DNA of 64,000 nt from Bacteroidia bacterium (GTDB lineage: Bacteria > Bacteroidota > Bacteroidia > Flavobacteriales_D > Cryomorphaceae), in the NCBI GenBank assembly GCA_030427905.1, contig JAUICL010000002.1, forward strand, positions 62,001-126,000. The letters run 5' to 3'. Under the pieces are notes generated by a model. The model did no database searches, was not told the origin of the DNA, and saw only the letters and a list, made by a program, of their open reading frames with translations. A program made the translations under genes and the position numbers. Position 1 is the first letter of the stretch. The number at the start of each line of letters is the position of its first letter. Shown one piece after another: positions 1 through 64,000 of this stretch.

Positions 1-1259
1 ATTGTTTCGCTTGTGTGGTGAGACTGCCTCGTCCCGATTTTAGTTTTTTGAAAGCGTCTTCGTACGATTGATCTGCACGCTTTATTTGATCGCCTACTTT
101 CTGAAATTCATCTGCAAAACCTATAAATTTTTCGTAGAGTAGCTTTCCTCTTTGAGCAATATCCTGGGCATTTTTGTTTTGGTACTCGTGTTTCCAGGTT
201 GATGCGATTATTTTCAATGAAGCTATCAAGGTGGAAGGGCTCACCATCACCACGCCTTTATCGTAGGCTTCATTAAAGAGTGATTGGTTGGCGTTGAGTG
301 CGGTTAAGTATGCCGGTTCTACGGGAACAAACATCAAGATGAAGTCGAGTTTGCTTCCCGGTGGAAGGTCTTGGTACTTCTTTTCTGCCAAAGCTTTGAA
401 GTGGGTTGACAATGACAAGATGTGGTTTTTTAGCGCTTCCTTCTTAAGTAACTCATCCGATTCATTGACGTATCTCTCGTAGGCGGTTAGTGATACTTTA
501 CTATCAACAATGACAGATTTGTTATCAGGGAGTTTGATAACCACATCTGGCTGGAGTCTTCTGCCTTCAGATTGATAGCTCTGCTGGGTGAAGTACTCCC
601 GGTCTTTCACAAGTCCCGATGCTTCGAGAATATTCTCGAGAATCATTTCACCCCAATTTCCCTGTGCTTTGCTATCGTTCTTTAAAGCGTTGGTCAAGTT
701 TTCGGCTCGCTGACTCATCAACTCACTCATGTCCTTGAGATTTTTGAGTTCTTGCCTGAGTGTGGTCGTTTCTTTAATTCGATCTGTATTGGTCTCTTCC
801 ACTTTCTTCTGAAACTCGATGATGCGCTCCTTCAAAGGGGTCAAAATCTGGTCAAGCGATTGCTTGTTTCGCAAGTTGAACTTTTCCGATTTTTCTTCGA
901 AAATCTTATTAGCCAAGTTTTCAAACTCAATCTGGAAGCCCTTTTTCATCTCTTGCAAGTTCTTGACTTGTTCGTCATTCTTTTCAAGGAGGCTTCTATT
1001 CTCACTTTTGAGTCTTTCCAATTCTCCCGAAAGCGCAATTTCTCTGTGCCTTAAAGATTCGATTTGCGATTGAAGACTTTGGTTTTGAGCTTCGAGTATT
1101 TCGTTGTGTTTTCGGTCGGATGAACTGGAGGTTTTTAGCTCTTCAAGTTCTTGAGCAAGTGGTGAGTTGGTTTTAATCCTTAGCCAAATGTATGTGGCCA
1201 AAACGCCAATAGCAGTACCAGCAATAAAAAGGATGACGGATAAGCCAGATGAAATCATA
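1..1259 (-). CDS. rmuC: DNA recombination protein RmuC, 3' end outside window
   Basis: The minus-strand frame is open from an ATG at 1259 to the window edge, so the C-terminus is missing; about 419 residues are seen. Residues 5-24 form one membrane anchor, followed by a long Glu/Lys/Gln-rich coiled coil (about 30-180). The RmuC nuclease-like domain then begins around residue 198 with GNWGEMILENIL and continues with QPDVVIKLPDNKSVIVDSKV near 250. RmuC proteins are membrane-anchored PD-(D/E)XK-like proteins that limit inversions at short inverted repeats in E. coli; the biochemical role is not settled. It is separated by 15 nt from the L,D-transpeptidase gene upstream on the same strand and may be co-transcribed. 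Confidence 0.9.
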
Positions 1260-1274
1260 AAGGCCTTGTGGTTC

Positions 1275-1883
1275 TCAATTGTTCAAGATCACCACAAATG
1301 TACCAACTTCAATTTGATCGAATAGTTCGACTACGTCTTTATTGCTCATTCTAATGCACCCTTTGCTAGCAGGGGTGCCGAGTAGTCCTTCTTCGTGGGT
1401 GCCGTGAATGAAAATGCCTCGACTATAAGAGTCAACCCCATCGCCGCTATTGACTCCTTCTTCTAAACCGCGAAGGTGCATGACTCTGGTTGTGATTAGA
1501 TCCAGATTTGTAGAGCTGGCATCCGAAATAATCTCCGCTTTTTCAGAGGTTGGTTGCTTTGATTTGATGATGATGTTGAGTTCTTCACCATCTCCTATTT
1601 TGTCGGCTATCTTGTGAAGTCCTTCAGGAGTTTGGAAACTGCCGTGTGTGCTACCGACACCTTCTTTTGCCGTGGAAATACGATAGGTGGAGATGATTTC
1701 GCTACCTTCTACTAAGTATAGTTTTTGCTGCTTTGCTGCTACATAAATAAACCGTTGAAACTCGACACCGGTGTATTTTATCTCTAAGTATTCTTGGAGG
1801 AATGCGATCATTGGGCTGGTTGCAAAACCAGTGGTCAGTGCCATCAAGACAATCGCCAGTATGATATGAGTTTTGTACCGCAT
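1275..1883 (-). CDS. L,D-transpeptidase (YkuD domain), membrane anchored
   Basis: This is a short envelope protein of 202 residues from the ATG at 1883. A TTG at 1892 would add three residues and overlap the upstream stop as TTGA. An N-terminal hydrophobic segment (about residues 5-25) is a signal anchor. The C-terminal YkuD domain carries HGTHEEGLLGTPASKGCIRM, with conserved His about 160 and nucleophile Cys about 176 in the SKGCIRM signature. Such enzymes form 3-3 peptidoglycan crosslinks or attach proteins to peptidoglycan; which one cannot be told here. It follows the Omp85-like gene directly, so an envelope operon is likely. Confidence 0.9.
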   Translation of the reverse strand: MRYKTHIILAIVLMALTTGFATSPMIAFLQEYLEIKYTGVEFQRFIYVAAKQQKLYLVEGSEIISTYRISTAKEGVGSTHGSFQTPEGLHKIADKIGDGEELNIIIKSKQPTSEKAEIISDASSTNLDLITTRVMHLRGLEEGVNSGDGVDSYSRGIFIHGTHEEGLLGTPASKGCIRMSNKDVVELFDQIEVGTFVVILNN

Positions 1884-1888
1884 ATTGA

Positions 1889-3616
1889 TCAAAAGAAGCT
1901 GATAAATCCGAAGTGAATCTTACCGCTTCTTATTTCAATTGGGTTGTCAAATTGTTTACCCAAGGCGTATGTTAACGAAAAGATTCCAGCTTTCGTTTCA
2001 AAACTTATCCCTCCACCAAAGCCAAAAGGCTCATCTCTGATGACATCATCGCGCAGTGCATCTTCATAAACCCCCTGGTCAAAGAATAGAAATACATTCG
2101 AGTTTTGTTCTAGCAGAAAGCGATATTCGATTGTTCCAATAGCGTATGACGAAGCCAAAATAGATTGTTCGTCAAAACCGCGCAGTGTTTTGAGCCCACC
2201 AATTCGATACATTTCATTTCTGAACATGTTGTCGTTCGCGAAGTATCCACTTCTCACTCTAAAAAGTAGGGTAGACCTTTTTCCAAAAGCTAGGTATTGG
2301 CCCGTTTCCAAATTGAAGTTGTAAATGTCGCTTTCAAGCTCTAGATCTTCGTATTCCGAAGGGTCAATTTCACTGTTTTCGATAATCCTTTTTTCTCCAG
2401 CGGCAAATTCGACATCGATAAAGAACCCAGATCTCGGATTGAAACGATAGTCTAGTTTATAGTATGATGCTCCGACTCCAAACATATTGACCCTAGAGTC
2501 CACATATTCGTCTAAAGTCAATTCGTAGTTTGAAATCACATTGGATTGGAGATTCTCATAAAACACTTTGATGAAGTGGCCTCCTCTCAAGTAATACGGT
2601 ATCCCGATTTGGCTGCGTACCTGACTGAACAGGGTATCTCTCCTGTAGAGATCAAATTCAAAACTTGCTCCTAGGGGGGTGTCAAACAGGTAAGGATAAT
2701 CAAAACTCAAATTCAGTTCTTGGGTACCCGATTGTAGGCTCTGCCACCTTAGATTTATAGATTCACCCTGTTTTAGCGCGTTGAGTAAGTTTAGTTTTAC
2801 ATCGCCGGTGATTCGAATCTCTCCAGTCACATCATCGGGTTGAATCCCTATAACTCCATCGAACCTGCTCGCTTTTTTGGGATCGAGATAGAGGTAGATG
2901 TCCGCAGCTCCAGGCCTCATTCCAAGCTCTGGCCTTTTTATGGGTTGAATAAACTGTATTTCCTTAAGTCGGCTTGAAGCATTGTCTATGATTGTTTGAT
3001 CATACGGGGCGCCTTTTTTGAATCCAATGTAGTTCTCGATATATTTTCTATTAGATTCTAATTTTCCCTTGACGATCACAGAATCAAGTTGGGTATATGG
3101 CCCTAAGTTCATGTCGAGAACGGCTTGGATGGATTGCTCGCCGAGATGAACACTATCTAGTTTCACGGAGGCAAAAGGGTATCCGTTGTTTTGAGCAAGT
3201 CGCAACAATCGATCAAAGAGTATTCCCACCTGGTGGGGGTTCATCGATTCTTCTCGGTATAGTTTTTCTCTAAATCGAGCACGCGACAGGTATTCTTCCG
3301 GCACATTACCAGGCTTCAGGCTGCTCCATGAATATAGAGCTCCCGGCCTGAAGGCTGCGTGTACGGTATCGGTACTCCAATTCAGGCTATCAAAACTCGC
3401 AGCGACATATCCTTTTGTTATTGCCGTGTTTTTTATCGTACTCAAAGAGTTGAGTACATCTACCGAGTCTGTGGCATCGAAGTTGTGTTTAAACTTTAAA
3501 TGCTTTATGGTGTTAGATGTGTCGGAAATAATGACGTGATAGGCACTTTTCTGGCCGAAAGCCAGTGTGGAAGCCAGAAGGAGTAAAAACAGAAATAATG
3601 GGGTAATCCTTTTCAA
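1889..3616 (-). CDS. Omp85/BamA-TamA family outer-membrane protein
   Basis: The protein has about 575 residues: a signal peptide, a POTRA-like region (about 175-245) with a 'YTQLDSVIVKG' style strand, and a C-terminal D15/Omp85 barrel with 'LRGGHFIKVFYENLQ', 'RIGGLKTLRGFDEQSILAS' and 'GFGGGISFETKAGIFSLTYALG', ending in an aromatic residue (FISFF). No in-frame ATG exists: a stop lies at 3653-3655 and the first candidate starts are TTG at 3637 and TTG at 3616. I choose 3616 because it gives a typical signal peptide (MKRITPLFLFLLLLAS...FGQ). The family inserts or exports proteins or lipids at the outer membrane; it is shorter than BamA and closer in size to TamA-like or surface-antigen variants. 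It is upstream of, and probably co-transcribed with, the transpeptidase gene. Confidence 0.85.
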   Translation of the reverse strand: MKRITPLFLFLLLLASTLAFGQKSAYHVIISDTSNTIKHLKFKHNFDATDSVDVLNSLSTIKNTAITKGYVAASFDSLNWSTDTVHAAFRPGALYSWSSLKPGNVPEEYLSRARFREKLYREESMNPHQVGILFDRLLRLAQNNGYPFASVKLDSVHLGEQSIQAVLDMNLGPYTQLDSVIVKGKLESNRKYIENYIGFKKGAPYDQTIIDNASSRLKEIQFIQPIKRPELGMRPGAADIYLYLDPKKASRFDGVIGIQPDDVTGEIRITGDVKLNLLNALKQGESINLRWQSLQSGTQELNLSFDYPYLFDTPLGASFEFDLYRRDTLFSQVRSQIGIPYYLRGGHFIKVFYENLQSNVISNYELTLDEYVDSRVNMFGVGASYYKLDYRFNPRSGFFIDVEFAAGEKRIIENSEIDPSEYEDLELESDIYNFNLETGQYLAFGKRSTLLFRVRSGYFANDNMFRNEMYRIGGLKTLRGFDEQSILASSYAIGTIEYRFLLEQNSNVFLFFDQGVYEDALRDDVIRDEPFGFGGGISFETKAGIFSLTYALGKQFDNPIEIRSGKIHFGFISFF

Positions 3617-3676
3617 AATCCAGTGCAAAAACGGCAAAATTGAATGGATATTTTAATCAAAATTCGTTGCTTGAAC

Positions 3677-3684
3677 CAAATATA
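3677..3684 (-). promoter_or_regulatory. candidate -7 box (TATATTTG) for the Omp85-like operon
   Basis: The minus strand reads TATATTTG, an exact fit to the Bacteroidota -7 consensus TAnnTTTG, about 60 nt before the Omp85-like start. No clear -33 TTG lies at the usual spacing, so only the -7 half is supported. It faces away from the matching box at 3707-3714. Confidence 0.5.
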
Positions 3685-3706
3685 AGCCCATTTGATTCGT
3701 TTACTT

Positions 3707-3714
3707 TATATTTG
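3707..3714 (+). promoter_or_regulatory. candidate -7 box (TATATTTG) for lipoprotein-ytxJ
   Basis: The plus strand reads TATATTTG 25 nt before the ATG of the small lipoprotein gene, matching TAnnTTTG. The same octamer occurs before rpsT and tRNA-Glu in this window. The -33 element is not clear. Confidence 0.55.
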
Positions 3715-3738
3715 CAAGTAGTTCTATAGAAACAATAC

Positions 3739-3873
3739 ATGAAAAAAACAGCAATTTTATTTGGGCTTTTGTTTGTAGCTGCTGTGGTTATGTCTTCGTG
3801 CAGAACTCAGAAACAGGCCTGTGCTGCTTACAGTCAGGTTGAAAAACCGAAGACTGATCACATACCCGGGTAA
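3739..3873 (+). CDS. small lipoprotein, 44 residues, unknown function
   Basis: An ATG with a well-placed -7 box opens a 44-codon frame. It begins with MKK, a hydrophobic core (TAILFGLLFVAAVVM) and the lipobox-like SSC at Cys21, so lipidation and membrane anchoring are predicted. The remaining ~23 residues (RTQKQACAAYSQVEKPKT...) are polar and include a second Cys (27). The stop is 5 nt before the ytxJ start, so the two genes are almost certainly co-transcribed. Small Cys-containing lipoproteins of this sort are common and usually unannotated in Bacteroidota; I do not know a function. Confidence 0.7.
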   Translation: MKKTAILFGLLFVAAVVMSSCRTQKQACAAYSQVEKPKTDHIPG

Positions 3874-3878
3874 ATCCC

Positions 3879-4223
3879 ATGTGGCAAGAAATCAAATCGA
3901 AAGATGATCTTGAGAAGGTCATCCACCTTTCTGACTCCAAACCTATCGTCCTTCTGAAGCATAGTCCGAGGTGTATGATCAGCTCGATGGCAAAGCGGCG
4001 TCTGGAAAGGGAGACATTCTCTGATGTGGAATATGCCATCGTTGATGTGATTTCATCTCGAAATGTCAGCGATTACATCAGCGTTTCATTCGATGTTAAG
4101 CACGAATCTCCGCAACTCTTTGTTTTAAGTAAAGGTAGGGCTGTGGCTCACACTTCTCATTCTGGCGTTCATTCTCCTTTTATCAAGGATGCATTATCAG
4201 AGCTTTCTACTTCACACCAATAA
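3879..4223 (+). CDS. ytxJ: YtxJ-type monothiol bacilliredoxin (DUF2847)
   Basis: A 114-residue thioredoxin-fold protein with no signal peptide. The active-site segment is KHSPRCMISSMAKRR, with the only cysteine of the protein at residue 32, where the family usually has CPIS; a thioredoxin-like cis-Pro loop (ESPQLFVL) follows near residue 83. YtxJ proteins (family name 'bacillithiol system redox-active protein') are proposed to remove bacillithiol from proteins. This would imply bacillithiol in this organism, but no bsh genes are in the window. It follows the 44-residue lipoprotein by 5 nt. Confidence 0.85.
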   Translation: MWQEIKSKDDLEKVIHLSDSKPIVLLKHSPRCMISSMAKRRLERETFSDVEYAIVDVISSRNVSDYISVSFDVKHESPQLFVLSKGRAVAHTSHSGVHSPFIKDALSELSTSHQ

Positions 4224-4433
4224 TGCCCCATTAACCTATAAAGGCGAGATGGTGAGCGCGTTTTTCGGGAAAGTCGGCACTATTTTGTACCTTAATTAGC
4301 CTAATAGATTTTGTGATCAACTCAACAGTTTTTGTTTCGAGTTGTTAAGAATTCGGAAAGGATTTTGGTGAAATGAACTACCCGATCGAGTTTTAGAAGA
4401 AATTCGATAGCTGTTGACTAAGCTTCGATCAAA

Positions 4434-5255
4434 ATGATCCTTAAGGAAGTAAGAAATCTATGCTATTTTAGCGGTATCATAAGCGGATTGAAAGAATTGC
4501 GATATATCATACTCATTTTGCTCACAGTTAGTGGGTTGACTTTGCATGGGCAGACATCTGAGGCAACCATTTTTGATGAGTCTACTATCGTATATCGAAA
4601 TTCGGTTTACGGTGGGGCTATTTTGCACACCAATGGTTGGGGGGCGCACCTTACTTTTGGAAAGTTTAAAACGGCTTTTAAGTCGCGTATTCTTCAGTTC
4701 GAAATAGTGGGCATCAAACACGAAAAGGAGATTAGAACGTATTATCCATATAGCGACGATTCCAGAAGCTATATCTACGGTAAGCTGAATTCATTTTTTG
4801 TTCTCCGCCCTACATATGGAATGCGCAAGACGGTATTCGATAAAATTCGAAAGTCTGGTGTAGCAATAGGCTATAATTGGCGCATCGGTCCTTCATTGGG
4901 TTTTACGAAGCCCGTTTATTTGGAGATTTTAGTCGATGACGCTAATTCGGGTGTTTACGACGATGTGATTGTGGAGCGATATGATCCCGAAAGGCATTTT
5001 AAGGAGAATATTTTGGCTCGTGCCAGTTGGTTTAAGGGGCTGGATGACTTGAAATTGCACCCAGGAGTGCATGGAGCTTTCGGCATTAATTTCGAGTACG
5101 ATTCCGAGCGAACTGGTATTAGTGGAATTGAAGTTGGTGCTACGATAGATTACTATCCAATAGAAGAAATTGAGATCATGGCCTTTGCTGAGAACACCAA
5201 TCTCTTCATCAACTTTTACTTAAGTTTGCAGTTTGGCAAAAAATTCAACAAGTAG
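4434..5255 (+). CDS. unknown exported, probably beta-barrel protein
   Basis: The protein has 273 residues from the ATG at 4434; a TTG at 4488 would give a cleaner signal peptide (MKELRYIILILLTVSGLTLHGQ style) and may be the true start. After the signal sequence there are alternating aromatic/hydrophobic strands (YGGAILHTNGWGAHLTFGKF, SGVAIGYNWRIGPSLGF, LFINFYLSLQFGKKF) typical of a small outer-membrane barrel, with a terminal strand of the barrel type. No catalytic motif is visible. The stop codon directly abuts the lipA ATG, so translation may be coupled. I do not recognise a named family. Confidence 0.65.
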   Translation: MILKEVRNLCYFSGIISGLKELRYIILILLTVSGLTLHGQTSEATIFDESTIVYRNSVYGGAILHTNGWGAHLTFGKFKTAFKSRILQFEIVGIKHEKEIRTYYPYSDDSRSYIYGKLNSFFVLRPTYGMRKTVFDKIRKSGVAIGYNWRIGPSLGFTKPVYLEILVDDANSGVYDDVIVERYDPERHFKENILARASWFKGLDDLKLHPGVHGAFGINFEYDSERTGISGIEVGATIDYYPIEEIEIMAFAENTNLFINFYLSLQFGKKFNK

Positions 5256-6128
5256 ATGGCTGAAACACTAGATCAGATGCGGGTTCAACGGGCAAAGAAG
5301 CCCAAGTGGTTGAGGGTGAAACTACCCACTGGAGAAGCCTACAAGAACGTACGTAAAATAGTAGATGAGCATAAGCTTCATACGATCTGCGAAAGTGGAA
5401 ACTGCCCAAATATGGGAGAGTGTTGGGGAGAGGGTACAGCTACTTTCATGATATTGGGAAATGTGTGTACTCGGTCGTGCGGGTTTTGCGCCGTTGAGAC
5501 AGGCCGTCCTGGAACGGTCGATGAGTTTGAACCAGGCAAAGTGGCTCGATCTGTCAAGTTGATGAATGTAAAGCATTGCGTCATTACCTCAGTAGACCGT
5601 GATGACCTAGCCGATGGAGGGAGTATAATCTGGGAGCAGACGGTAAAAGCTATCAGATACCAATCACCTACGACTACCATGGAGACACTCATTCCCGATT
5701 TCGCAGGAAAATGGGAAAACTTGCAGCGTATTATCGATGTAGCTCCAGAGATCGTTTCGCACAATTTGGAAACGGTGAGACGTCTGACCAAACAAGTAAG
5801 AATTCAAGCAAAGTACGATCGAAGTCTTGAAGTATTGCGTCGTTTGAAGAAGGCCGGTATGCGAACGAAGTCTGGTGTAATGTTGGGCTTAGGAGAAACC
5901 GAGCAAGAGGTGCTCGAGACCATGGACGACCTAAGAGCGGTTGATGTAGATATCTTAACCTTAGGCCAGTACCTTCAGCCAACGTTAAAACATTTACCTG
6001 TTGCATCTTTTATCACGCCGGAGATATTCGCTGAATACAAGGAAATCGGACTGGCAAAAGGATTTAGGTATGTAGAGAGTGGACCCTTGGTTCGCTCGTC
6101 CTATCATGCCGAAAAGCATCTGTTTTAA
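5256..6128 (+). CDS. lipA: lipoyl synthase
   Basis: A radical-SAM enzyme that inserts two sulfurs into octanoyl groups on lipoyl domains of 2-oxoacid dehydrogenases and the glycine cleavage H protein. The 290-residue sequence has the auxiliary cluster cysteines C45, C50, C56 ([12 protein letters not shown]), the radical SAM triad C71, C75, C78 (CTRSCGFC), and the C-terminal [13 protein letters not shown] segment that contains the conserved RSSY serine. Length and motifs are standard. It begins immediately after the stop of the unknown exported protein gene, with no spacer for an independent ribosome site. Confidence 0.97.
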
Positions 6129-6220
6129 GATGTTAAGAATTTCAGGATTGTCGAGATTATGAATCTCGCTTCGTCCGTATAAATTTATATTTTAGCCTGC
6201 GCTAATATCGTTGCGAAAAA

Positions 6221-9200
6221 ATGAATATTAAAAACAAGAACATGAAGTTTAGAATTCTATTCTTATCAGTGTGTGCTGTGGCAGTTGCGGTCACATCTTG
6301 GTATGCTTTTGAAAGAGAATTGCAGAGCGAAGAGGTCGCTTATGTGCCTCGAAGTGAAAAAAACAGTGCCGCTATTGCTAGTGGGCAATTTGAATATTTG
6401 AAATCTATCAAGTCCAATATCTACACTGGAGAGATAGAACAAGAAGACGTTGTAAATATGCGCTCGGCCGTGCGTCGCCAAGACCGGCTTGGACAAGCAA
6501 AGAACGATGACGTTGAGTGGGCTTTTATGGGGCCTTCTAATGTTGGAGGGCGTACAAGAGCCATTCAGGTTTATGAAGGTCAACCAAATAGGCTTCTAGC
6601 CGGAGGAATTTCTGGAGGGCTTTTCAGATCTGAAGACGGTGGTCAAAACTGGGAGCTCTTGACTGGTTTTAGTGAAAACCTTGGTGTGAGTTCGATTGCG
6701 ATCCTCGGAAATGGAAGTATTTATGTTGGAACAGGTCATAAAAGAGAAGGTTTCGCAAACGGAACCGGTGGTTCTGAATTCATCGGAGGCGGGTTATTCG
6801 TTTCCAATGATGATGGAAATACTTTCAGCTTGGTAAGTGACTTTGAGCCAACCGCATGGGATGTTGATTCAGATTGGGCGGTAACGAACAAATTGATTGC
6901 AGATCCGAATGATGATGACAAGTTGTGGGTTGGTACGAACTTCGGACTTTACCCATACATGCACGGTGACGAAGAGCTCGGAGAATTACCAGAAGGTTTG
7001 ATAGGTCAGGAAGTTCAAGATTTTGATATATCTACTGATGGTCAGAATATTTTTGTAGGTCTTGGGCCACGTGTTTATGTGTCTACAGATGGAGGTTCAA
7101 ACTTCGAGCAAGTGAATAATGGGCCATTCTCCATTTCAGGAAATAGTACCATGGACTTATCAATTTCACCAGCAGATAAGGATGTAATGTATGCTAGTGT
7201 TTCAACTGGTTCTGGTTATTTGAAATCAATTTATGCGACAACTGATGCAGGTCAAACCTGGAATGTGATCGCTCCAGCCAGTAGTACGGCATTTGCCCCC
7301 TTTTCTGTTGCTAGCCAAGGTCAAGGTAACTACGATAACATGATTTCCGCGGTTCCTACTACCGGTGAAGATGATGACTATACCGTTCTGATGGGGGGGA
7401 TCAGACTTTACAGATGGCAGAGCCCTTCAAATGTTACCCCGGGTATTTCACTATGGGAACCCATTAATGACAACTTCTCTTCAGCGCCAGGCTTAGCGCC
7501 AAGCCCTATATATGTTCACTCTGATATTCACACAGCAGAGTGGGATGGTAATGGAACAGTTTATATCGGAAGTGATGGAGGTATCTTTAAGTCTTCTACC
7601 ATTGGTAGTACGTGGTCTGAAGTAAATAACCAATATTCTACGACACAGTTTTACGCGATTGCCTTCAGTCCTTTCGGCCAGGTACTTGGTGGACTTCAGG
7701 ATAACGGTTCTTTGTGGCTCTCGCTTAATGGATCACAAGCTACAGATGCTATTCAGTTTTCTGGTGGTGATGGTTTTGATTGTGAAATTTCTCAAGAATT
7801 TCCATCTTACATGTTTTCTACTTTGTATAACGGAGTGGTTTACCGCTCAACTGATGGTGGTACGAATGTAGCCTTGCTTGGAAACCTCTCTGACGTTTCG
7901 AACGGTGGAGGTGGAGACTTCTATACAGATATTGCGCTTCACGAGAACATAAATAACTCGCATTCTGAGATATTCATTGAGTATAGCCCACAACTGGATG
8001 ACCCATATGTTGACTTTTTTGACGAAGGTGAATATGAGCTAACGGCAAATGGAGATACCATTATCGGTAAAATTCCTGCAGGAACATCTCTATTAATTGA
8101 TTCGGATAATACCGATCTATTGATCTCATATGTGAATGATGAGGATATTAACTATTACTCGTACTTCGTGAGAACAATAGAAGGAGAAGAGTTTATCTAT
8201 CACAATGTTGCGGATACGGCTTTTGTTCAAGAAAAGCCACAATACATGATGGCAGCAGCCTTGTCAAACGGAGTATATGTGACTCGTCAGCCTATGAAGA
8301 CCAATGGAGTTCCGCAATGGTATCGCATCTCAACAGGGGAGAGCTCTAACCCGACAAGCGTTGAGTTTTCGCCAGATGGAGACCATCTATACGTGGGTTA
8401 CGGAAGCGGACAGTTGATGAGGTACTCCGGGCTTAATGATGCTTGGACTGAGTTGGAGCTTACTTACGATGAAGACGAGTTCGCTTTAACTAAAACCATG
8501 ATTCACAATGGAGCAGGAGCAGTAACTGATATTGAAGTAGACTACTCGCAAGGGCAGGGAACAGCAGAAGGTGCTGACCCAGCCAGTGAGCGCGTTGCGA
8601 TTTCTGTAGGAAACTATGGTGGATCGGGCAAAGTGCGCGTATCAGATAATGGTGCATCTGCCGCAGGTGTAGGTTCTTTTGACGATATCTGGAATGTTGA
8701 TAGTGATATCCTCGGAATGCCTTGTTACTCCATTATTATGGATGTAAACCAACCAGAAGTTATTATGGTAGGTACTGAGCATGGAGTGTATTACACAGGT
8801 AATAACGGTGATTCTTGGTCTGTTGTTAACAACGGAGATATGGTTCGCGTACCTGTTTTCGATCTTCGTCAGCAAAAGAGAAAGCCTTGGCAAGTTGAAA
8901 ATAGTGGGGTTGTTTATGCCGGAACTCACGGACGCGGAGTCTTCAAAACAGACTATCTACTTGACCCTACTACAAGTGTTGATGATATTGATGGTGATGT
9001 TGCTCAGGTTAGTGATCTCGTAGTATTCCCTAACCCACTTCGAAATGAAGGTACGCTTGAGTTTGACTTGGCTAGTTCGAGCCAAGTGAATGTTCGTATT
9101 TTTAGTCTCGAAGGAAGATTAGTCGCTTCTACGACACAGCGAATAGAAGCGGGTGCAGATCGCCAAGTAAGATTTAATACATCAGAATTGGGTACTGGTA

Positions 9201-9265
9201 CTTATATTGTACAAGTTGAGTCAAATTCAGCTTCTATTACTACAAAGTTTGTGAAGTCAGAATAG
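6221..9265 (+). CDS. large secreted Asp-box propeller protein with T9SS sorting domain
   Basis: The protein has 1014 residues. A hydrophobic N-terminus (about 10-27) is the signal sequence; a start at Met8 (6242) is also possible. The body has repeated sortilin/BNR Asp-box motifs, among them SEDGGQNW, SNDDGNTF, STDGGSNF, TTDAGQTW and TGNNGDSW, each with the S/T-x-D-x-G-x-x-W/F pattern of beta-propeller blades. Residues from about 935 on form a type IX secretion system type A sorting domain (VVFPNPLRNEG...VRIFSLEGRLV...GTYIVQV), so export to the cell surface or medium is expected. No sialidase catalytic residues are recognisable. It is probably a single-gene unit ended by the terminator at 9286. 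Confidence 0.9.
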   Translation: MNIKNKNMKFRILFLSVCAVAVAVTSWYAFERELQSEEVAYVPRSEKNSAAIASGQFEYLKSIKSNIYTGEIEQEDVVNMRSAVRRQDRLGQAKNDDVEWAFMGPSNVGGRTRAIQVYEGQPNRLLAGGISGGLFRSEDGGQNWELLTGFSENLGVSSIAILGNGSIYVGTGHKREGFANGTGGSEFIGGGLFVSNDDGNTFSLVSDFEPTAWDVDSDWAVTNKLIADPNDDDKLWVGTNFGLYPYMHGDEELGELPEGLIGQEVQDFDISTDGQNIFVGLGPRVYVSTDGGSNFEQVNNGPFSISGNSTMDLSISPADKDVMYASVSTGSGYLKSIYATTDAGQTWNVIAPASSTAFAPFSVASQGQGNYDNMISAVPTTGEDDDYTVLMGGIRLYRWQSPSNVTPGISLWEPINDNFSSAPGLAPSPIYVHSDIHTAEWDGNGTVYIGSDGGIFKSSTIGSTWSEVNNQYSTTQFYAIAFSPFGQVLGGLQDNGSLWLSLNGSQATDAIQFSGGDGFDCEISQEFPSYMFSTLYNGVVYRSTDGGTNVALLGNLSDVSNGGGGDFYTDIALHENINNSHSEIFIEYSPQLDDPYVDFFDEGEYELTANGDTIIGKIPAGTSLLIDSDNTDLLISYVNDEDINYYSYFVRTIEGEEFIYHNVADTAFVQEKPQYMMAAALSNGVYVTRQPMKTNGVPQWYRISTGESSNPTSVEFSPDGDHLYVGYGSGQLMRYSGLNDAWTELELTYDEDEFALTKTMIHNGAGAVTDIEVDYSQGQGTAEGADPASERVAISVGNYGGSGKVRVSDNGASAAGVGSFDDIWNVDSDILGMPCYSIIMDVNQPEVIMVGTEHGVYYTGNNGDSWSVVNNGDMVRVPVFDLRQQKRKPWQVENSGVVYAGTHGRGVFKTDYLLDPTTSVDDIDGDVAQVSDLVVFPNPLRNEGTLEFDLASSSQVNVRIFSLEGRLVASTTQRIEAGADRQVRFNTSELGTGTYIVQVESNSASITTKFVKSE

Positions 9266-9285
9266 AAAGTTTAAATGAAATCCAG

Positions 9286-9318
9286 AAAAAGGGTCTTACT
9301 TTGTAGGACCCTTTTTTT
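9286..9318 (+). terminator. hairpin terminator abutting the gap start codon
   Basis: AAAAAGGGTC and GACCCTTTTTTT form a strong stem with an 11-nt loop followed by seven T residues; it lies 20 nt after the stop of the secreted propeller gene. The last T (9318) directly precedes the ATG of the GAPDH gene at 9319. Confidence 0.85.
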
Positions 9319-10329
9319 ATGAGAAAACTTAGAGTTGGAATAAACGGATTTGGGCGTATCGGACGGGGTGTTCTCCGAACTCTGGAGAGGCTTGAATCGG
9401 CTGGAATGGAAGTGGTCCATATAAACGATCCCGGCGATTTGGGAGTCCTGAGTCACCTTTTTGAGTTTGATAGCGTGCACGGCAGGTGGATTGGCGATGT
9501 TGCACACGAAGATGGATTTCTGATAGTGCGCGATCGCAAGATCACATTTTCTCACTGCCCAGATATCGAGAAGATTGGTTGGAATGATGTAGATGTGGTA
9601 ATTGAAGCCACAGGGCGCTTCAAAACGCGCGCGAGTGCCGAAAAGCATTTACAAGCTGGAGCACCAAGGGTCGTAATCAGTGCTGTAGCCGATGAAGAAG
9701 ATATTCCGACAATTGTGATGGGGTCAAACCACCACGTGCTAGATGGTTCAGAAAAGGTGGTGAGCAATGCGAGCTGCACGACCAACTGTTCAGCGCCCTT
9801 GGTCGATGTGATTGACAAGCGGCTGAAAATTGAAAGTGGTTATATCACTACAGTCCATTCGTATACAAGTGATCAGCGCTTGCACGATGGACCGCATAAA
9901 GACTACCGTAGAGCGCGAGCAGGTGCCGTTTCCATTATTCCGACAACCACGGGTGCCGCGAAAGCCATAACGAAGATTTTCCCACATTTAGATGGGCACC
10001 TGGGTGGAGCTGGAATTCGTGTTCCAGTACCCAACGGATCGCTTACAGACATCACGTATATCGTTCAGAACAACACCTCAGTTGATGAGGTGAATCGCTG
10101 GTTTAAGGAGGCTTCTGAATCGGAGCCGTGGAAGGGAAGATTGGAGTACACTGAGAAACCTATCGTAAGCGTTGATGTAATCGGAAGCCCTTATTCTTGC
10201 GTGTTTGATGCGCAACTTACATCAGTTATTGGCAATATGGTGAAAGTGGTAGGATGGTACGACAACGAAATGGGGTATTCCAATCGGTTAATCGACCTGA
10301 TTACGTATTGGAGTAAATTGTGGGATTAG
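9319..10329 (+). CDS. gap: type I glyceraldehyde-3-phosphate dehydrogenase
   Basis: A 336-residue cytosolic glycolytic or gluconeogenic enzyme. The Rossmann motif GINGFGRIGR is at 8-17, the acid after the second strand (HINDP, Asp37) suggests NAD preference, the catalytic ASCTTNC motif has Cys153 and the partner His is about 180 (TTVHSY). The C-terminal WYDNEMGYSNRL segment is normal. The start is fixed by homology (MRKLRVGINGFG), yet it lies exactly after the T-run of a terminator, leaving no room for a leader unless transcription reads through. The 3' end overlaps the convergent lpxH gene by 29 nt. Confidence 0.95.
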   Translation: MRKLRVGINGFGRIGRGVLRTLERLESAGMEVVHINDPGDLGVLSHLFEFDSVHGRWIGDVAHEDGFLIVRDRKITFSHCPDIEKIGWNDVDVVIEATGRFKTRASAEKHLQAGAPRVVISAVADEEDIPTIVMGSNHHVLDGSEKVVSNASCTTNCSAPLVDVIDKRLKIESGYITTVHSYTSDQRLHDGPHKDYRRARAGAVSIIPTTTGAAKAITKIFPHLDGHLGGAGIRVPVPNGSLTDITYIVQNNTSVDEVNRWFKEASESEPWKGRLEYTEKPIVSVDVIGSPYSCVFDAQLTSVIGNMVKVVGWYDNEMGYSNRLIDLITYWSKLWD

Positions 10330-11083
10330 TTCCGTATCCCTTCAATTCGAAAGACTGACCATCGAAAACACCATAGGTGAAGTGGTTGATCCAATCACCG
10401 ATATTAAAGTAGTACCCACCATTGTCAAGCTCTATTTTCATTGGAAGATGCCGGTGACCGAAAATGTAATAGTCAGTAGGTTGCACTTTGTCGAGTTCTT
10501 CGCAGTAGATGGCTAGCCATTCACCTTCTTTTCCGAGAAACTTCTTGTCGACTTCCTGGTTGGCTGCACGACTAGATTTAGAGAAGAAGTTGGCCAGCCC
10601 AATACCGAAATTGGGATGCAATCGGGCGAAAAGCCACTTAGACCAACCTGCTCTGAATACTTTTTTGATAAACTTGTAGCCGTAGTCGCCGGGTCCTAAA
10701 CCATCACCGTGTCCGATGTAAAACGTCTTTCCAGCGAATTCTCTCCTAATCGGGTCGTGATGAAGCTGAACATTTAGTTCATCGGGTATGTAATCAAAAA
10801 TCCACATATCGTGATTTCCAATAAACCAGTGAACGGGAATTCCAGAATCCGTGATTTCAGCGATCTTTCCAAGCAGCCTGACGTAGCCGCGGGGTACCAC
10901 GGTTTTGTATTCGAACCAGAAATCGAAGACATCTCCTAGAATAAAAATCTCCTTCGCGTCAACCTTGACTTCATCGAGCCAAGCTACCACTTTCTTTTCG
11001 CGTTCAAAACTTGAAGCTTTATCTGGCGCACCCAGATGAAAATCAGAGGCGAAATAGATCTTATTTCTTTCCGAAGCCTCCAA
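10301..11083 (-). CDS. lpxH: UDP-2,3-diacylglucosamine diphosphatase, LpxH type
   Basis: A calcineurin-fold hydrolase of 260 residues that makes lipid X in lipid A synthesis at the inner membrane face. Metal-binding motifs are SDFHLG (Asp14, His16), GDVFDFW, GNHDMW, GHGDGLG and FGHRHLP. The only sensible start is TTG at 11083, since no in-frame ATG precedes the first motif; the start lies 2 nt beyond the upstream stop region of the TlpA-like gene. It belongs to the minus-strand run with gatB, punA and lpxK, and its 3' end overlaps the gap gene tail to tail. Confidence 0.9.
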   Translation of the reverse strand: MEASERNKIYFASDFHLGAPDKASSFEREKKVVAWLDEVKVDAKEIFILGDVFDFWFEYKTVVPRGYVRLLGKIAEITDSGIPVHWFIGNHDMWIFDYIPDELNVQLHHDPIRREFAGKTFYIGHGDGLGPGDYGYKFIKKVFRAGWSKWLFARLHPNFGIGLANFFSKSSRAANQEVDKKFLGKEGEWLAIYCEELDKVQPTDYYIFGHRHLPMKIELDNGGYYFNIGDWINHFTYGVFDGQSFELKGYGTNPTIYSNT

Positions 11084-11085
11084 GT

Positions 11086-12210
11086 TTAGTATCCAAAAAT
11101 TTCAGTCAGCTTCGATTCAAGTGCTCGCCCACGAAGTTTTGTCTGAATGATTTTACCATCAGGATCGATGAGCAGCGTGAAAGGAATACTCTTCACTCCG
11201 TATAGTTTCGCCGCGGCTGAGTTCCAGAATTTTAAATCGCTCACGTGGGCCCAGTCTAGTTTGTCTTGCTCGATGGCTTGAACCCATTTCTGCTGATCAC
11301 GATCGAGTGAAACCGAGTAAATTTCAAAATTGGCATCGGCGTACTTATTGTACATTCTCACCACATTGGGGTTCTCCATTCGGCACGGTTTGCACCAAGA
11401 TGCCCAAAAATCAATGAGTACATAATTTCCTCTCAGACTTGACAGTGCAATCTCTTCACCAGTAGGAGATGGAAGACTAATTTCAGGTGCTTCGACACCA
11501 GGAGCCAAAGCGGCTTCCAACTTCATTTCAGTTTCGAGACTGGCAACGCTATTGGCCAACTGATCGAAGAATGCATTTCCTGCCATTCGTGGTTCGAGCG
11601 CATCTCTAACTTTGATGAAATAGGAAAAGTCTTGTTTGGGATCCATGCGCTGAAGTGCCGAAAAGTTGGCTAAACTACCTGGATTCTCATCTATCATGCC
11701 CGTTAAAAAAGCCTTGTATTCTTCTCTGAGCTTATTGTAATGCGCGCTAGCTTCGGTTCTCTTTGCGGCGTCACCTGTATTGGTGTAATAACGCATATCC
11801 TTCATTGTAGAGTCTAGCAAGGTTTCATATCGAACACTATTCACAAAAAGGTTTCTGATGTCTTCGCTGTCCTTAGATCCAGAAACGTCGTAGCTCTGAT
11901 GAGCAGTTTCCATATCCACATTCACTACCGGCGACTCTGTACTGTCAAAGCCCAAGACGATGGCTCCTTTTGAGCCCAGTTGAAGGGTGAAAAATGATAC
12001 GCGACCAGCATTGTGTGGAATTGAAAAACGACCGGTTCCATCGGGTATAGCTGTTCCAATGGTGTCTGGTTTACCATCGATATAACCTATCAAACTTATT
12101 TGCTCACCTTCTGCATTTAACACAGTTCCACTCACCGTTGGGTTGGAGTTTTGCTGCGAACAGCTTGAAATTAATCCAATCGCCAGTGCGGCTATTACCA
12201 ATCTTTTCAT
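11086..12210 (-). CDS. TlpA-like thioredoxin lipoprotein with DUF4369-type N-domain
   Basis: The protein has 374 residues. The lipobox ends LISSC at Cys17, so it is a lipoprotein. The N-terminal part (about 25-115: SGTVLNAEGEQISLIGYIDGK...) resembles DUF4369. The C-terminal AlkC/TlpA thioredoxin domain (about 240-374) has WASWCKPCRMENP with a WCxPC redox pair, and a cis-Pro loop (SIPFTLLID). It probably acts as a periplasmic thiol reductase. The start ATG overlaps the gatB stop by 4 nt (ATGA), indicating one operon. Confidence 0.88.
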   Translation of the reverse strand: MKRLVIAALAIGLISSCSQQNSNPTVSGTVLNAEGEQISLIGYIDGKPDTIGTAIPDGTGRFSIPHNAGRVSFFTLQLGSKGAIVLGFDSTESPVVNVDMETAHQSYDVSGSKDSEDIRNLFVNSVRYETLLDSTMKDMRYYTNTGDAAKRTEASAHYNKLREEYKAFLTGMIDENPGSLANFSALQRMDPKQDFSYFIKVRDALEPRMAGNAFFDQLANSVASLETEMKLEAALAPGVEAPEISLPSPTGEEIALSSLRGNYVLIDFWASWCKPCRMENPNVVRMYNKYADANFEIYSVSLDRDQQKWVQAIEQDKLDWAHVSDLKFWNSAAAKLYGVKSIPFTLLIDPDGKIIQTKLRGRALESKLTEIFGY

Positions 12211-13673
12211 TCTTCAAGTAGTTTTCTGAGTATTTCACTAGCCATTTTGGGGTTGGCTTTACGGTCTGACTTTTTCATTATTTCGCCCATGAAAAGGCCG
12301 AGCAATCCCTTGTTTCCGTTTTTGTAGGCTTGAACTTTGTCGGGGAATGCCGCAAGCGCTTCTTCAGCGATCCCTTTCAACCAGGTATCATCTGATTGTT
12401 GTAAAAGGTTTTCTGATTCTGCGATTTCTTTTGCACTTCTTCCAGGGTTTTCCAACATTTTCGGAAATACTTGCTGGGTAGCGATTGAATTGCTGATCAA
12501 GTCTTCATCAATGATGGCAATCAAGCCAGCCATTTCGGTTGGTTTAATCGGAAATTTTTCAATCGAAGTGGCCGTTTGATTCAAATAGGATTTGATTTCA
12601 CCCATCACCCAGTTAGCAGCGGCTTTGTAGTTTTTTGTGTGGGCTGTAAGCTCTTCAAAATACAGCGCTATCGGTTTTGAATCGATGAGCACATTGGCAT
12701 CGTATTCTGACAAACCCAGCTTTTCGGTGTATTTGTTGTAAAGTTCTCGAGGTAGGGGTGGCATGGCCTTTTTTACAGTCTCAATATCTTGGTCGTGCAA
12801 AACCAAAGGCTGTAAATCGGGCTCTGGGAAGTACCGGTAGTCATGGGCATCTTCCTTACTTCTCAATGTGAAAGTAGTACCCGTTATCGCGTCAAAACTT
12901 CTCGTTTCTTGATCTATTTTTCCACCGTTTTCGAGAATGTGGATCTGCCGCTTCATCTCATGTTCTATAGCGCGCTGTACGTTTCGGAGTGAGTTCATGT
13001 TTTTCACTTCGCAGCGGTTCCCAAACTCAGTAGCGCCCTTGAGCATGACAGAAACGTTGGCATCGCACCGGAGGCTACCTTCTTCCATATTTCCATCGCA
13101 GATATCGAGGTATCTCACTAAGCGCCTGATCTCGGCTAAATAATTATACGCTTCTTCAAGCGATCTAATGTCGGGTTCAGAAACGATCTCAAGTAAGGGC
13201 ACACCCGCTCTATTCAAGTCCACAAGTGTATTGTAAGGGTCTTGGTCGTGGATGCTCTTACCAGCGTCTTCTTCAATATGAATTCGGGTTATTCCAATGC
13301 GCTTGTCCTGACCATTTTCGTCTTTCACATAAACTTCGCCACCGGTGCAGATGGGGGTCGTGTCTTGGGTGATTTGATACCCCTTCGGCAAATCGGCGTA
13401 GAAGTAATTTTTTCTTGCGAAGTTCATTTCACGTGTAAGCTCGCACCCCGTGGCCAATCCGATTCGAATGGCGTAGTCAACCACTTTTCGATTAAATCTC
13501 GGAAGGGTACCCGGATGTCCCAGGGTCAATGGGCTGGTGTTTGAATTCGGAAGGCTGCCGTATTCGTTTTTGTCACCGGCGTAAGCTTTCGACTTGGTAA
13601 GCTGCTGAGCATGGACTTCAAGCCCGACCACCAATTGATACTTGTCGAGAATCTCCTTTCTTTCTTCTATCAT
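12207..13673 (-). CDS. gatB: Asp-tRNA(Asn)/Glu-tRNA(Gln) amidotransferase subunit B
   Basis: A 488-residue subunit that binds and activates misacylated tRNA in the GatCAB complex. It starts with the family segment (YQLVVGLEVHAQQLTKSKAYAGD), contains the PGTLPRFNRKVVDYAIRIGLATGC and NRAGVPLLEIVSEPD motifs and the C-terminal YqeY-like tail (KGLLGLFMGEIMKKSDRKANP). gatA and gatC are not in the window. It is joined by ATGA overlaps to punA upstream and the TlpA-like gene downstream. Confidence 0.97.
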   Translation of the reverse strand: MIEERKEILDKYQLVVGLEVHAQQLTKSKAYAGDKNEYGSLPNSNTSPLTLGHPGTLPRFNRKVVDYAIRIGLATGCELTREMNFARKNYFYADLPKGYQITQDTTPICTGGEVYVKDENGQDKRIGITRIHIEEDAGKSIHDQDPYNTLVDLNRAGVPLLEIVSEPDIRSLEEAYNYLAEIRRLVRYLDICDGNMEEGSLRCDANVSVMLKGATEFGNRCEVKNMNSLRNVQRAIEHEMKRQIHILENGGKIDQETRSFDAITGTTFTLRSKEDAHDYRYFPEPDLQPLVLHDQDIETVKKAMPPLPRELYNKYTEKLGLSEYDANVLIDSKPIALYFEELTAHTKNYKAAANWVMGEIKSYLNQTATSIEKFPIKPTEMAGLIAIIDEDLISNSIATQQVFPKMLENPGRSAKEIAESENLLQQSDDTWLKGIAEEALAAFPDKVQAYKNGNKGLLGLFMGEIMKKSDRKANPKMASEILRKLLEE

Positions 13674-14482
13674 ATTAACTCCAAGGTCCTTTTCAAAAGT
13701 GGTACCATTTGGCTAGCTGCCTTATTGGCTGCCGCCACCACATCTTCGTGGGTGGTTTTTACAATTTTGCCTTCTACACCGAGATCGGTAATAACACTTA
13801 TCCCGAAATTCCGCATCCCCATGTGATGGCTTGCGATGACTTCAGGAACTGTACTCATTCCCACGGCATCAGCTCCAATAATTCGAATATACTTATACTC
13901 AGCTGGCGTTTCTAAACATGGTCCAGTCAATCCAGCATAGACACCTTTTGAAACTTTGATGCCAAGCTCTTTTGCGGCTTTTTCCCCAGCGGCTATCATA
14001 TCCTTATCGTAGGCTTGGCTCATATCTGGGAATCGCGGACCCCAATTATCATTGTTCGGGCCGAGTAGTGGGTTGTCGGGAAAGAGGTTGATGTGATCCC
14101 TGATAATCATCAATTCTCCAATTTCCTGAGCTGGATTTACACCACCGCAGGCATTCGAAACAAATAGGTACTTAGCACCAAGTAAGGCGAGTACGCGCAC
14201 AGGAGTGACTACCTGCTCCATCGAATAGCCTTCGTAGTAGTGAAAACGACCTTTGAAAGCGATGACTTTTTTTCCGCCGAATGAGCCTGCAATAAGCTCT
14301 CCAGCATGACCTTCTACAGTAGATTGTGGAAAGTTGGGAATGTCGTGGTAATCAATTCGCGTAGGCGATTCAATCTCGTCACCAAGACTCCCCAAGCCTG
14401 AGCCTAAGATGATTCCAACTTCTGGTTTAAACGGGAGCTTAGACTCCAGGTACTTAACTATTTCTTTTAGGTCTTTCGACAT
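13670..14482 (-). CDS. punA: purine-nucleoside phosphorylase, class I
   Basis: A 270-residue trimeric-type PNP for purine salvage, cleaving (deoxy)inosine and guanosine with phosphate. Family motifs: GIILGSGLG (about 23-31) for phosphate binding, KGRFHYYEGY, VSNACGGVNP, GLTGPCLETPAEYK and MSTVPEVIASHHMGM. The start codon region overlaps the lpxK 3' end by 29 nt and its stop overlaps gatB by 4 nt. Confidence 0.95.
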   Translation of the reverse strand: MSKDLKEIVKYLESKLPFKPEVGIILGSGLGSLGDEIESPTRIDYHDIPNFPQSTVEGHAGELIAGSFGGKKVIAFKGRFHYYEGYSMEQVVTPVRVLALLGAKYLFVSNACGGVNPAQEIGELMIIRDHINLFPDNPLLGPNNDNWGPRFPDMSQAYDKDMIAAGEKAAKELGIKVSKGVYAGLTGPCLETPAEYKYIRIIGADAVGMSTVPEVIASHHMGMRNFGISVITDLGVEGKIVKTTHEDVVAAANKAASQMVPLLKRTLELI

Positions 14483-15503
14483 AAGATTTGATCAATTCAT
14501 TGAAGGCAATTTCGCCATCCAAAAACTCAACTTCGATTCCCCATTCAAAAACATTCGAAATTTTGAATGGGCTAGAGTTCAATACTGGCTTCAGCCGAGT
14601 GGCATCTTTTTCAGTTGTTAAAACTGAAATTTCACCGGGCGCAAATCTACCAATAAAATTGCGAATCTTCTCGATGTCTGACGCTTTGAATTGGTAGTGA
14701 TCACGGTAGATAAAGTGGTCCTGCACATCGTATTCTGATCTGGCTTTTTGCTCGAATATTTCGGGTTTGGCAATCGCCGAAACCAAAAGGACTTTCGACC
14801 CTGGAGTGAGTGTGCTCTGAGCTTCGAAAAGATTACTGGGTTCGCGGTAACTTAGTGCGTCGAAAAAAACATTGGGGCAATACTTTTTTAGGCGTTTTTC
14901 GAGTTGGGCTCGTTTTGCCTTATCGACATTTTTAGGGCATTTGGTCACTATGATGGCATCTGCATCATAGGCTCGGATTTTGTGATCTCGTAAGTTGCCA
15001 GCTGGTAAGTACAAATCGGAGACAAAGGGTTGATCGAATGTTGTTAGCAGTAGGTTGAGACCGGCCTTGAGTTGCCGATGTTGAAGTGCATCATCGAGCA
15101 AAACGACATCCGTGTTCGGCTTATCTTCCATGATTTTTTGGATGCCATGCACGCGATTTTCATCCACCCAAAAAGAAGTGCCTTTGAACTTTTGAGCCAT
15201 TTGAATCGGTTCATCTCCCACTTCGGAAACGGTGGATTCGGCACTGAGCTTTCTGTTTCCCGTGGTAGTTCGCCCATAACCGCGACTCAAAACAGACACT
15301 TGCTTATCGCTTAACACTTTGAGCAAATACTCCAAGTGTGGGGTTTTGCCAGTGCCGCCAAGAGCCAAATTGCCCACAATGATGGTTTTCACATCAGGGC
15401 TGTGCGATTTGAACCAACCTTTGGCGTATAAGATGTTTCTCAAATAGACCACAAGTCCATAAATCAGTGAGAACGGAAAAAGGAGAATTCGTAATTTATT
15501 CAT
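14454..15503 (-). CDS. lpxK: tetraacyldisaccharide 4'-kinase
   Basis: Lipid A 4'-kinase, about 349 residues from the ATG at 15503, which matches the family start (MNKLRILLFPFSLIYGLV); an in-frame ATG at 15524 would add seven residues. An N-terminal membrane helix is followed by the P-loop GNLALGGTGKTP and the paired motif LDDALQHRQL. It acts at the inner membrane, one step beyond the product of LpxB. Thus lpxH and lpxK flank a mixed operon with gatB and punA. It is divergent from the Nif3-like gene, with 35 nt between starts. Confidence 0.95.
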   Translation of the reverse strand: MNKLRILLFPFSLIYGLVVYLRNILYAKGWFKSHSPDVKTIIVGNLALGGTGKTPHLEYLLKVLSDKQVSVLSRGYGRTTTGNRKLSAESTVSEVGDEPIQMAQKFKGTSFWVDENRVHGIQKIMEDKPNTDVVLLDDALQHRQLKAGLNLLLTTFDQPFVSDLYLPAGNLRDHKIRAYDADAIIVTKCPKNVDKAKRAQLEKRLKKYCPNVFFDALSYREPSNLFEAQSTLTPGSKVLLVSAIAKPEIFEQKARSEYDVQDHFIYRDHYQFKASDIEKIRNFIGRFAPGEISVLTTEKDATRLKPVLNSSPFKISNVFEWGIEVEFLDGEIAFNELIKSYVERPKRNS

Positions 15504-15538
15504 TCTTTCGCGTAGAGATCGCATTCAAATATCGCATT

Positions 15539-16636
15539 ATGACAAAGATCAAAGAAATAATTCGCACACTAGAAACCTGGGCACCGCCAAAATTGGCAGA
15601 ATCGTATGATAATGTGGGCTTGATTGTCGGTGATGCAGATGTAGATGTCAGCGGTATTGTGGTTAGCTTGGATTGTACAGAAGCGATCGTGGAAGAAGCT
15701 ATTTCAAAGGGATGTAACTTAATAGTTAGTCACCATCCAATCGTTTTTAAAGGATTAAAAAAGTTGAACGGGAAGAACTATGTCGAACGAACGGTTTTGA
15801 AGGCCATTAAGAACGATATAGCGCTTTATGCCATCCACACAAACTTAGACAATGTAGATACTGGGGTCAACAAGATGATCTGTGACAAATTGGGAATTGA
15901 AAATCCGTCTATTTTAAGTCCGAAGAGTGATCGTCTTCAAAAGTTGACCTGTTTTGTTCCCGTCGATCATTTGGAGGCTGTTCGGTCGGCCGTGTTCGAA
16001 GCGGGTGGTGGAAATGTTGGAAATTACAGCCATTGCAGTTTTACTGTCGTTGGCGAAGGAACGTTCCTGCCTGAAGAAGGTGCTAACCCCTTTGCCGGAA
16101 AGGTCGGTAATCTTGAACGAGCAAATGAAGCAAGAGTAGAGATTATCTTCCCGGACTATTTGGGCGGGCAGATACTTTCGGCCATGAAATCAGCACACCC
16201 ATATGAAGAAGTGGCCTACTATCACCAGCACTTGATCAATAGATATCAGGAAGTTGGCTCTGGAATGGTTGGGCACCTGCCTTCAGAAATGTCGCTCAGT
16301 ACATTTCTCAAGAAAGTCAAAGCAGATCTTGGGCTCAAGGTGTTGAAGTATACACCTGTTGAAGCTAAATCAGTTTCTAAAGTGGCCGTTTGTGGCGGGT
16401 CAGGGAGTTTCTTAATCCCTTCAGCCAAAGCAGCTGGAGCTGATGTTTTGATTAGTTCAGATATGAAGTACCACGAATTTTTTGATGGAGAAGGGGAGAT
16501 GGTGATTGCCGATATCGGGCACTATGAGAGCGAGCGGTTTACGATCGATTTAATTGCTGATTATATCAGCGAAAAATTTAGTACTTTTGCCACCCATTTA
16601 ACGGGGGTCAATACAAACCCCATCGATTATATCTAG
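15539..16636 (+). CDS. Nif3-like dinuclear metal centre protein (YqfO type)
   Basis: The start is the ATG at 15539 (MTKIKEIIRTLETWAPPKLAESYDNVGL), giving 365 residues. It has SHHPIVFKGLKKL and HTNLDNV metal-binding motifs at the N-side and ADIGHYESER at the C-side, with a PII-like insert between (about 130-240), the long form found in Bacillus YqfO. The Nif3 family is widespread; proposed roles include GTP cyclohydrolase-like activity and metal handling, none certain. It is followed after 3 nt by the coiled-coil zinc-ribbon family gene, a pairing common in Bacteroidota. Confidence 0.9.
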   Translation: MTKIKEIIRTLETWAPPKLAESYDNVGLIVGDADVDVSGIVVSLDCTEAIVEEAISKGCNLIVSHHPIVFKGLKKLNGKNYVERTVLKAIKNDIALYAIHTNLDNVDTGVNKMICDKLGIENPSILSPKSDRLQKLTCFVPVDHLEAVRSAVFEAGGGNVGNYSHCSFTVVGEGTFLPEEGANPFAGKVGNLERANEARVEIIFPDYLGGQILSAMKSAHPYEEVAYYHQHLINRYQEVGSGMVGHLPSEMSLSTFLKKVKADLGLKVLKYTPVEAKSVSKVAVCGGSGSFLIPSAKAAGADVLISSDMKYHEFFDGEGEMVIADIGHYESERFTIDLIADYISEKFSTFATHLTGVNTNPIDYI

Positions 16637-16639
16637 TAT

Positions 16640-17425
16640 ATGGCAGCAAAAAAGACGCTCACACCCGAAGAAAAACTACGTGCATTGTACAGTCTACAAT
16701 TGATTGATTCGCACATCGACAAAATCAGAACTGTACGTGGTGAACTACCTCTAGAAGTAGAAGATTTGGAAGATGAAATCCAAGGTCTTGAAACGAGATT
16801 GGAGAAGATGCAGGATGAATTGTCGTCTTTGGAAAATGAGATTGCCAACAAGAAGAATTCTATCACAGATTCAAAGGCGCTTATCAAAAAGTATAAGGAG
16901 CAGCAGGCAAATGTTCGTAACAATCGTGAGTTTGACTCTTTGAACAAAGAACTCGAATATCAGGATCTTGAAATTAAGTTAGCTGAGAAGCGCATCAAAG
17001 AGTTCAAAGCTAAGATTGATGCGAAGCAAGAAATCTTTAATGCAACGAAAGAAGAGCTTGAAGGGCGAAAGAAGGATCTTGATTCAAAGAAGAAAGAGCT
17101 AGATGATATCATCAACGAAACAAAGAAAGAAGAAGATGCTTTGTTGAAAAAGAGTGATGATGCGGCTAAAAAAATAGACGAGAGATTGATCACGGCATAC
17201 CGTCGAATCAGAAATGGATCGAAGAACGGATTGGCAGTTGTGCCGATTGACCGTGAAGCTTCAGCTGGTTCTTACATTAAGATTCCACCACAACGTCAGC
17301 TTGATGTTGCTGCACGTCAGAAGATCATCGTAGATGAGCACAGTGGTCGTATCTTAGTAGATGCAGAGCTCGCGCAAGAAGAGCAGGAAAAGATGGATGC
17401 AATGATCGCAAAGCTTATTAAGTAA
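16640..17425 (+). CDS. coiled-coil 'zinc ribbon' family protein lacking the zinc cysteines
   Basis: The protein has 261 residues. Residues about 10-190 are a highly charged coiled coil (LEDEIQGLETRLEKMQDEL...). The C-terminal segment, IKIPPQRQLDVAARQKIIV then DEHSGRILVDAEL, clearly aligns with the C4 zinc-ribbon domain (CT398/DUF164 type), but the usual CGGC and CEYCGR are replaced by SAGS and DEHSGR: there is no cysteine in the whole protein. Zinc binding is therefore impossible in the usual way. It probably forms an operon with the Nif3-like gene (3-nt gap). Function unknown; an RNA- or ribosome-related role has been suggested for relatives. Confidence 0.85.
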   Translation: MAAKKTLTPEEKLRALYSLQLIDSHIDKIRTVRGELPLEVEDLEDEIQGLETRLEKMQDELSSLENEIANKKNSITDSKALIKKYKEQQANVRNNREFDSLNKELEYQDLEIKLAEKRIKEFKAKIDAKQEIFNATKEELEGRKKDLDSKKKELDDIINETKKEEDALLKKSDDAAKKIDERLITAYRRIRNGSKNGLAVVPIDREASAGSYIKIPPQRQLDVAARQKIIVDEHSGRILVDAELAQEEQEKMDAMIAKLIK

Positions 17426-17430
17426 GCGAT

Positions 17431-18891
17431 CTACATTCTCAATCCTACAGTGAGCGAGAAGCTCGATAATTTATTGGTAATTACACTTGTTGGAGCAGAG
17501 CCGTTAGTCTGGTAAAGCTCCTGATAAGTGGCAAATTGATAGGCGAAATCGACATTCCATTTCGCCTTTTTTATTCCTATCCCACCGGAGTATTGTCGAC
17601 GATCAAGATCGCTGCCGCTATAGTCGTTTGCCACTACGGGGTTTTTAAACCATCCTGTTCCACCGCGCATATAAAAGTTTGGCGTAACTCGAAACTCAAC
17701 TCCAGCGCGCACTCCATGCTCTGGCCCAAAGGCGGTTTGAATTAACCGATTGGTTTCACTAAAATCTGTATCAGCACCCGTGTTACTATTTTTTAGCTTA
17801 CCGCTGCTGTAATCTGTGTATTCATATTGCGCGGAAATGAGCGCAAAGCTCTTGACCACTGCAGCCGCACTCACCATGTATCTCCAGGGAGTTTGAATTC
17901 TGTATGAAAATTCTCCGATCGAAGAATTTGCTGTAATCTCTTCGTATGGATCTCGCAAGGTGCTACTCAGGGTGTTTTCGTACGTGTCAGTAAGGCTAAG
18001 TGATGATGGAGTGTGGATCGATCCACCTACTCTAACCGCCTTTCCAAGCTTCAAAAGAAAACCAAACTTTCCATTTATCCCTAGTCCATCTACTTTGAGC
18101 TTTTCCTTAAATGTGTACTCAACCAAGTCTGTGTTGTCCACATCTGTAGGAGTCTCCGTCGTAGTCACTTCCGTTTGATAATTAGCCGACAAAATACCGA
18201 TTCCTGCCCCCAGATATAAGAAGTCGCTATAGTTTGCGCCCATGGTAATTCCAAAATCACCTAAACCACCTTTGCGCTCCGTACGTTGTACCTGCTGCAT
18301 TTGGCCTGATACAGCTCTACCAATGTATTCATATCCAACCCCGAGTGTGTCAATCACATAGCCCTCCCAAGCCAATAGTGTATTAAACTCCGAAAGTTCA
18401 TCAGGGTAGAAACCATTGGCTTGGTATACGAAGTCTTGCATTAGCGACTGATCGAGGTTCAATTGCTGATTGCTCAGTAAGTTGTCTTGGAAGGTATTGA
18501 GTCTTTGGTAAGAGATCCCGAAGTTGAAGTTTTTCCAATTCGGGTGTTTCATTTCATTTGCAAAGACCAGTCCGATATTGTTGATTTTGAATGCGGTTTC
18601 ATCGTCTGACCACGTTCCATCCATGTTTTCTAGTTCAAGCACATTGTGCTCTATAGTAGGAGTCAGGGAAAAGTCGGAAAATCTGTAAACACCAACACCG
18701 GCTGGGTTGGAATGAATGGCAGAAAGGTCTCCTCCCAGAGCTCCCATGGCGCCACCTAGACCGTTAAACCTAGCCGTACCCGACATATATTGAGATGTGT
18801 AGCGTCGCACATCGCCTTCGTTTTGCGAAAAAGCGGGTATACCTATGGCTAAGGCAAGTATGCCTGAAAAGAAAAGCTTGTATGAATTCAT
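17431..18891 (-). CDS. OmpP1/FadL-like outer-membrane transport protein
   Basis: The protein has 486 residues. A cleavable signal peptide (to about ...PAFSQ) is followed by the family N-terminus RFNGLGGAMGALGGDLSAIHSNPAGVG and then many amphipathic strands, ending with a barrel-type C-terminus (SFSLTVGLRM). FadL-family barrels move hydrophobic compounds across the outer membrane; the substrate here is unknown. It follows the Tyr/Gly-rich lipoprotein gene by 4 nt, and its 3' end is 5 nt from the convergent zinc-ribbon family gene. Confidence 0.88.
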   Translation of the reverse strand: MNSYKLFFSGILALAIGIPAFSQNEGDVRRYTSQYMSGTARFNGLGGAMGALGGDLSAIHSNPAGVGVYRFSDFSLTPTIEHNVLELENMDGTWSDDETAFKINNIGLVFANEMKHPNWKNFNFGISYQRLNTFQDNLLSNQQLNLDQSLMQDFVYQANGFYPDELSEFNTLLAWEGYVIDTLGVGYEYIGRAVSGQMQQVQRTERKGGLGDFGITMGANYSDFLYLGAGIGILSANYQTEVTTTETPTDVDNTDLVEYTFKEKLKVDGLGINGKFGFLLKLGKAVRVGGSIHTPSSLSLTDTYENTLSSTLRDPYEEITANSSIGEFSYRIQTPWRYMVSAAAVVKSFALISAQYEYTDYSSGKLKNSNTGADTDFSETNRLIQTAFGPEHGVRAGVEFRVTPNFYMRGGTGWFKNPVVANDYSGSDLDRRQYSGGIGIKKAKWNVDFAYQFATYQELYQTNGSAPTSVITNKLSSFSLTVGLRM

Positions 18892-18895
18892 CTAT

Positions 18896-20131
18896 TTATC
18901 TTCTTCGTGATGAAGAACCTGATCTACTTGGTGAGCTGCTTCCCGAAGATCGGCTTCCCGATGAGCGCGAAGGAGTATAAGAAGGACTCGAACCACGATT
19001 CATGCTCGATCTGCTCGGCGAACTTGGCTGGTAAGACGGCGTTCGAGACCCTGCACTGCTTCTGGTTCTAGTCGGGGAAGTAGTGCGCATTCCAGAGCGA
19101 CCGTAACGCGATTGGTAGGTGCTAGACTGCTGAGCTCGTTGGTAATCTGTTCTTACTCTGTCGGCTGGAGTTTGGCGCCGGCTCTCGCTGTATGTATCTC
19201 TAGATCGGGTAGAAGAATAATCTGTCCGAGATGTACCCCTTTCCGTTGAGATCCCAGAACCATTACTGCGGCTCGTATTGGTTGCCGTACGTTCCATGCG
19301 CTGTTGGTTTCTGGATCGATCAGCGGTAGATATCCCGTTAATTCCTCCGCTTCCTGAAGGTGGAACCACTCCACCTCTCGATGCGCGCGAGCTGTTCGCA
19401 CGGGGATCGTTTACCACATAAGAATTAGAGTCGTAGTAATATCTACCATACGGATCATAGATAGGGGTGTAAGGCGACCAATATCCTGTATAAGGTCCTC
19501 CACCATAAAATGAGTTATAATAGGGGTTGTAGCCGTACCCATAGCCGTATCCATATCCTGGTACGGTTCCATAACCATAGCCATACCCATAGTTTAAACT
19601 CATATTCCAACCATTCATGTATCCCGGGTAAGGACTGCCATAGGGTCCATATGGTGCTCCGTAAGAGAGGCCCATACCGTAACATGGTCCGTAAAAACTA
19701 TTGTACCCAAATCCGATGGTTGTTCTTATGCGGGTAGGTGGCATGTTGTTTTCAGTTTCGTATATCTCACTGTAATCCGTGTTGCCATCGTAGTCGAAGA
19801 TATAAGACTCATCTGAGCTATCGCTGAAATTTTCAAGTCGTCGTGCATAGTCTTCATCATAGTAATCGTAATCGTCTTCAGCAATGCTTTCAGTCTGTGC
19901 TGCTGGCACATACTCTCCTCCTTCGTAATAGCTTCGCTCAGCATCAGATGCACCGTCCATAAAGCTCACCGACTCCGTAGGGCTGTCGGGATCTACCATG
20001 GCTACGGTTTTTTTAGGAGCACGATAATATACATCGTCAACTTCTTCAAGCTGCGTCAATTCCTGATTTGATGAACACGAACTGATCGCCGTTGCAACAA
20101 CCAGACCACCTATGATGTGAAATTTTCTCAT
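18896..20131 (-). CDS. low-complexity Tyr/Gly-rich lipoprotein, unknown
   Basis: The start at 20131 gives MRKFHIIGGLVV...ISSC with a lipobox Cys19; upstream in-frame codons would spoil the signal peptide. The 411-residue protein has three zones: an acidic Asp/Glu/Tyr part (about 20-125), a Gly/Tyr/Pro-rich part with YGYGYGYG-type runs (about 140-240), and a Ser/Arg/Thr-rich disordered tail ending SSSRRR. No domain is recognised. It is probably co-transcribed with the OmpP1-like gene 4 nt downstream. The composition suits a surface or adhesive protein, but that is inference. Confidence 0.7.
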   Translation of the reverse strand: MRKFHIIGGLVVATAISSCSSNQELTQLEEVDDVYYRAPKKTVAMVDPDSPTESVSFMDGASDAERSYYEGGEYVPAAQTESIAEDDYDYYDEDYARRLENFSDSSDESYIFDYDGNTDYSEIYETENNMPPTRIRTTIGFGYNSFYGPCYGMGLSYGAPYGPYGSPYPGYMNGWNMSLNYGYGYGYGTVPGYGYGYGYGYNPYYNSFYGGGPYTGYWSPYTPIYDPYGRYYYDSNSYVVNDPRANSSRASRGGVVPPSGSGGINGISTADRSRNQQRMERTATNTSRSNGSGISTERGTSRTDYSSTRSRDTYSESRRQTPADRVRTDYQRAQQSSTYQSRYGRSGMRTTSPTRTRSSAGSRTPSYQPSSPSRSSMNRGSSPSYTPSRSSGSRSSGSSSPSRSGSSSRRR

Positions 20132-20210
20132 GACTCCGTAGTTTAGCACTATGTTAAAGGTAAAAAGATTCTCGCTAGTCAACTGACTTTAGTTTCTTTG
20201 TAGCTTGAAA

Positions 20211-20234
20211 TCTTGCACTCCAAAAGGTGCAAGA
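20211..20234 (+). promoter_or_regulatory. hairpin in the proS leader
   Basis: TCTTGCAC and GTGCAAGA form a perfect 8-bp stem around an 8-nt loop, 19 nt before the proS ATG. There is no T-run, so it is not a terminator; it could affect proS translation or be a protein site. Confidence 0.4.
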
Positions 20235-20253
20235 ATTATTCCAAACTTTTGAA

Positions 20254-21729
20254 ATGAGCAAAAAGCTAACAACTCGAGAAGAAAATTATTCGAACTGGTA
20301 CAATGAATTGGTGTCGAAGGCAGATTTGGCCGAGCATTCCGAAGTTCGTGGGTGTATGGTTATCAAGCCGCATGGTTTTTCCATTTGGGAGAAAATGCAG
20401 CGAGCCCTTGATGATATGTTTAAGGAAACGGGCCACACCAACGCCTATTTCCCAATTTTTATACCGAAGTCTTATTTCAGTAGAGAAGCGAGCCACGTAG
20501 AAGGTTTTGCGAAAGAATGTGCTGTAGTGACCCATTACCGTCTGAAGAATGACGAAGAGAACGGTGGAATCGTCGTTGATGAAGATGCGAAGTTGGAAGA
20601 AGAGCTGATTGTCCGTCCTACCTCTGAGACCATTATTTGGAACACTTATAAGGGGTGGATTCAGAGTTATAGAGATTTACCTATTCTCATCAATCAATGG
20701 GCCAATGTAGTTCGGTGGGAGATGCGTACACGTCTCTTTCTTAGAACAGCCGAGTTCTTGTGGCAAGAAGGGCATACAGCTCATGCCACCAAAGGAGAAG
20801 CAATAGCTGAAGCCGAACAAATGTTGGATGTTTATGCCACTTTTGCCGAAGAGTGGATGGCTATGCCTGTCGTAAAGGGAATCAAGTCGGAGAGCGAGCG
20901 ATTTGCCGGAGCTTTGGAAACATATTGTATAGAAGCTTTGATGCAGGATGGGAAAGCACTTCAAGCAGGAACTTCTCACTTTTTGGGTCAGAACTTTGCC
21001 AAGGCGTTTGATGTGAAGTTCGTTAACAAGGAAGGAAAGGAAGAGTTAGTTTGGGCCACCAGTTGGGGAGTATCTACCCGATTGATGGGGGCTTTGATCA
21101 TGACGCATAGCGACGATCAAGGATTGGTGCTACCACCGAAACTAGCGCCGATTCAAGTTGTTTTGGTACCTATTTACCGAAGTGAAGAGCAGCTCAACGA
21201 TTTAAGAGAAAAGCTGGAAGAGCTGATGTCCAAGTTTAAATCCCTTGGCATCCGAGTGAAGTTGGATGATGATGACAAGCGCAAGCCGGGGTGGAAGTTT
21301 GCCGAATACGAAATGAAAGGTGTACCCGTGCGTATTGCCATGGGTCCAAGAGATTTGGAAGCCGGTACGGTAGAGGTTGCGCGAAGAGATTCGGGTGAGA
21401 AGTCAAGCGTGGCATTTGATGATGTTGTTGGACATGTTGAAGGGCTCATGGATGAAATTCAAAAAGGGCTCTACGATAAAGCGCTGAAGCACCGCGAAGA
21501 GAATACGCATACAGCAGACACTTGGGAAGAGTTTGAGTCTATAATTAATGGGAAAGGCGGATTTGTTCTAGCACATTGGGATGGAACTGCCGTAACCGAA
21601 GAGCAGATTAAGCAAAAAACCAAAGCGACTATTCGCTGTATACCACTCGATGGCGACACTACGCCGGGTAATTGTATCTTAACCGGAAACCCTTCGGCTC
21701 GTCGCGTGTTATTTGCAAAGGCTTATTAA
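20254..21729 (+). CDS. proS: proline--tRNA ligase (short, eukaryote/archaeal type)
   Basis: A class II aminoacyl-tRNA synthetase of 491 residues from the ATG at 20254 ([20 protein letters not shown]). It has [16 protein letters not shown] (motif 2 region), [26 protein letters not shown] and the anticodon-binding domain (QVVLVPIYR..., [32 protein letters not shown]), plus the extra C-terminal domain of the ProS type 3 form. It lacks the bacterial editing insertion. The next gene starts 4 nt after the stop. Confidence 0.96.
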
Positions 21730-21733
21730 AAAC

Positions 21734-22429
21734 ATGGAAGAACAATCTCCGCATCAACAAGTATTGGATTTGGTCAAAGCCAAATCGATGCACAAGCGCG
21801 ATGTCTTCGAGCTTCTTCAGAGTCGATTTCAGACTTTTAAGGAAGTACTGAAAGAACTGACTGAAGAGTTTAAGACGGAAGTTGCGGCGATAGATCCACG
21901 GTTAGAAGTAGCGTATAAAGATCTTGGTGCTTTTTATTGCCAACTTACCATTGCGGGTGATGTTCTTTTGTTTTCGATGCACACCAATGTCTTTCGGTTT
22001 CCGAACAATAGCGTGTATTGGCGATCTTCTTATTTACAAGAAGACAAGCAGCGAGGATATGTTGGAATCATCCAGATCCACAATTTCCTAGCCGATAGTT
22101 TTCGATATCACCGAGAGCAGGATCTTGGTTATTTGATTGGGCGGCTCTTTATCAATTCAGAAGACCACTATTTCCTAGAAGGGAAGAAGGAATTGGGCTA
22201 TAAGTACAACGATTTTGTGAATGCAGTTATTGATCGGGATAAGATGAAGGAGATTCTCTGTTCGATTATTACGTACACGATAAAGTTTGATCTCTACATT
22301 CCGGCGTACAGTGAGGTGCAAGAAGTAACACTCCGCGAAGTCAATAGAATGAAGGATAATGTCAATCTCCGTACGGGGAAAAGACTTGGTTTTCAGTTCC
22401 AATGGGAGGACACCACATCAGACGATTAA
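21734..22429 (+). CDS. conserved protein of unknown function downstream of proS
   Basis: 231 residues from the ATG at 21734 (MEEQSPHQQVLDLVKAKSMHKRDVF). It is soluble, with no signal or membrane segment; a helical N-terminal third (LLQSRFQTFKEVLKELTEEF) precedes a mixed domain with FYCQLTIAGDVLLFSMHTNVFRFP and GYVGIIQIHNFLADSF. I do not recognise the family. The 4-nt gap to proS suggests co-transcription; the next feature on this strand is tRNA-Glu. Confidence 0.7.
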   Translation: MEEQSPHQQVLDLVKAKSMHKRDVFELLQSRFQTFKEVLKELTEEFKTEVAAIDPRLEVAYKDLGAFYCQLTIAGDVLLFSMHTNVFRFPNNSVYWRSSYLQEDKQRGYVGIIQIHNFLADSFRYHREQDLGYLIGRLFINSEDHYFLEGKKELGYKYNDFVNAVIDRDKMKEILCSIITYTIKFDLYIPAYSEVQEVTLREVNRMKDNVNLRTGKRLGFQFQWEDTTSDD

Positions 22430-22447
22430 TTTTTTTCCTAAAATCTA

Positions 22448-22477
22448 TTGCAGTCCTAAAAAAGCGTTTTATATTTG
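22448..22477 (+). promoter_or_regulatory. promoter for tRNA-Glu (TTG-N19-TATATTTG)
   Basis: TTG at 22448-22450 and TATATTTG at 22470-22477, 19 nt apart, 29 nt before the tRNA. The same elements with the same 19-nt spacing precede rpsT, in agreement with the Bacteroidota -33/-7 promoter form. Confidence 0.75.
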
Positions 22478-22506
22478 CACCCGCTTCTGAAAGGAAGTCC
22501 CTATTT

Positions 22507-22578
22507 GGCCCGTTCGTCTAGGGGTTAGGACGCCAGGTTTTCATCCTGGTAGCAGGGGTTCGAATCCCCTACGGGCTA
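22507..22578 (+). tRNA. tRNA-Glu (anticodon TTC)
   Basis: Cloverleaf of 72 nt: acceptor GGCCCGT pairs with ACGGGCT, D-arm GTC...GAC, anticodon stem CCAGG/CCTGG with TTC at 22540-22542, and T-arm AGGGG-TTCGAAT-CCCCT. The discriminator is A22578. CCA is not encoded. It reads Glu codons GAA and GAG. Confidence 0.97.
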
Positions 22579-22746
22579 CGAAGAATACCCCGACCGACAG
22601 GTCGGGGTTTTTTTATGCCCCAAAATTTGTCTGAGCTCTGCTCAAGGAAATTTTGGGGTATAAAAAAAGTCCATCTGCCGCAGGCAGGTGGTATTCTTCG
22701 TATTTTGATTTAACGATACAGGGATCACCCCGAAAGCCTTCGGGGT
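22579..22746. repeat. cluster of nested inverted repeats after tRNA-Glu
   Basis: An outer pair CGAAGAATACC (22579-22589) and GGTATTCTTCG (22690-22700) is perfectly complementary and encloses three hairpins: the terminator stem at 22587-22608, CCCCAAAATTT/AAATTTTGGGG (22618-22628 and 22648-22658), and CCATCTGCC/GGCAGGTGG (22671-22691). A fourth hairpin, ACCCCGAA/TTCGGGGT, lies at 22727-22746. No reading frame explains this. The arrangement resembles a small palindromic repeat element, but copies elsewhere cannot be tested here. The rest of 22747-22835 shows nothing I can support beyond a short hairpin at 22811-22825. Confidence 0.75.
22587..22616 (+). terminator. terminator after tRNA-Glu
   Basis: ACCCCGACC and GGTCGGGGT form a 9-bp GC-rich stem with a 4-nt loop, followed by T residues. 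It lies 8 nt after the tRNA 3' end and is nested inside a larger palindrome (22579-22700). Confidence 0.85.
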
Positions 22747-22835
22747 AATCTGCTTCTTCAAATCATAGTTGAAATCTTTTTGAATGCGGTTTTGAGAACA
22801 GAAATACTATCCAATAAAATATTGGTTTAGAGTCT

Positions 22836-22928
22836 TTACGTATCGAGATGCCGATCACGAAGGCGTCTATCGCCAAAGACCCTAGCGACGGCGATCAGCA
22901 TGAGTAATCCCGTCAACCAATTTCTCAT
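22836..22928 (-). CDS. possible 30-residue membrane peptide
   Basis: A minus-strand ATG at 22928 opens 30 codons: MRNWLTGLLMLIAVARVFG then a basic tail RRLRDRHL. One membrane helix with a positive tail is plausible for a small membrane protein. It lies just past the gpmA terminator, and I see no promoter of its own. It may be chance. Confidence 0.25.
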   Translation of the reverse strand: MRNWLTGLLMLIAVARVFGDRRLRDRHLDT

Positions 22929-22933
22929 CCAAG

Positions 22934-22960
22934 AAAAAAGCCAACCCTTTCGGATTGGCT
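22934..22960 (-). terminator. gpmA terminator
   Basis: On the minus strand AGCCAATCC and GGGTTGGCT form the stem (loop GAAA) followed by TTTTT; it lies 24 nt beyond the gpmA stop. Confidence 0.8.
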
Positions 22961-22983
22961 CTTCCTATTAAGTGTGAATTGCT

Positions 22984-23592
22984 CTAGTTTAAGAACCCAG
23001 AAGACTTGATGCTTAAGTCGTCATTTAATTCATAGAGCTTCGGTTTACCTGTCGGGATTTCTACTTGAAGAATCTCTTCTTTATTCAATCCTTCCAAATG
23101 CATAATCAATGCTCTTAAGCTATTGCCATGAGCTGAGATGACGACATCCTTTCCTGCTTTCAGTAGGGGAGCTACTTCTGAATCGAAGTAGGGAATCACA
23201 CGATCGGCAGTATCTTTGAGACTTTCGCCTCCTGGAGGCTGCACGTCAAAAGATCGTCGCCAGATATGCACCTGTTCTTCGCCGTACTTCTCTCTCGTTT
23301 CGTCTTTGTCCAAACCTTGCAGATCGCCATACATGCGCTCATTGAGTGCTTTATTCTTCTCTACGTGTAAGTCTGATTGCCCAATTTTCGCGAGAATGAT
23401 GTCGAGCGTTCGGTTCGCGCGCTTCAATACAGACGAGAATGCCGCATCAAAACGGTAGTCTCGAAGAAGTTCGCCAGCTTGGTTGGCTTCTTCTACTCCT
23501 TTCTCAGCTAGGTCTACATCGACCCAGCCCGTAAATTTATTTTCCTTGTTCCAAACACTTTGCCCGTGTCTTACAACTACTAACTTTGCCAT
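22984..23592 (-). CDS. gpmA: 2,3-bisphosphoglycerate-dependent phosphoglycerate mutase
   Basis: A 202-residue histidine phosphatase-fold enzyme that interconverts 3- and 2-phosphoglycerate. The phosphoacceptor motif VVRHGQSVWN places His9; FTGWVDVDL, ERMYGDLQGL, RRSFDVQPPGGESL and ISAHGNSLRAL (second His) are all present. The ATG at 23592 is preferred to the TTG at 23595. At about 200 residues it is the short dPGM form usual in Bacteroidota rather than the 250-residue E. coli form. Confidence 0.95.
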   Translation of the reverse strand: MAKLVVVRHGQSVWNKENKFTGWVDVDLAEKGVEEANQAGELLRDYRFDAAFSSVLKRANRTLDIILAKIGQSDLHVEKNKALNERMYGDLQGLDKDETREKYGEEQVHIWRRSFDVQPPGGESLKDTADRVIPYFDSEVAPLLKAGKDVVISAHGNSLRALIMHLEGLNKEEILQVEIPTGKPKLYELNDDLSIKSSGFLN

Positions 23593-23684
23593 CAATTCAA
23601 TTTTGGTTCAAAAATAGAATTCTGAAAGGACAGAGTCATGGATATCAAGGAGAAAAGAAAATATTATCTCTTCTTCCATTTTCA

Positions 23685-23714
23685 TTGCTCCTATTAAAAA
23701 GATTCCTATATTTG
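23685..23714 (+). promoter_or_regulatory. rpsT promoter (TTG-N19-TATATTTG)
   Basis: TTG at 23685-23687 and TATATTTG at 23707-23714, 19 nt apart, 36 nt before the rpsT ATG. It is identical in form and spacing to the tRNA-Glu promoter. Confidence 0.75.
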
Positions 23715-23750
23715 CACTCCAATTTTTAGCAGGAAGTAATAAAATTTAAG

Positions 23751-24002
23751 ATGGCAAATCACAAATCAGCCTTAAAGCGCATCAGATCTACCGAGAAACG
23801 TCGTGTTAGAAATCGTTACCAGCACAAGACGACTCGTAACGCTATTAAAGCATTGCGCGACCTAACTGACAAGAAAGAAGCTCAAGAGATGTTGTTGTCT
23901 GTGACTAGCATGATCGATAAGCTTGCTAAGAAAAACATCATTCACAACAACAAGGCTGGAAACTTGAAATCAAAATTGACAAAGCACGTTAACTCGCTTT
24001 AA
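23751..24002 (+). CDS. rpsT: 30S ribosomal protein S20
   Basis: An 83-residue basic protein that binds the 16S rRNA 5' domain. The family N-terminus [21 protein letters not shown] and the conserved C-terminal [18 protein letters not shown] are present. It is monocistronic, with a strong promoter before and a strong terminator after it. Confidence 0.97.
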
Positions 24003-24023
24003 TCAATTACTGAATAAGACTAG

Positions 24024-24059
24024 AAACCCTGCTCCGTTTTTCGGAGCAGGGTTTTTTTA
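24024..24059 (+). terminator. rpsT terminator
   Basis: AAACCCTGCTCCG and CGGAGCAGGGTTT pair perfectly around a T5 loop and end in a T-run. The flanking A and T runs could let it work on both strands. Confidence 0.92.
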
Positions 24060-24080
24060 TTAACTTGTTGGTTTCGAGAT

Positions 24081-24779
24081 ATGAAACTAACCAGCGAGCT
24101 TACAAGCATAAAGTCATGGGCAGAAGACGACAGACCCCGTGAAAAGATGATCCGGAAAGGGAGACAAGCGCTCTCAGATGCCGAGCTCATTGCCATATTG
24201 CTCGGGTCGGGATCCAGAAATCAAAGCGCTCTAGATCTGGCCAAAGACATCCTTCAGTCCTATCGCCACGATCTCCACAAACTGGGGCGAATTCAAATCG
24301 ACGACTTAAAAAAGTTTCGGGGAGTGGGAGAGGCTAAAGCCATCACCGTGCTCGCGGCATTGGAGTTGGGACGAAGACGGTCTCAATCTGAGCTCCGTCA
24401 GTCCAATAAGATTTCGAGTAGCAAAGATGTGTACCACGAACTACAAGACGTCTTGTCCGACATCGATCACGAAGAATTTTGGATACTTCTTCTAAGCAGA
24501 TCCAATGAAGTAAAAGACCGAATCTGTATTAGCCGCGGTGGAATTTCGGGAACCGTAGTTGATCAGAGGCTCATTTTTAAACCAGCCATTGCACGGCTCG
24601 CTTCGTCGATTATCCTTGCACACAATCATCCGAGTGGCACCCTACAGCCCAGCGAGGCCGACCGATCGCTCACCAAGAAGCTCGTTGAGAGTGGACGAAT
24701 GCTCGACATTCCTATTCTCGACCACCTAATCTTTACTGACAAGGCCTACTATAGTTTTGCCGATGAAGGCATTCTGTAG
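24081..24779 (+). CDS. radC: RadC family JAB/JAMM protein
   Basis: A 232-residue protein with an N-terminal helix-hairpin-helix region (LGRIQIDDLKKFRGVGEAKAITVLAALELG) and a C-terminal JAMM domain holding the metal motif HNHPSG...EADRSLT. RadC was once linked to DNA repair; a nuclease or peptidase role is unproven. Single gene, 21 nt after the rpsT terminator. Confidence 0.93.
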   Translation: MKLTSELTSIKSWAEDDRPREKMIRKGRQALSDAELIAILLGSGSRNQSALDLAKDILQSYRHDLHKLGRIQIDDLKKFRGVGEAKAITVLAALELGRRRSQSELRQSNKISSSKDVYHELQDVLSDIDHEEFWILLLSRSNEVKDRICISRGGISGTVVDQRLIFKPAIARLASSIILAHNHPSGTLQPSEADRSLTKKLVESGRMLDIPILDHLIFTDKAYYSFADEGIL

Positions 24780-24835
24780 TTCATTCTTTCTCCAAGCCAA
24801 TTAATGTAAATTCCTCGAGTCAAAGTCGATGAATC

Positions 24836-24869
24836 TTTGTTACTTGACCCTAGATAAGGTTTAACTTTG
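24836..24869 (+). promoter_or_regulatory. candidate upp promoter
   Basis: TTTG at 24836-24839 and TAACTTTG at 24862-24869, 22 nt apart, 20 nt before the upp ATG. The -7 box fits TAnnTTTG exactly; the spacing is at the long end. Confidence 0.55.
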
Positions 24870-24889
24870 TACCAAAGCCAACCAAGACC

Positions 24890-25537
24890 ATGATTCACGT
24901 ATTAGGAAAGTCAAATTCGCTATTCAATCAATTCTTAAAAGAAGTCAGATCGGAAAAGATTCAACAGGATCGGGCTCGATTTAGATTGAATATGGAAAGG
25001 TTGGGAGAGATTTTTGCCTATGAAGTGAGCAAGAGTCTGGATTATGATGAAGAGTCGGTCATCACCCCTTTAGGAGAAGCAAATATGTCCGTTCCTGGTT
25101 CTTTTCCAATTTTGGCTACCATTCTCCGCGCTGGGTTGCCCATGCATCAAGGAATGTTGCGCTACTTTGATCAAGCAGATTCAGCATTTGTTTCAGCCTA
25201 CCGCCGGCACCATAAGAACGACGATGATTTTACCGTGGAAGTTGAATACATGAGTAGTCCAAGCGTTGAAGATCGCGATTTGATTATCGTGGATCCCATG
25301 CTCGCAACGGGATCGTCAATGGTTTTGGCGCACAAAGCTCTTTTGAGAAAAGGAAAGCCCAAGCACAATCATATTGTAGCGTTGATTGCTAGTCATGAAG
25401 GCGTGGCCTTTGTCAGAAAAAACCTTCCTTCTAATACCACCTTGTGGATTGGTATGATCGATGACGAGCTTACCGCTCAAGCATATATTGTACCCGGCCT
25501 CGGCGATGCTGGTGATTTGAGTTATGGATCAAAGTAA
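24890..25537 (+). CDS. upp: uracil phosphoribosyltransferase
   Basis: A 215-residue pyrimidine salvage enzyme making UMP from uracil and PRPP. The PRPP loop is LIIVDPMLATGSSMV, with ILRAGLPM before it and the C-terminal YIVPGLGDAGDLSYG uracil-binding segment. The next gene starts 5 nt after the stop, so these two are probably co-transcribed. Confidence 0.95.
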   Translation: MIHVLGKSNSLFNQFLKEVRSEKIQQDRARFRLNMERLGEIFAYEVSKSLDYDEESVITPLGEANMSVPGSFPILATILRAGLPMHQGMLRYFDQADSAFVSAYRRHHKNDDDFTVEVEYMSSPSVEDRDLIIVDPMLATGSSMVLAHKALLRKGKPKHNHIVALIASHEGVAFVRKNLPSNTTLWIGMIDDELTAQAYIVPGLGDAGDLSYGSK

Positions 25538-25542
25538 TTGCA

Positions 25543-25995
25543 ATGAATCTGACCGAAGTCATAAGCGTTTTTCTCCTTAGCTCGGTCAAGTTTTTCTTCG
25601 CTCCGGCCGCTGCTGCCGCTTCTGGATTTTCGTATTGGGAAACGGTGGTTGTAACTACGGCAGGTGGTGTTTCGGGTGTTACGTTTTTCTATTATTTCGG
25701 GCATTGGATATTCAAGCAAATCGATGATGTGCGTGCTAGACGTAGAAAGTACAAACCCCGAAAAATGTTCAGCAAAAAGAATCGCACCATCATTCACATC
25801 AAAAGGAAGTTTGGACTTATTGGGCTGATTATTGTCACCCCGGCTATTCTGAGCATTCCCATCGGATGCGTCGTGGCGGCCAAGTTTTATTTTCGGAATA
25901 GATTGACCTACCCACTCTTGGTTTTCTCGACCTTTTGTTGGTCAGCTGGTTTGTCTTACTTTGCGCACTCAGTCAAAGATGCAATCATTTATTAA
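25543..25995 (+). CDS. small multi-pass membrane protein, unknown
   Basis: 150 residues with about four hydrophobic segments (about 5-25, 33-55, 91-115, 122-140), separated by a strongly basic loop (RARRRKYKPRKMFSKKNR, about 65-82). No named family is recognised. Its TAA stop overlaps the ATG of the yjjG-like gene (TAATG), so translation is probably coupled, and it lies 5 nt after upp, which hints at a nucleobase or nucleotide context without proving it. Confidence 0.65.
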   Translation: MNLTEVISVFLLSSVKFFFAPAAAAASGFSYWETVVVTTAGGVSGVTFFYYFGHWIFKQIDDVRARRRKYKPRKMFSKKNRTIIHIKRKFGLIGLIIVTPAILSIPIGCVVAAKFYFRNRLTYPLLVFSTFCWSAGLSYFAHSVKDAIIY

Positions 25996-26687
25996 TGGGT
26001 AAGTATTCGGATATTTTTTTCGATTTAGATCGAACGCTTTGGGATTTTGAGACCAATAGCCGCAAGGCGCTTGAGCAGATTTTTCGAGATTTCAAGCTAG
26101 AAGAATATAGTATCGAACTTGCCGAGTTTGTTGAGGTATATCAACGTATCAATGAGCAATACTGGAAGTATTACCGCTTGGGATCAGTCTCGAAGAAAGA
26201 GCTACGTCGATTGCGTTTTACCAAGACTCTAGAGCATTTTGGCCTACGGGATAGCGTTCTGGGGGAGAAGCTCGATGGAGCTTATTTGGATGTCAGTCCG
26301 TATCAAACGGTATTGCTACCCGAAACGAAGACAACGCTCGATTACCTAGCGGGCAAGTACAAGCTCCATATCATCACCAACGGTTTTGAAGAAGTTCAGC
26401 ATATCAAGCTCAGCAAAAGTGGGATTCAGCCTTATTTTGATGTGATTGTTACCAGTGAAAAAGCTATGGCACGAAAACCTGATTCACTGGTTTTTAACCT
26501 AGCTATGGAGCTTGCCAAAACGCGGGCAATGGATTCGATCATGGTAGGAGATGACCTTCAGACCGACATCGAAGGTGCCAGAAGAGTGTTCATGGATCAA
26601 GTATACTTCAATCCCGATGGAGTGGAGCACAACGAGAGTCCGACCTTTGAGATAAAAGAGCTAAAGGAGCTGCGAAGGATTATTTAG
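25995..26687 (+). CDS. yjjG: YjjG-like HAD pyrimidine nucleotidase
   Basis: 230 residues from the ATG at 25995 (MGKYSDIFFDLDRTLWDFE). HAD motifs: DLD at Asp10/Asp12 (nucleophile), ITNG (motif II Thr), the Lys in EKAMARKPD, and GDDLQTD (motif IV). YjjG-type enzymes dephosphorylate non-canonical pyrimidine monophosphates, which suits its place behind upp. The 3' end overlaps the convergent psd-like gene by 8 nt. Confidence 0.88.
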   Translation: MGKYSDIFFDLDRTLWDFETNSRKALEQIFRDFKLEEYSIELAEFVEVYQRINEQYWKYYRLGSVSKKELRRLRFTKTLEHFGLRDSVLGEKLDGAYLDVSPYQTVLLPETKTTLDYLAGKYKLHIITNGFEEVQHIKLSKSGIQPYFDVIVTSEKAMARKPDSLVFNLAMELAKTRAMDSIMVGDDLQTDIEGARRVFMDQVYFNPDGVEHNESPTFEIKELKELRRII

Positions 26688-27336
26688 GAAGCTGCGCTAA
26701 AACGGTTTCAGAACCTGTTACTTTTTGATCTAAACCAACTTTGATTTCGGTGCCCAAGGGAAGAAAAACATCAATCCGACTTCCGAATTTGATAAAGCCA
26801 AACTCCTTACTTTGTTCGGCCGTATCTCCTTCTTTGGCGTAGCAAACTATTCTACGAGCCACCGCTCCAGCGATCTGTCTAAATAGAACTTTGGTGCCAG
26901 AATCAGACTTCACAACAACAGTGGTTCGTTCGTTTTCAGTACTTGACTTTGGGTGCCAGGCTACCAAATACTTTCCTGGATGGTATTTGCTATAACTTAC
27001 TTTTCCACCTATTGGGAACCAATTGACATGCACGTTTAGTGGCGACATGAAAATGGAAACCTGAATGCGTTTGTCCTTGAAGTACTCTCCTTCTTCGGTT
27101 TCTTCAATCACGACTACTTTTCCATCAGCAGGACATACCACCAGTCCATCTTCTTGGGTGATGTTTCGCTTTGGAACCCGAAAGAATTGAACGATTAAAT
27201 ACAAAAACACCAAGGTTAGTGGCAGGATGGCATAAAACAGCCAGACTGGCGCTGTGTAGTAAAGAATCACATTAATCGCCAGAACCAGGAGTACGGTAGT
27301 TGCGATAATTCCTTTGCCTTCTCTGTGGAATGTCAT
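26680..27336 (-). CDS. psd: phosphatidylserine decarboxylase family proenzyme
   Basis: A 218-residue membrane enzyme making phosphatidylethanolamine. Two N-terminal membrane segments (about 11-48) precede the decarboxylase domain. The self-cleavage site is FIKFGSRIDVFLP, with cleavage expected between Gly185 and Ser186, the Ser becoming the pyruvoyl group. The short form is usual in Bacteroidota. It lies 13 nt after cdsA, which supplies the CDP-diacylglycerol of the same pathway; pssA is not in the window. Confidence 0.92.
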   Translation of the reverse strand: MTFHREGKGIIATTVLLVLAINVILYYTAPVWLFYAILPLTLVFLYLIVQFFRVPKRNITQEDGLVVCPADGKVVVIEETEEGEYFKDKRIQVSIFMSPLNVHVNWFPIGGKVSYSKYHPGKYLVAWHPKSSTENERTTVVVKSDSGTKVLFRQIAGAVARRIVCYAKEGDTAEQSKEFGFIKFGSRIDVFLPLGTEIKVGLDQKVTGSETVLAQLPK

Positions 27337-27349
27337 AGTAAAGTTTATT

Positions 27350-28174
27350 TCAGGTCGAATGTACGAAAAGCATCAAGTAGGTAAAAACCATTGGGCTGGC
27401 GAGTAATACACCATCAAATCGGTCTAGAATACCCCCGTGGCCGGGCAGGATATTACTCGAGTCCTTGACTCCCAGAGACCGCTTCAACATTGACTCGACC
27501 AAGTCGCCAAACGATGCTGAGATAGCTATAATCAACCCGAGTACTACCCAAGTGGCTATACTGAATTCGGTGTAGAACGTGGATATGACAACAGCCCCAC
27601 CAATGGCGGCTAGAACGCCTCCTATTAAACCTTCCCAAGTTTTGTTGGGCGATATGCGTGGGAATAACTTGGTACGGCCAAATAGTCTGCCGAAAACGTA
27701 TGCACCTGTGTCGTTGAGCCAGAGCATAACGAAGAATCCTAGAACGATTTCCGGATGGTATTCATTTACGATTTCCTCGTAAGAAAACACATTAAGCAGC
27801 GCCAATGGAGCCATGATATAAATGATTCCGATAATGGTGTGCGCTATATTGGTGAAGGGATCTTGGCGCTTCCGATATAGCTCGTAAATGAAGATTCCCA
27901 TAAAAAATGGAATACTCAGGGAAATCACCGCGAGTGGTAGTGTTCCCAATTTCACCAACTCGATTGAAATGTACAAGACCGAGCCGGTAACCACTCCCAA
28001 GGTGAGCTGGGGATGAACACCACCGGTTTTGGCTAAGCTGTAGTATTCTAGCATCCCCAGTACCCCAACTACATAGAATAGTGAAGCGAGCGAATACGGA
28101 TTCCAAATAATGCATCCAATTACAACAACCAGGAATATGAGTCCTGTCGATATCCGCAAGCTGAGTTCCTTCAC
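27350..28174 (-). CDS. cdsA: phosphatidate cytidylyltransferase
   Basis: A polytopic membrane enzyme of 274 residues with about seven helices, making CDP-diacylglycerol. The CDS signature is present near the C-terminus (SFGDLVESMLKRSLGVKDSSNILPGHGGILDRFDG), with NDTGAYVFGRLFGRTKLFPRISPNKTWEG before it. The start is GTG at 28174, overlapping the stop of the DUF2007 gene as GTGA. Confidence 0.95.
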   Translation of the reverse strand: MKELSLRISTGLIFLVVVIGCIIWNPYSLASLFYVVGVLGMLEYYSLAKTGGVHPQLTLGVVTGSVLYISIELVKLGTLPLAVISLSIPFFMGIFIYELYRKRQDPFTNIAHTIIGIIYIMAPLALLNVFSYEEIVNEYHPEIVLGFFVMLWLNDTGAYVFGRLFGRTKLFPRISPNKTWEGLIGGVLAAIGGAVVISTFYTEFSIATWVVLGLIIAISASFGDLVESMLKRSLGVKDSSNILPGHGGILDRFDGVLLASPMVFTYLMLFVHST

Positions 28175-28377
28175 AGTTCCGATTTAGCTATGATATCCTT
28201 AGCTAGGATTACCTGTTCGCGTTTTACGTAAAGTTCAATTTCACCAATGGTCACGTAGGCTGAATCCTGTTGATTCAAAATGATGGACCCAACATTCTTT
28301 TGCTCCAAAATCTGCTTGACCAATTCCACATTGTAAGCCAGAGTGGAGCTATACACCTTTACCCAATCCTTCTCCAT
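28171..28377 (-). CDS. DUF2007 domain protein
   Basis: A 68-residue protein fitting the DUF2007 (putative signal-transducing) family: VKVYSSTLAYNVELVKQILEQ, then SIILNQQDSAYVTIGEIELYV and a final helix. The fold is PII/ACT-like in size, but the function is unknown. It sits between ftsH (9 nt upstream) and cdsA (4-nt overlap), the common Bacteroidota arrangement. Confidence 0.85.
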   Translation of the reverse strand: MEKDWVKVYSSTLAYNVELVKQILEQKNVGSIILNQQDSAYVTIGEIELYVKREQVILAKDIIAKSEL

Positions 28378-28386
28378 TAGAGAACC

Positions 28387-30483
28387 TTATTTTTCAGATT
28401 CGTCTTTTGTGGGTTGGGGTGAATCTGGTGCGGCTTCTTCCTTAGATTCTGGTTCTGAACTTTCTGCATTGCCTTCGTTCAAGGCCACTTTCTTATCGCT
28501 ACTTCCATTGGCATGGGGAAGCAAGTTTTCTTCCTTTTCAAACGGACGCTTTCCAAAAATGGTAACAAGGTCTTCTTTGAAGATCACTTCTTTCTCTAGC
28601 AATTGATTCGCAAGCTTCGTGAGTTTGTCCTTGTTCTCTCGGAGAATGGTCTTAGCTCGCTCGTATTGCGACTCGATAATGTTTTTGACTTCATCATCGA
28701 TGAGCTCAGCCGTCTTGTCGCTATAAGGTTTTTGGAAGCTGTATTCCGAAGACCCAGTTGAATCGTAGAAGCTGATGTTTCCTACTTTCGAATTCAGACC
28801 GTAAACTTTCACCATGGCGTAGGCTTGCTTGGTAACTTTCTCTAGATCGCTCAAGGCACCTGTAGAAATCTCATCGAAAACAACACTCTCGGCAGCACGT
28901 CCACCGAGTGCAGCACACATTTCATCCAAGATCTGATTAACCGTGTTGAGTTGTCTTTCTTCTGGTAGATACCAAGCTGCTCCCAGCGACTGGCCTCGTG
29001 GCACAATGGTAACTTTCACCAGGGGAGAAGCGTGTTCCAATAGCCAAGAAACTGTAGCGTGACCTGCTTCATGATAGGCTATGACTTCCTTCTCTTTTTT
29101 GGTGATGATCTTGTTCTTTTTCTCTAGTCCACCTATGATTCGATCCACTGCGTCTAGGAAATCTTGCTTCGAAACTTCTGCCTTCTTTTTACGTGCGGCT
29201 ATCAAAGCGGCTTCGTTACAGATATTGGCAATGTCAGCTCCGCTGAATCCAGGAGTCTGCTTCGCAAGAAAGTCGATGTCGATAGACTTTTCAACCTTTA
29301 TAGGACCAAGGTGAACTTGGAAGATTTCCTTTCGCTCGTTAAGGTCTGGCATGTCGACATATATCTGACGATCAAACCTTCCAGCTCGCATCAAAGCTCT
29401 GTCGAGTACATCGGCTCGGTTGGTGGCCGCTAGGATAATTACCCCGCTGTTGGTACCAAAACCGTCCATCTCGGTCAAGAGCTGATTGAGGGTGTTTTCG
29501 CGCTCGTCGTTGGCACCCATGCTGGCGCTTTTACCGCGGGCACGACCAATGGCGTCAATTTCATCAATGAAAATGATCGCAGGGGCTTTTTCTTTGGCTT
29601 GCTTAAACAGGTCTCTCACTCGCGATGCACCAACTCCAACAAACATCTCCACGAAATCGGATCCCGACAAAGAGAAGAATGGGACTTGGGCTTCACCAGC
29701 AACGGCTTTTGCAAGAAGGGTTTTACCCGTACCCGGAGGGCCTACGAGTAGTGCTCCTTTGGGAATTTTTGCTCCGAGAGCCGTATAGCGCTTTGGATTC
29801 TTGAGGAAGTCTACAATCTCTTGAATCTCTTCTTTAGCGCCTTCCAAACCGGCTACATCGTTGAACGTGACGTTGGTTCCCTTAGTCTTATCAAAAAGCT
29901 GAGCCCGCGACTTACCAATATTGAAAATCTGGCCGCCAGCTCCGCCACCACCGCTGATGCGACGCATAACGAACATCCACACGGCAATCATGATCCCTAT
30001 GAACAGCAACCAGGTAAATATCTCAGAACCCCAGTCACTTCGGGTTTTGTAGTCGTAAACCAGGCTGTAATCCCGCTCCCAACGATCAAGTTTATCTTGA
30101 AAGCTCTCGGCTGGACCAATATCAAATTTGTAATGTGGTCCCGTATTCTTCGCTCCTGAGATAATCGGCTTTTGGATTCGATCGCTGTGCTCTTTTTTCT
30201 GGAGCGCTTCATCAGTAAGGTATACTTCAGCCAACTGTTTGTTGTAGATGACTATTTCCTTCACATCACCTTCCGAAACGTACTGTTCGAATTGAGAAAG
30301 CTTGATTGGCGTCATTCCGCCATCCTTATTGAAAAGGGTAAGCGAAACCAAGACCACTCCAATAATTACATATATCCAGTAAAAATTGAATGGCTTTTTA
30401 GGGCTCTTATCTCCTCCCGATCCCATTGACGGCATCTTGTTCTTTATTTTGTTGTACTGATTTTTATCTTTCTTTTCAGCCAT
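28387..30483 (-). CDS. ftsH: ATP-dependent zinc metalloprotease FtsH
   Basis: A 698-residue membrane-bound AAA+ protease. Two membrane helices (about 33-50 and 148-170) flank a periplasmic domain. The AAA domain has Walker A GPPGTGKT, Walker [12 protein letters not shown] and the SRH region [20 protein letters not shown]. The protease zinc motif is HEAGH, with the distal Asp ligand in the DLEKVTKQ helix. The C-terminal tail is acidic and Ser/Pro-rich. It degrades misassembled membrane proteins and, in other bacteria, LpxC. Confidence 0.98.
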
Positions 30484-30495
30484 AGCTATAGTCTA

Positions 30496-30864
30496 CTAGT
30501 CTTCTATTGATGTTACTTCGCCGTCGGCCCATAGGCCTTCGATATTGTAAAAATTTCTGGCTTCTTCTTTGAAAACATGTACGACCACATTGAAGTAATC
30601 CAATAGGAGCCATTCTGCTTTTTGTGTCCCTTCCTTATGGTTGGGTTCGTCTCCAAGTTCTTCAAAAACCACTTTTTCAACAGATCTTCCAAGGGCTTCA
30701 ACCTGGGTGTCGGAAGTACCGTGGCAAATCACAAAAAAGTCGCAAACAGAATTGGGGAGTTTGCGCATATCAATAGTCACTATTTTGTGGCCTTTTAATT
30801 CTTGCATTCCCTTGACCGCAGCTTGTGCCAAATCAACAGAAGTAATGGGGGAAGTTTTTACCAT
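30496..30864 (-). CDS. rsfS: ribosome silencing factor RsfS
   Basis: 122 residues of the Iojap family: IVTIDMRKLPNSVCDFFVICHGTSDTQVEALGRSVEK and EWLLLDYFNVVVHVFKEEARNFYNIEGLWAD. It binds L14 on the 50S subunit and blocks joining under starvation. First gene of the run rsfS-ftsH-DUF2007-cdsA-psd. Confidence 0.95.
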   Translation of the reverse strand: MVKTSPITSVDLAQAAVKGMQELKGHKIVTIDMRKLPNSVCDFFVICHGTSDTQVEALGRSVEKVVFEELGDEPNHKEGTQKAEWLLLDYFNVVVHVFKEEARNFYNIEGLWADGEVTSIED

Positions 30865-30886
30865 TCAGATTTTTTACTCAATTCAG

Positions 30887-30894
30887 CAAAATTA
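30887..30894 (-). promoter_or_regulatory. candidate -7 box (TAATTTTG) for rsfS-ftsH-cdsA-psd
   Basis: The minus strand reads TAATTTTG, a fit to TAnnTTTG, 22 nt before the rsfS ATG. A TTTG lies 15 nt further upstream (30910-30913), closer than the 19 nt seen for the tRNA-Glu and rpsT promoters. Confidence 0.5.
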
Positions 30895-30939
30895 AGCAAT
30901 TTCGCCGTGCAAAGCTCATTTGTACACCTTCGCTGAATT

Positions 30940-31674
30940 ATGATTGGAAATATTATTCGACGCTTTGATTCTTTAGATAGCACTAGCAATTACGTTGCCA
31001 CTGAGCTTATGTCAGGAAATTATAGTGAAGGAGATGTAATTCTGGCACATTTTCAGACAGCTGGACGTGGTCAAAGAGAGTCGGTATGGCAGAGTGAGCC
31101 AGGTTCTAACTTGATGATGAGCTTTGCTATTGACATTACTTTCTTGGAAAATAGCGAACAGTTTTTGCTCTCAGAGAGTATTTCGCTGGGGATCAAAGCC
31201 TATTTAAATGCTGAGAAATTGTCGGGCGTTTGGATCAAGTGGCCCAATGATATTTTGGTGTCGGACCGAAAAATTGGTGGGATGCTGATCGAGATCAAGC
31301 GGAGCAATGGAAAGAAATGGGCGGTTGTGGGGATAGGATTGAATATAAATCAATTGGAATTTTCTCCCGAACTAAGTGCAACGAGCTTAGCGCTTGAAAT
31401 TGGGCAGAAGGTGATGACCATGCGAGTCACCAAGACCGTGATTGAAGAAATTAACGTTTGGATGGATCAGTTGAAAGCTAAAAATTTCAATCCAATCAGG
31501 ACGGCTTATCACGATGCACTATACGGATACCGGTCTTGGATTGAGTTTCGCGATGGCGATCGTCGATTCACAGGCAAGATTAGTCATGTGGATGATGACG
31601 GCCACCTATGGGTGAGATCAAAGCAAGGGGCAATCAATCAATATCAGCCCAAGCAAGTCGAGATTATTTACTAA
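30940..31674 (+). CDS. birA: biotin--[acetyl-CoA-carboxylase] ligase
   Basis: A 244-residue ligase without the N-terminal DNA-binding domain of E. coli BirA, so it should not be a repressor. Motifs: DSTSNYV near the start, AGRGQRESVWQSEPGSNL (biotinyl-AMP loop), WIKWPNDILV and GGMLIEI. The C-terminal SH3-like part is present. Starts 75 nt from the divergent rsfS start; the 3' end overlaps the SRPBCC gene by 11 nt. Confidence 0.95.
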   Translation: MIGNIIRRFDSLDSTSNYVATELMSGNYSEGDVILAHFQTAGRGQRESVWQSEPGSNLMMSFAIDITFLENSEQFLLSESISLGIKAYLNAEKLSGVWIKWPNDILVSDRKIGGMLIEIKRSNGKKWAVVGIGLNINQLEFSPELSATSLALEIGQKVMTMRVTKTVIEEINVWMDQLKAKNFNPIRTAYHDALYGYRSWIEFRDGDRRFTGKISHVDDDGHLWVRSKQGAINQYQPKQVEIIY

Positions 31675-32065
31675 AAACAGCCGTCAATCTGTCGGCGATG
31701 AAGTCAAATAGATTGGTTAATGGTTTTTCGACCATCATTTTCAGGAAAGGGTTCACACTCGCGTTTACCTTTTGGTACGCTTCTGTGCCGCCTTCTACTT
31801 GATTCAAGAAAATCTCTAACGTGAATGGAAAAGGCGATTTTTCTCCGCTTTTCAATACGAGGTTGTTCGGCCCATTTTTCTCTTCGACGTGTAGGTCGAT
31901 CGTCGCAGTACCTTGTACTTTAAACGTACAGAAATCATTGTTGCTATCCCAGTCTGAAATGCGATCAAGGGGTAGCAGACTCTTGAAGTTGTTCAGGTCT
32001 TCAACGTAGGCAAACACCTCGTTGACGTCGGCAGGTACAATGACCTTTTTGCTTTCTATTTTCAT
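31664..32065 (-). CDS. SRPBCC-fold protein
   Basis: 133 residues with a START/polyketide-cyclase-like pattern: SKKVIVPADVNEVFAYVEDLNNFKSLLP at the N-terminus, central strands, and a C-terminal helix (NPFLKMMVEKPLTNLFDFIADRL). Such proteins bind hydrophobic ligands; the ligand is unknown. The ATG overlaps the pyrE stop by 4 nt. Confidence 0.8.
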   Translation of the reverse strand: MKIESKKVIVPADVNEVFAYVEDLNNFKSLLPLDRISDWDSNNDFCTFKVQGTATIDLHVEEKNGPNNLVLKSGEKSPFPFTLEIFLNQVEGGTEAYQKVNASVNPFLKMMVEKPLTNLFDFIADRLTAVFSK

Positions 32066-32706
32066 GATTGTCCCCAGGTATTGGGTGAAGTGCGCCAGCT
32101 CTTGAGTGACTCTAGATCCTTTTCAGTGATGTACTCCGATTTTAAAGCCTGATCTAAAAGGAAGTTGTAATCAGTCAAAGTGATCAACTGAACATTCTTT
32201 TCTTTGAAATTCACCTTGGCTTGTTCAAACCCATAGGTGAATATCGCGGCCATTCCTTTGATTTCGGCTCCTGCTTCACGAAGGGCATCCACAGCATCGA
32301 GGCTGCTTTTTCCCGTCGAAACCAAGTCTTCAATTACCACCACTGATTGGCCGCTTTCCAGCTGGCCTTCAATTTTGTTTTGGAGACCATGACCTTTGCT
32401 CGACGAGCGAACGTAGATGAAAGGCACTCCCAGCTCTTCTGCCACAAGCGCACCTTGGGCAATACCACCCGTTGCAACGCCGGCTATGACATCAGGTTTT
32501 CCGAAATTCTCGACTATGTGTCGGGTGAACTCCTGGCGAATGTAGGTTCTGATACCAGGGTGAGAAAGGGTTTTGCGGTTATCGCAATAAATGGGAGATT
32601 TCCACCCACTTGCCCATGTGAATGGGCTTTCAGGCTGTAATTTTACGGCCTTGATTTGTAGAAGAAATTCAGCTACTTTTAGCGCCGAATCACGGTTTGA
32701 CTGCAT
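32062..32706 (-). CDS. pyrE: orotate phosphoribosyltransferase
   Basis: 214 residues; makes OMP from orotate and PRPP in pyrimidine synthesis. The PRPP-binding loop is VVVIEDLVSTGKSSLDAV, with the FTWASGWKSPIYCDNRKTLSHP substrate region and VAGVATGGIAQGALVAEELGVPFIYVRS. Divergent from the NUDIX gene, with only 8 nt between the two ATGs. Confidence 0.95.
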   Translation of the reverse strand: MQSNRDSALKVAEFLLQIKAVKLQPESPFTWASGWKSPIYCDNRKTLSHPGIRTYIRQEFTRHIVENFGKPDVIAGVATGGIAQGALVAEELGVPFIYVRSSSKGHGLQNKIEGQLESGQSVVVIEDLVSTGKSSLDAVDALREAGAEIKGMAAIFTYGFEQAKVNFKEKNVQLITLTDYNFLLDQALKSEYITEKDLESLKSWRTSPNTWGQS

Positions 32707-32714
32707 GTCGGCAA

Positions 32715-33323
32715 ATGTATAAAGTTTTCTTCAACGATAAGCCTGTTTTGCTCTCAGATGATTTCGAGGAATTGAAGAATTTGTCGGGATATCTTCTAGT
32801 GCGCTTCGATTCTGAAGAAGAGATTCTTCCAACCATCGATATCCTTGAAAGCACTGACGTCATTAAAGGTTTGGTTTTTTACCACGAAGACATGAACCAC
32901 ATCTGGAATTCGTTCAGGTCTGTGTTTAAGTGGATAGAAGCGGCTGGTGGATTGGTTGAAAACGCTGCTGGAGAGCAGCTTTGGATACATCGAAACGGAA
33001 AGTGGGATCTTCCGAAAGGGAAGCTCGAAAATGGAGAATCGCCTGCCGATGGTGCGCTTCGGGAAGTAGAAGAAGAATGTGGAGTGAGTGATTTGGAACT
33101 GGGGGCTCATTTAGTCGATACTTACCACATCTACCAAATGGATGAGAAATGGATGCTGAAGAAAACGCATTGGTACACCATGAGTTCTCAAGCTGAGTCG
33201 CTCGTGGCTCAAACAGAAGAAGGTATAACCGAGGTAGCCTGGAAAACGGTTAAAGGGCCTGATTTAGATCAAATCGACACGTACTCCAACATCAAACTGG
33301 TGATTGAATCACGCGGTCATTGA
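32715..33323 (+). CDS. NUDIX hydrolase
   Basis: The start is the ATG at 32715 (MYKVFFNDKPVLL), giving 202 residues. A full NUDIX box is present: GKLENGESPADGALREVEEECG, matching GX5EX7REUXEEXGU. An N-terminal ~70-residue extension precedes the catalytic domain. The substrate is unknown. The 3' end overlaps the thioredoxin-like gene on the other strand by 7 nt. Confidence 0.9.
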   Translation: MYKVFFNDKPVLLSDDFEELKNLSGYLLVRFDSEEEILPTIDILESTDVIKGLVFYHEDMNHIWNSFRSVFKWIEAAGGLVENAAGEQLWIHRNGKWDLPKGKLENGESPADGALREVEEECGVSDLELGAHLVDTYHIYQMDEKWMLKKTHWYTMSSQAESLVAQTEEGITEVAWKTVKGPDLDQIDTYSNIKLVIESRGH

Positions 33324-34711
33324 CCGATTTTGATTTTCTGCAGCTCTTCGCGCTTAGTCTTCATTGCGTGCAATCGCTTTTCGAGTCCTTGGCTTGGTCG
33401 CTCCAATTCCATGTCTAGAATTTTACCAGTAGGGCTGCACCAAACAAACTTTGGTATTCCGAAAATGTGCCACTGATCTAAGTAGGACCTTACATCGGTT
33501 ATTTGAAAAGTATACCACGGAAAGCCCGGTAGGGGATCGGCTATATCCAGTTCCACAACTTGAAAATATTCAGGGTACTTTTTGAGCAGACTTTCTAAGA
33601 TTAGCTTTTCCTTTTGCGTCTCTTTTTGCTCAGAATCACCAATGAAGAGTACGGTGTATTTGGCCGTATCCAAATCTAGGATTTCAGGCAAATAAGGTGC
33701 CCCAAACTCGAAAAGTGTCAAGGTATTCGGGTCGAAATTCATTTTCTCTAAAACCTTCTTTCCAGCATTTTCGATGTACTTCATTTTAGTGGTCTCAACC
33801 ACGTAGTTCACCAAATCAAGAAGTGGTTTCTTCGGGTAATCCTTTTTGGTAAAGGACTCATACGCCGATTTCAGCATGACGAGCTGACGCAATTCTGGAT
33901 TTTGAAGGAAATCGTCTTTGAGCAGGAGTGTGTCTACACTGTACGGGGCCAAGCCTTTTCTGAATCGATTGGGCATGGTTTCTCCTCCAAATTGATTGGG
34001 GTAGAACTCAAAATAGTCAGCGTAAAACAGATCGAAGAATTTATACCAAACTTCATCTTTATAACGAATTGGCTGATCCTTCAGATAAGTATCATACACA
34101 TCTTTTCGCGAGAAACCACCTGTTAACTTTAGCTCGGCAATGCTGTACTTTTTATAGTGTTCAAAGTATTCAGAACCTTCCGACTGACTATGAACCTTTT
34201 CGAATTCTTTGATTCCCGTTTTGAATTTGGTATGGCCAATAAAGGCCGAATTCTCCGTGATAAAGGCGTAGTAATCTGAGTCGAAGGCAAGGATCTCGGC
34301 ATTCAGTTCGGCATCAGGTAAATCTACAAACCGATAGTTGAAGGTTCCGCGCTGCCACGTGTTTACCAGAATGTCTTCTTTTCTGTGATCGTGAACGATT
34401 TGATACTGGTGTTTTGGCGCCATGTATATCGGTGCCTTAAACCGATTGACAGACACCCAACCGACCTTTGTTTCTTTGGTATCGAAGGGTAGATTGAAGT
34501 GGCCGTCTGCGTCGATCGAATCCACCGAAAGCGTTTGATAGGTATGCGTGATCGGATCTTCGAGTACTGAAAGCCGTACCGGCATATGCTTCCAAGAATG
34601 GCTCGTTCCTGAGATTTGAGCCTTTGCCTGGATCACAAATAAAATGACGACGAATACGATGCTAAAACTCCTCTTCAAGCTGGATCGAATTTGGAATGAA
34701 TTTACTGACAT
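33317..34711 (-). CDS. exported thioredoxin-like protein without CxxC
   Basis: About 464 residues from the ATG at 34711. A signal peptide of the form KRSFSIVFVVILFVIQAKAQ follows; a TTG at 34678, inside the coaD stop region, would place the lysine at position 2 and is a real alternative. The C-terminal domain (about 345-460: YTVLFIGDSEQKETQKEK..., then HIFGIPKFVWCSPTGKILD) has the order and the cis-Pro (GIPKF) of TlpA-like thioredoxins, but the active-site CxxC is replaced by SEQK. So oxidoreductase chemistry is unlikely. The N-terminal part resembles DUF4369-type sandwiches. It overlaps coaD. Confidence 0.75.
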   Translation of the reverse strand: MSVNSFQIRSSLKRSFSIVFVVILFVIQAKAQISGTSHSWKHMPVRLSVLEDPITHTYQTLSVDSIDADGHFNLPFDTKETKVGWVSVNRFKAPIYMAPKHQYQIVHDHRKEDILVNTWQRGTFNYRFVDLPDAELNAEILAFDSDYYAFITENSAFIGHTKFKTGIKEFEKVHSQSEGSEYFEHYKKYSIAELKLTGGFSRKDVYDTYLKDQPIRYKDEVWYKFFDLFYADYFEFYPNQFGGETMPNRFRKGLAPYSVDTLLLKDDFLQNPELRQLVMLKSAYESFTKKDYPKKPLLDLVNYVVETTKMKYIENAGKKVLEKMNFDPNTLTLFEFGAPYLPEILDLDTAKYTVLFIGDSEQKETQKEKLILESLLKKYPEYFQVVELDIADPLPGFPWYTFQITDVRSYLDQWHIFGIPKFVWCSPTGKILDMELERPSQGLEKRLHAMKTKREELQKIKIGQ

Positions 34712-35132
34712 CACCACCATTTCGGTGAATGTCTCTTACAATGGTAGAGCTATACGCAGCGTACTCCGGGTTTGTGACGAAAAACACGGTGTCTACTTCT
34801 GCGGCTAGCTCCCGATTCATTTGAGCGATAGATTTTTCAAACTGAAAATCTTCGGCATTGCGGAGCCCCCGGATGATATGACTGGCACCAACACTCCTGC
34901 AAAAATTGATGGTCAACCCTTCGTAGGTGGCCACTTCGATTTTGTCTTCGAAAGCAAAGGTTTGTCTGATCCAAGCCTTTCGCTCTTCTAGTGTGAACAT
35001 GTACTTCTTGTCGGAATTGACGCCGATGGCAACAAAAATCTTGTCGAACAAAGGTAATGCTCTCTTGATCAGATCTTCGTGACCCTTCGTTATTGGGTCG
35101 AATGACCCCGGAAATACAGCAATTTTACTCAT
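34662..35132 (-). CDS. coaD: pantetheine-phosphate adenylyltransferase
   Basis: 156 residues; adenylates 4'-phosphopantetheine in CoA synthesis. FPGSFDPITKGHEDLI carries the T/HxGH nucleotidyltransferase motif, IRGLRNAEDFQFEKSIAQMN the phosphopantetheine site and YSSTIVRDI the ISSTxVR segment. It starts 2 nt after the kdsA stop and its 3' end overlaps the next gene. Confidence 0.96.
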   Translation of the reverse strand: MSKIAVFPGSFDPITKGHEDLIKRALPLFDKIFVAIGVNSDKKYMFTLEERKAWIRQTFAFEDKIEVATYEGLTINFCRSVGASHIIRGLRNAEDFQFEKSIAQMNRELAAEVDTVFFVTNPEYAAYSSTIVRDIHRNGGDVSKFIPNSIQLEEEF

Positions 35133-35134
35133 GC

Positions 35135-35914
35135 TTATTTGTTTAAGGCTTCGCGAATAGACATGGCCTTTTCAAGAATTGGCTCCAGCCTATCGAGTTG
35201 AAGCATGGTATGCGGATCGCTTTTAGCTTTGTGCGGCTCGGGGTGCACTTCCATAAAGAAACCATCAGCACCAGTAGCAATGGCAGATAGCGCAATGGTT
35301 TCAATTAGTTCGGGATCACCACCCGTTACTCCCGAAGTTTGATTCGGGCGCTGTACGCTATGTGTGCAATCCATTACCGTAGGAACTCCTAGTTTCTTCA
35401 TGCGGTAAATCGATGTGGCGTCTACCACCAAATCGGTGTATCCAAAAGTGGTGCCACGCTCGCAGACCATTACTTTGTTTTCAGAAACAGAGTTCACCTT
35501 ATCTACGGCAAATTTCATGGCTTCAGGACTTAAAAACTGTCCTTTCTTAATGTTGACTGTGCACCCAGTTTCGGCGGCAGCCAAGAGAAGTTTGGTTTGG
35601 CGGCAAAGAAATGCAGGTATCTGCAGGTGATTCACATACTTCGCAACTTCAGCAGGCTCATAGCTCTCATGCACATCGGTGATGTTGTCTATGCCGTAAT
35701 GATCGGCCACATCTTTGAGTATCTGCAGGGCTTCCACTTTGTCTATACCCGTAAAGCTGTCGAGCTTACTGCGGTTGGCTTTTTCGTAGCTTCCTTTGAA
35801 AATATACTTGATTCCTAGTCTGTCACAGATTTCCTTGACCTTTCCCGCTATATGGAAAGCCATATCGCGCTCTTCAATGGCGCAAGGTCCTGCGATTAGA
35901 AAAAATGGCTTCAT
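35135..35914 (-). CDS. kdsA: 3-deoxy-8-phosphooctulonate synthase (KDO-8-P synthase)
   Basis: 259 residues; condenses arabinose 5-phosphate with PEP for Kdo in LPS. Motifs: IAGPCAIEERDMAF, FKGSYEKANRSKLDSFTG, TDVHE, VMCERGTTFGY, DCTHSVQRPN and FMEVHPEPHKAKSDP. The ATG overlaps the SIS isomerase stop by 4 nt, joining two successive steps of the pathway. Confidence 0.97.
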   Translation of the reverse strand: MKPFFLIAGPCAIEERDMAFHIAGKVKEICDRLGIKYIFKGSYEKANRSKLDSFTGIDKVEALQILKDVADHYGIDNITDVHESYEPAEVAKYVNHLQIPAFLCRQTKLLLAAAETGCTVNIKKGQFLSPEAMKFAVDKVNSVSENKVMVCERGTTFGYTDLVVDATSIYRMKKLGVPTVMDCTHSVQRPNQTSGVTGGDPELIETIALSAIATGADGFFMEVHPEPHKAKSDPHTMLQLDRLEPILEKAMSIREALNK

Positions 35915-36510
35915 TCTTCTTTTGCTTTTTGTCCAAGGTAACCGCTGTGGTGCCGTTTGGCGTAGTCGGCTTTGGTGAAATTAATTCGTTCCATCAGTAA
36001 AACAACCAAGATATCTCCAGCTACAGTCATTACGGTGGTAGACGTAGTAGGAGCTAGGCCGAGTGGGCAGAGCTCTTCTGGACCACCTGTAAACAAGGCC
36101 ACATCGGCTTTAACGGCCAGATCGGCATCTTTATTTCCCGTCAGCAAGATCATTTTGATTTGCGGATAGAGATTTTTGGCTAGGTATTCTAGTTCTACGA
36201 TTTCTCTCGTTTTTCCACTGTTCGAAATAGTCAGAAGGATGTCGTTTTCCTGAATCATCCCCAGGTCGCCGTGTTGCGCTTCCGAAGGGTGTAAGAAGAT
36301 AGCTGGTGTACCTGTAGAGCTGAGTGTGGTAGCAATATTCACGCCTATCTGCCCGGCTTTTCCCATACCGCTCACGATGAGTTTCCCTTTCTTCTGATGC
36401 ACTTGCTGGTAGATCAAATCCACAGCTTTTAATATGGCGCCATCTACAGGTATTTGCTGTATGGCTTCTATTTCTCTTTGAATGAGAGATTTGATTTTAT
36501 CTGTACTCAC
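35911..36510 (-). CDS. kdsD: SIS-domain sugar isomerase, probably arabinose-5-phosphate isomerase (KdsD-like)
   Basis: No ATG start is available; GTG at 36510 gives about 199 residues (STDKIKSLIQREIEAIQ), and TTG at 36531 is the other option. A single SIS domain is present: SGMGKAGQIGVNIATTLSSTGTPAIFLHPSEAQHGDLGMI and SNSGKTREIVEL. The paired CBS domains of E. coli KdsD are absent, the end being YAKRHHSGYLGQKAKEE. The 4-nt overlap with kdsA supports an A5P isomerase role. Confidence 0.88.
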   Translation of the reverse strand: MSTDKIKSLIQREIEAIQQIPVDGAILKAVDLIYQQVHQKKGKLIVSGMGKAGQIGVNIATTLSSTGTPAIFLHPSEAQHGDLGMIQENDILLTISNSGKTREIVELEYLAKNLYPQIKMILLTGNKDADLAVKADVALFTGGPEELCPLGLAPTTSTTVMTVAGDILVVLLMERINFTKADYAKRHHSGYLGQKAKEE

Positions 36511-36566
36511 GATTAAAAAATTGATACACAAAATTAGCCTTTAAAACGGAAAAGGCGCGATAGACA

Positions 36567-37100
36567 TTAAGGTCTGAAAAAAGTGAAGTTCACGTTCCCA
36601 TAATTGCGGGTAAACGAAAACTTGGAGTGCGTTTCGAAGCTATGCTCTGGTCCGTGTTCCAGAATGAAAAGGCCATTTTCTTTGAGCCAACCCGATTGAA
36701 ATACCAAATCTGGCAATTCCATAAAACGTTTGTGCTGGTACGGTGGGTCGGCATATACTAGATCGAATGCTTGATTGGCTTTGGTGGCGAGCTTAAAGAC
36801 ATCTGCTCTCACGATACGCATATTGTCGATTTCCCATTTGCGAATTACATCCGAAATAAACCGTTTCGACTGCATTTCAATGTCGATAGACACCACCTGG
36901 TTTGCACCACGGCTTACGAACTCCAGGCCAATGGCGCCGGTACCTGAGAATAGGTCGAGCACATCGATCCCCTCCAATTCGATTTCGTACGGTAGGATGT
37001 TAAACAGTGCCTCGCGTGCTATATCGGTAGTGGGTCGGGCCTTCACCAAAGTGGGTGGGCTCAATCTACGGGCTTTGAACTTTCCGCTTATAATGCGCAT
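36567..37100 (-). CDS. rsmD: 16S rRNA (guanine966-N2)-methyltransferase
   Basis: 177 residues. The family start MRIISGKFKARRLSPP, the SAM motif DLFSGTGAIGLEFVSRGA and the catalytic DPPY (YADPPYQHKRF) are all present. Overlaps the upstream DUF3822 gene by 13 nt. Confidence 0.95.
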   Translation of the reverse strand: MRIISGKFKARRLSPPTLVKARPTTDIAREALFNILPYEIELEGIDVLDLFSGTGAIGLEFVSRGANQVVSIDIEMQSKRFISDVIRKWEIDNMRIVRADVFKLATKANQAFDLVYADPPYQHKRFMELPDLVFQSGWLKENGLFILEHGPEHSFETHSKFSFTRNYGNVNFTFFRP

Positions 37101-37837
37101 GTAGCTGCATTTTTGCCGAGCCAGTGCTCGTGTTCGGTTTGAACTTCGAGCTCCGAGAGATATAGTCCCAGACTCTTGATTAGGTTCTCATTTTTGATGG
37201 CTTCCCCCAATAACCTGAAAGGTGTTTCATTCGAAACATCGAGTTGATCGAAGGTGTACAAAACGAAATATAGTACGTCTTCGATGTGCTTGCCTAGAAT
37301 TGAGTTGGCAAAAATCAACTGGTCATCCCTGAAGATAATCAAGGTGTAGGAGTGGCCATACTGGGTCAGGTCTGCGTGTACGCCACCGGTTCTAGTCGCT
37401 CGATCGAATGCGATCAAAGGTACAATGCCATGCCGCAGTGCTAAACCTGGAAAGGATTCTAAGACGGCTTGACTCGCTTCGCGGTCCTGTTCAAAGCAGA
37501 CTACGCCATCTATATTCATCACGCGGTGCCAATCGGTTAGGTTTTCGCCAGCATGGGAAGTGTTAAACTCAAGATATGTATCCAGATGCTCTTCTTTGAA
37601 AATATCTTCTGGAATCAAGGTCCATACTTCCTTAAACGTGAATGCGTAGATGGGGGTATGATGTTTCCAATCGGTTACCCTGCCAAGCTCCGATCTACTG
37701 AAAGTGGAAAAGCCGATGCAATGGCTACCATCCGAATCGGAATAAAAATAGACGGTAAAAAAATTGGGCCCAAAGATGAGCCCAATTCCGTGAATTTCTT
37801 CTTGGTTATTTCCAGTGAAAAACGTGATGTTTTCCAT
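37088..37837 (-). CDS. DUF3822 family protein
   Basis: 249 residues, soluble, with actin/ASKHA-like strand patterns (RTGGVHADLTQYGHSYTLIIFRDDQLIFANS). In Bacteroidota this family is almost always directly upstream of rsmD, and the family call rests partly on that. Its function is unknown. It begins 1 nt after the upstream membrane-protein gene stop and overlaps rsmD. Confidence 0.8.
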   Translation of the reverse strand: MENITFFTGNNQEEIHGIGLIFGPNFFTVYFYSDSDGSHCIGFSTFSRSELGRVTDWKHHTPIYAFTFKEVWTLIPEDIFKEEHLDTYLEFNTSHAGENLTDWHRVMNIDGVVCFEQDREASQAVLESFPGLALRHGIVPLIAFDRATRTGGVHADLTQYGHSYTLIIFRDDQLIFANSILGKHIEDVLYFVLYTFDQLDVSNETPFRLLGEAIKNENLIKSLGLYLSELEVQTEHEHWLGKNAATCAL

Positions 37838-37838
37838 C

Positions 37839-38642
37839 TTACTCTTTCCAGTTACCAGTTGTGCTCGCTTCTGTCAAAGATCCAAACTGGAATTGCTTAT
37901 CAAACGGATCTGGATCCTTCACAAGGATGGTAGGTTGCGTTACCCCTCCAGACTCCACCGTTCCCGTTTGCATCGTGAATTGGTGAGTAGAAAAAGGTAC
38001 GTAAGAAAGGGAGTCCAACTTGAGTGGAGTCTTGCGGTCTTGGGCGTCATCCTTGTTGAAAATTGTTCCTTTCACACCAACCAAAAGGGTGTCGCGAACA
38101 ATGATTCCCATATCGATCACTTCCTGATCTGTAGCACCTTCAGGCATTTTTTGGATAAGTCCTAACTCACGAGCCATTTCGTCGGTAGGAACAGTGTCGG
38201 GCAAGGCTCCGAGACGTTTGATCAAAGTCACTTTTCCATTATTCAAAAAGTCCATCAAGGTATCCCAGTTGTTGGTGTACACACCTTTTTCCTTGTGGTA
38301 TGCAACCTGCACTTTCCGGATGTCTTTCAGCCTTTGAACGACGTGCGTTTTAACCAGTTCTTTTCTTTTGATATTGTCAATTTCTTCTTGAATAACGGCA
38401 TAGTCGCTGTACGCGAAAAACGCAGCACCCAAAACGAAAACGATTGAAAGTACGATTTGGAGTTTCATTGGGATCAAACCTTTCACGTAGAGAAGTGAAA
38501 GAATCCCTACGAAAAGAATCCCTAGTCCACCATAAATGTATAGGTTGGTTTGGCCCGAAGCTACAGCCAAGAGCCCAATACCAGCAAGTATTAGAAAGAT
38601 TGGTAAAAGATACTTACCTAGAACGTGCTTCAAATTTTGCAT
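37839..38642 (-). CDS. conserved membrane protein, unknown
   Basis: 267 residues. Three N-terminal membrane helices (about 10-28, 33-50, 58-80) precede a helical linker (IQEEIDNIKRKELVKTHVVQRLKDIRKVQVAYHKEKGVYTNNWDTLMDF) and a soluble C-terminal domain. The linker YHKEKGVYTNNWDTL resembles pseudopilin-like segments, but no prepilin site is present. No known function. It begins the run leading to DUF3822-rsmD. Confidence 0.7.
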   Translation of the reverse strand: MQNLKHVLGKYLLPIFLILAGIGLLAVASGQTNLYIYGGLGILFVGILSLLYVKGLIPMKLQIVLSIVFVLGAAFFAYSDYAVIQEEIDNIKRKELVKTHVVQRLKDIRKVQVAYHKEKGVYTNNWDTLMDFLNNGKVTLIKRLGALPDTVPTDEMARELGLIQKMPEGATDQEVIDMGIIVRDTLLVGVKGTIFNKDDAQDRKTPLKLDSLSYVPFSTHQFTMQTGTVESGGVTQPTILVKDPDPFDKQFQFGSLTEASTTGNWKE

Positions 38643-38664
38643 GAAATGTAATTTTGAACGGCAA

Positions 38665-38672
38665 CAAAGCTA
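38665..38672 (-). promoter_or_regulatory. candidate -7 box (TAGCTTTG) before the membrane protein-DUF3822-rsmD run
   Basis: The minus strand reads TAGCTTTG, matching TAnnTTTG, 22 nt before the start of the 267-residue membrane protein. No -33 match at the expected distance. Confidence 0.45.
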
Positions 38673-38747
38673 CAATTTTTTTTAATCGGAGAATTCTCTG
38701 AGTCGGGTATTTCAGAAAAGGTAACATTCCCTTTATTTACGGTCTTT

Positions 38748-40196
38748 ATGACAAGTTTTCGTGGTGCAAATTTGAGAGTAGAAGAGCTGGAAGAAATTCT
38801 CATCCAAAACTTCCCTTTTACCCCTACCGCATCGCAGGAAGCGTTGTTTTACGCCATTTCAAGATTTCTACTCAGCGATAAACCCAATTGTGCCCTTTTG
38901 ATAAAGGGCTACGCAGGAACGGGTAAAACAAGTACCACCCGCAGCTTAGTGGCAACGCTGAAGAATCTGAATATTGGTGCCGTACTTCTCGCACCTACGG
39001 GTAGGGCAGCCAAAGTGATGAGCCAGTACAGCAAGCATCCAGCACTGACCATCCACAAGAAGATTTATTACCAAGAAAACACTCCTTCTGGTGGCTCGCG
39101 ATTTGTACCAGCTCGGAACTTGCACAAGCACACGGTCTTTATTGTCGATGAAGCATCAATGATTGGCTGGGAGTCATACGCGAGCGCAGGTGGTGGGAAT
39201 CTCTTGCTCGACTTGTTTCAGTATGTCTATAGCGGTGTAGGATGCAAGCTGGTATTGCTTGGAGATGGAGCTCAGCTTCCGCCAGTTGGTTCTGAAGAAA
39301 GCCCGGCTTTGAATCTGACTTTCTTGAAAGGGGAGTTTGAGTTGACAGGTGTGGCTATGGAGCTGACTGAAGTGATGCGCCAGAGAGAAGATTCTGGGAT
39401 TTTGGATTTGGCCACCACCATCAGGAGCCGAATAGGAAGGGAGAAAAACGATCTCGACTTGCCAATTAGGCTCAAGCCCAGCGCCGATGTGGTTTATCTT
39501 CCGGGGCAGGAATTGCAAGAAGAGTTGGAGTCTAACTTCTCGAATTACGGTGCCGAAGGGGCAATTGTGATCAGCCGCTCAAACAAAAGAGCCAACCAAT
39601 TTAACCAAGCCATCCGCGATCGGGTTTACTTCCGAGAGGAAGAAGTGTCAACAGGTGATTTGGTTATGGCTGTCAAGAACAACTACCATTGGCTGAAGGA
39701 CGATGAGCGAATTCCGTTTATCGCCAACGGTGATGTTATGGAAATCATGCGGATCGGGAAGGAAGAGTCCTACCACGGGTTTAAGTTTATTCATGCATCG
39801 CTTCGGATGGTTGATTATCCCGATAGCCCCGACTTTGAAGCGGTTCTTTGGGTCGATGCCATCCATGCGGAAGCTGCAGCTATGGGGCGAGAAGCTCAGG
39901 AACATCTTTACCACTCCACCCAGGCCCAGTACCGAGACCTACCCACCAAGGCCGCCAGAATGAAAGCCATCAAGGAAGACCCCTACTTCAATGCCATTCA
40001 AATCAAGTTTGCTTACGCCATGACCTGCCACAAGGCACAGGGGGGACAATGGCCAGCGGTGTTTGTCGATCAAGGCTACATCAACGACGATATACTCGAT
40101 AGTTCCTACTTCCGTTGGCTATACACCGCTGTAACCCGGGCCACCGAGAAGTTGTATCTGGTTAATTTTCACCAGAGCTTGATTGAGGAGAAATAA
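38748..40196 (+). CDS. RecD-like ATP-dependent DNA helicase (SF1B)
   Basis: 482 residues. Helicase motifs in order: Q-like FPFTPTASQ, Walker A GYAGTGKTSTTRS (about residues 53-65), Ia LLAPTGRAAKVM, Walker B FIVDEASMIG, motif III GDGAQLPPVG, and near the C-terminus FAYAMTCHKAQGGQW and YTAVTRATEKLYLV (UvrD_C_2). It lacks the RecD2 N-terminal domain and any nuclease domain, so it is a compact stand-alone helicase. Confidence 0.9.
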   Translation: MTSFRGANLRVEELEEILIQNFPFTPTASQEALFYAISRFLLSDKPNCALLIKGYAGTGKTSTTRSLVATLKNLNIGAVLLAPTGRAAKVMSQYSKHPALTIHKKIYYQENTPSGGSRFVPARNLHKHTVFIVDEASMIGWESYASAGGGNLLLDLFQYVYSGVGCKLVLLGDGAQLPPVGSEESPALNLTFLKGEFELTGVAMELTEVMRQREDSGILDLATTIRSRIGREKNDLDLPIRLKPSADVVYLPGQELQEELESNFSNYGAEGAIVISRSNKRANQFNQAIRDRVYFREEEVSTGDLVMAVKNNYHWLKDDERIPFIANGDVMEIMRIGKEESYHGFKFIHASLRMVDYPDSPDFEAVLWVDAIHAEAAAMGREAQEHLYHSTQAQYRDLPTKAARMKAIKEDPYFNAIQIKFAYAMTCHKAQGGQWPAVFVDQGYINDDILDSSYFRWLYTAVTRATEKLYLVNFHQSLIEEK

Positions 40197-40227
40197 AAAA
40201 AGGCTACCCAAAATGGATAGCCTTTTT
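40197..40227. terminator. bidirectional terminator between helicase and DUF3078 gene
   Basis: AAAAAGGCTACCC and GGATAGCCTTTTT form a stem with one mismatch between two convergent genes; A and T runs on either side allow action on both strands. Confidence 0.85.
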
Positions 40228-40246
40228 AACGCGTTGTTTTTGAAGT

Positions 40247-41203
40247 TTAGAACTTCGCCGTAAGACCCAGCGATAGCACTTCTTTAAATTGGAGTCGCGG
40301 TCCTTTCTTTTCTACTTCCACGATTTCTCCACCTATTTCTTCTTCAACCGTTTCGTACGTCACATTAACGTCGTCATCGTAGATGAGCTGGGTGGTGATT
40401 TGAGCTGCCAACCAGCTGTTTACCTTCATGGTGATGATGGTCTCCCAGTTCATATCCACGTTTTGTGGATTCTCGGAATAGTTGGAGAAGAGCTCGAGTT
40501 TGGTGTTCAAGTTTACATTTTCAAAAATGTCCTTCACGTAGCTTGCATTCAAGTAGGCACCAAATTCATGACGCGCATTTTCACCTGCATCCAAACCAAA
40601 ATCAGTGGTAAGTCGATCGATTTGAACGATAGTAGATTTTACCGTCACTGGTGAAAGAAAAGCTGTGAACGCTTCATTTGGTTTATAGTCAAAACCAAGT
40701 GCAATGTACTGGAAAGCTGGCGCCATGAAATCTGAGATTGATGGTTCAATCTCTACACCATCTTCAATCAAATAACCCGGTTGAAACTGAGTTTTGAAGT
40801 TGTAGAGCAAGCTAGCATACCAGTGTTCGTTGTTGAGTTGATAACCGTACACCGATTGAAACTCAATCTTATCATCCGTTTTGAACGGGCTTTGATCAGC
40901 TTGAGATGTTTGACCGTAAGCCAGGTCGAGCATGTTTTCCCAACTATGCTTTCCCTTTTTCATTTTGAGCCAAAAGGTACTCTTGGCAGTGAAAGCCACT
41001 GAGTTTTGTCCCCCCGCAGCCCAGTTGTTGAAGTAGGCTTGGTTGAAGTTTAGCCCGAGCAAGGCATTAAACTTCCAGGTAGTGTCTTTAACAGCATCTT
41101 GCGGGGCAACGACCACTGACTTGTTTTCAGTTGTTTCTTCACCGTTGGCAAATGCTCCCAAGTGCGCCATAAAAAGCGCAGTTGCGAATAAGAACTTCTT
41201 CAT
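40247..41203 (-). CDS. DUF3078 outer-membrane protein
   Basis: The start is the ATG at 41203 (MKKFLFATALFMAHLGAFA, a clear signal peptide), giving 318 residues. WKFNALLGLNFNQAYFNNWAAGGQNSVA is the DUF3078 N-terminal signature, followed by alternating barrel strands and a C-terminal LKEVLSLGLTAKF-type strand (FKEVLSLGLTAKF). Function unknown. It follows mscS by 16 nt. Confidence 0.85.
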   Translation of the reverse strand: MKKFLFATALFMAHLGAFANGEETTENKSVVVAPQDAVKDTTWKFNALLGLNFNQAYFNNWAAGGQNSVAFTAKSTFWLKMKKGKHSWENMLDLAYGQTSQADQSPFKTDDKIEFQSVYGYQLNNEHWYASLLYNFKTQFQPGYLIEDGVEIEPSISDFMAPAFQYIALGFDYKPNEAFTAFLSPVTVKSTIVQIDRLTTDFGLDAGENARHEFGAYLNASYVKDIFENVNLNTKLELFSNYSENPQNVDMNWETIITMKVNSWLAAQITTQLIYDDDVNVTYETVEEEIGGEIVEVEKKGPRLQFKEVLSLGLTAKF

Positions 41204-41219
41204 AAGTGATATATAGATT

Positions 41220-42044
41220 TTAAGCTTCTTTTTGAATGTGTACATCCATTTGTGGGAAAGGGATGTTTACACCGGCTTCGTCAAAGGCTTTCTTTACTTT
41301 CTCTTGAAAGTCGAAGTACACACCCCAGTAGTCGCCACCTTTTACCCATGGTCTAACGTTAAAGTTAACAGAGCTATCGGCTAGTTCCGCGAGAACTACG
41401 GCTGGTGCAGGATCTTTGAGAATTCGGTCATCGGCAGCGATCAAACCATTGATGATTTCCTTGGCCTTATCGATGTCATCGCCATAACCTATTCCAAATA
41501 CCATATCCACACGGCGTGTAGGCTCTTCACTGTAGTTTACTAGCGCACCTGTAGAAAGACCACCGTTAGGAATGTAAACCGTTTTGTTATCCGGTGTTTT
41601 AAGGATGGTGTTGAATATCTGGATTTGGTGTACGGTTCCAGAATACCCTTGTGCATCGATCCAATCGCCTACTTTGAAAGGCTTCAAGATAAGGATGATT
41701 ACCCCACCGGCAAAGTTTTGAAGTGTGCCAGAAAGCGCCATACCTACAGCAAGACCGGCGGCACCGAGAATAGCTATAAAGCTGGTGGTTTCTACACCCA
41801 ACATTTGAATTACGCTTATGAGTAGCATCACCTTGAGCAAAGTGCCAATCAGGCTCTTGAGGAAGGGTTGTAGTGATGCATCTACATTTCGCTTCGCCAT
41901 CATTTTGTCAAGCAGTTTTACAACCCACTTGATCACGATAAGTCCAACGATTAAGACGACAATAGCTTTCACTAAATCTGGACCGTATTTCATTACGATC
42001 TCCATAAGTTTTTCAGAAAAGTTGCTGACAGATTCTTCAGACAT
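41220..42044 (-). CDS. mscS: small-conductance mechanosensitive channel (MscS family)
   Basis: 274 residues: three N-terminal membrane helices, the pore-lining TM3 (GAAGLAVGMALSGTLQNFAGGVIILILKPFKVGDWI) and the cytoplasmic beta and alpha/beta domains ending PFPQMDVHI. Length matches E. coli MscS. It opens under membrane tension to release solutes. Confidence 0.95.
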   Translation of the reverse strand: MSEESVSNFSEKLMEIVMKYGPDLVKAIVVLIVGLIVIKWVVKLLDKMMAKRNVDASLQPFLKSLIGTLLKVMLLISVIQMLGVETTSFIAILGAAGLAVGMALSGTLQNFAGGVIILILKPFKVGDWIDAQGYSGTVHQIQIFNTILKTPDNKTVYIPNGGLSTGALVNYSEEPTRRVDMVFGIGYGDDIDKAKEIINGLIAADDRILKDPAPAVVLAELADSSVNFNVRPWVKGGDYWGVYFDFQEKVKKAFDEAGVNIPFPQMDVHIQKEA

Positions 42045-42126
42045 AGGTCTTAAGGTTTAGGATTTTGAGGCTGCAAAGAAAAAGATTTTTGATTACTCAT
42101 TAAGGGTTTTGGCCTAATATATCCAT

Positions 42127-43305
42127 CTACCTCAGGTCTTTAGTAGGTATTCGGAAGTGAAGTACCCCTAGGGCAGCAAGTGATAAAACGCCGCCACTAG
42201 CAAAGGCGTAAACGAACCTATCTGGTTGATTTGCATATATTTCGGCAGATATTAATGCCCCGAGTAATATGCCGATTTCAAGGGCGATAAACATCGTGGC
42301 CATCGCTCTTCCGCGCTTTTCAGGATCAGCTAAATCTACGGTCCAGGCAAACACAGTCGGAGAGTTGATTCCGACCGAGAATCCGTATATCACACCCCCT
42401 AGAATAAACATAGCTGGGCCTGTAGAAGCCCCAATAATAAACATAGACAAGCTGAGAGCTGCAGTTCCAACCTTCAATAGTCTCACCCTTCCTAAGCGAT
42501 CTGACGCTTTTCCCGAAAAAAGTCGAGTTACGATCGATGCAGCGAGCATAATAGAAAAGAAAAGACCTTTATTTTCGAAGTGATGGAACTCACTAAAGTC
42601 AGGAATAATAGTCAAAGCCATTCCAAAAGAAAACACGGTCATCATCATCACCAAGGAAGGTGCAAAGACCCGTTTTTCGACGATATCATCCACCGATATC
42701 TTGAGCATCTTCGGTTTGAACCGGGTTGTTTGAACAGATTCCTGCATACCCAAAACAGTGACGATACTCAACACACCTACCATGGATGAAACAAAGAACA
42801 TGGTATTCAACCCAAAATGAATGGCTAAAAGGCTCCCAACAGCTGGGCCGGCTGCCATTCCAGCCGAACTACTCATTCCCAAAAGTCCCAGCGCTTCGCC
42901 CCTGTTGGCAGGGTTGATAATGTCGGCGAGGTAGGCCGTATCTCCAGTGGGTTTAAAACCCGTACTTAAACCGTGAATAAGTCGGAGGGTAAAGAAGGCA
43001 AAAAGGGTACCTACAAAAGGGTAGAGTAGTCCGCAAATGGCCGAAGCTGCTGCTCCGAAGATCATCACGGGTTTTCGTCCAACCAAGTCGGCTAGCTTAC
43101 CGCTAAACGGTCTGCTGATGGCTGCCATCACAGCAAAAAGAGAGATGATAAGCCCTTTGTAGTTTTCACCGCCTAAGCTCGTGAGATAGTTGGGCAGCTC
43201 GGGAATGATCATGTTAAAACTGGCCATGAACAGAAACCCACTCGTGCAGAGTAAAAGGAATTGTTTGTTGCGTAGATCGGGAGAAAGAAAGCTACCCAGT
43301 TTCAT
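42127..43305 (-). CDS. MFS transporter (drug/metabolite efflux type)
   Basis: 392 residues with 12 hydrophobic segments. The A-motif GKLADLVGRKPVMIFG lies in the 2-3 loop, with a similar GKASDRLGRVRLLKVG in the second half, and GTSTGF/PAVGS-type motif C residues in TM5 (SSAGMAAGPAVGSLL) point to a proton antiporter. Substrate unknown. Monocistronic. Confidence 0.88.
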   Translation of the reverse strand: MKLGSFLSPDLRNKQFLLLCTSGFLFMASFNMIIPELPNYLTSLGGENYKGLIISLFAVMAAISRPFSGKLADLVGRKPVMIFGAAASAICGLLYPFVGTLFAFFTLRLIHGLSTGFKPTGDTAYLADIINPANRGEALGLLGMSSSAGMAAGPAVGSLLAIHFGLNTMFFVSSMVGVLSIVTVLGMQESVQTTRFKPKMLKISVDDIVEKRVFAPSLVMMMTVFSFGMALTIIPDFSEFHHFENKGLFFSIMLAASIVTRLFSGKASDRLGRVRLLKVGTAALSLSMFIIGASTGPAMFILGGVIYGFSVGINSPTVFAWTVDLADPEKRGRAMATMFIALEIGILLGALISAEIYANQPDRFVYAFASGGVLSLAALGVLHFRIPTKDLR

Positions 43306-43477
43306 GAGCGCAAAGGTGGATTAATCAGCTGGATTTAGGACGGCTTTTCTTCAACCATTTTTAGAACATAATATAGATTTTGTATACGGTATAAATATTC
43401 TTAAAATAGGATGAACGGTAAGCTCATGCAGATGTATTCTAGTATTTTGCCGCCCTAAAATTGAATAAACCGAAGAA

Positions 43478-44857
43478 ATGAGATCTACAATGAAATGTCT
43501 CAGTTTAGCACTTGTCGGCCTTGGCTTCTCTGCTGGATTGATGGCTCAATCAGACCTTCCTGAAAACTTCTACTACACCACACTCGACAACGGGTTGGAG
43601 CTATTGGTAGTAGAAGATCCTAGCGTGCCGCTAGTCACAGTCGAAATCGCAGTGCACAATGGTGCCTATACCGAAACCCCAGAGTACGACGGGCTTTCGC
43701 ATTTGTACGAGCACATGTTTTTTAAAGCGAACAAGGACATTCCATCGCAAGAGAAGTTCCTTGATCGGGTAAACGAACTTGGTATTACTTTTAATGGTAC
43801 GACCAGTGATGAACGTGTGAATTACTTCATCACACTCAGTAATAGTAAGCTGGATGAAGGGTTAGAATTTATGAATTCGGCCATTCGTTACCCACTATTT
43901 CTTCAAGAAGAAATGACTGCAGAGAACCCTGTAGTAGATGGCGAGTTTCAGCGCGCTGAGTCGAGCCCTACCTTTTTTCTTTTTCAGGATATGAGCCGCC
44001 ACTTATGGAAAGACAACTACAGTAGAAAGAACACCATTGGCGACCACGACATCATCCTTACAGCGACTCCTGAGAAAATGAAAATCATTCAGGAGAAATA
44101 CTACTATCCAAATAACTCGATAATCGTGGTAGCTGGAGCCGTAGAACGCGGCCATGTGGAGAAAAAAGTGAAAGCTATTTTTGGAGACTGGGAGAAAAGC
44201 GACTTCGATATATTCGAAAAATATCCCATCCCAGAGTTTGAGCCGCTTGCGGAATCAGAGTCTTTCATCACCATCAATGAAAATGCCCAAATTCCGATCA
44301 TCATGGTTGGAATGCACGGACCGAAGTCGATGGAAGACATGAAGGCAACGTACGCAGCCGATGTGTTTCATACAGCGGTTGGGCTCCAGTCTAGCAGGTT
44401 CCAGAAAAATTTAGTGGAAAGCGGCCTGGCTTACCAAGCAGGTGGTGGTTACCAAACATTGAAACACGTTGGTCCAATCCAAATGATTCTCGTTCCAAAC
44501 CCAATGAGCTTCGACGCGTGTATCACTGCGTTCGAAAAGGAAATTTCGATGTGGGCTGACGCTGATTATTTGACCGATGAGCAAATTGATGCTGCCAAAA
44601 ACCAATTGGCCATTCAAGATGTCTATAGCCGCGAAAGCACTTCCAATTTTGTTCACTCCCTGACCTACTGGTGGGCTTCTGCAAATCTGGATTACTACGT
44701 CAATTATGTCGAGAATCTTCAAAAAGTGACACGTCAGGACATGGTAGATTACGTGAAGACGTATATACACGGCCAGCCTAATGTGACAGGAATTTTATTG
44801 TCGCCGATGATGAAACAGCAAATGGGTATGGATAAGATGGATCCGATTTCAATGTAA
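43478..44857 (+). CDS. M16 family zinc metallopeptidase, active subunit
   Basis: 459 residues with a signal peptide (MKCLSLALVGLGFSAGLMAQ; a start at Met5 is possible). The inverted zinc motif HLYEH (HxxEH) is present near residue 67, with the distal Glu expected in the VVDGEFQRAES helix. Together with the next gene it forms the two-chain periplasmic M16B pair, in which one chain has the zinc site and the other does not. Confidence 0.92.
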   Translation: MRSTMKCLSLALVGLGFSAGLMAQSDLPENFYYTTLDNGLELLVVEDPSVPLVTVEIAVHNGAYTETPEYDGLSHLYEHMFFKANKDIPSQEKFLDRVNELGITFNGTTSDERVNYFITLSNSKLDEGLEFMNSAIRYPLFLQEEMTAENPVVDGEFQRAESSPTFFLFQDMSRHLWKDNYSRKNTIGDHDIILTATPEKMKIIQEKYYYPNNSIIVVAGAVERGHVEKKVKAIFGDWEKSDFDIFEKYPIPEFEPLAESESFITINENAQIPIIMVGMHGPKSMEDMKATYAADVFHTAVGLQSSRFQKNLVESGLAYQAGGGYQTLKHVGPIQMILVPNPMSFDACITAFEKEISMWADADYLTDEQIDAAKNQLAIQDVYSRESTSNFVHSLTYWWASANLDYYVNYVENLQKVTRQDMVDYVKTYIHGQPNVTGILLSPMMKQQMGMDKMDPISM

Positions 44858-44880
44858 TTAAGACTTAAAAGAATTATAAG

Positions 44881-46200
44881 ATGAAAAAATTAATAGCTCT
44901 GGCGTTTTTATTCATTGGATCTATCCACATGTACGCCGACAATAAGCCTAAGACTCACGAGTTTGAAGTGGAAGGGGTGAAAGTCATTTTCCGAGAATCG
45001 GTGAAGGGTACCATAAGTGCCCGGCTCTTTATTCAAGGAGGAACGAATAATTATGAAAAGGCTCAGGAAGGGGTTGAAAACATCGCCTTGAACCTGCCTA
45101 TGCAATCTGGCCCTGCGAGTATGACAAAAGACTCGTTTAATGCGGCGGCGGAAGCTGTAGGCGCTAGTTTTGGCGCAAACTCCGGATACGATTACGCCAA
45201 TATTTCACTCAATTGTGTGAAAATGTATTGGGATGAATCTTGGGATCTCTATGCCAAGGCCATTACCGATCCAGCCTGGCGACAGAGTGAGTTTGACGTT
45301 TTTAAAAATCAAATGGTAGCCAATGCCAAGCAGGCAGCCACTAACCCAGACTCACACCTCGATCGGATGGGAATGAGCAAAGCGTGGGAAGGAACCAATT
45401 ACGCTAAATTTCCGAGCGGGTCTCCAGAGAGTCTGGAAGCCTTGACTCTTGAGCAAGTTCAAGAGCACTACGAGAAGGTAGTTTGTAAGAACAGGGCTTT
45501 TCTAGTGGTAGTAGGCGACATTTCAAAAGAAGACCTTGAAGCCAAAGTGAAAGCGAGCTTGGCAAGCCTGCCGACGGGTGAAGCGGCTCCTGCGCTCTAT
45601 GCTGGCGAGCATGTACAAGAAGGACTCTATGTAGAAGATCGCGACATCGAGACTAACTACATTCAAGGAATGTTTGATGCACCACAGAAGGGAACAGAAG
45701 AGTCTATTTACAACTCACTCGCATTGAGTATCCTTGGTGATCGATTCTTCCAAGAGCTCAGAACGAAGCGAAGTCTCTCGTATGCACCGGCAGCGTACAG
45801 CACGGGTTATGCTGGAAGGCCTACTAATGAAATCTACATCTCAACTACCGATCCTAAAGCAAGTTTGGATGTAATGATCGATGAGGTAAACAAGATCAAG
45901 ACTGAAGGTTTTACATCAACCGAGCTGGAAGGTAAAAAACAGAAGTACTTAACAGGCTATTACATGGGTCAGGAAACCAATAGCTCACTTTCGATGAACC
46001 TTGGAGTTAGTGAACTCTATGGCGGCTGGGAGAAAGTAGACAGCTTTACCGAAAGCGTTTTGAAAGCTAAGGTGGATGATTTGAACGGCGTGGTACAAGA
46101 ATACGGCGACAAAATTTACTGGACGTACCTAGGGAAAGAAGAACTAGTAAAACCGGAGTATTTTCAACAACCAGTGAAAGCTGAAGACCTGAAGAAGTAA
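44881..46200 (+). CDS. M16 family peptidase-like partner without zinc motif
   Basis: 439 residues with a signal peptide (MKKLIALAFLFIGSIHMYA). The position of HxxEH is occupied by EGVENIALNLP, so the chain is catalytically dead, but the C-terminal M16 domain has the R/Y pair region (RTKRSLSYAPAAYSTGY) that helps bind substrate. It lies 23 nt after the active subunit. Confidence 0.9.
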   Translation: MKKLIALAFLFIGSIHMYADNKPKTHEFEVEGVKVIFRESVKGTISARLFIQGGTNNYEKAQEGVENIALNLPMQSGPASMTKDSFNAAAEAVGASFGANSGYDYANISLNCVKMYWDESWDLYAKAITDPAWRQSEFDVFKNQMVANAKQAATNPDSHLDRMGMSKAWEGTNYAKFPSGSPESLEALTLEQVQEHYEKVVCKNRAFLVVVGDISKEDLEAKVKASLASLPTGEAAPALYAGEHVQEGLYVEDRDIETNYIQGMFDAPQKGTEESIYNSLALSILGDRFFQELRTKRSLSYAPAAYSTGYAGRPTNEIYISTTDPKASLDVMIDEVNKIKTEGFTSTELEGKKQKYLTGYYMGQETNSSLSMNLGVSELYGGWEKVDSFTESVLKAKVDDLNGVVQEYGDKIYWTYLGKEELVKPEYFQQPVKAEDLKK

Positions 46201-46215
46201 TTCGTTTTATTAAAG

Positions 46216-46252
46216 AAAAAAGCCCCCTAACTTGATTTGTTAGGGGGCTTTT
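46216..46252 (+). terminator. terminator after M16 pair, probably bidirectional
   Basis: AAAAGCCCCCTAAC and GTTAGGGGGCTTTT pair perfectly (14 bp) around a 7-nt loop; it lies between the convergent M16 and DUF962 genes. Confidence 0.93.
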
Positions 46253-46266
46253 CTATTGGGTATTGT

Positions 46267-46572
46267 TTAGAATTTCTCTTTTCCAAATAGGAGATCAAAG
46301 TAAAGCTTGAAGTCACCGCGCAGCGACCACAGCGGGTATTGGAAGGTAGCTGGCTTATTCTTCTCAACAAAAAAGTGTCCGATCCAAGCAAAGCCATAGG
46401 CATTCAAAATACCGTAGAGCAAATACAAGGGTTGGAAGTAAACTACAGCGGTAGCCGTCCACCCGAAGAAAAGCGATGTCCCAATAAAGTGTAGCAATCT
46501 GGTTCCAGTTTTTTTATGCTCAGTGAGATAAAATGGGTAGAATTCTTCAAAAGACTTAAAACGCGTTTCCAT
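46267..46572 (-). CDS. DUF962/Mpo1-like membrane protein
   Basis: 101 residues with two hydrophobic segments. The family pattern is clear: FKSFEEFYPFYLTEHKKTGTRLLHFIGTSLFF at the start and YGFAWIGHFFVEKNKPATFQYPLWSLRGDF at the end, with conserved His residues. Yeast Mpo1 is an Fe-dependent dioxygenase for 2-hydroxy fatty acids; activity here is not known. It directly abuts the stop of the thioredoxin-fold gene. Confidence 0.88.
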   Translation of the reverse strand: METRFKSFEEFYPFYLTEHKKTGTRLLHFIGTSLFFGWTATAVVYFQPLYLLYGILNAYGFAWIGHFFVEKNKPATFQYPLWSLRGDFKLYFDLLFGKEKF

Positions 46573-47745
46573 CTAAAGTGCCGATTTAATTTGTTCCAGT
46601 AGCTTTTTTGTGCCATCTGCATTTTCGCCATTTTCTTCGGCTATTGCAATGGCTTTTTCGGCAGCCTTCCGGGCATCTTCGTAGCGCGTGGTTTTATAAA
46701 GAAGTGCAGCGTATGTGTCCAAGTAGGCGTATGAAGGTTCCGCTTCCGTGATGCGCTTCATCCACGCAGTGGCTTTGAGTAGGTTCTCTTGATTTTCGTC
46801 GTTCTCGTAAAGCGACCAGGCAATTTGATTCAGAGTTGCAGGGTCAAATTGGTCTGAGTTGTTCGCGACCAATTCACCCATGGCGGTGTAGTCGCTCCAC
46901 CGCTCAGTCATTTGATAGAAGTATAGTTTGTACCGAAACTTATACGATTCAGATTCATCACCCAAAATTTCATCTGCCTTGTTCAAGGCCGTTTCCAAGG
47001 CCATTTCATCGTTGTCTTTGATCGCTGCTTTTACGTCGTTAAACACGAATGAAGCGAGTTTATTGTTGACCTCTGATTCTCCATATTTTTTGATCAAGGC
47101 ATCTTTATTCTCAATCACTGAGTTTGCAAACTCTCCATCTTTTATAAATCGGGAGATAACACCCCAAGATACTTCGTCGGTGAGATCTGATCTTGTCTTT
47201 AGGAAAGCCTGGACTTCTTCATAGCTTGGATATGACCTGTCTTTTCTCTTTTTGAAGGAGTTTAGGTAAAACTCTGGATAGTCCATGGTGAAGTTTAGTG
47301 GTTCTGGAAGGGGTGGGAGGGCATCTTCCAAGTTCACAACGGGCTCTAGTTTCTCGATAAACTCTTTTGACTCGATAAACCCCACAAGCTTTTGGATCAA
47401 GTGACCATCCCCGTCAAAAAATAGGTACTGTGGGTAGGATGAGATACGGTATTTCGCAGCGAGCTTTATTCCAAACCCCTCTTCCATGTTGATTTTGGTG
47501 CTCACAAATTTTGGATTCATATAGTCTCCAACTACCGAGTCGCTAAAGGTCTCTCTATCCATCACTTTACACCAACCACACCAGTCGGTATAAGCATCCA
47601 CCATCACGAGTTTTTGCTCGTCTTTTGCCTGTTTGACCAGTTCTTCAAAGGGCTTTTCTACAAAAGCAACCTGACTAATCCCGAAGCTAGAAGCGAGGCA
47701 GAATAACAGTACGAATATGGCCTGTTTCTGAAATGCGCTGAACAT
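46573..47745 (-). CDS. exported thioredoxin-fold protein with TPR-like C-terminus
   Basis: 390 residues. The signal peptide ends near GISQ (about 25). The DsbD-gamma/DUF255-like thioredoxin domain follows with DAYTDWCGWCKVMDRETFSD (CxxC about 57-60) and a cis-Pro loop (ISSYPQYLFFD). Residues about 230-390 form repeated helical pairs like TPRs. A periplasmic thiol-disulfide role is likely, partner unknown. Confidence 0.85.
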   Translation of the reverse strand: MFSAFQKQAIFVLLFCLASSFGISQVAFVEKPFEELVKQAKDEQKLVMVDAYTDWCGWCKVMDRETFSDSVVGDYMNPKFVSTKINMEEGFGIKLAAKYRISSYPQYLFFDGDGHLIQKLVGFIESKEFIEKLEPVVNLEDALPPLPEPLNFTMDYPEFYLNSFKKRKDRSYPSYEEVQAFLKTRSDLTDEVSWGVISRFIKDGEFANSVIENKDALIKKYGESEVNNKLASFVFNDVKAAIKDNDEMALETALNKADEILGDESESYKFRYKLYFYQMTERWSDYTAMGELVANNSDQFDPATLNQIAWSLYENDENQENLLKATAWMKRITEAEPSYAYLDTYAALLYKTTRYEDARKAAEKAIAIAEENGENADGTKKLLEQIKSAL

Positions 47746-47863
47746 ATATTGAGCAGAATTAAATTTCGAAATTTAAATATAGCCTATTGTCAAATCTACA
47801 CTATACGATAATCTCATCACTTCTATCATTCTTAAATGCGCAGGTAGCCTGTCTTTTTCATGC

Positions 47864-47871
47864 TATTTTTG
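47864..47871 (+). promoter_or_regulatory. candidate -7 box (TATTTTTG) before the ATP-grasp gene
   Basis: TATTTTTG fits TAnnTTTG and lies 39 nt before the ATG at 47911. No clear -33 TTG at 17-22 nt upstream. Confidence 0.4.
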
Positions 47872-47910
47872 AACCTTTAGAATGTGTTTTGAAAAAAGAA
47901 ATGGACAGGA

Positions 47911-48840
47911 ATGATTGCCAGTAAAAAGGATTTTGATGTAGTCATTCTCACAGAAGACCGATACGTAGAAAACCGCAGCAACACAGCCTATGCGGCCAAT
48001 GTTATCCGGGAAGATGAGATTTTGAAGACTGCTTTAGAATCTCAGGGTCTGAGAGTTGAAAGAAAGTCGTGGAGCGATCCGCATTTTGAATGGGCTTCAA
48101 CTCGTTCGGTCATTTTTCGGAGTACTTGGGATTACTTTGACCGCTTCCCGACCTTTTCGAAGTGGCTTGAATCTGTTAGTCGTCAGACCCAGCTGTTTAA
48201 CCCCGAGTCGCTTATCAGGTGGAATATGGACAAGCATTATCTGCAAGAATTGGAAGCCAAGGGGGTGCGAATATGTGAAACCCAATTTGTAGAAAAGGGC
48301 CAAAACTTTTCATTGAACGAGCGGGTAAAGGAGTGGGGTTGGACCGAAGTAGTGGTGAAGCCCTGTGTGAGTGGTGCCGCGCGACATACCTACCGTTTGA
48401 AAAGTTCTGAACTCTCCAATTTTGAGCAAAAATTTAAGCAATTTATTGCTGATGAATCGTTTATGATTCAACCGTTTCAGGAGCGCATTCTCGAAGATGG
48501 TGAGCTATCCCTTATTTTGATGGGGGGAGAGTACACTCACGCCGTTTTAAAGCGAGCAAAACCGGGCGACTTTCGGGTTCAAGATGATTTTGGTGGATCG
48601 GTAGAACGGTATGAGCCTACCGATGATGAAGTGGCTTTTGCCCAAGAAGCAGTACGTGCATGTCCAGAGCTGCCGCTTTACGCTAGGGTCGACATTTTTT
48701 ACGACAATCAAAATCAGTTGGCACTCGCAGAATTAGAATTGATTGAACCTGAGCTATGGTTTCGTTTAGAACCGCGAAGCGCTGATAAACTGGCACAGGT
48801 CATCTCCGAAGAAATCGAATTGGCAGATTCAGTTAATTAA
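47911..48840 (+). CDS. ATP-grasp family ligase, substrate unknown
   Basis: 309 residues. The order of motifs fits a RimK/glutathione-synthetase-like ATP-grasp: VVVKPCVSGAARHTYRLK (ATP lid), FMIQPFQERILEDGELSLILMGGEYTHAVLKRAKPGDFRVQ, and the metal-binding end LALAELELIEPELWFRLEPRS. An N-terminal domain has VIFRSTWDYFDRFPTFSKWL. Relatives include DcsG-like enzymes of uncharacterised substrate. It lies 70 nt before the fnr-like start, without a terminator between. Confidence 0.85.
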   Translation: MIASKKDFDVVILTEDRYVENRSNTAYAANVIREDEILKTALESQGLRVERKSWSDPHFEWASTRSVIFRSTWDYFDRFPTFSKWLESVSRQTQLFNPESLIRWNMDKHYLQELEAKGVRICETQFVEKGQNFSLNERVKEWGWTEVVVKPCVSGAARHTYRLKSSELSNFEQKFKQFIADESFMIQPFQERILEDGELSLILMGGEYTHAVLKRAKPGDFRVQDDFGGSVERYEPTDDEVAFAQEAVRACPELPLYARVDIFYDNQNQLALAELELIEPELWFRLEPRSADKLAQVISEEIELADSVN

Positions 48841-48910
48841 ATTCTTCTCGACTTTTTGGTCTAAAACAGCCGAATATGTTATTTTGCATGTTCAAAGGCA
48901 CGGCAGTGAT

Positions 48911-49636
48911 ATGAGCGGTTACACCAACGGAATTCAAACACCTGATAATGCGTCTTGCAGGTTCTGCACGTCACGACACCGATCGCTTTTTAGTTCAGTG
49001 TCGGGTGAAGAACTCGAGATTCTCGACGGAAACAAATCTTGCACGAGGTATAAAAAAGGTCAAGCCCTTTTTCATATGGGAACCCGACCACTTGGTGTGT
49101 TCTGTGTGAATCATGGTCGCATCAAAGTATATCGACACGGGCTTGACGGACGTCAGCAAATTATTAAAGTCTCAGCTGCCGGTGACTTGCTCGGCTATAA
49201 GGCCCTTATCTCTGAACACCAATACGCACACACGGCTGAAGCTCTTGAAGATTGTATCGTTTGCTTCGTTCCGAAAGAAGACTTCTTAAAGCTGCTCAAG
49301 CCAGGTTCGGAGTTTTATATGCGTCTCTTGAGAGCAGTTTGTGATGAGCACGGTGATATTTCAGCACGCATGACCGAAATGGCACAACGCAGCGTGCGTC
49401 AGCGACTAGCTCTTGCTCTACTCATGTTAAAAGATACCTATGGTGTAGAAGCAGACCGCGAAGGTGAGATTGAAATCAACCTGTCGCGCGAAGATTTAGC
49501 CAATATTGTTGGAGCAGCAACAGAGTCGCTAATTCGGCTCTTGAACGATTTCAAAAAGGAAGAGCTTATCCAGTCTAAAGGTCGGAAGATTAAGATAGTA
49601 GACTCTGACGGCTTGCTCCATGCTTCAACTCATTAA
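48911..49636 (+). CDS. Crp/Fnr family transcriptional regulator
   Basis: 241 residues from the ATG at 48911 (MSGYTNGIQ); a TTG at 48884 is less likely. An N-terminal CxxC (Cys16, Cys19) is followed by the cAMP-type beta-roll domain with further Cys at 44, 65, 115 and 118, then a winged helix. The recognition helix LSREDLANIVGAATESLIRLL keeps the Glu and Arg that read TGA half-sites in FNR/CRP proteins. An Fe-S or other oxygen/redox sensing role fits its place before the cbb3 operon, but a fourth E. coli-type cysteine pattern is not complete. Probably binds the palindromes at 49640 and 52885. Confidence 0.88.
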   Translation: MSGYTNGIQTPDNASCRFCTSRHRSLFSSVSGEELEILDGNKSCTRYKKGQALFHMGTRPLGVFCVNHGRIKVYRHGLDGRQQIIKVSAAGDLLGYKALISEHQYAHTAEALEDCIVCFVPKEDFLKLLKPGSEFYMRLLRAVCDEHGDISARMTEMAQRSVRQRLALALLMLKDTYGVEADREGEIEINLSREDLANIVGAATESLIRLLNDFKKEELIQSKGRKIKIVDSDGLLHASTH

Positions 49637-49639
49637 TTT

Positions 49640-49653
49640 CTGATAATTATCAG
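49640..49653. promoter_or_regulatory. FNR-like palindrome, site 1 (CTGATAATTATCAG)
   Basis: A perfect 14-bp palindrome with the FNR core TGAT-N4-ATCA, starting 4 nt after the stop of the Crp/Fnr gene and ending 72 nt before the usp-like ATG. It matches site 2 at 52885 at 13 of 14 positions. Confidence 0.75.
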
Positions 49654-49725
49654 TTTTTTTCTTGACTTTGGTCATAAGACGCGTGTAAATGCATCGACAT
49701 CTTTGTTTCTGTATTTCGGCGACTA

Positions 49726-50466
49726 ATGGAGAACAAGAAAATAGTAGTTGCTGTGACTCCCGAAGTTGAGCGCAGCTGTCTGTTTGATTTCCTTGAGCAT
49801 AACCTCAAGGGAGACAGGCTGCATATTTCTATTTGTCTTGTTAAATCGACCGAGATGTCTGCAAATCTAAAGGCGCGCATCGCTGATTTTATGCAGGATT
49901 GCGACGAGAATGGAATTTGCACGAATCTAAACGATCTGGGAGATCACCCGCTCAAGGCCTTGAAATCGCACTCGGCCTTTTCTGATTTGTTGATTATGCT
50001 CAAGTCATCATTGAAACCGCTTGCCTTCGAAGCTGATTTTAGCAATTGGAGCTGCCCTATGATGGCTGTACCCGATAGCTGTACCAATATTTCAAACATT
50101 ATTTTGTCATTGGACGAAAACCAGAAGTCTCTGCGGGCTATCAAAGAGTTTTATCAGATTTTTTCCAATCAGCTGAACCCAATCGATACCACACTCTTGC
50201 AAATCGAGCCAGAGATTGGTTCTGATTTTTATTCACCAGAAGAGTCTTTACTCATCGAGTATATCAAGCGGCACCACGCCAATATTGCCGTCTTGAAGGT
50301 ACAAGAGCCGTTGACTAAAAACAGCCTTCGACCAATCGAAAAAGAAGGTTGTACATTGGTGGTGGGCTCAAGCTCTTTTCTCATGTCTAGATACGGCGAG
50401 CAAAAAGTGTTTAGGCCTTTTTACGACGAACGTTCAGCCGTTTTTATATCAGCCCTTTTTGAATGA
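49726..50466 (+). CDS. universal-stress-protein-like protein
   Basis: 246 residues, soluble. The start KKIVVAVTPEVERSCLFDFLEH, the central ADFSNWSCPMMAVPDSC... and the second part (SLRAIKEFYQIFSN..., CTLVVGSSSFLMSRYG) look like a degenerate tandem Usp fold; the G-x2-G-x9-G(S/T) ATP motif is not intact. Its ATGA junction with ccoI and the FNR-like site upstream put it in the cbb3 regulon. Family assignment is tentative. Confidence 0.6.
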   Translation: MENKKIVVAVTPEVERSCLFDFLEHNLKGDRLHISICLVKSTEMSANLKARIADFMQDCDENGICTNLNDLGDHPLKALKSHSAFSDLLIMLKSSLKPLAFEADFSNWSCPMMAVPDSCTNISNIILSLDENQKSLRAIKEFYQIFSNQLNPIDTTLLQIEPEIGSDFYSPEESLLIEYIKRHHANIAVLKVQEPLTKNSLRPIEKEGCTLVVGSSSFLMSRYGEQKVFRPFYDERSAVFISALFE

Positions 50467-52910
50467 GAAACGCAACCGATACCCACACTTCCAATTGCTA
50501 CCACTGCGGAGATAAGTGTGTTGATGAGTTGGTTGTGTTTGATGAGCGAAACTTTTGCTGTAATGGGTGCAAGTCAGTCTATGAGCTACTGAAATCGTGT
50601 GAGATGGAGAGCTACTACAAGTACGCTGAAACTCCTGGAATTAAGAAGCTGAAGTCTACACCCAAGTCGGCCTTTGCCTATCTCGACAATCAGTCTATCG
50701 TTGAGCAATTGGTTTCTTTTTCGAGCCCCGATGTCCAAAAAATCACATTTCGCTTGCCCGCAATTCATTGCGCTTCTTGCATTTGGCTTATTGAGCACTT
50801 TCACAAACTCGTTGATGGTGTATTGAGCTCTCGCGTGAATTTCATAAAACGCGAAGCTTCTTTTACATACAATCCACAGGTGCTCAGCCTGCGTACCTTG
50901 GTTGAGCAATTGGCTACAATTGGCTACGAACCCGACCTAAAGTTTGATCAGACACAGCGGAAATCAGGACATAAAGTTCGCAGAACGCTGATCTATCAAA
51001 TCGGAGTAGCTGGTTTTTGTTTTGGCAACATTATGCTGCTCAGTTTCCCGGAGTATCTCGGCGACTCACTCAGTCTGGACGGTAACTACCGCGCCTTTTT
51101 CGGCTACATGAATTTTTCCCTGGCACTGCCGGTTTTATTCTTTTCTGCTAAGGACTACTTGCTATCGGCTTGGCGGGCAGTTGTGCACCGCAAAATCAAT
51201 ATGGATGTGCCTATCTCAATGGGGATATTGGCCTTGTTCTTACGTAGCACTTTCGAGATTTTTGTGGAAAGTGGTGGTGGCTATATGGATAGCCTTGCCG
51301 CACTTGTCTTCTTCCTACTCATTGGAAAATGGATTCAGCAGAAGTCATACGATAGCCTGTCCTTTGAAAGAGATTACAAATCTTATTTTCCCATTTCAGT
51401 ACAGCGCATAGAAGGAGATGAAGAGTCGGCAGTGGGAATTGAAGAAGTTGAAGTAGGCGACCGCATCAACATCCGAAGTGGGGAGCTGATTCCATTTGAT
51501 GGGGCGTTGGTCAGTGGTGATGCCCGAATAGACTACAGTTTTGTTACCGGAGAGTCGAGTCCAGTGAGAATTGCTAAGGGTGAGAAGGTATTTGCCGGGG
51601 GACGGCAAACCGGATCCATGATTTCATTGGAAGTAGAGAAAAAGGTAAACCAAAGTTACCTGACATCCCTGTGGAATGAGTCAGAAGGAGAATCTGAGAA
51701 AGGAGACCTCGAAACATTTGCTGATCGGGTAGGAGAGAAATTTACTTGGGCCATTGTAGCCATTGCCTCTACCGCCGCCCTTTTTTGGCTCATCGTCAAT
51801 CCATCCATCGCGCTCAATGCTCTAAGCGCCGTACTGATTGTGGCCTGCCCCTGTGCTTTGGCACTTAGTTTTCCCTTTGCTTTCGGTAACGCAAATAGGC
51901 TTATGGGTCGAAAGGGACTCTACTTAAAGAATGGAAAAGCACTTGGTGCTATGTCGGAAATCACCGACATCGTGTTCGACAAGACAGGAACGCTGACGCG
52001 CAAAGGCCAGGTTGATATCGATTATATCGGTCGTGACTTGACCCAGCGCGAAGTAGATATGATTCAAAACATTACGAGTCAATCGGGGCACCCGCTAAGC
52101 CGATACATTTCGGCCCATCTTAAGGCGAGCTCTAAAGTGAGTTTTGAAGACTTTATTGAATTTTCAGGGAAGGGCATTGAAGCTACTTACGAGGGAGATA
52201 CATACCAGATAGGGTCTGCCACTTTTGTTGGGCACGATGAAGAGGTAAATCGCGATGGCAAGAGTCGAGTTTATATCGCTGTGAATGGTGATGTGCTCGG
52301 CGTTTTTACGGTGGCGAAATCCTATCACGAAAACTTAAGCGAGAGCATTAATTCGTTGAAAGATGGGTATAATCTATACCTCGTCTCTGGCGATAATGAT
52401 AACGAGCGTCAGAAAATGACCGAACTCTTCGGAAACTCTGAAAACCTTTTCTTCAACAAACTTCCACATGAGAAGGAAGAAATAGTGGAAAGCCTTGGCA
52501 AAGATGGTAAGAACGTCGCTATGATTGGCGATGGACTCAATGATGCGGCTGCTCTCAAAGCGGCCCATTTTGGCATCTCTGTAGCCGATGATGTCTTTCG
52601 ATTCTCACCGGCATCCGATGCAATCTTAAGTTCCGATAGTTTCCCGAGAATCCACCAGTTCTTTGCATACGCACGGTCTGTCAAGCGCTTGGTGCAATGG
52701 AGTTTTGTCTTTTCATTTCTCTACAACGGAATAGGGCTGGTGTTTGCCGTTTCCGGGAATCTGACTCCGGTAGTCGCGGCTATATTGATGCCCGTAAGCT
52801 CTATTACGGTTGTCGGATTTGTGACTATTGGAAGCAGGTTTCTCTTTTCGAAATATTTTAATGAAAAAAGCGTCAATGCAAAAACTGATAAATATCAGTT
52901 TGTAGACTGA
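50463..52910 (+). CDS. ccoI: copper-translocating P1B-type ATPase for cbb3 oxidase assembly
   Basis: 815 residues. The N-terminus has a Cys-rich zinc-finger-like segment (CYHCGDKC...CCNGCKSV, about 11-42) typical of CcoI-type pumps, then an HMA domain with HCASC. Membrane helices follow, with the phosphatase TGES motif, the ion-path CPC (VACPCALALSF), the phosphorylated Asp in DKTGTLT, and GDGLNDAAAL. It delivers copper to cbb3 oxidase from the cytoplasm to the periplasmic side. It starts inside the usp-like stop (ATGA); its 3' end contains the second FNR-like site. Confidence 0.95.
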   Translation: MRNATDTHTSNCYHCGDKCVDELVVFDERNFCCNGCKSVYELLKSCEMESYYKYAETPGIKKLKSTPKSAFAYLDNQSIVEQLVSFSSPDVQKITFRLPAIHCASCIWLIEHFHKLVDGVLSSRVNFIKREASFTYNPQVLSLRTLVEQLATIGYEPDLKFDQTQRKSGHKVRRTLIYQIGVAGFCFGNIMLLSFPEYLGDSLSLDGNYRAFFGYMNFSLALPVLFFSAKDYLLSAWRAVVHRKINMDVPISMGILALFLRSTFEIFVESGGGYMDSLAALVFFLLIGKWIQQKSYDSLSFERDYKSYFPISVQRIEGDEESAVGIEEVEVGDRINIRSGELIPFDGALVSGDARIDYSFVTGESSPVRIAKGEKVFAGGRQTGSMISLEVEKKVNQSYLTSLWNESEGESEKGDLETFADRVGEKFTWAIVAIASTAALFWLIVNPSIALNALSAVLIVACPCALALSFPFAFGNANRLMGRKGLYLKNGKALGAMSEITDIVFDKTGTLTRKGQVDIDYIGRDLTQREVDMIQNITSQSGHPLSRYISAHLKASSKVSFEDFIEFSGKGIEATYEGDTYQIGSATFVGHDEEVNRDGKSRVYIAVNGDVLGVFTVAKSYHENLSESINSLKDGYNLYLVSGDNDNERQKMTELFGNSENLFFNKLPHEKEEIVESLGKDGKNVAMIGDGLNDAAALKAAHFGISVADDVFRFSPASDAILSSDSFPRIHQFFAYARSVKRLVQWSFVFSFLYNGIGLVFAVSGNLTPVVAAILMPVSSITVVGFVTIGSRFLFSKYFNEKSVNAKTDKYQFVD
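52885..52898. promoter_or_regulatory. FNR-like palindrome, site 2 (CTGATAAATATCAG)
   Basis: Inverted repeat with TGAT-N4-ATCA core and 9-bp arms if flanks are counted (AAACTGATA/TATCAGTTT). It lies within the last codons of ccoI, 74 nt before the ccoS ATG, nearly the same distance as site 1 from its gene. Confidence 0.75.
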
Positions 52911-52972
52911 CGAGCATCATGAAATTTGGATTGATCAAGACCGTAATTTGTTAAATAATTTAAAATCGTGAC

Positions 52973-53134
52973 ATGGACGCATTGTTTGTATTGATCGGTA
53001 TAAGTCTCTTAGTGGCAATCGCATTCCTCGCAGGGTTTCTGTGGGCTGTGCGCACCAAGCAATTCGATGACGACTTTACCCCATCGGTACGCATGCTCTT
53101 TGACGATGAACCAGACCATAAAGAAGACCAATGA
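52973..53134 (+). CDS. ccoS: cbb3-type oxidase assembly protein CcoS
   Basis: A 53-residue protein: one membrane helix (LFVLIGISLLVAIAFLAGFLWAV) then the short tail RTKQFDDDFTPSVRMLFDD typical of CcoS. It is needed in other bacteria for cofactor insertion into the oxidase. Its stop overlaps the ccoNO start (ATGA). Confidence 0.92.
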   Translation: MDALFVLIGISLLVAIAFLAGFLWAVRTKQFDDDFTPSVRMLFDDEPDHKEDQ

Positions 53135-55269
53135 AGCTCGAGAAGTTTTACTACGACAATCAAATTGTCAAGATGTTTGCCTACGCCACAGTACTCTGGG
53201 CGGTTGTGGGTATGTTGGTAGGGCTGTATGCCGCATTCCAAATGGCGTTTCCCGCCATTTCAATGGGTTTGCCCTATACCACGTTTGGAAGAATTAGACC
53301 GCTGCACACCAATGCGGTCATTTTTGCATTTGTTGGTAACGGAATTTTTATGGGAGTGTACTACTCCCTGCAGCGCCTGCTAAAGACCCGTATGTGGAGT
53401 GATGCGTTGTCTAGAATAAACTTCTGGGGTTGGCAACTTATCATCGTTTCGGCAGCCATTACCCTACCACTTGGGTTCAATACTTCTAAAGAATACGCCG
53501 AGCTTGAATGGCCAATCGATATTGCCATCGCGCTCATCTGGGTGGTATTTGGACTGAATATGATGATGACGATTATCAAACGGCGGGAGCGTCACCTGTA
53601 CGTAGCAGTTTGGTTTTACATCGCCACCTTTGTTACGGTTGCTGTACTTCACATCGTCAACTCATTTGAGCTTCCCATTTCATTCCTCAAATCATACAGC
53701 TGGTACGCTGGGGTTCAAGATGCTCTGGTGCAGTGGTGGTATGGACACAATGCGGTTGCATTCTTCTTGACTACCCCTTACCTCGGTTTGATGTACTACT
53801 TTATCCCAAAGGCAGCAAACCGACCTGTATACTCATACCGACTTTCGATCATTCACTTCTGGGCCTTGATCTTTTTGTACATCTGGGCCGGACCACACCA
53901 CTTATTATACACGTCATTGCCAGACTGGGCCCAAAGTTTGGGTACTGTTTTTTCATTGATGCTCATCGCTCCGAGTTGGGGTGGAATGCTGAATGGACTC
54001 CTTACGCTGCGTGGTGCATGGGATCGCGTTCGCGAAGATCCGGTTTTGAAGTTTATGGTGGTGGCTGTGACCTGTTATGGTATGGCTACCCTCGAAGGAC
54101 CAATTCTTTCGATCAAAAGTGTAAACGCCATCAGTCACTTTACCGACTGGACTATCGCGCACGTTCACATTGGTGGATTGGGCTGGAACGGATTCCTGAC
54201 CTTCGGTATGCTCTACTGGCTTATACCACGAATGTTTAAGACAAAGCTCTATTCTATTCGCTTGGCCAATGCTCACTTCTGGATTGGTACGCTTGGTATC
54301 ATCTTCTATGCACTCCCATTGTATTGGGCGGCCCTTACTCAGTGGTCAATGTGGCAAGATTTCAGCGCAGATGGATTCTTGGTTTATCCCACGTTCTTAG
54401 AAACAGTGACTCAGATTGTACCGATGTATGTAATGCGCGCTATTGGAGGAACACTATTCTTTATCGGAGCCATTGTCATGGTGTACAATCTTGTGAAAAC
54501 GGTAAAAGCCGGAAGCTTTGAAAAAGAAGAAGCTGCTGAAGCTCCAGCACTTGAAAAGGAGTACAAAGAGCATAGTAAGGAGCACTGGCACAGAGGAATC
54601 GAGCGTAGACCTGTTCAACTCATGATCTTGTCCTTAATCGTTATTCTCATCGGTGGAGTTATCGAGATGGTGCCGACATTCCTTGTGAAGTCTAATGTGC
54701 CTACCATCGAAGCGGTTAAGCCGTACACCCCATTAGAATTGCAGGGAAGAGATGTGTATATTAAAGAAGGATGTAATGCCTGTCACTCCCAAATGGTTCG
54801 GCCATTCCGACATGAGACTGAGCGTTATGGTGAGTACTCAAAGTCAGGTGAATTTGTTTACGATCACCCATTCCTTTGGGGATCAAAACGTACAGGGCCC
54901 GACCTTGCCAGAGAAGGGGCTAATAAGTTGAAAAAGTCTGATGCCTGGCATTTTGAGCATTTAATAGAACCCGATAGAATGTCGCCCGGATCGATCATGC
55001 CAGTATACGCTTGGCTAGCTACCACAGAACTAGATACAAGTACGACTGAAGCAAAAATTAATGCGATGCGCACTCTTGGAGTGCCCTACCCCGAAGGGTA
55101 TGAAAAACAAGCCAATAAGGACCTTGTAGCCCAACAAGCTAAAATAGTAGCGAGTATAAAGGAAGGAGGCATTGATGCCATCCCAAATACTGAAATGATT
55201 GCCCTTATTGCCTACTTACAGCGACTAGGTAGAGATACACAGTTGAAAGATCAAACCGCAGAAAAATAA
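53131..55269 (+). CDS. ccoNO: cbb3-type cytochrome c oxidase, fused subunits I and II (CcoN-CcoO)
   Basis: 712 residues. Residues 1-470 are CcoN with about 12 membrane helices and haem/copper ligand segments: HTNAVIFAFVGNG, WWYGHNAVAFFLTTP, GPHHLLYTSLPDW and HVHIGGLGWNGFLTFGML. After a charged linker (about 465-495) a membrane anchor and the CcoO cytochrome c domain follow, with CNACH near residue 547 in EGCNACHSQMVRPF and an axial Met region (MSPGSIMPVYAW). In proteobacteria these are two genes; the fusion is typical of many Bacteroidota. It reduces oxygen at low concentration and pumps protons. Confidence 0.96.
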   Translation: MKLEKFYYDNQIVKMFAYATVLWAVVGMLVGLYAAFQMAFPAISMGLPYTTFGRIRPLHTNAVIFAFVGNGIFMGVYYSLQRLLKTRMWSDALSRINFWGWQLIIVSAAITLPLGFNTSKEYAELEWPIDIAIALIWVVFGLNMMMTIIKRRERHLYVAVWFYIATFVTVAVLHIVNSFELPISFLKSYSWYAGVQDALVQWWYGHNAVAFFLTTPYLGLMYYFIPKAANRPVYSYRLSIIHFWALIFLYIWAGPHHLLYTSLPDWAQSLGTVFSLMLIAPSWGGMLNGLLTLRGAWDRVREDPVLKFMVVAVTCYGMATLEGPILSIKSVNAISHFTDWTIAHVHIGGLGWNGFLTFGMLYWLIPRMFKTKLYSIRLANAHFWIGTLGIIFYALPLYWAALTQWSMWQDFSADGFLVYPTFLETVTQIVPMYVMRAIGGTLFFIGAIVMVYNLVKTVKAGSFEKEEAAEAPALEKEYKEHSKEHWHRGIERRPVQLMILSLIVILIGGVIEMVPTFLVKSNVPTIEAVKPYTPLELQGRDVYIKEGCNACHSQMVRPFRHETERYGEYSKSGEFVYDHPFLWGSKRTGPDLAREGANKLKKSDAWHFEHLIEPDRMSPGSIMPVYAWLATTELDTSTTEAKINAMRTLGVPYPEGYEKQANKDLVAQQAKIVASIKEGGIDAIPNTEMIALIAYLQRLGRDTQLKDQTAEK

Positions 55270-55273
55270 GACC

Positions 55274-55489
55274 ATGCTGAAATTCATAAAACACAATATG
55301 GAGACCATCGTGGGGATTGAGATTTTTCCACTGATTTCCTTCATACTCTTTTTCTCATTCTTTGTCGGTTTGCTGATTTACACGGCGCGGCTCAGTAAGT
55401 CGAGTGTAAACGAAATGAGCAGCATGCCGCTAAGCGATAGCATAACCGATGATAACGACCTAAATCTCGATTCCAATGAAATACACTAA
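55274..55489 (+). CDS. ccoQ: CcoQ-like small subunit
   Basis: 71 residues with one membrane helix (IFPLISFILFFSFFVGLLIYTARL) and an acidic, Ser-rich tail. Size, place between ccoNO (4-nt gap) and ccoP (14-nt overlap) and topology fit CcoQ, which stabilises the oxidase complex. Confidence 0.8.
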   Translation: MLKFIKHNMETIVGIEIFPLISFILFFSFFVGLLIYTARLSKSSVNEMSSMPLSDSITDDNDLNLDSNEIH

Positions 55490-56678
55490 AGCACTTGGAA
55501 CCATAATATTGGCAATTAACGCCCAGTTGGCAATTGCTAAATCAATTCCTGCACCTGCAGCCGAGCCTTTTTGGTCTGATAGCCCGAATATGGCCTTAAG
55601 TGCAGTGGCCTTCGTCTTGCTCATAGCTATTATGAGTGTGGTGGTAATCTTACGCAAGCTGACATCCAATGCGGAGTACTTTACGAAGTTGAGAGAGCTT
55701 AAATCGAAAGGTGGGGCTAAAGCTGTAGGGATAGCCATCCTTGTAGCCGGCGCGAGCAACTCGCTCTACGCTCAATCAGAAGAAGTGGTCAGGCCACCCG
55801 TGGCAGAGTTTCCTAACTTTTTTTCTGATCCGAATACCGTTCTTCTCCTTTTGCTGAACCTACTTCTACTCGGTGTGTTTATCTACGTCATTCGGGTGCT
55901 TCTGAAAACGGTGGGTATGCTTATGCCAGAAGCAGAGACTACTCCTGAAGTAGAAGAAGTAGATGTAGAAACGAAAATTCTCAACGCACTTACTGACGCT
56001 GTTCCGGTGGAGCAAGAGCACGAGATTATGCTCGATCATGAGTACGACGGGATTCGCGAGTTGGACAACAACCTCCCACCGTGGTGGGTTTGGATGTTTT
56101 ACGCTACAATCATTTGGAGTTTTGCCTACCTGGTATACTACCATGTTCTGCCTTATGGATTAAGCCAGAGCGAAGAGTACGTAGCTGAAGTAGAGCAAGC
56201 CGAAGCCGATAAGGCAGCCTTCTTGGCGTTGGCTAAGGATCGGGTTGATGAAAATACAGTAGAAGTACTGACAGGTGAAGCTGATCTTTCAGCAGGAAAG
56301 GCCATTTATGTAGCCAATTGCCAGGTGTGTCACGCTGCCGATGGTGGTGGTGGAGTTGGTCCAAACTTTACTGATCAATATTGGATGCACGGAGGCGGGA
56401 TAAAAAACATTTTTACGACCATTAAATATGGTGTCCCAGCCAAAGGTATGATCGCTTGGGAGTCTCAATTGCGCCCTGTGCAGATGGCCCAAGTAGCCAG
56501 CTATATTCTGACTTTAGAAGGTACGACTCCCGCATCTCCAAAAGAGCCGCAGGGAGAGATTTGGGTAGCACCAGAACTTGAAGCCGCTCCAGCCGATAGT
56601 ACATCTGGAGACACAAAACTTGAAGAAGATCAAGCTGCAGGGAATGATATGACAGATTCTGAAAGTGCAGAGTCATAA
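55476..56678 (+). CDS. ccoP: cbb3-type oxidase subunit III (CcoP), mono-haem form
   Basis: 400 residues. Two N-terminal hydrophobic segments (about 40-60 and 120-140, the first behind a signal-like stretch) come before the conserved CcoP N-domain (YDGIRELDNNLPPWWVWMFYATIIWSFAYLVYYHVLPYG). One cytochrome c motif only, CQVCH near residue 282, with an axial Met in KGMIAW. Proteobacterial CcoP has two haems. The C-terminal tail is acidic and disordered. Overlaps ccoQ by 14 nt. Confidence 0.93.
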   Translation: MKYTKALGTIILAINAQLAIAKSIPAPAAEPFWSDSPNMALSAVAFVLLIAIMSVVVILRKLTSNAEYFTKLRELKSKGGAKAVGIAILVAGASNSLYAQSEEVVRPPVAEFPNFFSDPNTVLLLLLNLLLLGVFIYVIRVLLKTVGMLMPEAETTPEVEEVDVETKILNALTDAVPVEQEHEIMLDHEYDGIRELDNNLPPWWVWMFYATIIWSFAYLVYYHVLPYGLSQSEEYVAEVEQAEADKAAFLALAKDRVDENTVEVLTGEADLSAGKAIYVANCQVCHAADGGGGVGPNFTDQYWMHGGGIKNIFTTIKYGVPAKGMIAWESQLRPVQMAQVASYILTLEGTTPASPKEPQGEIWVAPELEAAPADSTSGDTKLEEDQAAGNDMTDSESAES

Positions 56679-56695
56679 CCTAAAAATCCATATCA

Positions 56696-58090
56696 ATGGA
56701 GAGTGAAGAGAGCTTTAGGGATGCCATAGCTACCGTAGATGCCGACGGGAAACGGAAGTGGGTCTATCCAAAAAAGCCGAAGGGGAGATATACTACAGCC
56801 CGCACCTGGGTGAGTGTTTTCTTGTTGGTCATCCTTTTTACCGCCCCATTTATCCGGATAGGCGGAGAGCCACTTGCCCTGTTCAATATCATCGAACGAA
56901 AGTTTATCATTTTCGGTCGAGTGTTCTGGCCGCAAGATTTTCACTTGTTCGGATTGGCCATGGTGACGCTCGTCATCTTCATTGCCCTGTTTACCGTGGT
57001 TTATGGCCGTCTCTTTTGTGGATGGGTTTGTCCGCAAACCATCTTCATGGAAGGAGTTTTTCGGAAGATAGAATACTGGATAGAAGGTGACTGGAAGCAG
57101 CAAATGAAGCTGAATAAAGCCCCTTGGAATCGAGAAAAGGTCGTCAAGAAAGTCGGTAAGAACATTATCTTCTTTCTGATCTCTTTTATAATCGCCAATA
57201 CATTTCTGGCTTATATAATTGGAAGCGAAGAATTGTTCTCAATTATCACAGACCCACCTAGTGAGCACTTGGGCGGCTTGGCAGCCATTCTCATTTTTTC
57301 GGGTGTGTTTTATGGCGTCTTTGCGCGTTTCCGCGAGCAGGTTTGTACCACCGTTTGTCCTTATGGCCGACTTCAAGGCGTATTGCTCGACCGACAGTCT
57401 GTTGTAGTAGCCTACGACCACGGACGAGGTGAGTCTCGCGGTAAGATCCGAAAGAACGAAGATCGCGCTGAAGCAGGAAAGGGAGATTGTATAGACTGCG
57501 GACATTGCGTACACGTTTGCCCTACGGGTATCGACATTCGAAATGGAACTCAGCTTGAGTGTATCAATTGCACGGCCTGTATGGATGCCTGCGATGCGAT
57601 GATGGATGCCGTAGATCTCAAACGTGGATTGATCAGATACACCAGTGAAGAGCAAATCCAAACCGGTGGGCCATTCGTTTTCTCAACCCGAGCCAAAGCC
57701 TTTACGGTGGTCTTAGTGCTGCTTATCGGAATCATGGTGACCTTATTAGTCAACCGATCACAAGTAGAAGCCACCATCCTACGCACACCCGGAATGCTCT
57801 ATCAAACCGAAGAGAACGGCGACATCAGCAATCTCTACAATTACAAGTTTGTCAATAAATCGAATGACGACATCGATTTGCATATCGTGCCAGTTGATTC
57901 AGCCGTTGACATCCGCATAATTGGAAAGGTGCCCAAGCTCGACAAGCAAGAAGTAATCGAAGGAGCATTCTTTATTTCACTGCCGCCTTCGTACTTTGAA
58001 GTAGGAAAAGCCAAAACAGAACTTCTCTTATTAGATGGAGAAGGAAATGAAATTGATAAAGTAAAGGTCAGCGTCATGGGGCCTTTGTAA
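56696..58090 (+). CDS. ccoG: cbb3 oxidase accessory protein CcoG (polyferredoxin)
   Basis: 464 residues: several membrane helices and two 4Fe-4S cluster motifs, CIDCGHCVHVCPTG and CINCTACMDACD, plus CTTVCPYGRLQG. The C-terminal IG-like domain is present. CcoG (RdxA/FixG) is thought to reduce copper(II) for oxidase assembly. 17 nt after ccoP. Confidence 0.95.
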   Translation: MESEESFRDAIATVDADGKRKWVYPKKPKGRYTTARTWVSVFLLVILFTAPFIRIGGEPLALFNIIERKFIIFGRVFWPQDFHLFGLAMVTLVIFIALFTVVYGRLFCGWVCPQTIFMEGVFRKIEYWIEGDWKQQMKLNKAPWNREKVVKKVGKNIIFFLISFIIANTFLAYIIGSEELFSIITDPPSEHLGGLAAILIFSGVFYGVFARFREQVCTTVCPYGRLQGVLLDRQSVVVAYDHGRGESRGKIRKNEDRAEAGKGDCIDCGHCVHVCPTGIDIRNGTQLECINCTACMDACDAMMDAVDLKRGLIRYTSEEQIQTGGPFVFSTRAKAFTVVLVLLIGIMVTLLVNRSQVEATILRTPGMLYQTEENGDISNLYNYKFVNKSNDDIDLHIVPVDSAVDIRIIGKVPKLDKQEVIEGAFFISLPPSYFEVGKAKTELLLLDGEGNEIDKVKVSVMGPL

Positions 58091-58101
58091 AAAGATTAGA
58101 C

Positions 58102-58539
58102 ATGAAGTTGCATTGGGGACATAAAATTGGGATCGTTTACACCCTGTTTGCGGGGTTTATGATATTCATGCTGTTAAAGAGTAGAACGACAAATCATGAG
58201 CTGGTGACTGATCAGTACTACCAAAACGAATTGGTGGTTCAAGACAAAATTGATGCGAGTGGCAATCTGGCTCAAGCAGATTTCAAGGTAGAGATCACGC
58301 GCGGGGCTTCAGCCGATATCCACATACAATTTTCGGGAGATCTTGCGGAATCACCCGAAGGAAAGGTGAATTTGTACAAACCGGATAACGCCGAGTTTGA
58401 TCAAGAGATGACGCTTCAATTATCTGGTGCGAATGCGATGACGCTGGCACCAACGGGTGGTATGGGGCGCTACAAGGTACAGCTCACCTTCACCGTCGAT
58501 GGTACGCCGTACTACACCGAAAGGGAAGTCTTACTTTGA
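58102..58539 (+). CDS. fixH: FixH family protein (CcoH-like)
   Basis: 145 residues: one N-terminal helix (KIGIVYTLFAGFMIFMLL) and a periplasmic domain with DQYYQNELVVQDKIDASGN, typical of FixH/CcoH. It is needed for stable oxidase assembly. The stop overlaps a TTG start of the next gene. Confidence 0.9.
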   Translation: MKLHWGHKIGIVYTLFAGFMIFMLLKSRTTNHELVTDQYYQNELVVQDKIDASGNLAQADFKVEITRGASADIHIQFSGDLAESPEGKVNLYKPDNAEFDQEMTLQLSGANAMTLAPTGGMGRYKVQLTFTVDGTPYYTEREVLL

Positions 58540-59237
58540 TTTGGACTGCGGCCATATTGCTAGGGCTTGCGGGTAGTGTCCATTGCCTGGGTATGTGTGG
58601 GCCAATCGTATTGGCGGTACCTGTGGGTGGTGGATCCACATTTGCGAAAGCTCTAAAGTTTATTGTTTATCACATTGGCCGTATTTCGGGATACGCTGTT
58701 CTTGGTTTTTTATTTGGGACGCTGGGCTATGGCTTAAATCTCACCGGGCTCCAGCAGGGACTCTCTATCGGTGTTGGAGTTCTTATGCTCCTCATGATTT
58801 GGGCACCCGGACTCGGTCTTCGAGGTAAGTCAGTAAAAGGACTAGCAGGATTTCATGGATGGATAACTGGTCAAATGGCCAAAAGGCTCAAGCAAAATCG
58901 GTCGGCAGCATTGTTGGGACTTGGTTTTTTCAATGGTTTCCTGCCTTGTGGTCTCGTCTACATCGCCATCACGGGTGCCGTGGCGAGCTTCGATCCTGTA
59001 AACGGCGTGCTCTTTATGGTGCTCTTTGGTTTGGGTACCATGCCCGCTCTCTTGGCGCTTGGGCTCAGTGGTAGCTTTCTAACACCCCTAGTCAAGCAAA
59101 AGCTTTCAAAGCTGGCTCCAGCCATCGTAACGGTCTTCGCCATTTGGTTTATCGTGCGTGGGCTCGGACTCGATATTCCATACCTCAGTCCCGAATTAGG
59201 GCCCAAAGTATCTCAAACAGAAGTGTGTGAACCGTGA
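58536..59237 (+). CDS. TauE/SafE-like (DsbD-type) membrane protein
   Basis: 233 residues, six hydrophobic segments, with the family motifs GLAGSVHCLGMCGPIVLAVP and GFFNGFLPCGLVYIA (Cys in HCLGMC and LPCG). The start is TTG at 58536 within TTGA, overlapping the fixH stop. Such proteins sit in most Bacteroidota cco operons and may act in copper or thiol handling; the transported substrate is not known. Confidence 0.88.
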   Translation: MIWTAAILLGLAGSVHCLGMCGPIVLAVPVGGGSTFAKALKFIVYHIGRISGYAVLGFLFGTLGYGLNLTGLQQGLSIGVGVLMLLMIWAPGLGLRGKSVKGLAGFHGWITGQMAKRLKQNRSAALLGLGFFNGFLPCGLVYIAITGAVASFDPVNGVLFMVLFGLGTMPALLALGLSGSFLTPLVKQKLSKLAPAIVTVFAIWFIVRGLGLDIPYLSPELGPKVSQTEVCEP

Positions 59238-60589
59238 AAGATTTAATTGAGAAATACAACGTACCTGTTCCCAGGTACACGAGTTACCCCACCGTTCCCA
59301 ATTGGGATGCAGATGGGTTTACCAAGGAAGGCTATATCAAACGCCTTGAAAGTGGATTTTCAGATGCCAACGCCGAAGGGCTTTCGCTCTACATCCACTT
59401 GCCTTATTGCGAGAGCCTCTGCACCTATTGTGGCTGCAATACGCGTATTACAGTCAACCACAAGGTAGAAGGGCCCTACGTGGAAGCGGTTCTCGGAGAG
59501 TGGAAACTCATTCGCGAGCACTTTTCGGAGAAGCCTAAAATTAAAGAGGTCCATCTCGGTGGTGGTACACCTACCTTCTTTTCTCCTGAGAATTTAAAAA
59601 TATTGGTCAAGGGAATACTTCTCGATTCGGAAATCGCGACCGACGCGTCGTTCAGCTTTGAAGCCCACCCCGCCAATACCACTGAAGGCCATTTGAAAGT
59701 GCTCCGAGAGCTGGGCTTTGACCGCTTGAGCTTGGGGATACAAGATTTTGACCCGAAAGTGCAAAAGGCGATTAACCGCCGACAAACTGTAGAAGATGTG
59801 AGTCGTGTGGTCACCCAAGCCCGCGACTTGGGCTACCGCTCCATCAACTTCGACCTGGTTTATGGGTTACCCTTTCAAACCATGGAAGGTGTCATGGACG
59901 CGGTAAGTAAGGTAATTGAGCTACGGCCCGATCGCATCGCTTTCTATAGCTACGCCCACGTGCCGTGGATGCGTCCGGGTCAACGGGCTTATGATGAAAA
60001 CGATTTGCCATCGCCAGAACTCAAGCTGAATCTTTTCCGAAATGGCCGCGAAGCCTTGTTAAGCGCAGGCTACGAAGCCATTGGGTTCGATCATTTTGCC
60101 CTGCCTACCGATAGCCTTTCGCTAGCCTACAAAAGCGGTAAGATGCACCGGAACTTTATGGGATTTACCGATCTCCGAACACCCTATCAAATAGGTTTAG
60201 GTGTTTCTTCTATCAGTGACATCGGTAACGCTTTTGTGCAAAATGCCAAGACCGTGGAAGGGTACATCGCGAAAGTCCAAAAGGGTGAATTGCCCATAGT
60301 AAAAGGTCATTTGTTGACTGATTTAGAGCTCATTATTCGAAATCATATCCTAAACTTAACATGTCAAGGAGCCACTTCTTGGGCCGAATCTCCTTCATCA
60401 GAAAAGGAGTACATCGAGAGCCGTATCGACCACTTGATCCCTTTGTTGAATGATGATATGCTTGTGTTGGAAAATGAAAGCATCCGATTGACCAAAGTTG
60501 GAGAGACTTTTGTCCGTCACGTATGTGCAGCCCTTGATAAAGATTTTGTGGTCGATCAGGAGAAGAAGCGATACTCTCAGGGAGTGTAA
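59234..60589 (+). CDS. hemN: oxygen-independent coproporphyrinogen III dehydrogenase
   Basis: 451 residues; radical-SAM enzyme forming protoporphyrinogen IX without O2. The cluster motif is YCESLCTYCGC in HLPYCESLCTYCGCNTRI, with GGGTPTFFS, DRLSLGIQDFDPKVQKAINR and QGVE-like C-terminal part. The start is GTG overlapping the tauE-like stop (GTGA). Supplying haem at low oxygen suits the oxidase operon. Confidence 0.95.
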   Translation: MKDLIEKYNVPVPRYTSYPTVPNWDADGFTKEGYIKRLESGFSDANAEGLSLYIHLPYCESLCTYCGCNTRITVNHKVEGPYVEAVLGEWKLIREHFSEKPKIKEVHLGGGTPTFFSPENLKILVKGILLDSEIATDASFSFEAHPANTTEGHLKVLRELGFDRLSLGIQDFDPKVQKAINRRQTVEDVSRVVTQARDLGYRSINFDLVYGLPFQTMEGVMDAVSKVIELRPDRIAFYSYAHVPWMRPGQRAYDENDLPSPELKLNLFRNGREALLSAGYEAIGFDHFALPTDSLSLAYKSGKMHRNFMGFTDLRTPYQIGLGVSSISDIGNAFVQNAKTVEGYIAKVQKGELPIVKGHLLTDLELIIRNHILNLTCQGATSWAESPSSEKEYIESRIDHLIPLLNDDMLVLENESIRLTKVGETFVRHVCAALDKDFVVDQEKKRYSQGV

Positions 60590-60677
60590 ATCGAGTAGAC
60601 TTTTTGGTTGGTTAGACGTCATATAGTGAATAGGCTTAATTGCCTATATTTAAGGACCATTCATAACCAATTAGACC

Positions 60678-63600
60678 ATGCGAAAACATTTATTTTTGCT
60701 TCTTTCAGCAGTTGCAACGCTTCTGTCATGCCATGTGATTGCTCACAACCAAGTCAATTTTGTACCTAACCAAGGACAATGGGAAGGTGAATTTCAATTT
60801 AAGGCAGAGTTTAACCGATTAGTCGTTTATGGTGAATCTACCGGATTCATGTATAGCTATTCAGAGGCTCTCGCGCATGTGCACGATGATCACGGTCATC
60901 ACGTTCCTGATTTCATCAATCGACATGCTTTTAGGTTAAAGTTTATAAATGCAAACCCGATAAACTTTGATGGGAAGAGTCAAAAGAGTGGTTATTTCAA
61001 CTATCTGCGCGGCAATGATCCTTCAAAGTGGAAAGGACATGTGCCGATTTATTCTGACATGGTAGCTGAGGAGCTTTATGATGGTATAAATCTGCGCGCT
61101 TATGAAGAAGCACATGCTTTCAAATATGACTACCATATTGCCCCAGGGGCAGATCCCAATTTGATCGCATTTGAGTATTCGGGTCTCGATAATCTAATTT
61201 TAAAGAAGGGAAAGTTAGTGTTGGAAACTAGCGTAGGCCAATTGGTTGAATATATTCCGGTTTCTTACCAAACCATTAATGGGGAGAGAATTGAAGTTCG
61301 CTGTCGATACTCTATTGATGGAGATCGTATAGGGTTTGAGTTTCCTGATGGCTATGATGATTCGATTGAGCTTGTTATTGATCCAGTTCTTGTAGGAGCT
61401 ACCCTTTCTGGGACTAGTAGCGGCTCAAATTACGGGCATGGAGCTACATTTGATATGGAAGGAAATATTTATACACACGCTATTTCGTTTGAATCGGCTT
61501 ACCCTACCAATGAAGGTTCATATCAAGAAGCATATGGAGGTGGACTTATTGACGCAGCTATAAGTAAGTTAACCCCTGATGGAACAGAATTGATTTTTGC
61601 GACCTTCATCGGAGGTAGTGCTGCTGAATATCCGCATTCAACAATAGTGAATGCGAATCAAGAAATATTTGTTTTTGGAAAGACAAGTTCATCAGATTTT
61701 CCAACTACCCTAAGTGCATTTCAGACGGAACATGGAGGTGGGAACGATATTTTTGTTACCGGACTTAGTGCTGATGGATCAGAAGCTGTTGGATCCACGT
61801 ATATCGGAGGGTCTCAAGATGATGGTTTTAATAGTGTTGGATTTGGATACGATAATCACCGCGGGGAGATAAACATCAATCCTTATGGAGATGTCTATGT
61901 AGCAAGCTGTTCGAGCTCGGAAGATTTTCCGACAACTCCTGGAGTAGCTCAAGAATCAAAAATGACAGGTCAGGATGGTGTAGTTTTCAAAATGAGTCCT
62001 GACTTAAGTGATATGGTCTGGTCGACTTTCGTAGGTTCTGATGTCGATGATATGGCCTATGGTTTAAGGGTGAAAGACGATCAGTCTGTGGTTGTTACTG
62101 GAGCAATAGGAGGGGTGAGCCTAGGAGGAAATGGTGACGGATTTGTCACAACTTCTGGAGTGTTTCAAGAGTCCTTCAATGGAGGTGAGAATGACGGCTT
62201 TGTTCAAATTTTGTCTGAAGATGGTTCTACAATCGAGTTAAGCACTTTCGTGGGTATGGATGGATCAGACAAGGCTATGTTCATTGACATTGACAGTAAC
62301 CAAGATATTTGGCTTTACATGGATAGCGGAAGTGATTGGGTAACTTCAGATGGTGTTTATGGAGACGGTGAGGGCAATTTGGTTGTACAAAAGTTGTCGA
62401 GTGATCTTTCGTCAATACTGATAACTTCAAGACTTGCCCCTGATGGAGAAGGGAACGCCACGGGAACTCCAGTAGCATTTATGGTTGATCTCTGCAATGG
62501 AGTATATACAAGCGCTTACGGAGTGAGTTCAGCTTTTACGGCAAGTGAAGACGCACTGTTCGAAACTGGTGGATTTTACCTAGCGGCTTTCGCTCCAGAT
62601 ATGACAGGGCTTGAGTATGGGACTTATTATACAGGAAATCATGTAGATGGTGGTACATCGAGATTTGATCCGCAGGGTGTTGTTTATCAAGGTGTGTGTT
62701 CTGGTAGTGGTTTTAATACAACAGACGATGCATGGGCTACCACCCAGCCACCAGGGTGGGATATTGGAGTTTTCAAGATCGATTTTGAAATAGAAACAGT
62801 AAATGCAGTGGCTGGAGCTGCTGGACAGCTTTCAGGATGTGCTCCCCATACCGTTTCGTTCGATAATTTTAGTTCCGGAGAAGCAGAGTATACCTGGCAT
62901 TTTGGCGATGGTCAAACAAGTAACGAATTCGAACCAGAGCATCTTTACCCTATTCCAGGCGATTATTTGGTCATGCTCGTGGCCCACGACCCGATGAGTT
63001 GTAATGTGAGCGATACTGCATTGATCCCCATTACTGTTTTACCAGAAGTTGATTTCATAGCCGATTTCACTGCAAATATCGACTGTGAAACCGGTGTTTT
63101 GACTATAACTGATAATTCTGAAGGTCCTGCTGATATTGAGTACGAATGGGCCATGGGTGACGGAACAATTCTAGTTGACGAAAGTCCAGTATACACGTAT
63201 GATAATCCAGGTGAGTACGACATCGTGTTAACTTTGAGAAGTGAGGCATGTAACCAGGAGATGGAAGCCACTCAATCTGTTATCTATTTGCCTGATGTTG
63301 ATGCCGATTTTGGAGTTGGCATAGTCGATATTTGCGACAGTTTTACGATTCAAGTTGGAAATCAAACGCTTGATGGGCTGGAGTATAGCTGGTATATGGG
63401 AGATGGGAGTATAGTTGAATCGACCGAGCCATTGTTTGAATATACATACGATGCTGCTGGAGAATACGACATCATGCTCGTTGCAACCAACCCGAAGACA
63501 TGTAATCTTGCTGATACGGCCTACCAAACCATTGTACTCGACCCTCCACCTATTCTCAACCCAGAAATTTCTATAACCCAAGCAGGATTTTGCAAGGATC

Positions 63601-64000
63601 TCGAATACCAGGCAAGTGTCTCGCTAGACGGCCCTTTTTCGACTATTCAATGGTTTGTGGATGGTGCAGATGCAGGTGTTGATCTAACTATTTCTGGAAA
63701 TGTAAGTCAAGAAGGAGATAAGGCAGTTCAAGTTATCGTTACGGACCCAATATGTGAACATGAGTTTGCGAGTGCTGTGAACTTTACGTTCTACGAGTAC
63801 CTCGGATTTGAACTTCCATTTCAGTTATACCTGTGCTACTATCAGGATTTTCTCACACTCGATGCAACGGTAGAATTTGAAGAAGCCACCTACATTTGGA
63901 CACCTGGCGGTAGTGATGAGCCAATTCTCGATGTAGATACCCCAGAAGATTATTCCGTGGAAGTCGGATACAACGGTTGTATAGAAGTTCAGTCTACACT
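60678..64000 (+). CDS. very large secreted SBBP/PKD-repeat protein, 3' end outside window
   Basis: Open from the ATG at 60678 to the edge (over 1100 residues). A signal peptide (MRKHLFLLLSAVATLLS) is followed by the FVPNQGQWEGEFQFKAEF start and FIDG-type region of DUF7948-like proteins, then SBBP/beta-propeller repeats (DAAISKLTPDGTELIFATFIGGS, VFKMSPDLSDMVWSTFVGS), then PKD domains with FGDG and MGDG signatures (YTWHFGDGQTSNEFEPEHLYP). No catalytic motif is visible. A T9SS C-terminal signal is expected beyond the window but not seen. Confidence 0.9.
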   Translation, partial: MRKHLFLLLSAVATLLSCHVIAHNQVNFVPNQGQWEGEFQFKAEFNRLVVYGESTGFMYSYSEALAHVHDDHGHHVPDFINRHAFRLKFINANPINFDGKSQKSGYFNYLRGNDPSKWKGHVPIYSDMVAEELYDGINLRAYEEAHAFKYDYHIAPGADPNLIAFEYSGLDNLILKKGKLVLETSVGQLVEYIPVSYQTINGERIEVRCRYSIDGDRIGFEFPDGYDDSIELVIDPVLVGATLSGTSSGSNYGHGATFDMEGNIYTHAISFESAYPTNEGSYQEAYGGGLIDAAISKLTPDGTELIFATFIGGSAAEYPHSTIVNANQEIFVFGKTSSSDFPTTLSAFQTEHGGGNDIFVTGLSADGSEAVGSTYIGGSQDDGFNSVGFGYDNHRGEININPYGDVYVASCSSSEDFPTTPGVAQESKMTGQDGVVFKMSPDLSDMVWSTFVGSDVDDMAYGLRVKDDQSVVVTGAIGGVSLGGNGDGFVTTSGVFQESFNGGENDGFVQILSEDGSTIELSTFVGMDGSDKAMFIDIDSNQDIWLYMDSGSDWVTSDGVYGDGEGNLVVQKLSSDLSSILITSRLAPDGEGNATGTPVAFMVDLCNGVYTSAYGVSSAFTASEDALFETGGFYLAAFAPDMTGLEYGTYYTGNHVDGGTSRFDPQGVVYQGVCSGSGFNTTDDAWATTQPPGWDIGVFKIDFEIETVNAVAGAAGQLSGCAPHTVSFDNFSSGEAEYTWHFGDGQTSNEFEPEHLYPIPGDYLVMLVAHDPMSCNVSDTALIPITVLPEVDFIADFTANIDCETGVLTITDNSEGPADIEYEWAMGDGTILVDESPVYTYDNPGEYDIVLTLRSEACNQEMEATQSVIYLPDVDADFGVGIVDICDSFTIQVGNQTLDGLEYSWYMGDGSIVESTEPLFEYTYDAAGEYDIMLVATNPKTCNLADTAYQTIVLDPPPILNPEISITQAGFCKDLEYQASVSLDGPFSTIQWFVDGADAGVDLTISGNVSQEGDKAVQVIVTDPICEHEFASAVNFTFYEYLGFELPFQLYLCYYQDFLTLDATVEFEEATYIWTPGGSDEPILDVDTPEDYSVEVGYNGCIEVQST

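Follow-up and report, generated by a model that had tools for sequence, protein, structure and literature searches.

A folded, gene-less repeat at the 3' ends of tRNA genes in Bacteroidota that may arise by recombination in the T loop

The attC sites of integron cassettes carry the core boxes RYYYAAC and GTTRRRY. REP elements are defined by a tag, GTAG or CGTC, that stays unpaired at the base of their palindrome (PMC3733652), and certain integrative elements target the T stem-loop and restore an intact tRNA (PMC8371274). The element described here lies directly behind a tRNA gene and resembles each of these systems in part. A search of titles and abstract beginnings, with subscription papers and preprints little covered, returned no paper describing such elements, and the family is apparently undescribed so far in the literature searched.

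The element was noticed in a stretch of 64,000 nucleotides (contig JAUICL010000002.1, positions 62,001 to 126,000, of assembly GCA_030427905.1, family Cryomorphaceae), hereafter the window, directly behind a tRNA-Glu gene. An earlier note on this DNA had reported perfect 11-bp outer arms that enclose three hairpins, with a fourth hairpin beyond them. The arms do form a perfect inverted repeat, but its length is 13 nt (22577-22589 and 22690-22702) and it begins within the tRNA, taking in the last acceptor base and the discriminator. The three enclosed hairpins and the one at 22721-22750 were recovered in the predicted fold. The parts of the locus are:

22507..22578, plus strand: tRNA-Glu (ttc), the host gene, by Rfam match (ARAGORN gives 22507-22579)
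22577..22589, plus strand: P1 left arm, the 5' side of the outer stem, TACGAAGAATACC, by perfect inverted repeat and compensatory changes in orthologues
22588..22607, plus strand: H1, hairpin of the terminator-like site of the tRNA, by predicted fold and pattern scan
22608..22614, plus strand: T7, a T-run forming the tail of H1 and the 5' foot of H2, by sequence, fold and pattern scan
22608..22668, plus strand: H2, the long central hairpin, TTTTTTTATGCCCC...GGGGTATAAAAAAA, by inverted repeat and predicted fold
22671..22691, plus strand: H3, the third hairpin, by predicted fold and pattern scan
22690..22702, plus strand: P1 right arm, GGTATTCTTCGTA, by perfect inverted repeat and compensatory changes in orthologues
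22703..22720, plus strand: spacer, by eye like those behind tRNA-Glu of relatives (TATTTT...AACG)
22721..22750, plus strand: T*, a T-arm-like hairpin (GGGATC-hairpin-AATC) and right end of the unit, by sequence and inverted repeat

Folded as RNA, the window element reaches -94.4 kcal/mol, compared to -47.4 ± 4.1 kcal/mol for shuffled sequences (z -11.5), and 0/200 shuffles were equally stable. The minus strand gave a z of -10.7, and DNA folding parameters a z of -11.9. The elaborate fold noted earlier is confirmed. A pattern scan of 22400-23000 identified four terminator-like sites. One is H1 with the T-run, another the minus-strand version of the H1 stem, which has a poor tail, and the other two are plus-strand sites that overlap H3. 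H1-T7 (stem 22587-22608 and its tail) fits the intrinsic terminator pattern of a GC hairpin followed by a T-run and, judged by this pattern, would terminate the tRNA transcript, as the earlier note had assumed for the first hairpin. The same note had seen no coding explanation, and the list of open reading frames indeed contains none of at least 50 aa across the element. With the Rfam covariance models, the tRNA was the sole match in the window, and at seven loci searched up to E 1 no family except tRNA reached the gathering score. By eye, no convincing minus-strand promoter was seen beside T* in the window or in one relative. Further downstream, the window contains what we take to be an rpsT-like ORF (23751-24002); the element and, presumably, a phosphoglycerate mutase-like gene lie between tRNA-Glu and this ORF, and in several other genomes of the order a similar rpsT-like start follows tRNA-Glu directly. 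The best-scoring named relatives of a protein encoded nearby are from Flavobacteriales MAGs (45-47% identity), closely followed by Chitinophagales and Bacteroidales, in a search in which near records may be missing; a placement in Flavobacteriales would agree with this.

The own genome of the window (3.81 Mb, 34 tRNA matches) carries the same four-way junction, consisting of an outer stem, a terminator hairpin with T-run, a long central hairpin and a third hairpin, directly behind 10 of its 34 tRNA genes (Val-tac, Gly-gcc, His-gtg, Glu-ttc, Ser-tga, Ser-gct, Pro-ggg, Pro-tgg, Arg-acg, and Arg-tcg). Behind an eleventh, Cys-gca, it is present as a second unit; the Pro-tgg and Cys elements were called by reading and model matches, without the fold detector. 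Other repeats occur in this genome as well. A different palindromic repeat, CCACGCGATACGC...GCTAATCGCGCGGTAGCGGAG-like, was seen by eye behind several element-bearing tRNAs (L097, L113, L116, L118, and L121), and a separate repeat family with CGATACACCCCGAAGGCTTTCGGGGTAC on contig C8 (L003 and L004) has a 20-nt match to the fourth hairpin of the window. Tandem partial tRNA copies without the four-way element are found at tRNA-Asn (L125) and tRNA-Leu(gag) (L127), the partial-copy unit of the latter being about 150 nt long and starting at GAATCC.

Four genomes of the same family (G001, G003, G006, and G007) have the element at the orthologous tRNA-Glu. In the alignment of the five tRNA-Glu orthologues 91.1% of the cells pair, and both sides have changed in 21 of 50 pairs, compared to a mean of 7.3 after shuffling, with 0/500 shuffles as high; the test rests on five sequences, which is few, and on a structure taken from the same alignment. 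When the partner was slid along the alignment at most 8 pairs were changed on both sides, a comparison that is biased toward the structure because the structure came from this alignment.

A covariance model built from these five elements was run on eight genomes of the family with looser filters, and on a set of 150 from the order that contains those eight as well. Matches at E ≤ 1e-3 were present in 39 of the 150 genomes and, counting both strands of a place as one, comprise 94 sites, 47 within the family and 47 outside. Directly at a tRNA 3' end lie 81 of the 94, while 8 are in tandem behind a tRNA 3' end, 2 are behind tRNA remnants and 3 elsewhere; the model contains the last bases of tRNA-Glu and may slightly favor tRNA ends. 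In the family, 44 sites start -2 to +11 nt from the tRNA end (the own Ser-gct site was scored on the opposite strand) and 3 are tandem second units. Outside the family, 37 directly adjoin a tRNA end, 2 of them opposite to the scored strand. Five belong to tandem units or arrays, of which two lie at the end of a contig where no more than part of a tRNA end is visible, 2 follow apparent tRNA-end remnants where no tRNA was detected (L250 and L276), and 3 are misses away from tRNAs (G036, G136:C1, and G102, the last behind a 5S rRNA). At L250 (G009), where a whole tRNA was not detected, an apparent truncated tRNA from the anticodon arm to the 3' end is followed by the element and by a displaced 3' end that has a T-run of its own. 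Three weaker matches without a tRNA (G001:C192 and C19, and G000:C5:627810; E 0.005 to 0.022) are beyond the E limit, like the rest of the matches up to E 1 from the family search, and were not counted. The host isotypes include Glu, Val, Gly, Ser, Arg, Pro, Cys, His, Asp, Met, Leu, Gln, Lys, and Phe. In a sample of 296 genomes of the phylum at least 8 match at E ≤ 1e-6, a lower bound because stricter filters were used; 6 of these are outside the order but in the class, and of their 13 sites 12 adjoin a tRNA end, the other one (G151) containing tRNA 3'-end pieces. Queried with the window element alone, a blastn search (E 0.01) returned nothing from phages or plasmids. The earlier note had named a single copy and a lack of conserved pairing among relatives as arguments against its suggestion; the first is contradicted by the 94 sites and the second by the doubly changed pairs.

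For further analysis we used 80 elements, being the 94 sites minus the 8 tandem units, the 2 at remnants, the 3 misses and 2 scored on the opposite strand (G015:C48 and G047), plus the own-genome Pro-tgg element, which the genome-wide model search had missed and a separate search found. Complementarity between the initial 10 nt, at the tRNA end, and the element's own downstream stretch is independent of the structure derived from the alignment. It reaches at least 9 of 10 in 46/80 elements, compared to 97/4000 swapped pairs, and to 3/172 when pairs were swapped inside one genome. A loose fold detector found the four-way junction in 75 of 80 folded elements, the exceptions being own Pro-tgg, G001 Gly, G004 Val, G010 Arg-tct, and G065 Gln. 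As the loose detector applied to the own-genome tRNAs had also flagged some unrelated tRNA clusters, a stricter detector was adopted later, with which the topology is present in 73/80 elements, in 4/160 dinucleotide shuffles, and in 0/25 own-genome tRNA entries that lack a directly following element. The length of H2 is 56-69 nt in 70 of the 75 folded elements and 40-54 nt in the remaining five. Elements at the same tRNA are alike across genomes (as seen for Glu; trailer identity overall 0.51 vs. 0.43), and many are therefore inherited rather than new.

Behind the right arm of P1, most elements that were read continue with a short spacer and then GGATC-hairpin-AATCC or a variant of it (T*), the 5' part of which was found by a simple pattern in 52 of 75 elements. 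The tRNA-Val loci had raised the idea that the right flank is an inverted copy of the tRNA end; this was rejected by a permutation test that favored a direct copy. When the last 25 tRNA bases were aligned to the 60-nt flanks of 75 elements, the flank tracked its own host tRNA in direct orientation (local alignment 16.8 vs. 12.6 ± 0.26 for other isotypes; 0/500 permutations), and the bases after AATC tracked the acceptor (7.28 vs. 5.63; 0/500). Against the inverted acceptor, the fit of the spacer is poorer than random (500/500 permutations at least as high), and against the direct acceptor it is not significant (31/500). The whole flank scores slightly above random against the inverted tRNA end (12.4 vs. 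11.5; 1/500), which we put down to the palindromic T-arm.

Displaced copies of the tRNA 3' end were searched at the 69 loci with enough sequence. A clear copy (16 or 17 of 18 bases) is present in direct orientation at 148-350 nt in 14 of these loci and lacking in the other 55, and at a cut-off of 15 of 18 bases none was found in inverted orientation (0/69) or with other isotypes (0/345). For 13 of these 14 copies, the match runs from A58 onward and the preceding base is changed. One further mismatch is present in G000 Pro, G144 Met, and G069 Met, and the sole mismatch of the G099 Met copy is at the third base. A second terminator-like site, defined as at least five T after a foldable stretch and counted without a control, follows 13 of the 14 displaced ends at -4.8 to -19.3 kcal/mol, the one at -4.8 kcal/mol being weak. 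In several cases the second trailer is unlike the first (10 to 19 of 40 identical in G007 Cys, G010 Arg, G069 Met, and G085 Phe), as would be expected of an old terminator pushed downstream; at other loci with a displaced end the second trailer repeats the unit. Single-step distances give a unit length of about 165-190 nt.

Whole units are found in tandem at the own Arg-tcg and in G002 and G015, and tandem half-units, from the tip of H2 to T*, were seen by eye at many loci (uncounted); at G003 Asp the two half-units are almost the same in sequence. G003 and G006, which are congeners, have the element in common at Glu, Val, Pro-ggg, and Pro-tgg and differ at Asp, Gly, His, Ser-gct, and Arg-tct, mostly through decay or internal deletion of a copy and not through a clean empty site. 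In this comparison the detector's Met call in G003 was unconvincing on reading, G003 Ser-tga was missed although it reads as an element, and one Met stretch of G006 was masked. The internal deletion at G003 Ser-gct resembles slippage between repeats. Snap-back copying as the sole origin of P1 was ruled out, as H3 is not a copy of H1: its likeness to the complement of H1 is 0.447 for the own H1, 0.432 for that of another tRNA in the same genome and 0.406 for any other. A snap-back tract reaching P1 would have to cross H3, and selection on pairing is therefore the simpler account.

The plus strand forms the stabler core in 66 of 75 elements with RNA parameters and in 65 of 75 with DNA parameters, a comparison that leans to this strand since its RNA fold was used to set the helix boundaries. 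For T* the minus strand is the more stable one (38/49, or 41/54 with another delimitation). Mismatches of the G.T and A.C types number 15:0 in H1, 35:9 in H2, 7:4 in P1, and 3:3 in H3, and favor the plus strand in H1 and H2, hardly in P1 and not in H3. GNA triloops give very stable DNA minihairpins (PMC4686876). With a crude stem finder, GNA triloops were counted in 25/75 H3 hairpins (GNRA in 5) and in 8/75 H1 hairpins (GNRA in 16). In T* the count varies with the cut (15/49 or 8/54), and because it hinges on the cut and both cuts misplace some ends, the T* loops are not used as evidence for DNA.

What is established comprises the architecture, an almost exclusive position at tRNA ends, pairing that is conserved, old 3' ends displaced with their junction at A58, and second terminator-like sites. 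On this basis we propose a tRNA-anchored non-coding repeat that is made by T-loop recombination and kept as a folded single strand, an account for which we judge the chances to be evenly balanced. A unit would start at A58 of the host tRNA, contain the tRNA 3' end, the H1-T7 terminator and the four-way core of P1, H1, H2, and H3, and close with T* as a modified copy of the T-arm. Units may arise through recombination of the T loop of a tRNA gene with T*, as an insertion or a local duplication, which would give the tRNA a new 3' end and terminator and shift the old ones downstream. In the window, the T-arm of tRNA-Glu, GGGGTTCGAATCCCC, would be the recombination site, between positions 57 and 58; this T-loop boundary was deduced from the displaced copies at other loci. 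The folded structure would be kept since the folded strand, DNA or RNA, is recognized by a putative recombinase or repair enzyme. Tandem duplication without a special enzyme could yield identical junctions. A more far-reaching version appears unlikely to us: self-contained cassettes that move or amplify as folded single-stranded DNA, the T-arm receiving and T* donating, as a cargo-less, integron-like system with a putative recombinase, anchored in the tRNA genes of one order of Bacteroidota-like bacteria.

The element might instead be a functional trailer RNA of the tRNA, a possible though rather doubtful explanation. The other suggestion of the earlier note, a structured RNA set free along with the tRNA precursor, belongs here. 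A read-through transcript would fold into the four-way junction, P1 would extend the acceptor stem and lock the tRNA 3' end, processing or termination would be controlled, and the T-arm copies would be by-products. The conserved pairing fits such an RNA, as do the core being stabler on the plus strand (66/75), the window P1 that takes in the last tRNA bases, and the excess of G.T over A.C in H1 and H2 (yet 7:4 in P1 and 3:3 in H3), although this bias is also compatible with folded DNA. However, the terminator-like H1-T7 precedes most of the structure, so that P1 would form in read-through RNA only, and the displaced ends at A58 and the T-arm tracking are left unexplained. We consider it quite improbable that the elements are passive by-products with neither a dedicated function nor an enzyme, in which ordinary terminators are joined to short-homology tandem duplication between the T arm and T* and the palindrome is kept by template-switch correction. 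Tandem units and half-units are common and the deletion at G003 Ser-gct is slippage-like, as this would predict, but P1 lies outside H3, and correction reaching up to P1 should make H3 the complement of H1, which is not seen; moreover, a by-product should decay, yet this architecture is met with again throughout the order and in further families of the class.

Very unlikely, in our view, is a bidirectional terminator that protects the tRNA gene from a convergent neighbor. Read on the minus strand, H3 with the A7 run does give a hairpin followed by a T-run, but the pattern scan of the window gives no minus-strand terminator that ends in this T-run. Of the 80 elements, 16 had too short a flank and 1 was without an ORF; among the 63 scored, the nearest downstream ORF is convergent in 34 and co-directional in 29. 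This is a small difference from own-genome tRNA entries without the element (10 of 25 convergent, 15 co-directional, and 1 more too short). The idea of a shield against convergent genes was rejected for lack of a clear excess of convergent neighbors, and it leaves T* and the displaced 3' ends unexplained. Folded single-stranded palindromes are substrates of RAYT/IS200-like Y1 transposases (PMC8266576), and a Y1_Tnp match is present in 23/39 genomes with a model match (G000 included) and in 42/111 without one, in statistics that ignore kinship. A known REP-type repeat moved by such an enzyme nevertheless has hardly any credibility here: a GTAG/CGTC tag was found beside 0/52 T* hairpins, G003 and G006 have several elements and no Y1_Tnp match, and the accessible portion of the REP source does not portray REPs as restricted to tRNA ends (PMC3733652). 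With an association this weak and such clear exceptions, Y1 transposase is an unlikely agent. The earlier suggestion of a mobile REP/MITE-like repeat at a tRNA 3' end survives in part. The multiple copies, the near-exclusive position at tRNA ends, the displaced 3' ends and the second terminator-like sites agree with it, while membership of a known REP or MITE family is not supported, with no tag beside T* and two element-bearing genomes without a Y1_Tnp match.

If T-loop recombination is the correct account, a gene-less family exploits the T loop in a wide variety of tRNA genes, and the tRNA 3' end is renewed together with its terminator. This would change the annotation of tRNA gene tails in these bacteria, and offer a simple model of folded-DNA recombination at tRNA genes as well as an order-wide natural data set on tRNA genes as insertion magnets. 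Even as an RNA or a terminator device, the elements would represent a conserved four-way junction at tRNA ends that is without description in the literature searched.

Compared with known systems, H1-T7 resembles the intrinsic terminator of a tRNA gene, for which P1, H2, H3, and T* would be superfluous, and the topology is absent at 25/25 own-genome tRNA entries without the element. As in arrays of integron cassettes, tandem units each close in a palindromic site with an inserted hairpin, but this is a resemblance only. No integrase gene was linked to the elements in this analysis and they have no cargo, and among 75 flanks the RYYYAAC...GTTRRRY pair was found in none, GTTRRRY in none and RYYYAAC in 4. 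REP and TnpA-REP systems likewise comprise small non-coding palindromic repeats in tandem clusters for which a folded single strand is suspected to matter. The elements described here differ from them in the absence of a GTAG/CGTC tag within 6 nt on the 5' side of T*, in their far larger four-way build, in their locus-specific sequences, and in being nearly confined to tRNA 3' ends. With the T-loop integrative elements of tyrosine recombinases they share the T-loop junction, the intact tRNA and the directly displaced old 3' end, and an intact near tRNA with a far direct repeat of its 3' part is clear in 14 of 69 loci. They are distinguished from these by a length of about 165-190 nt, by being gene-less, by carrying a terminator-like site of their own, and by ending in a T-arm with a loop hairpin.
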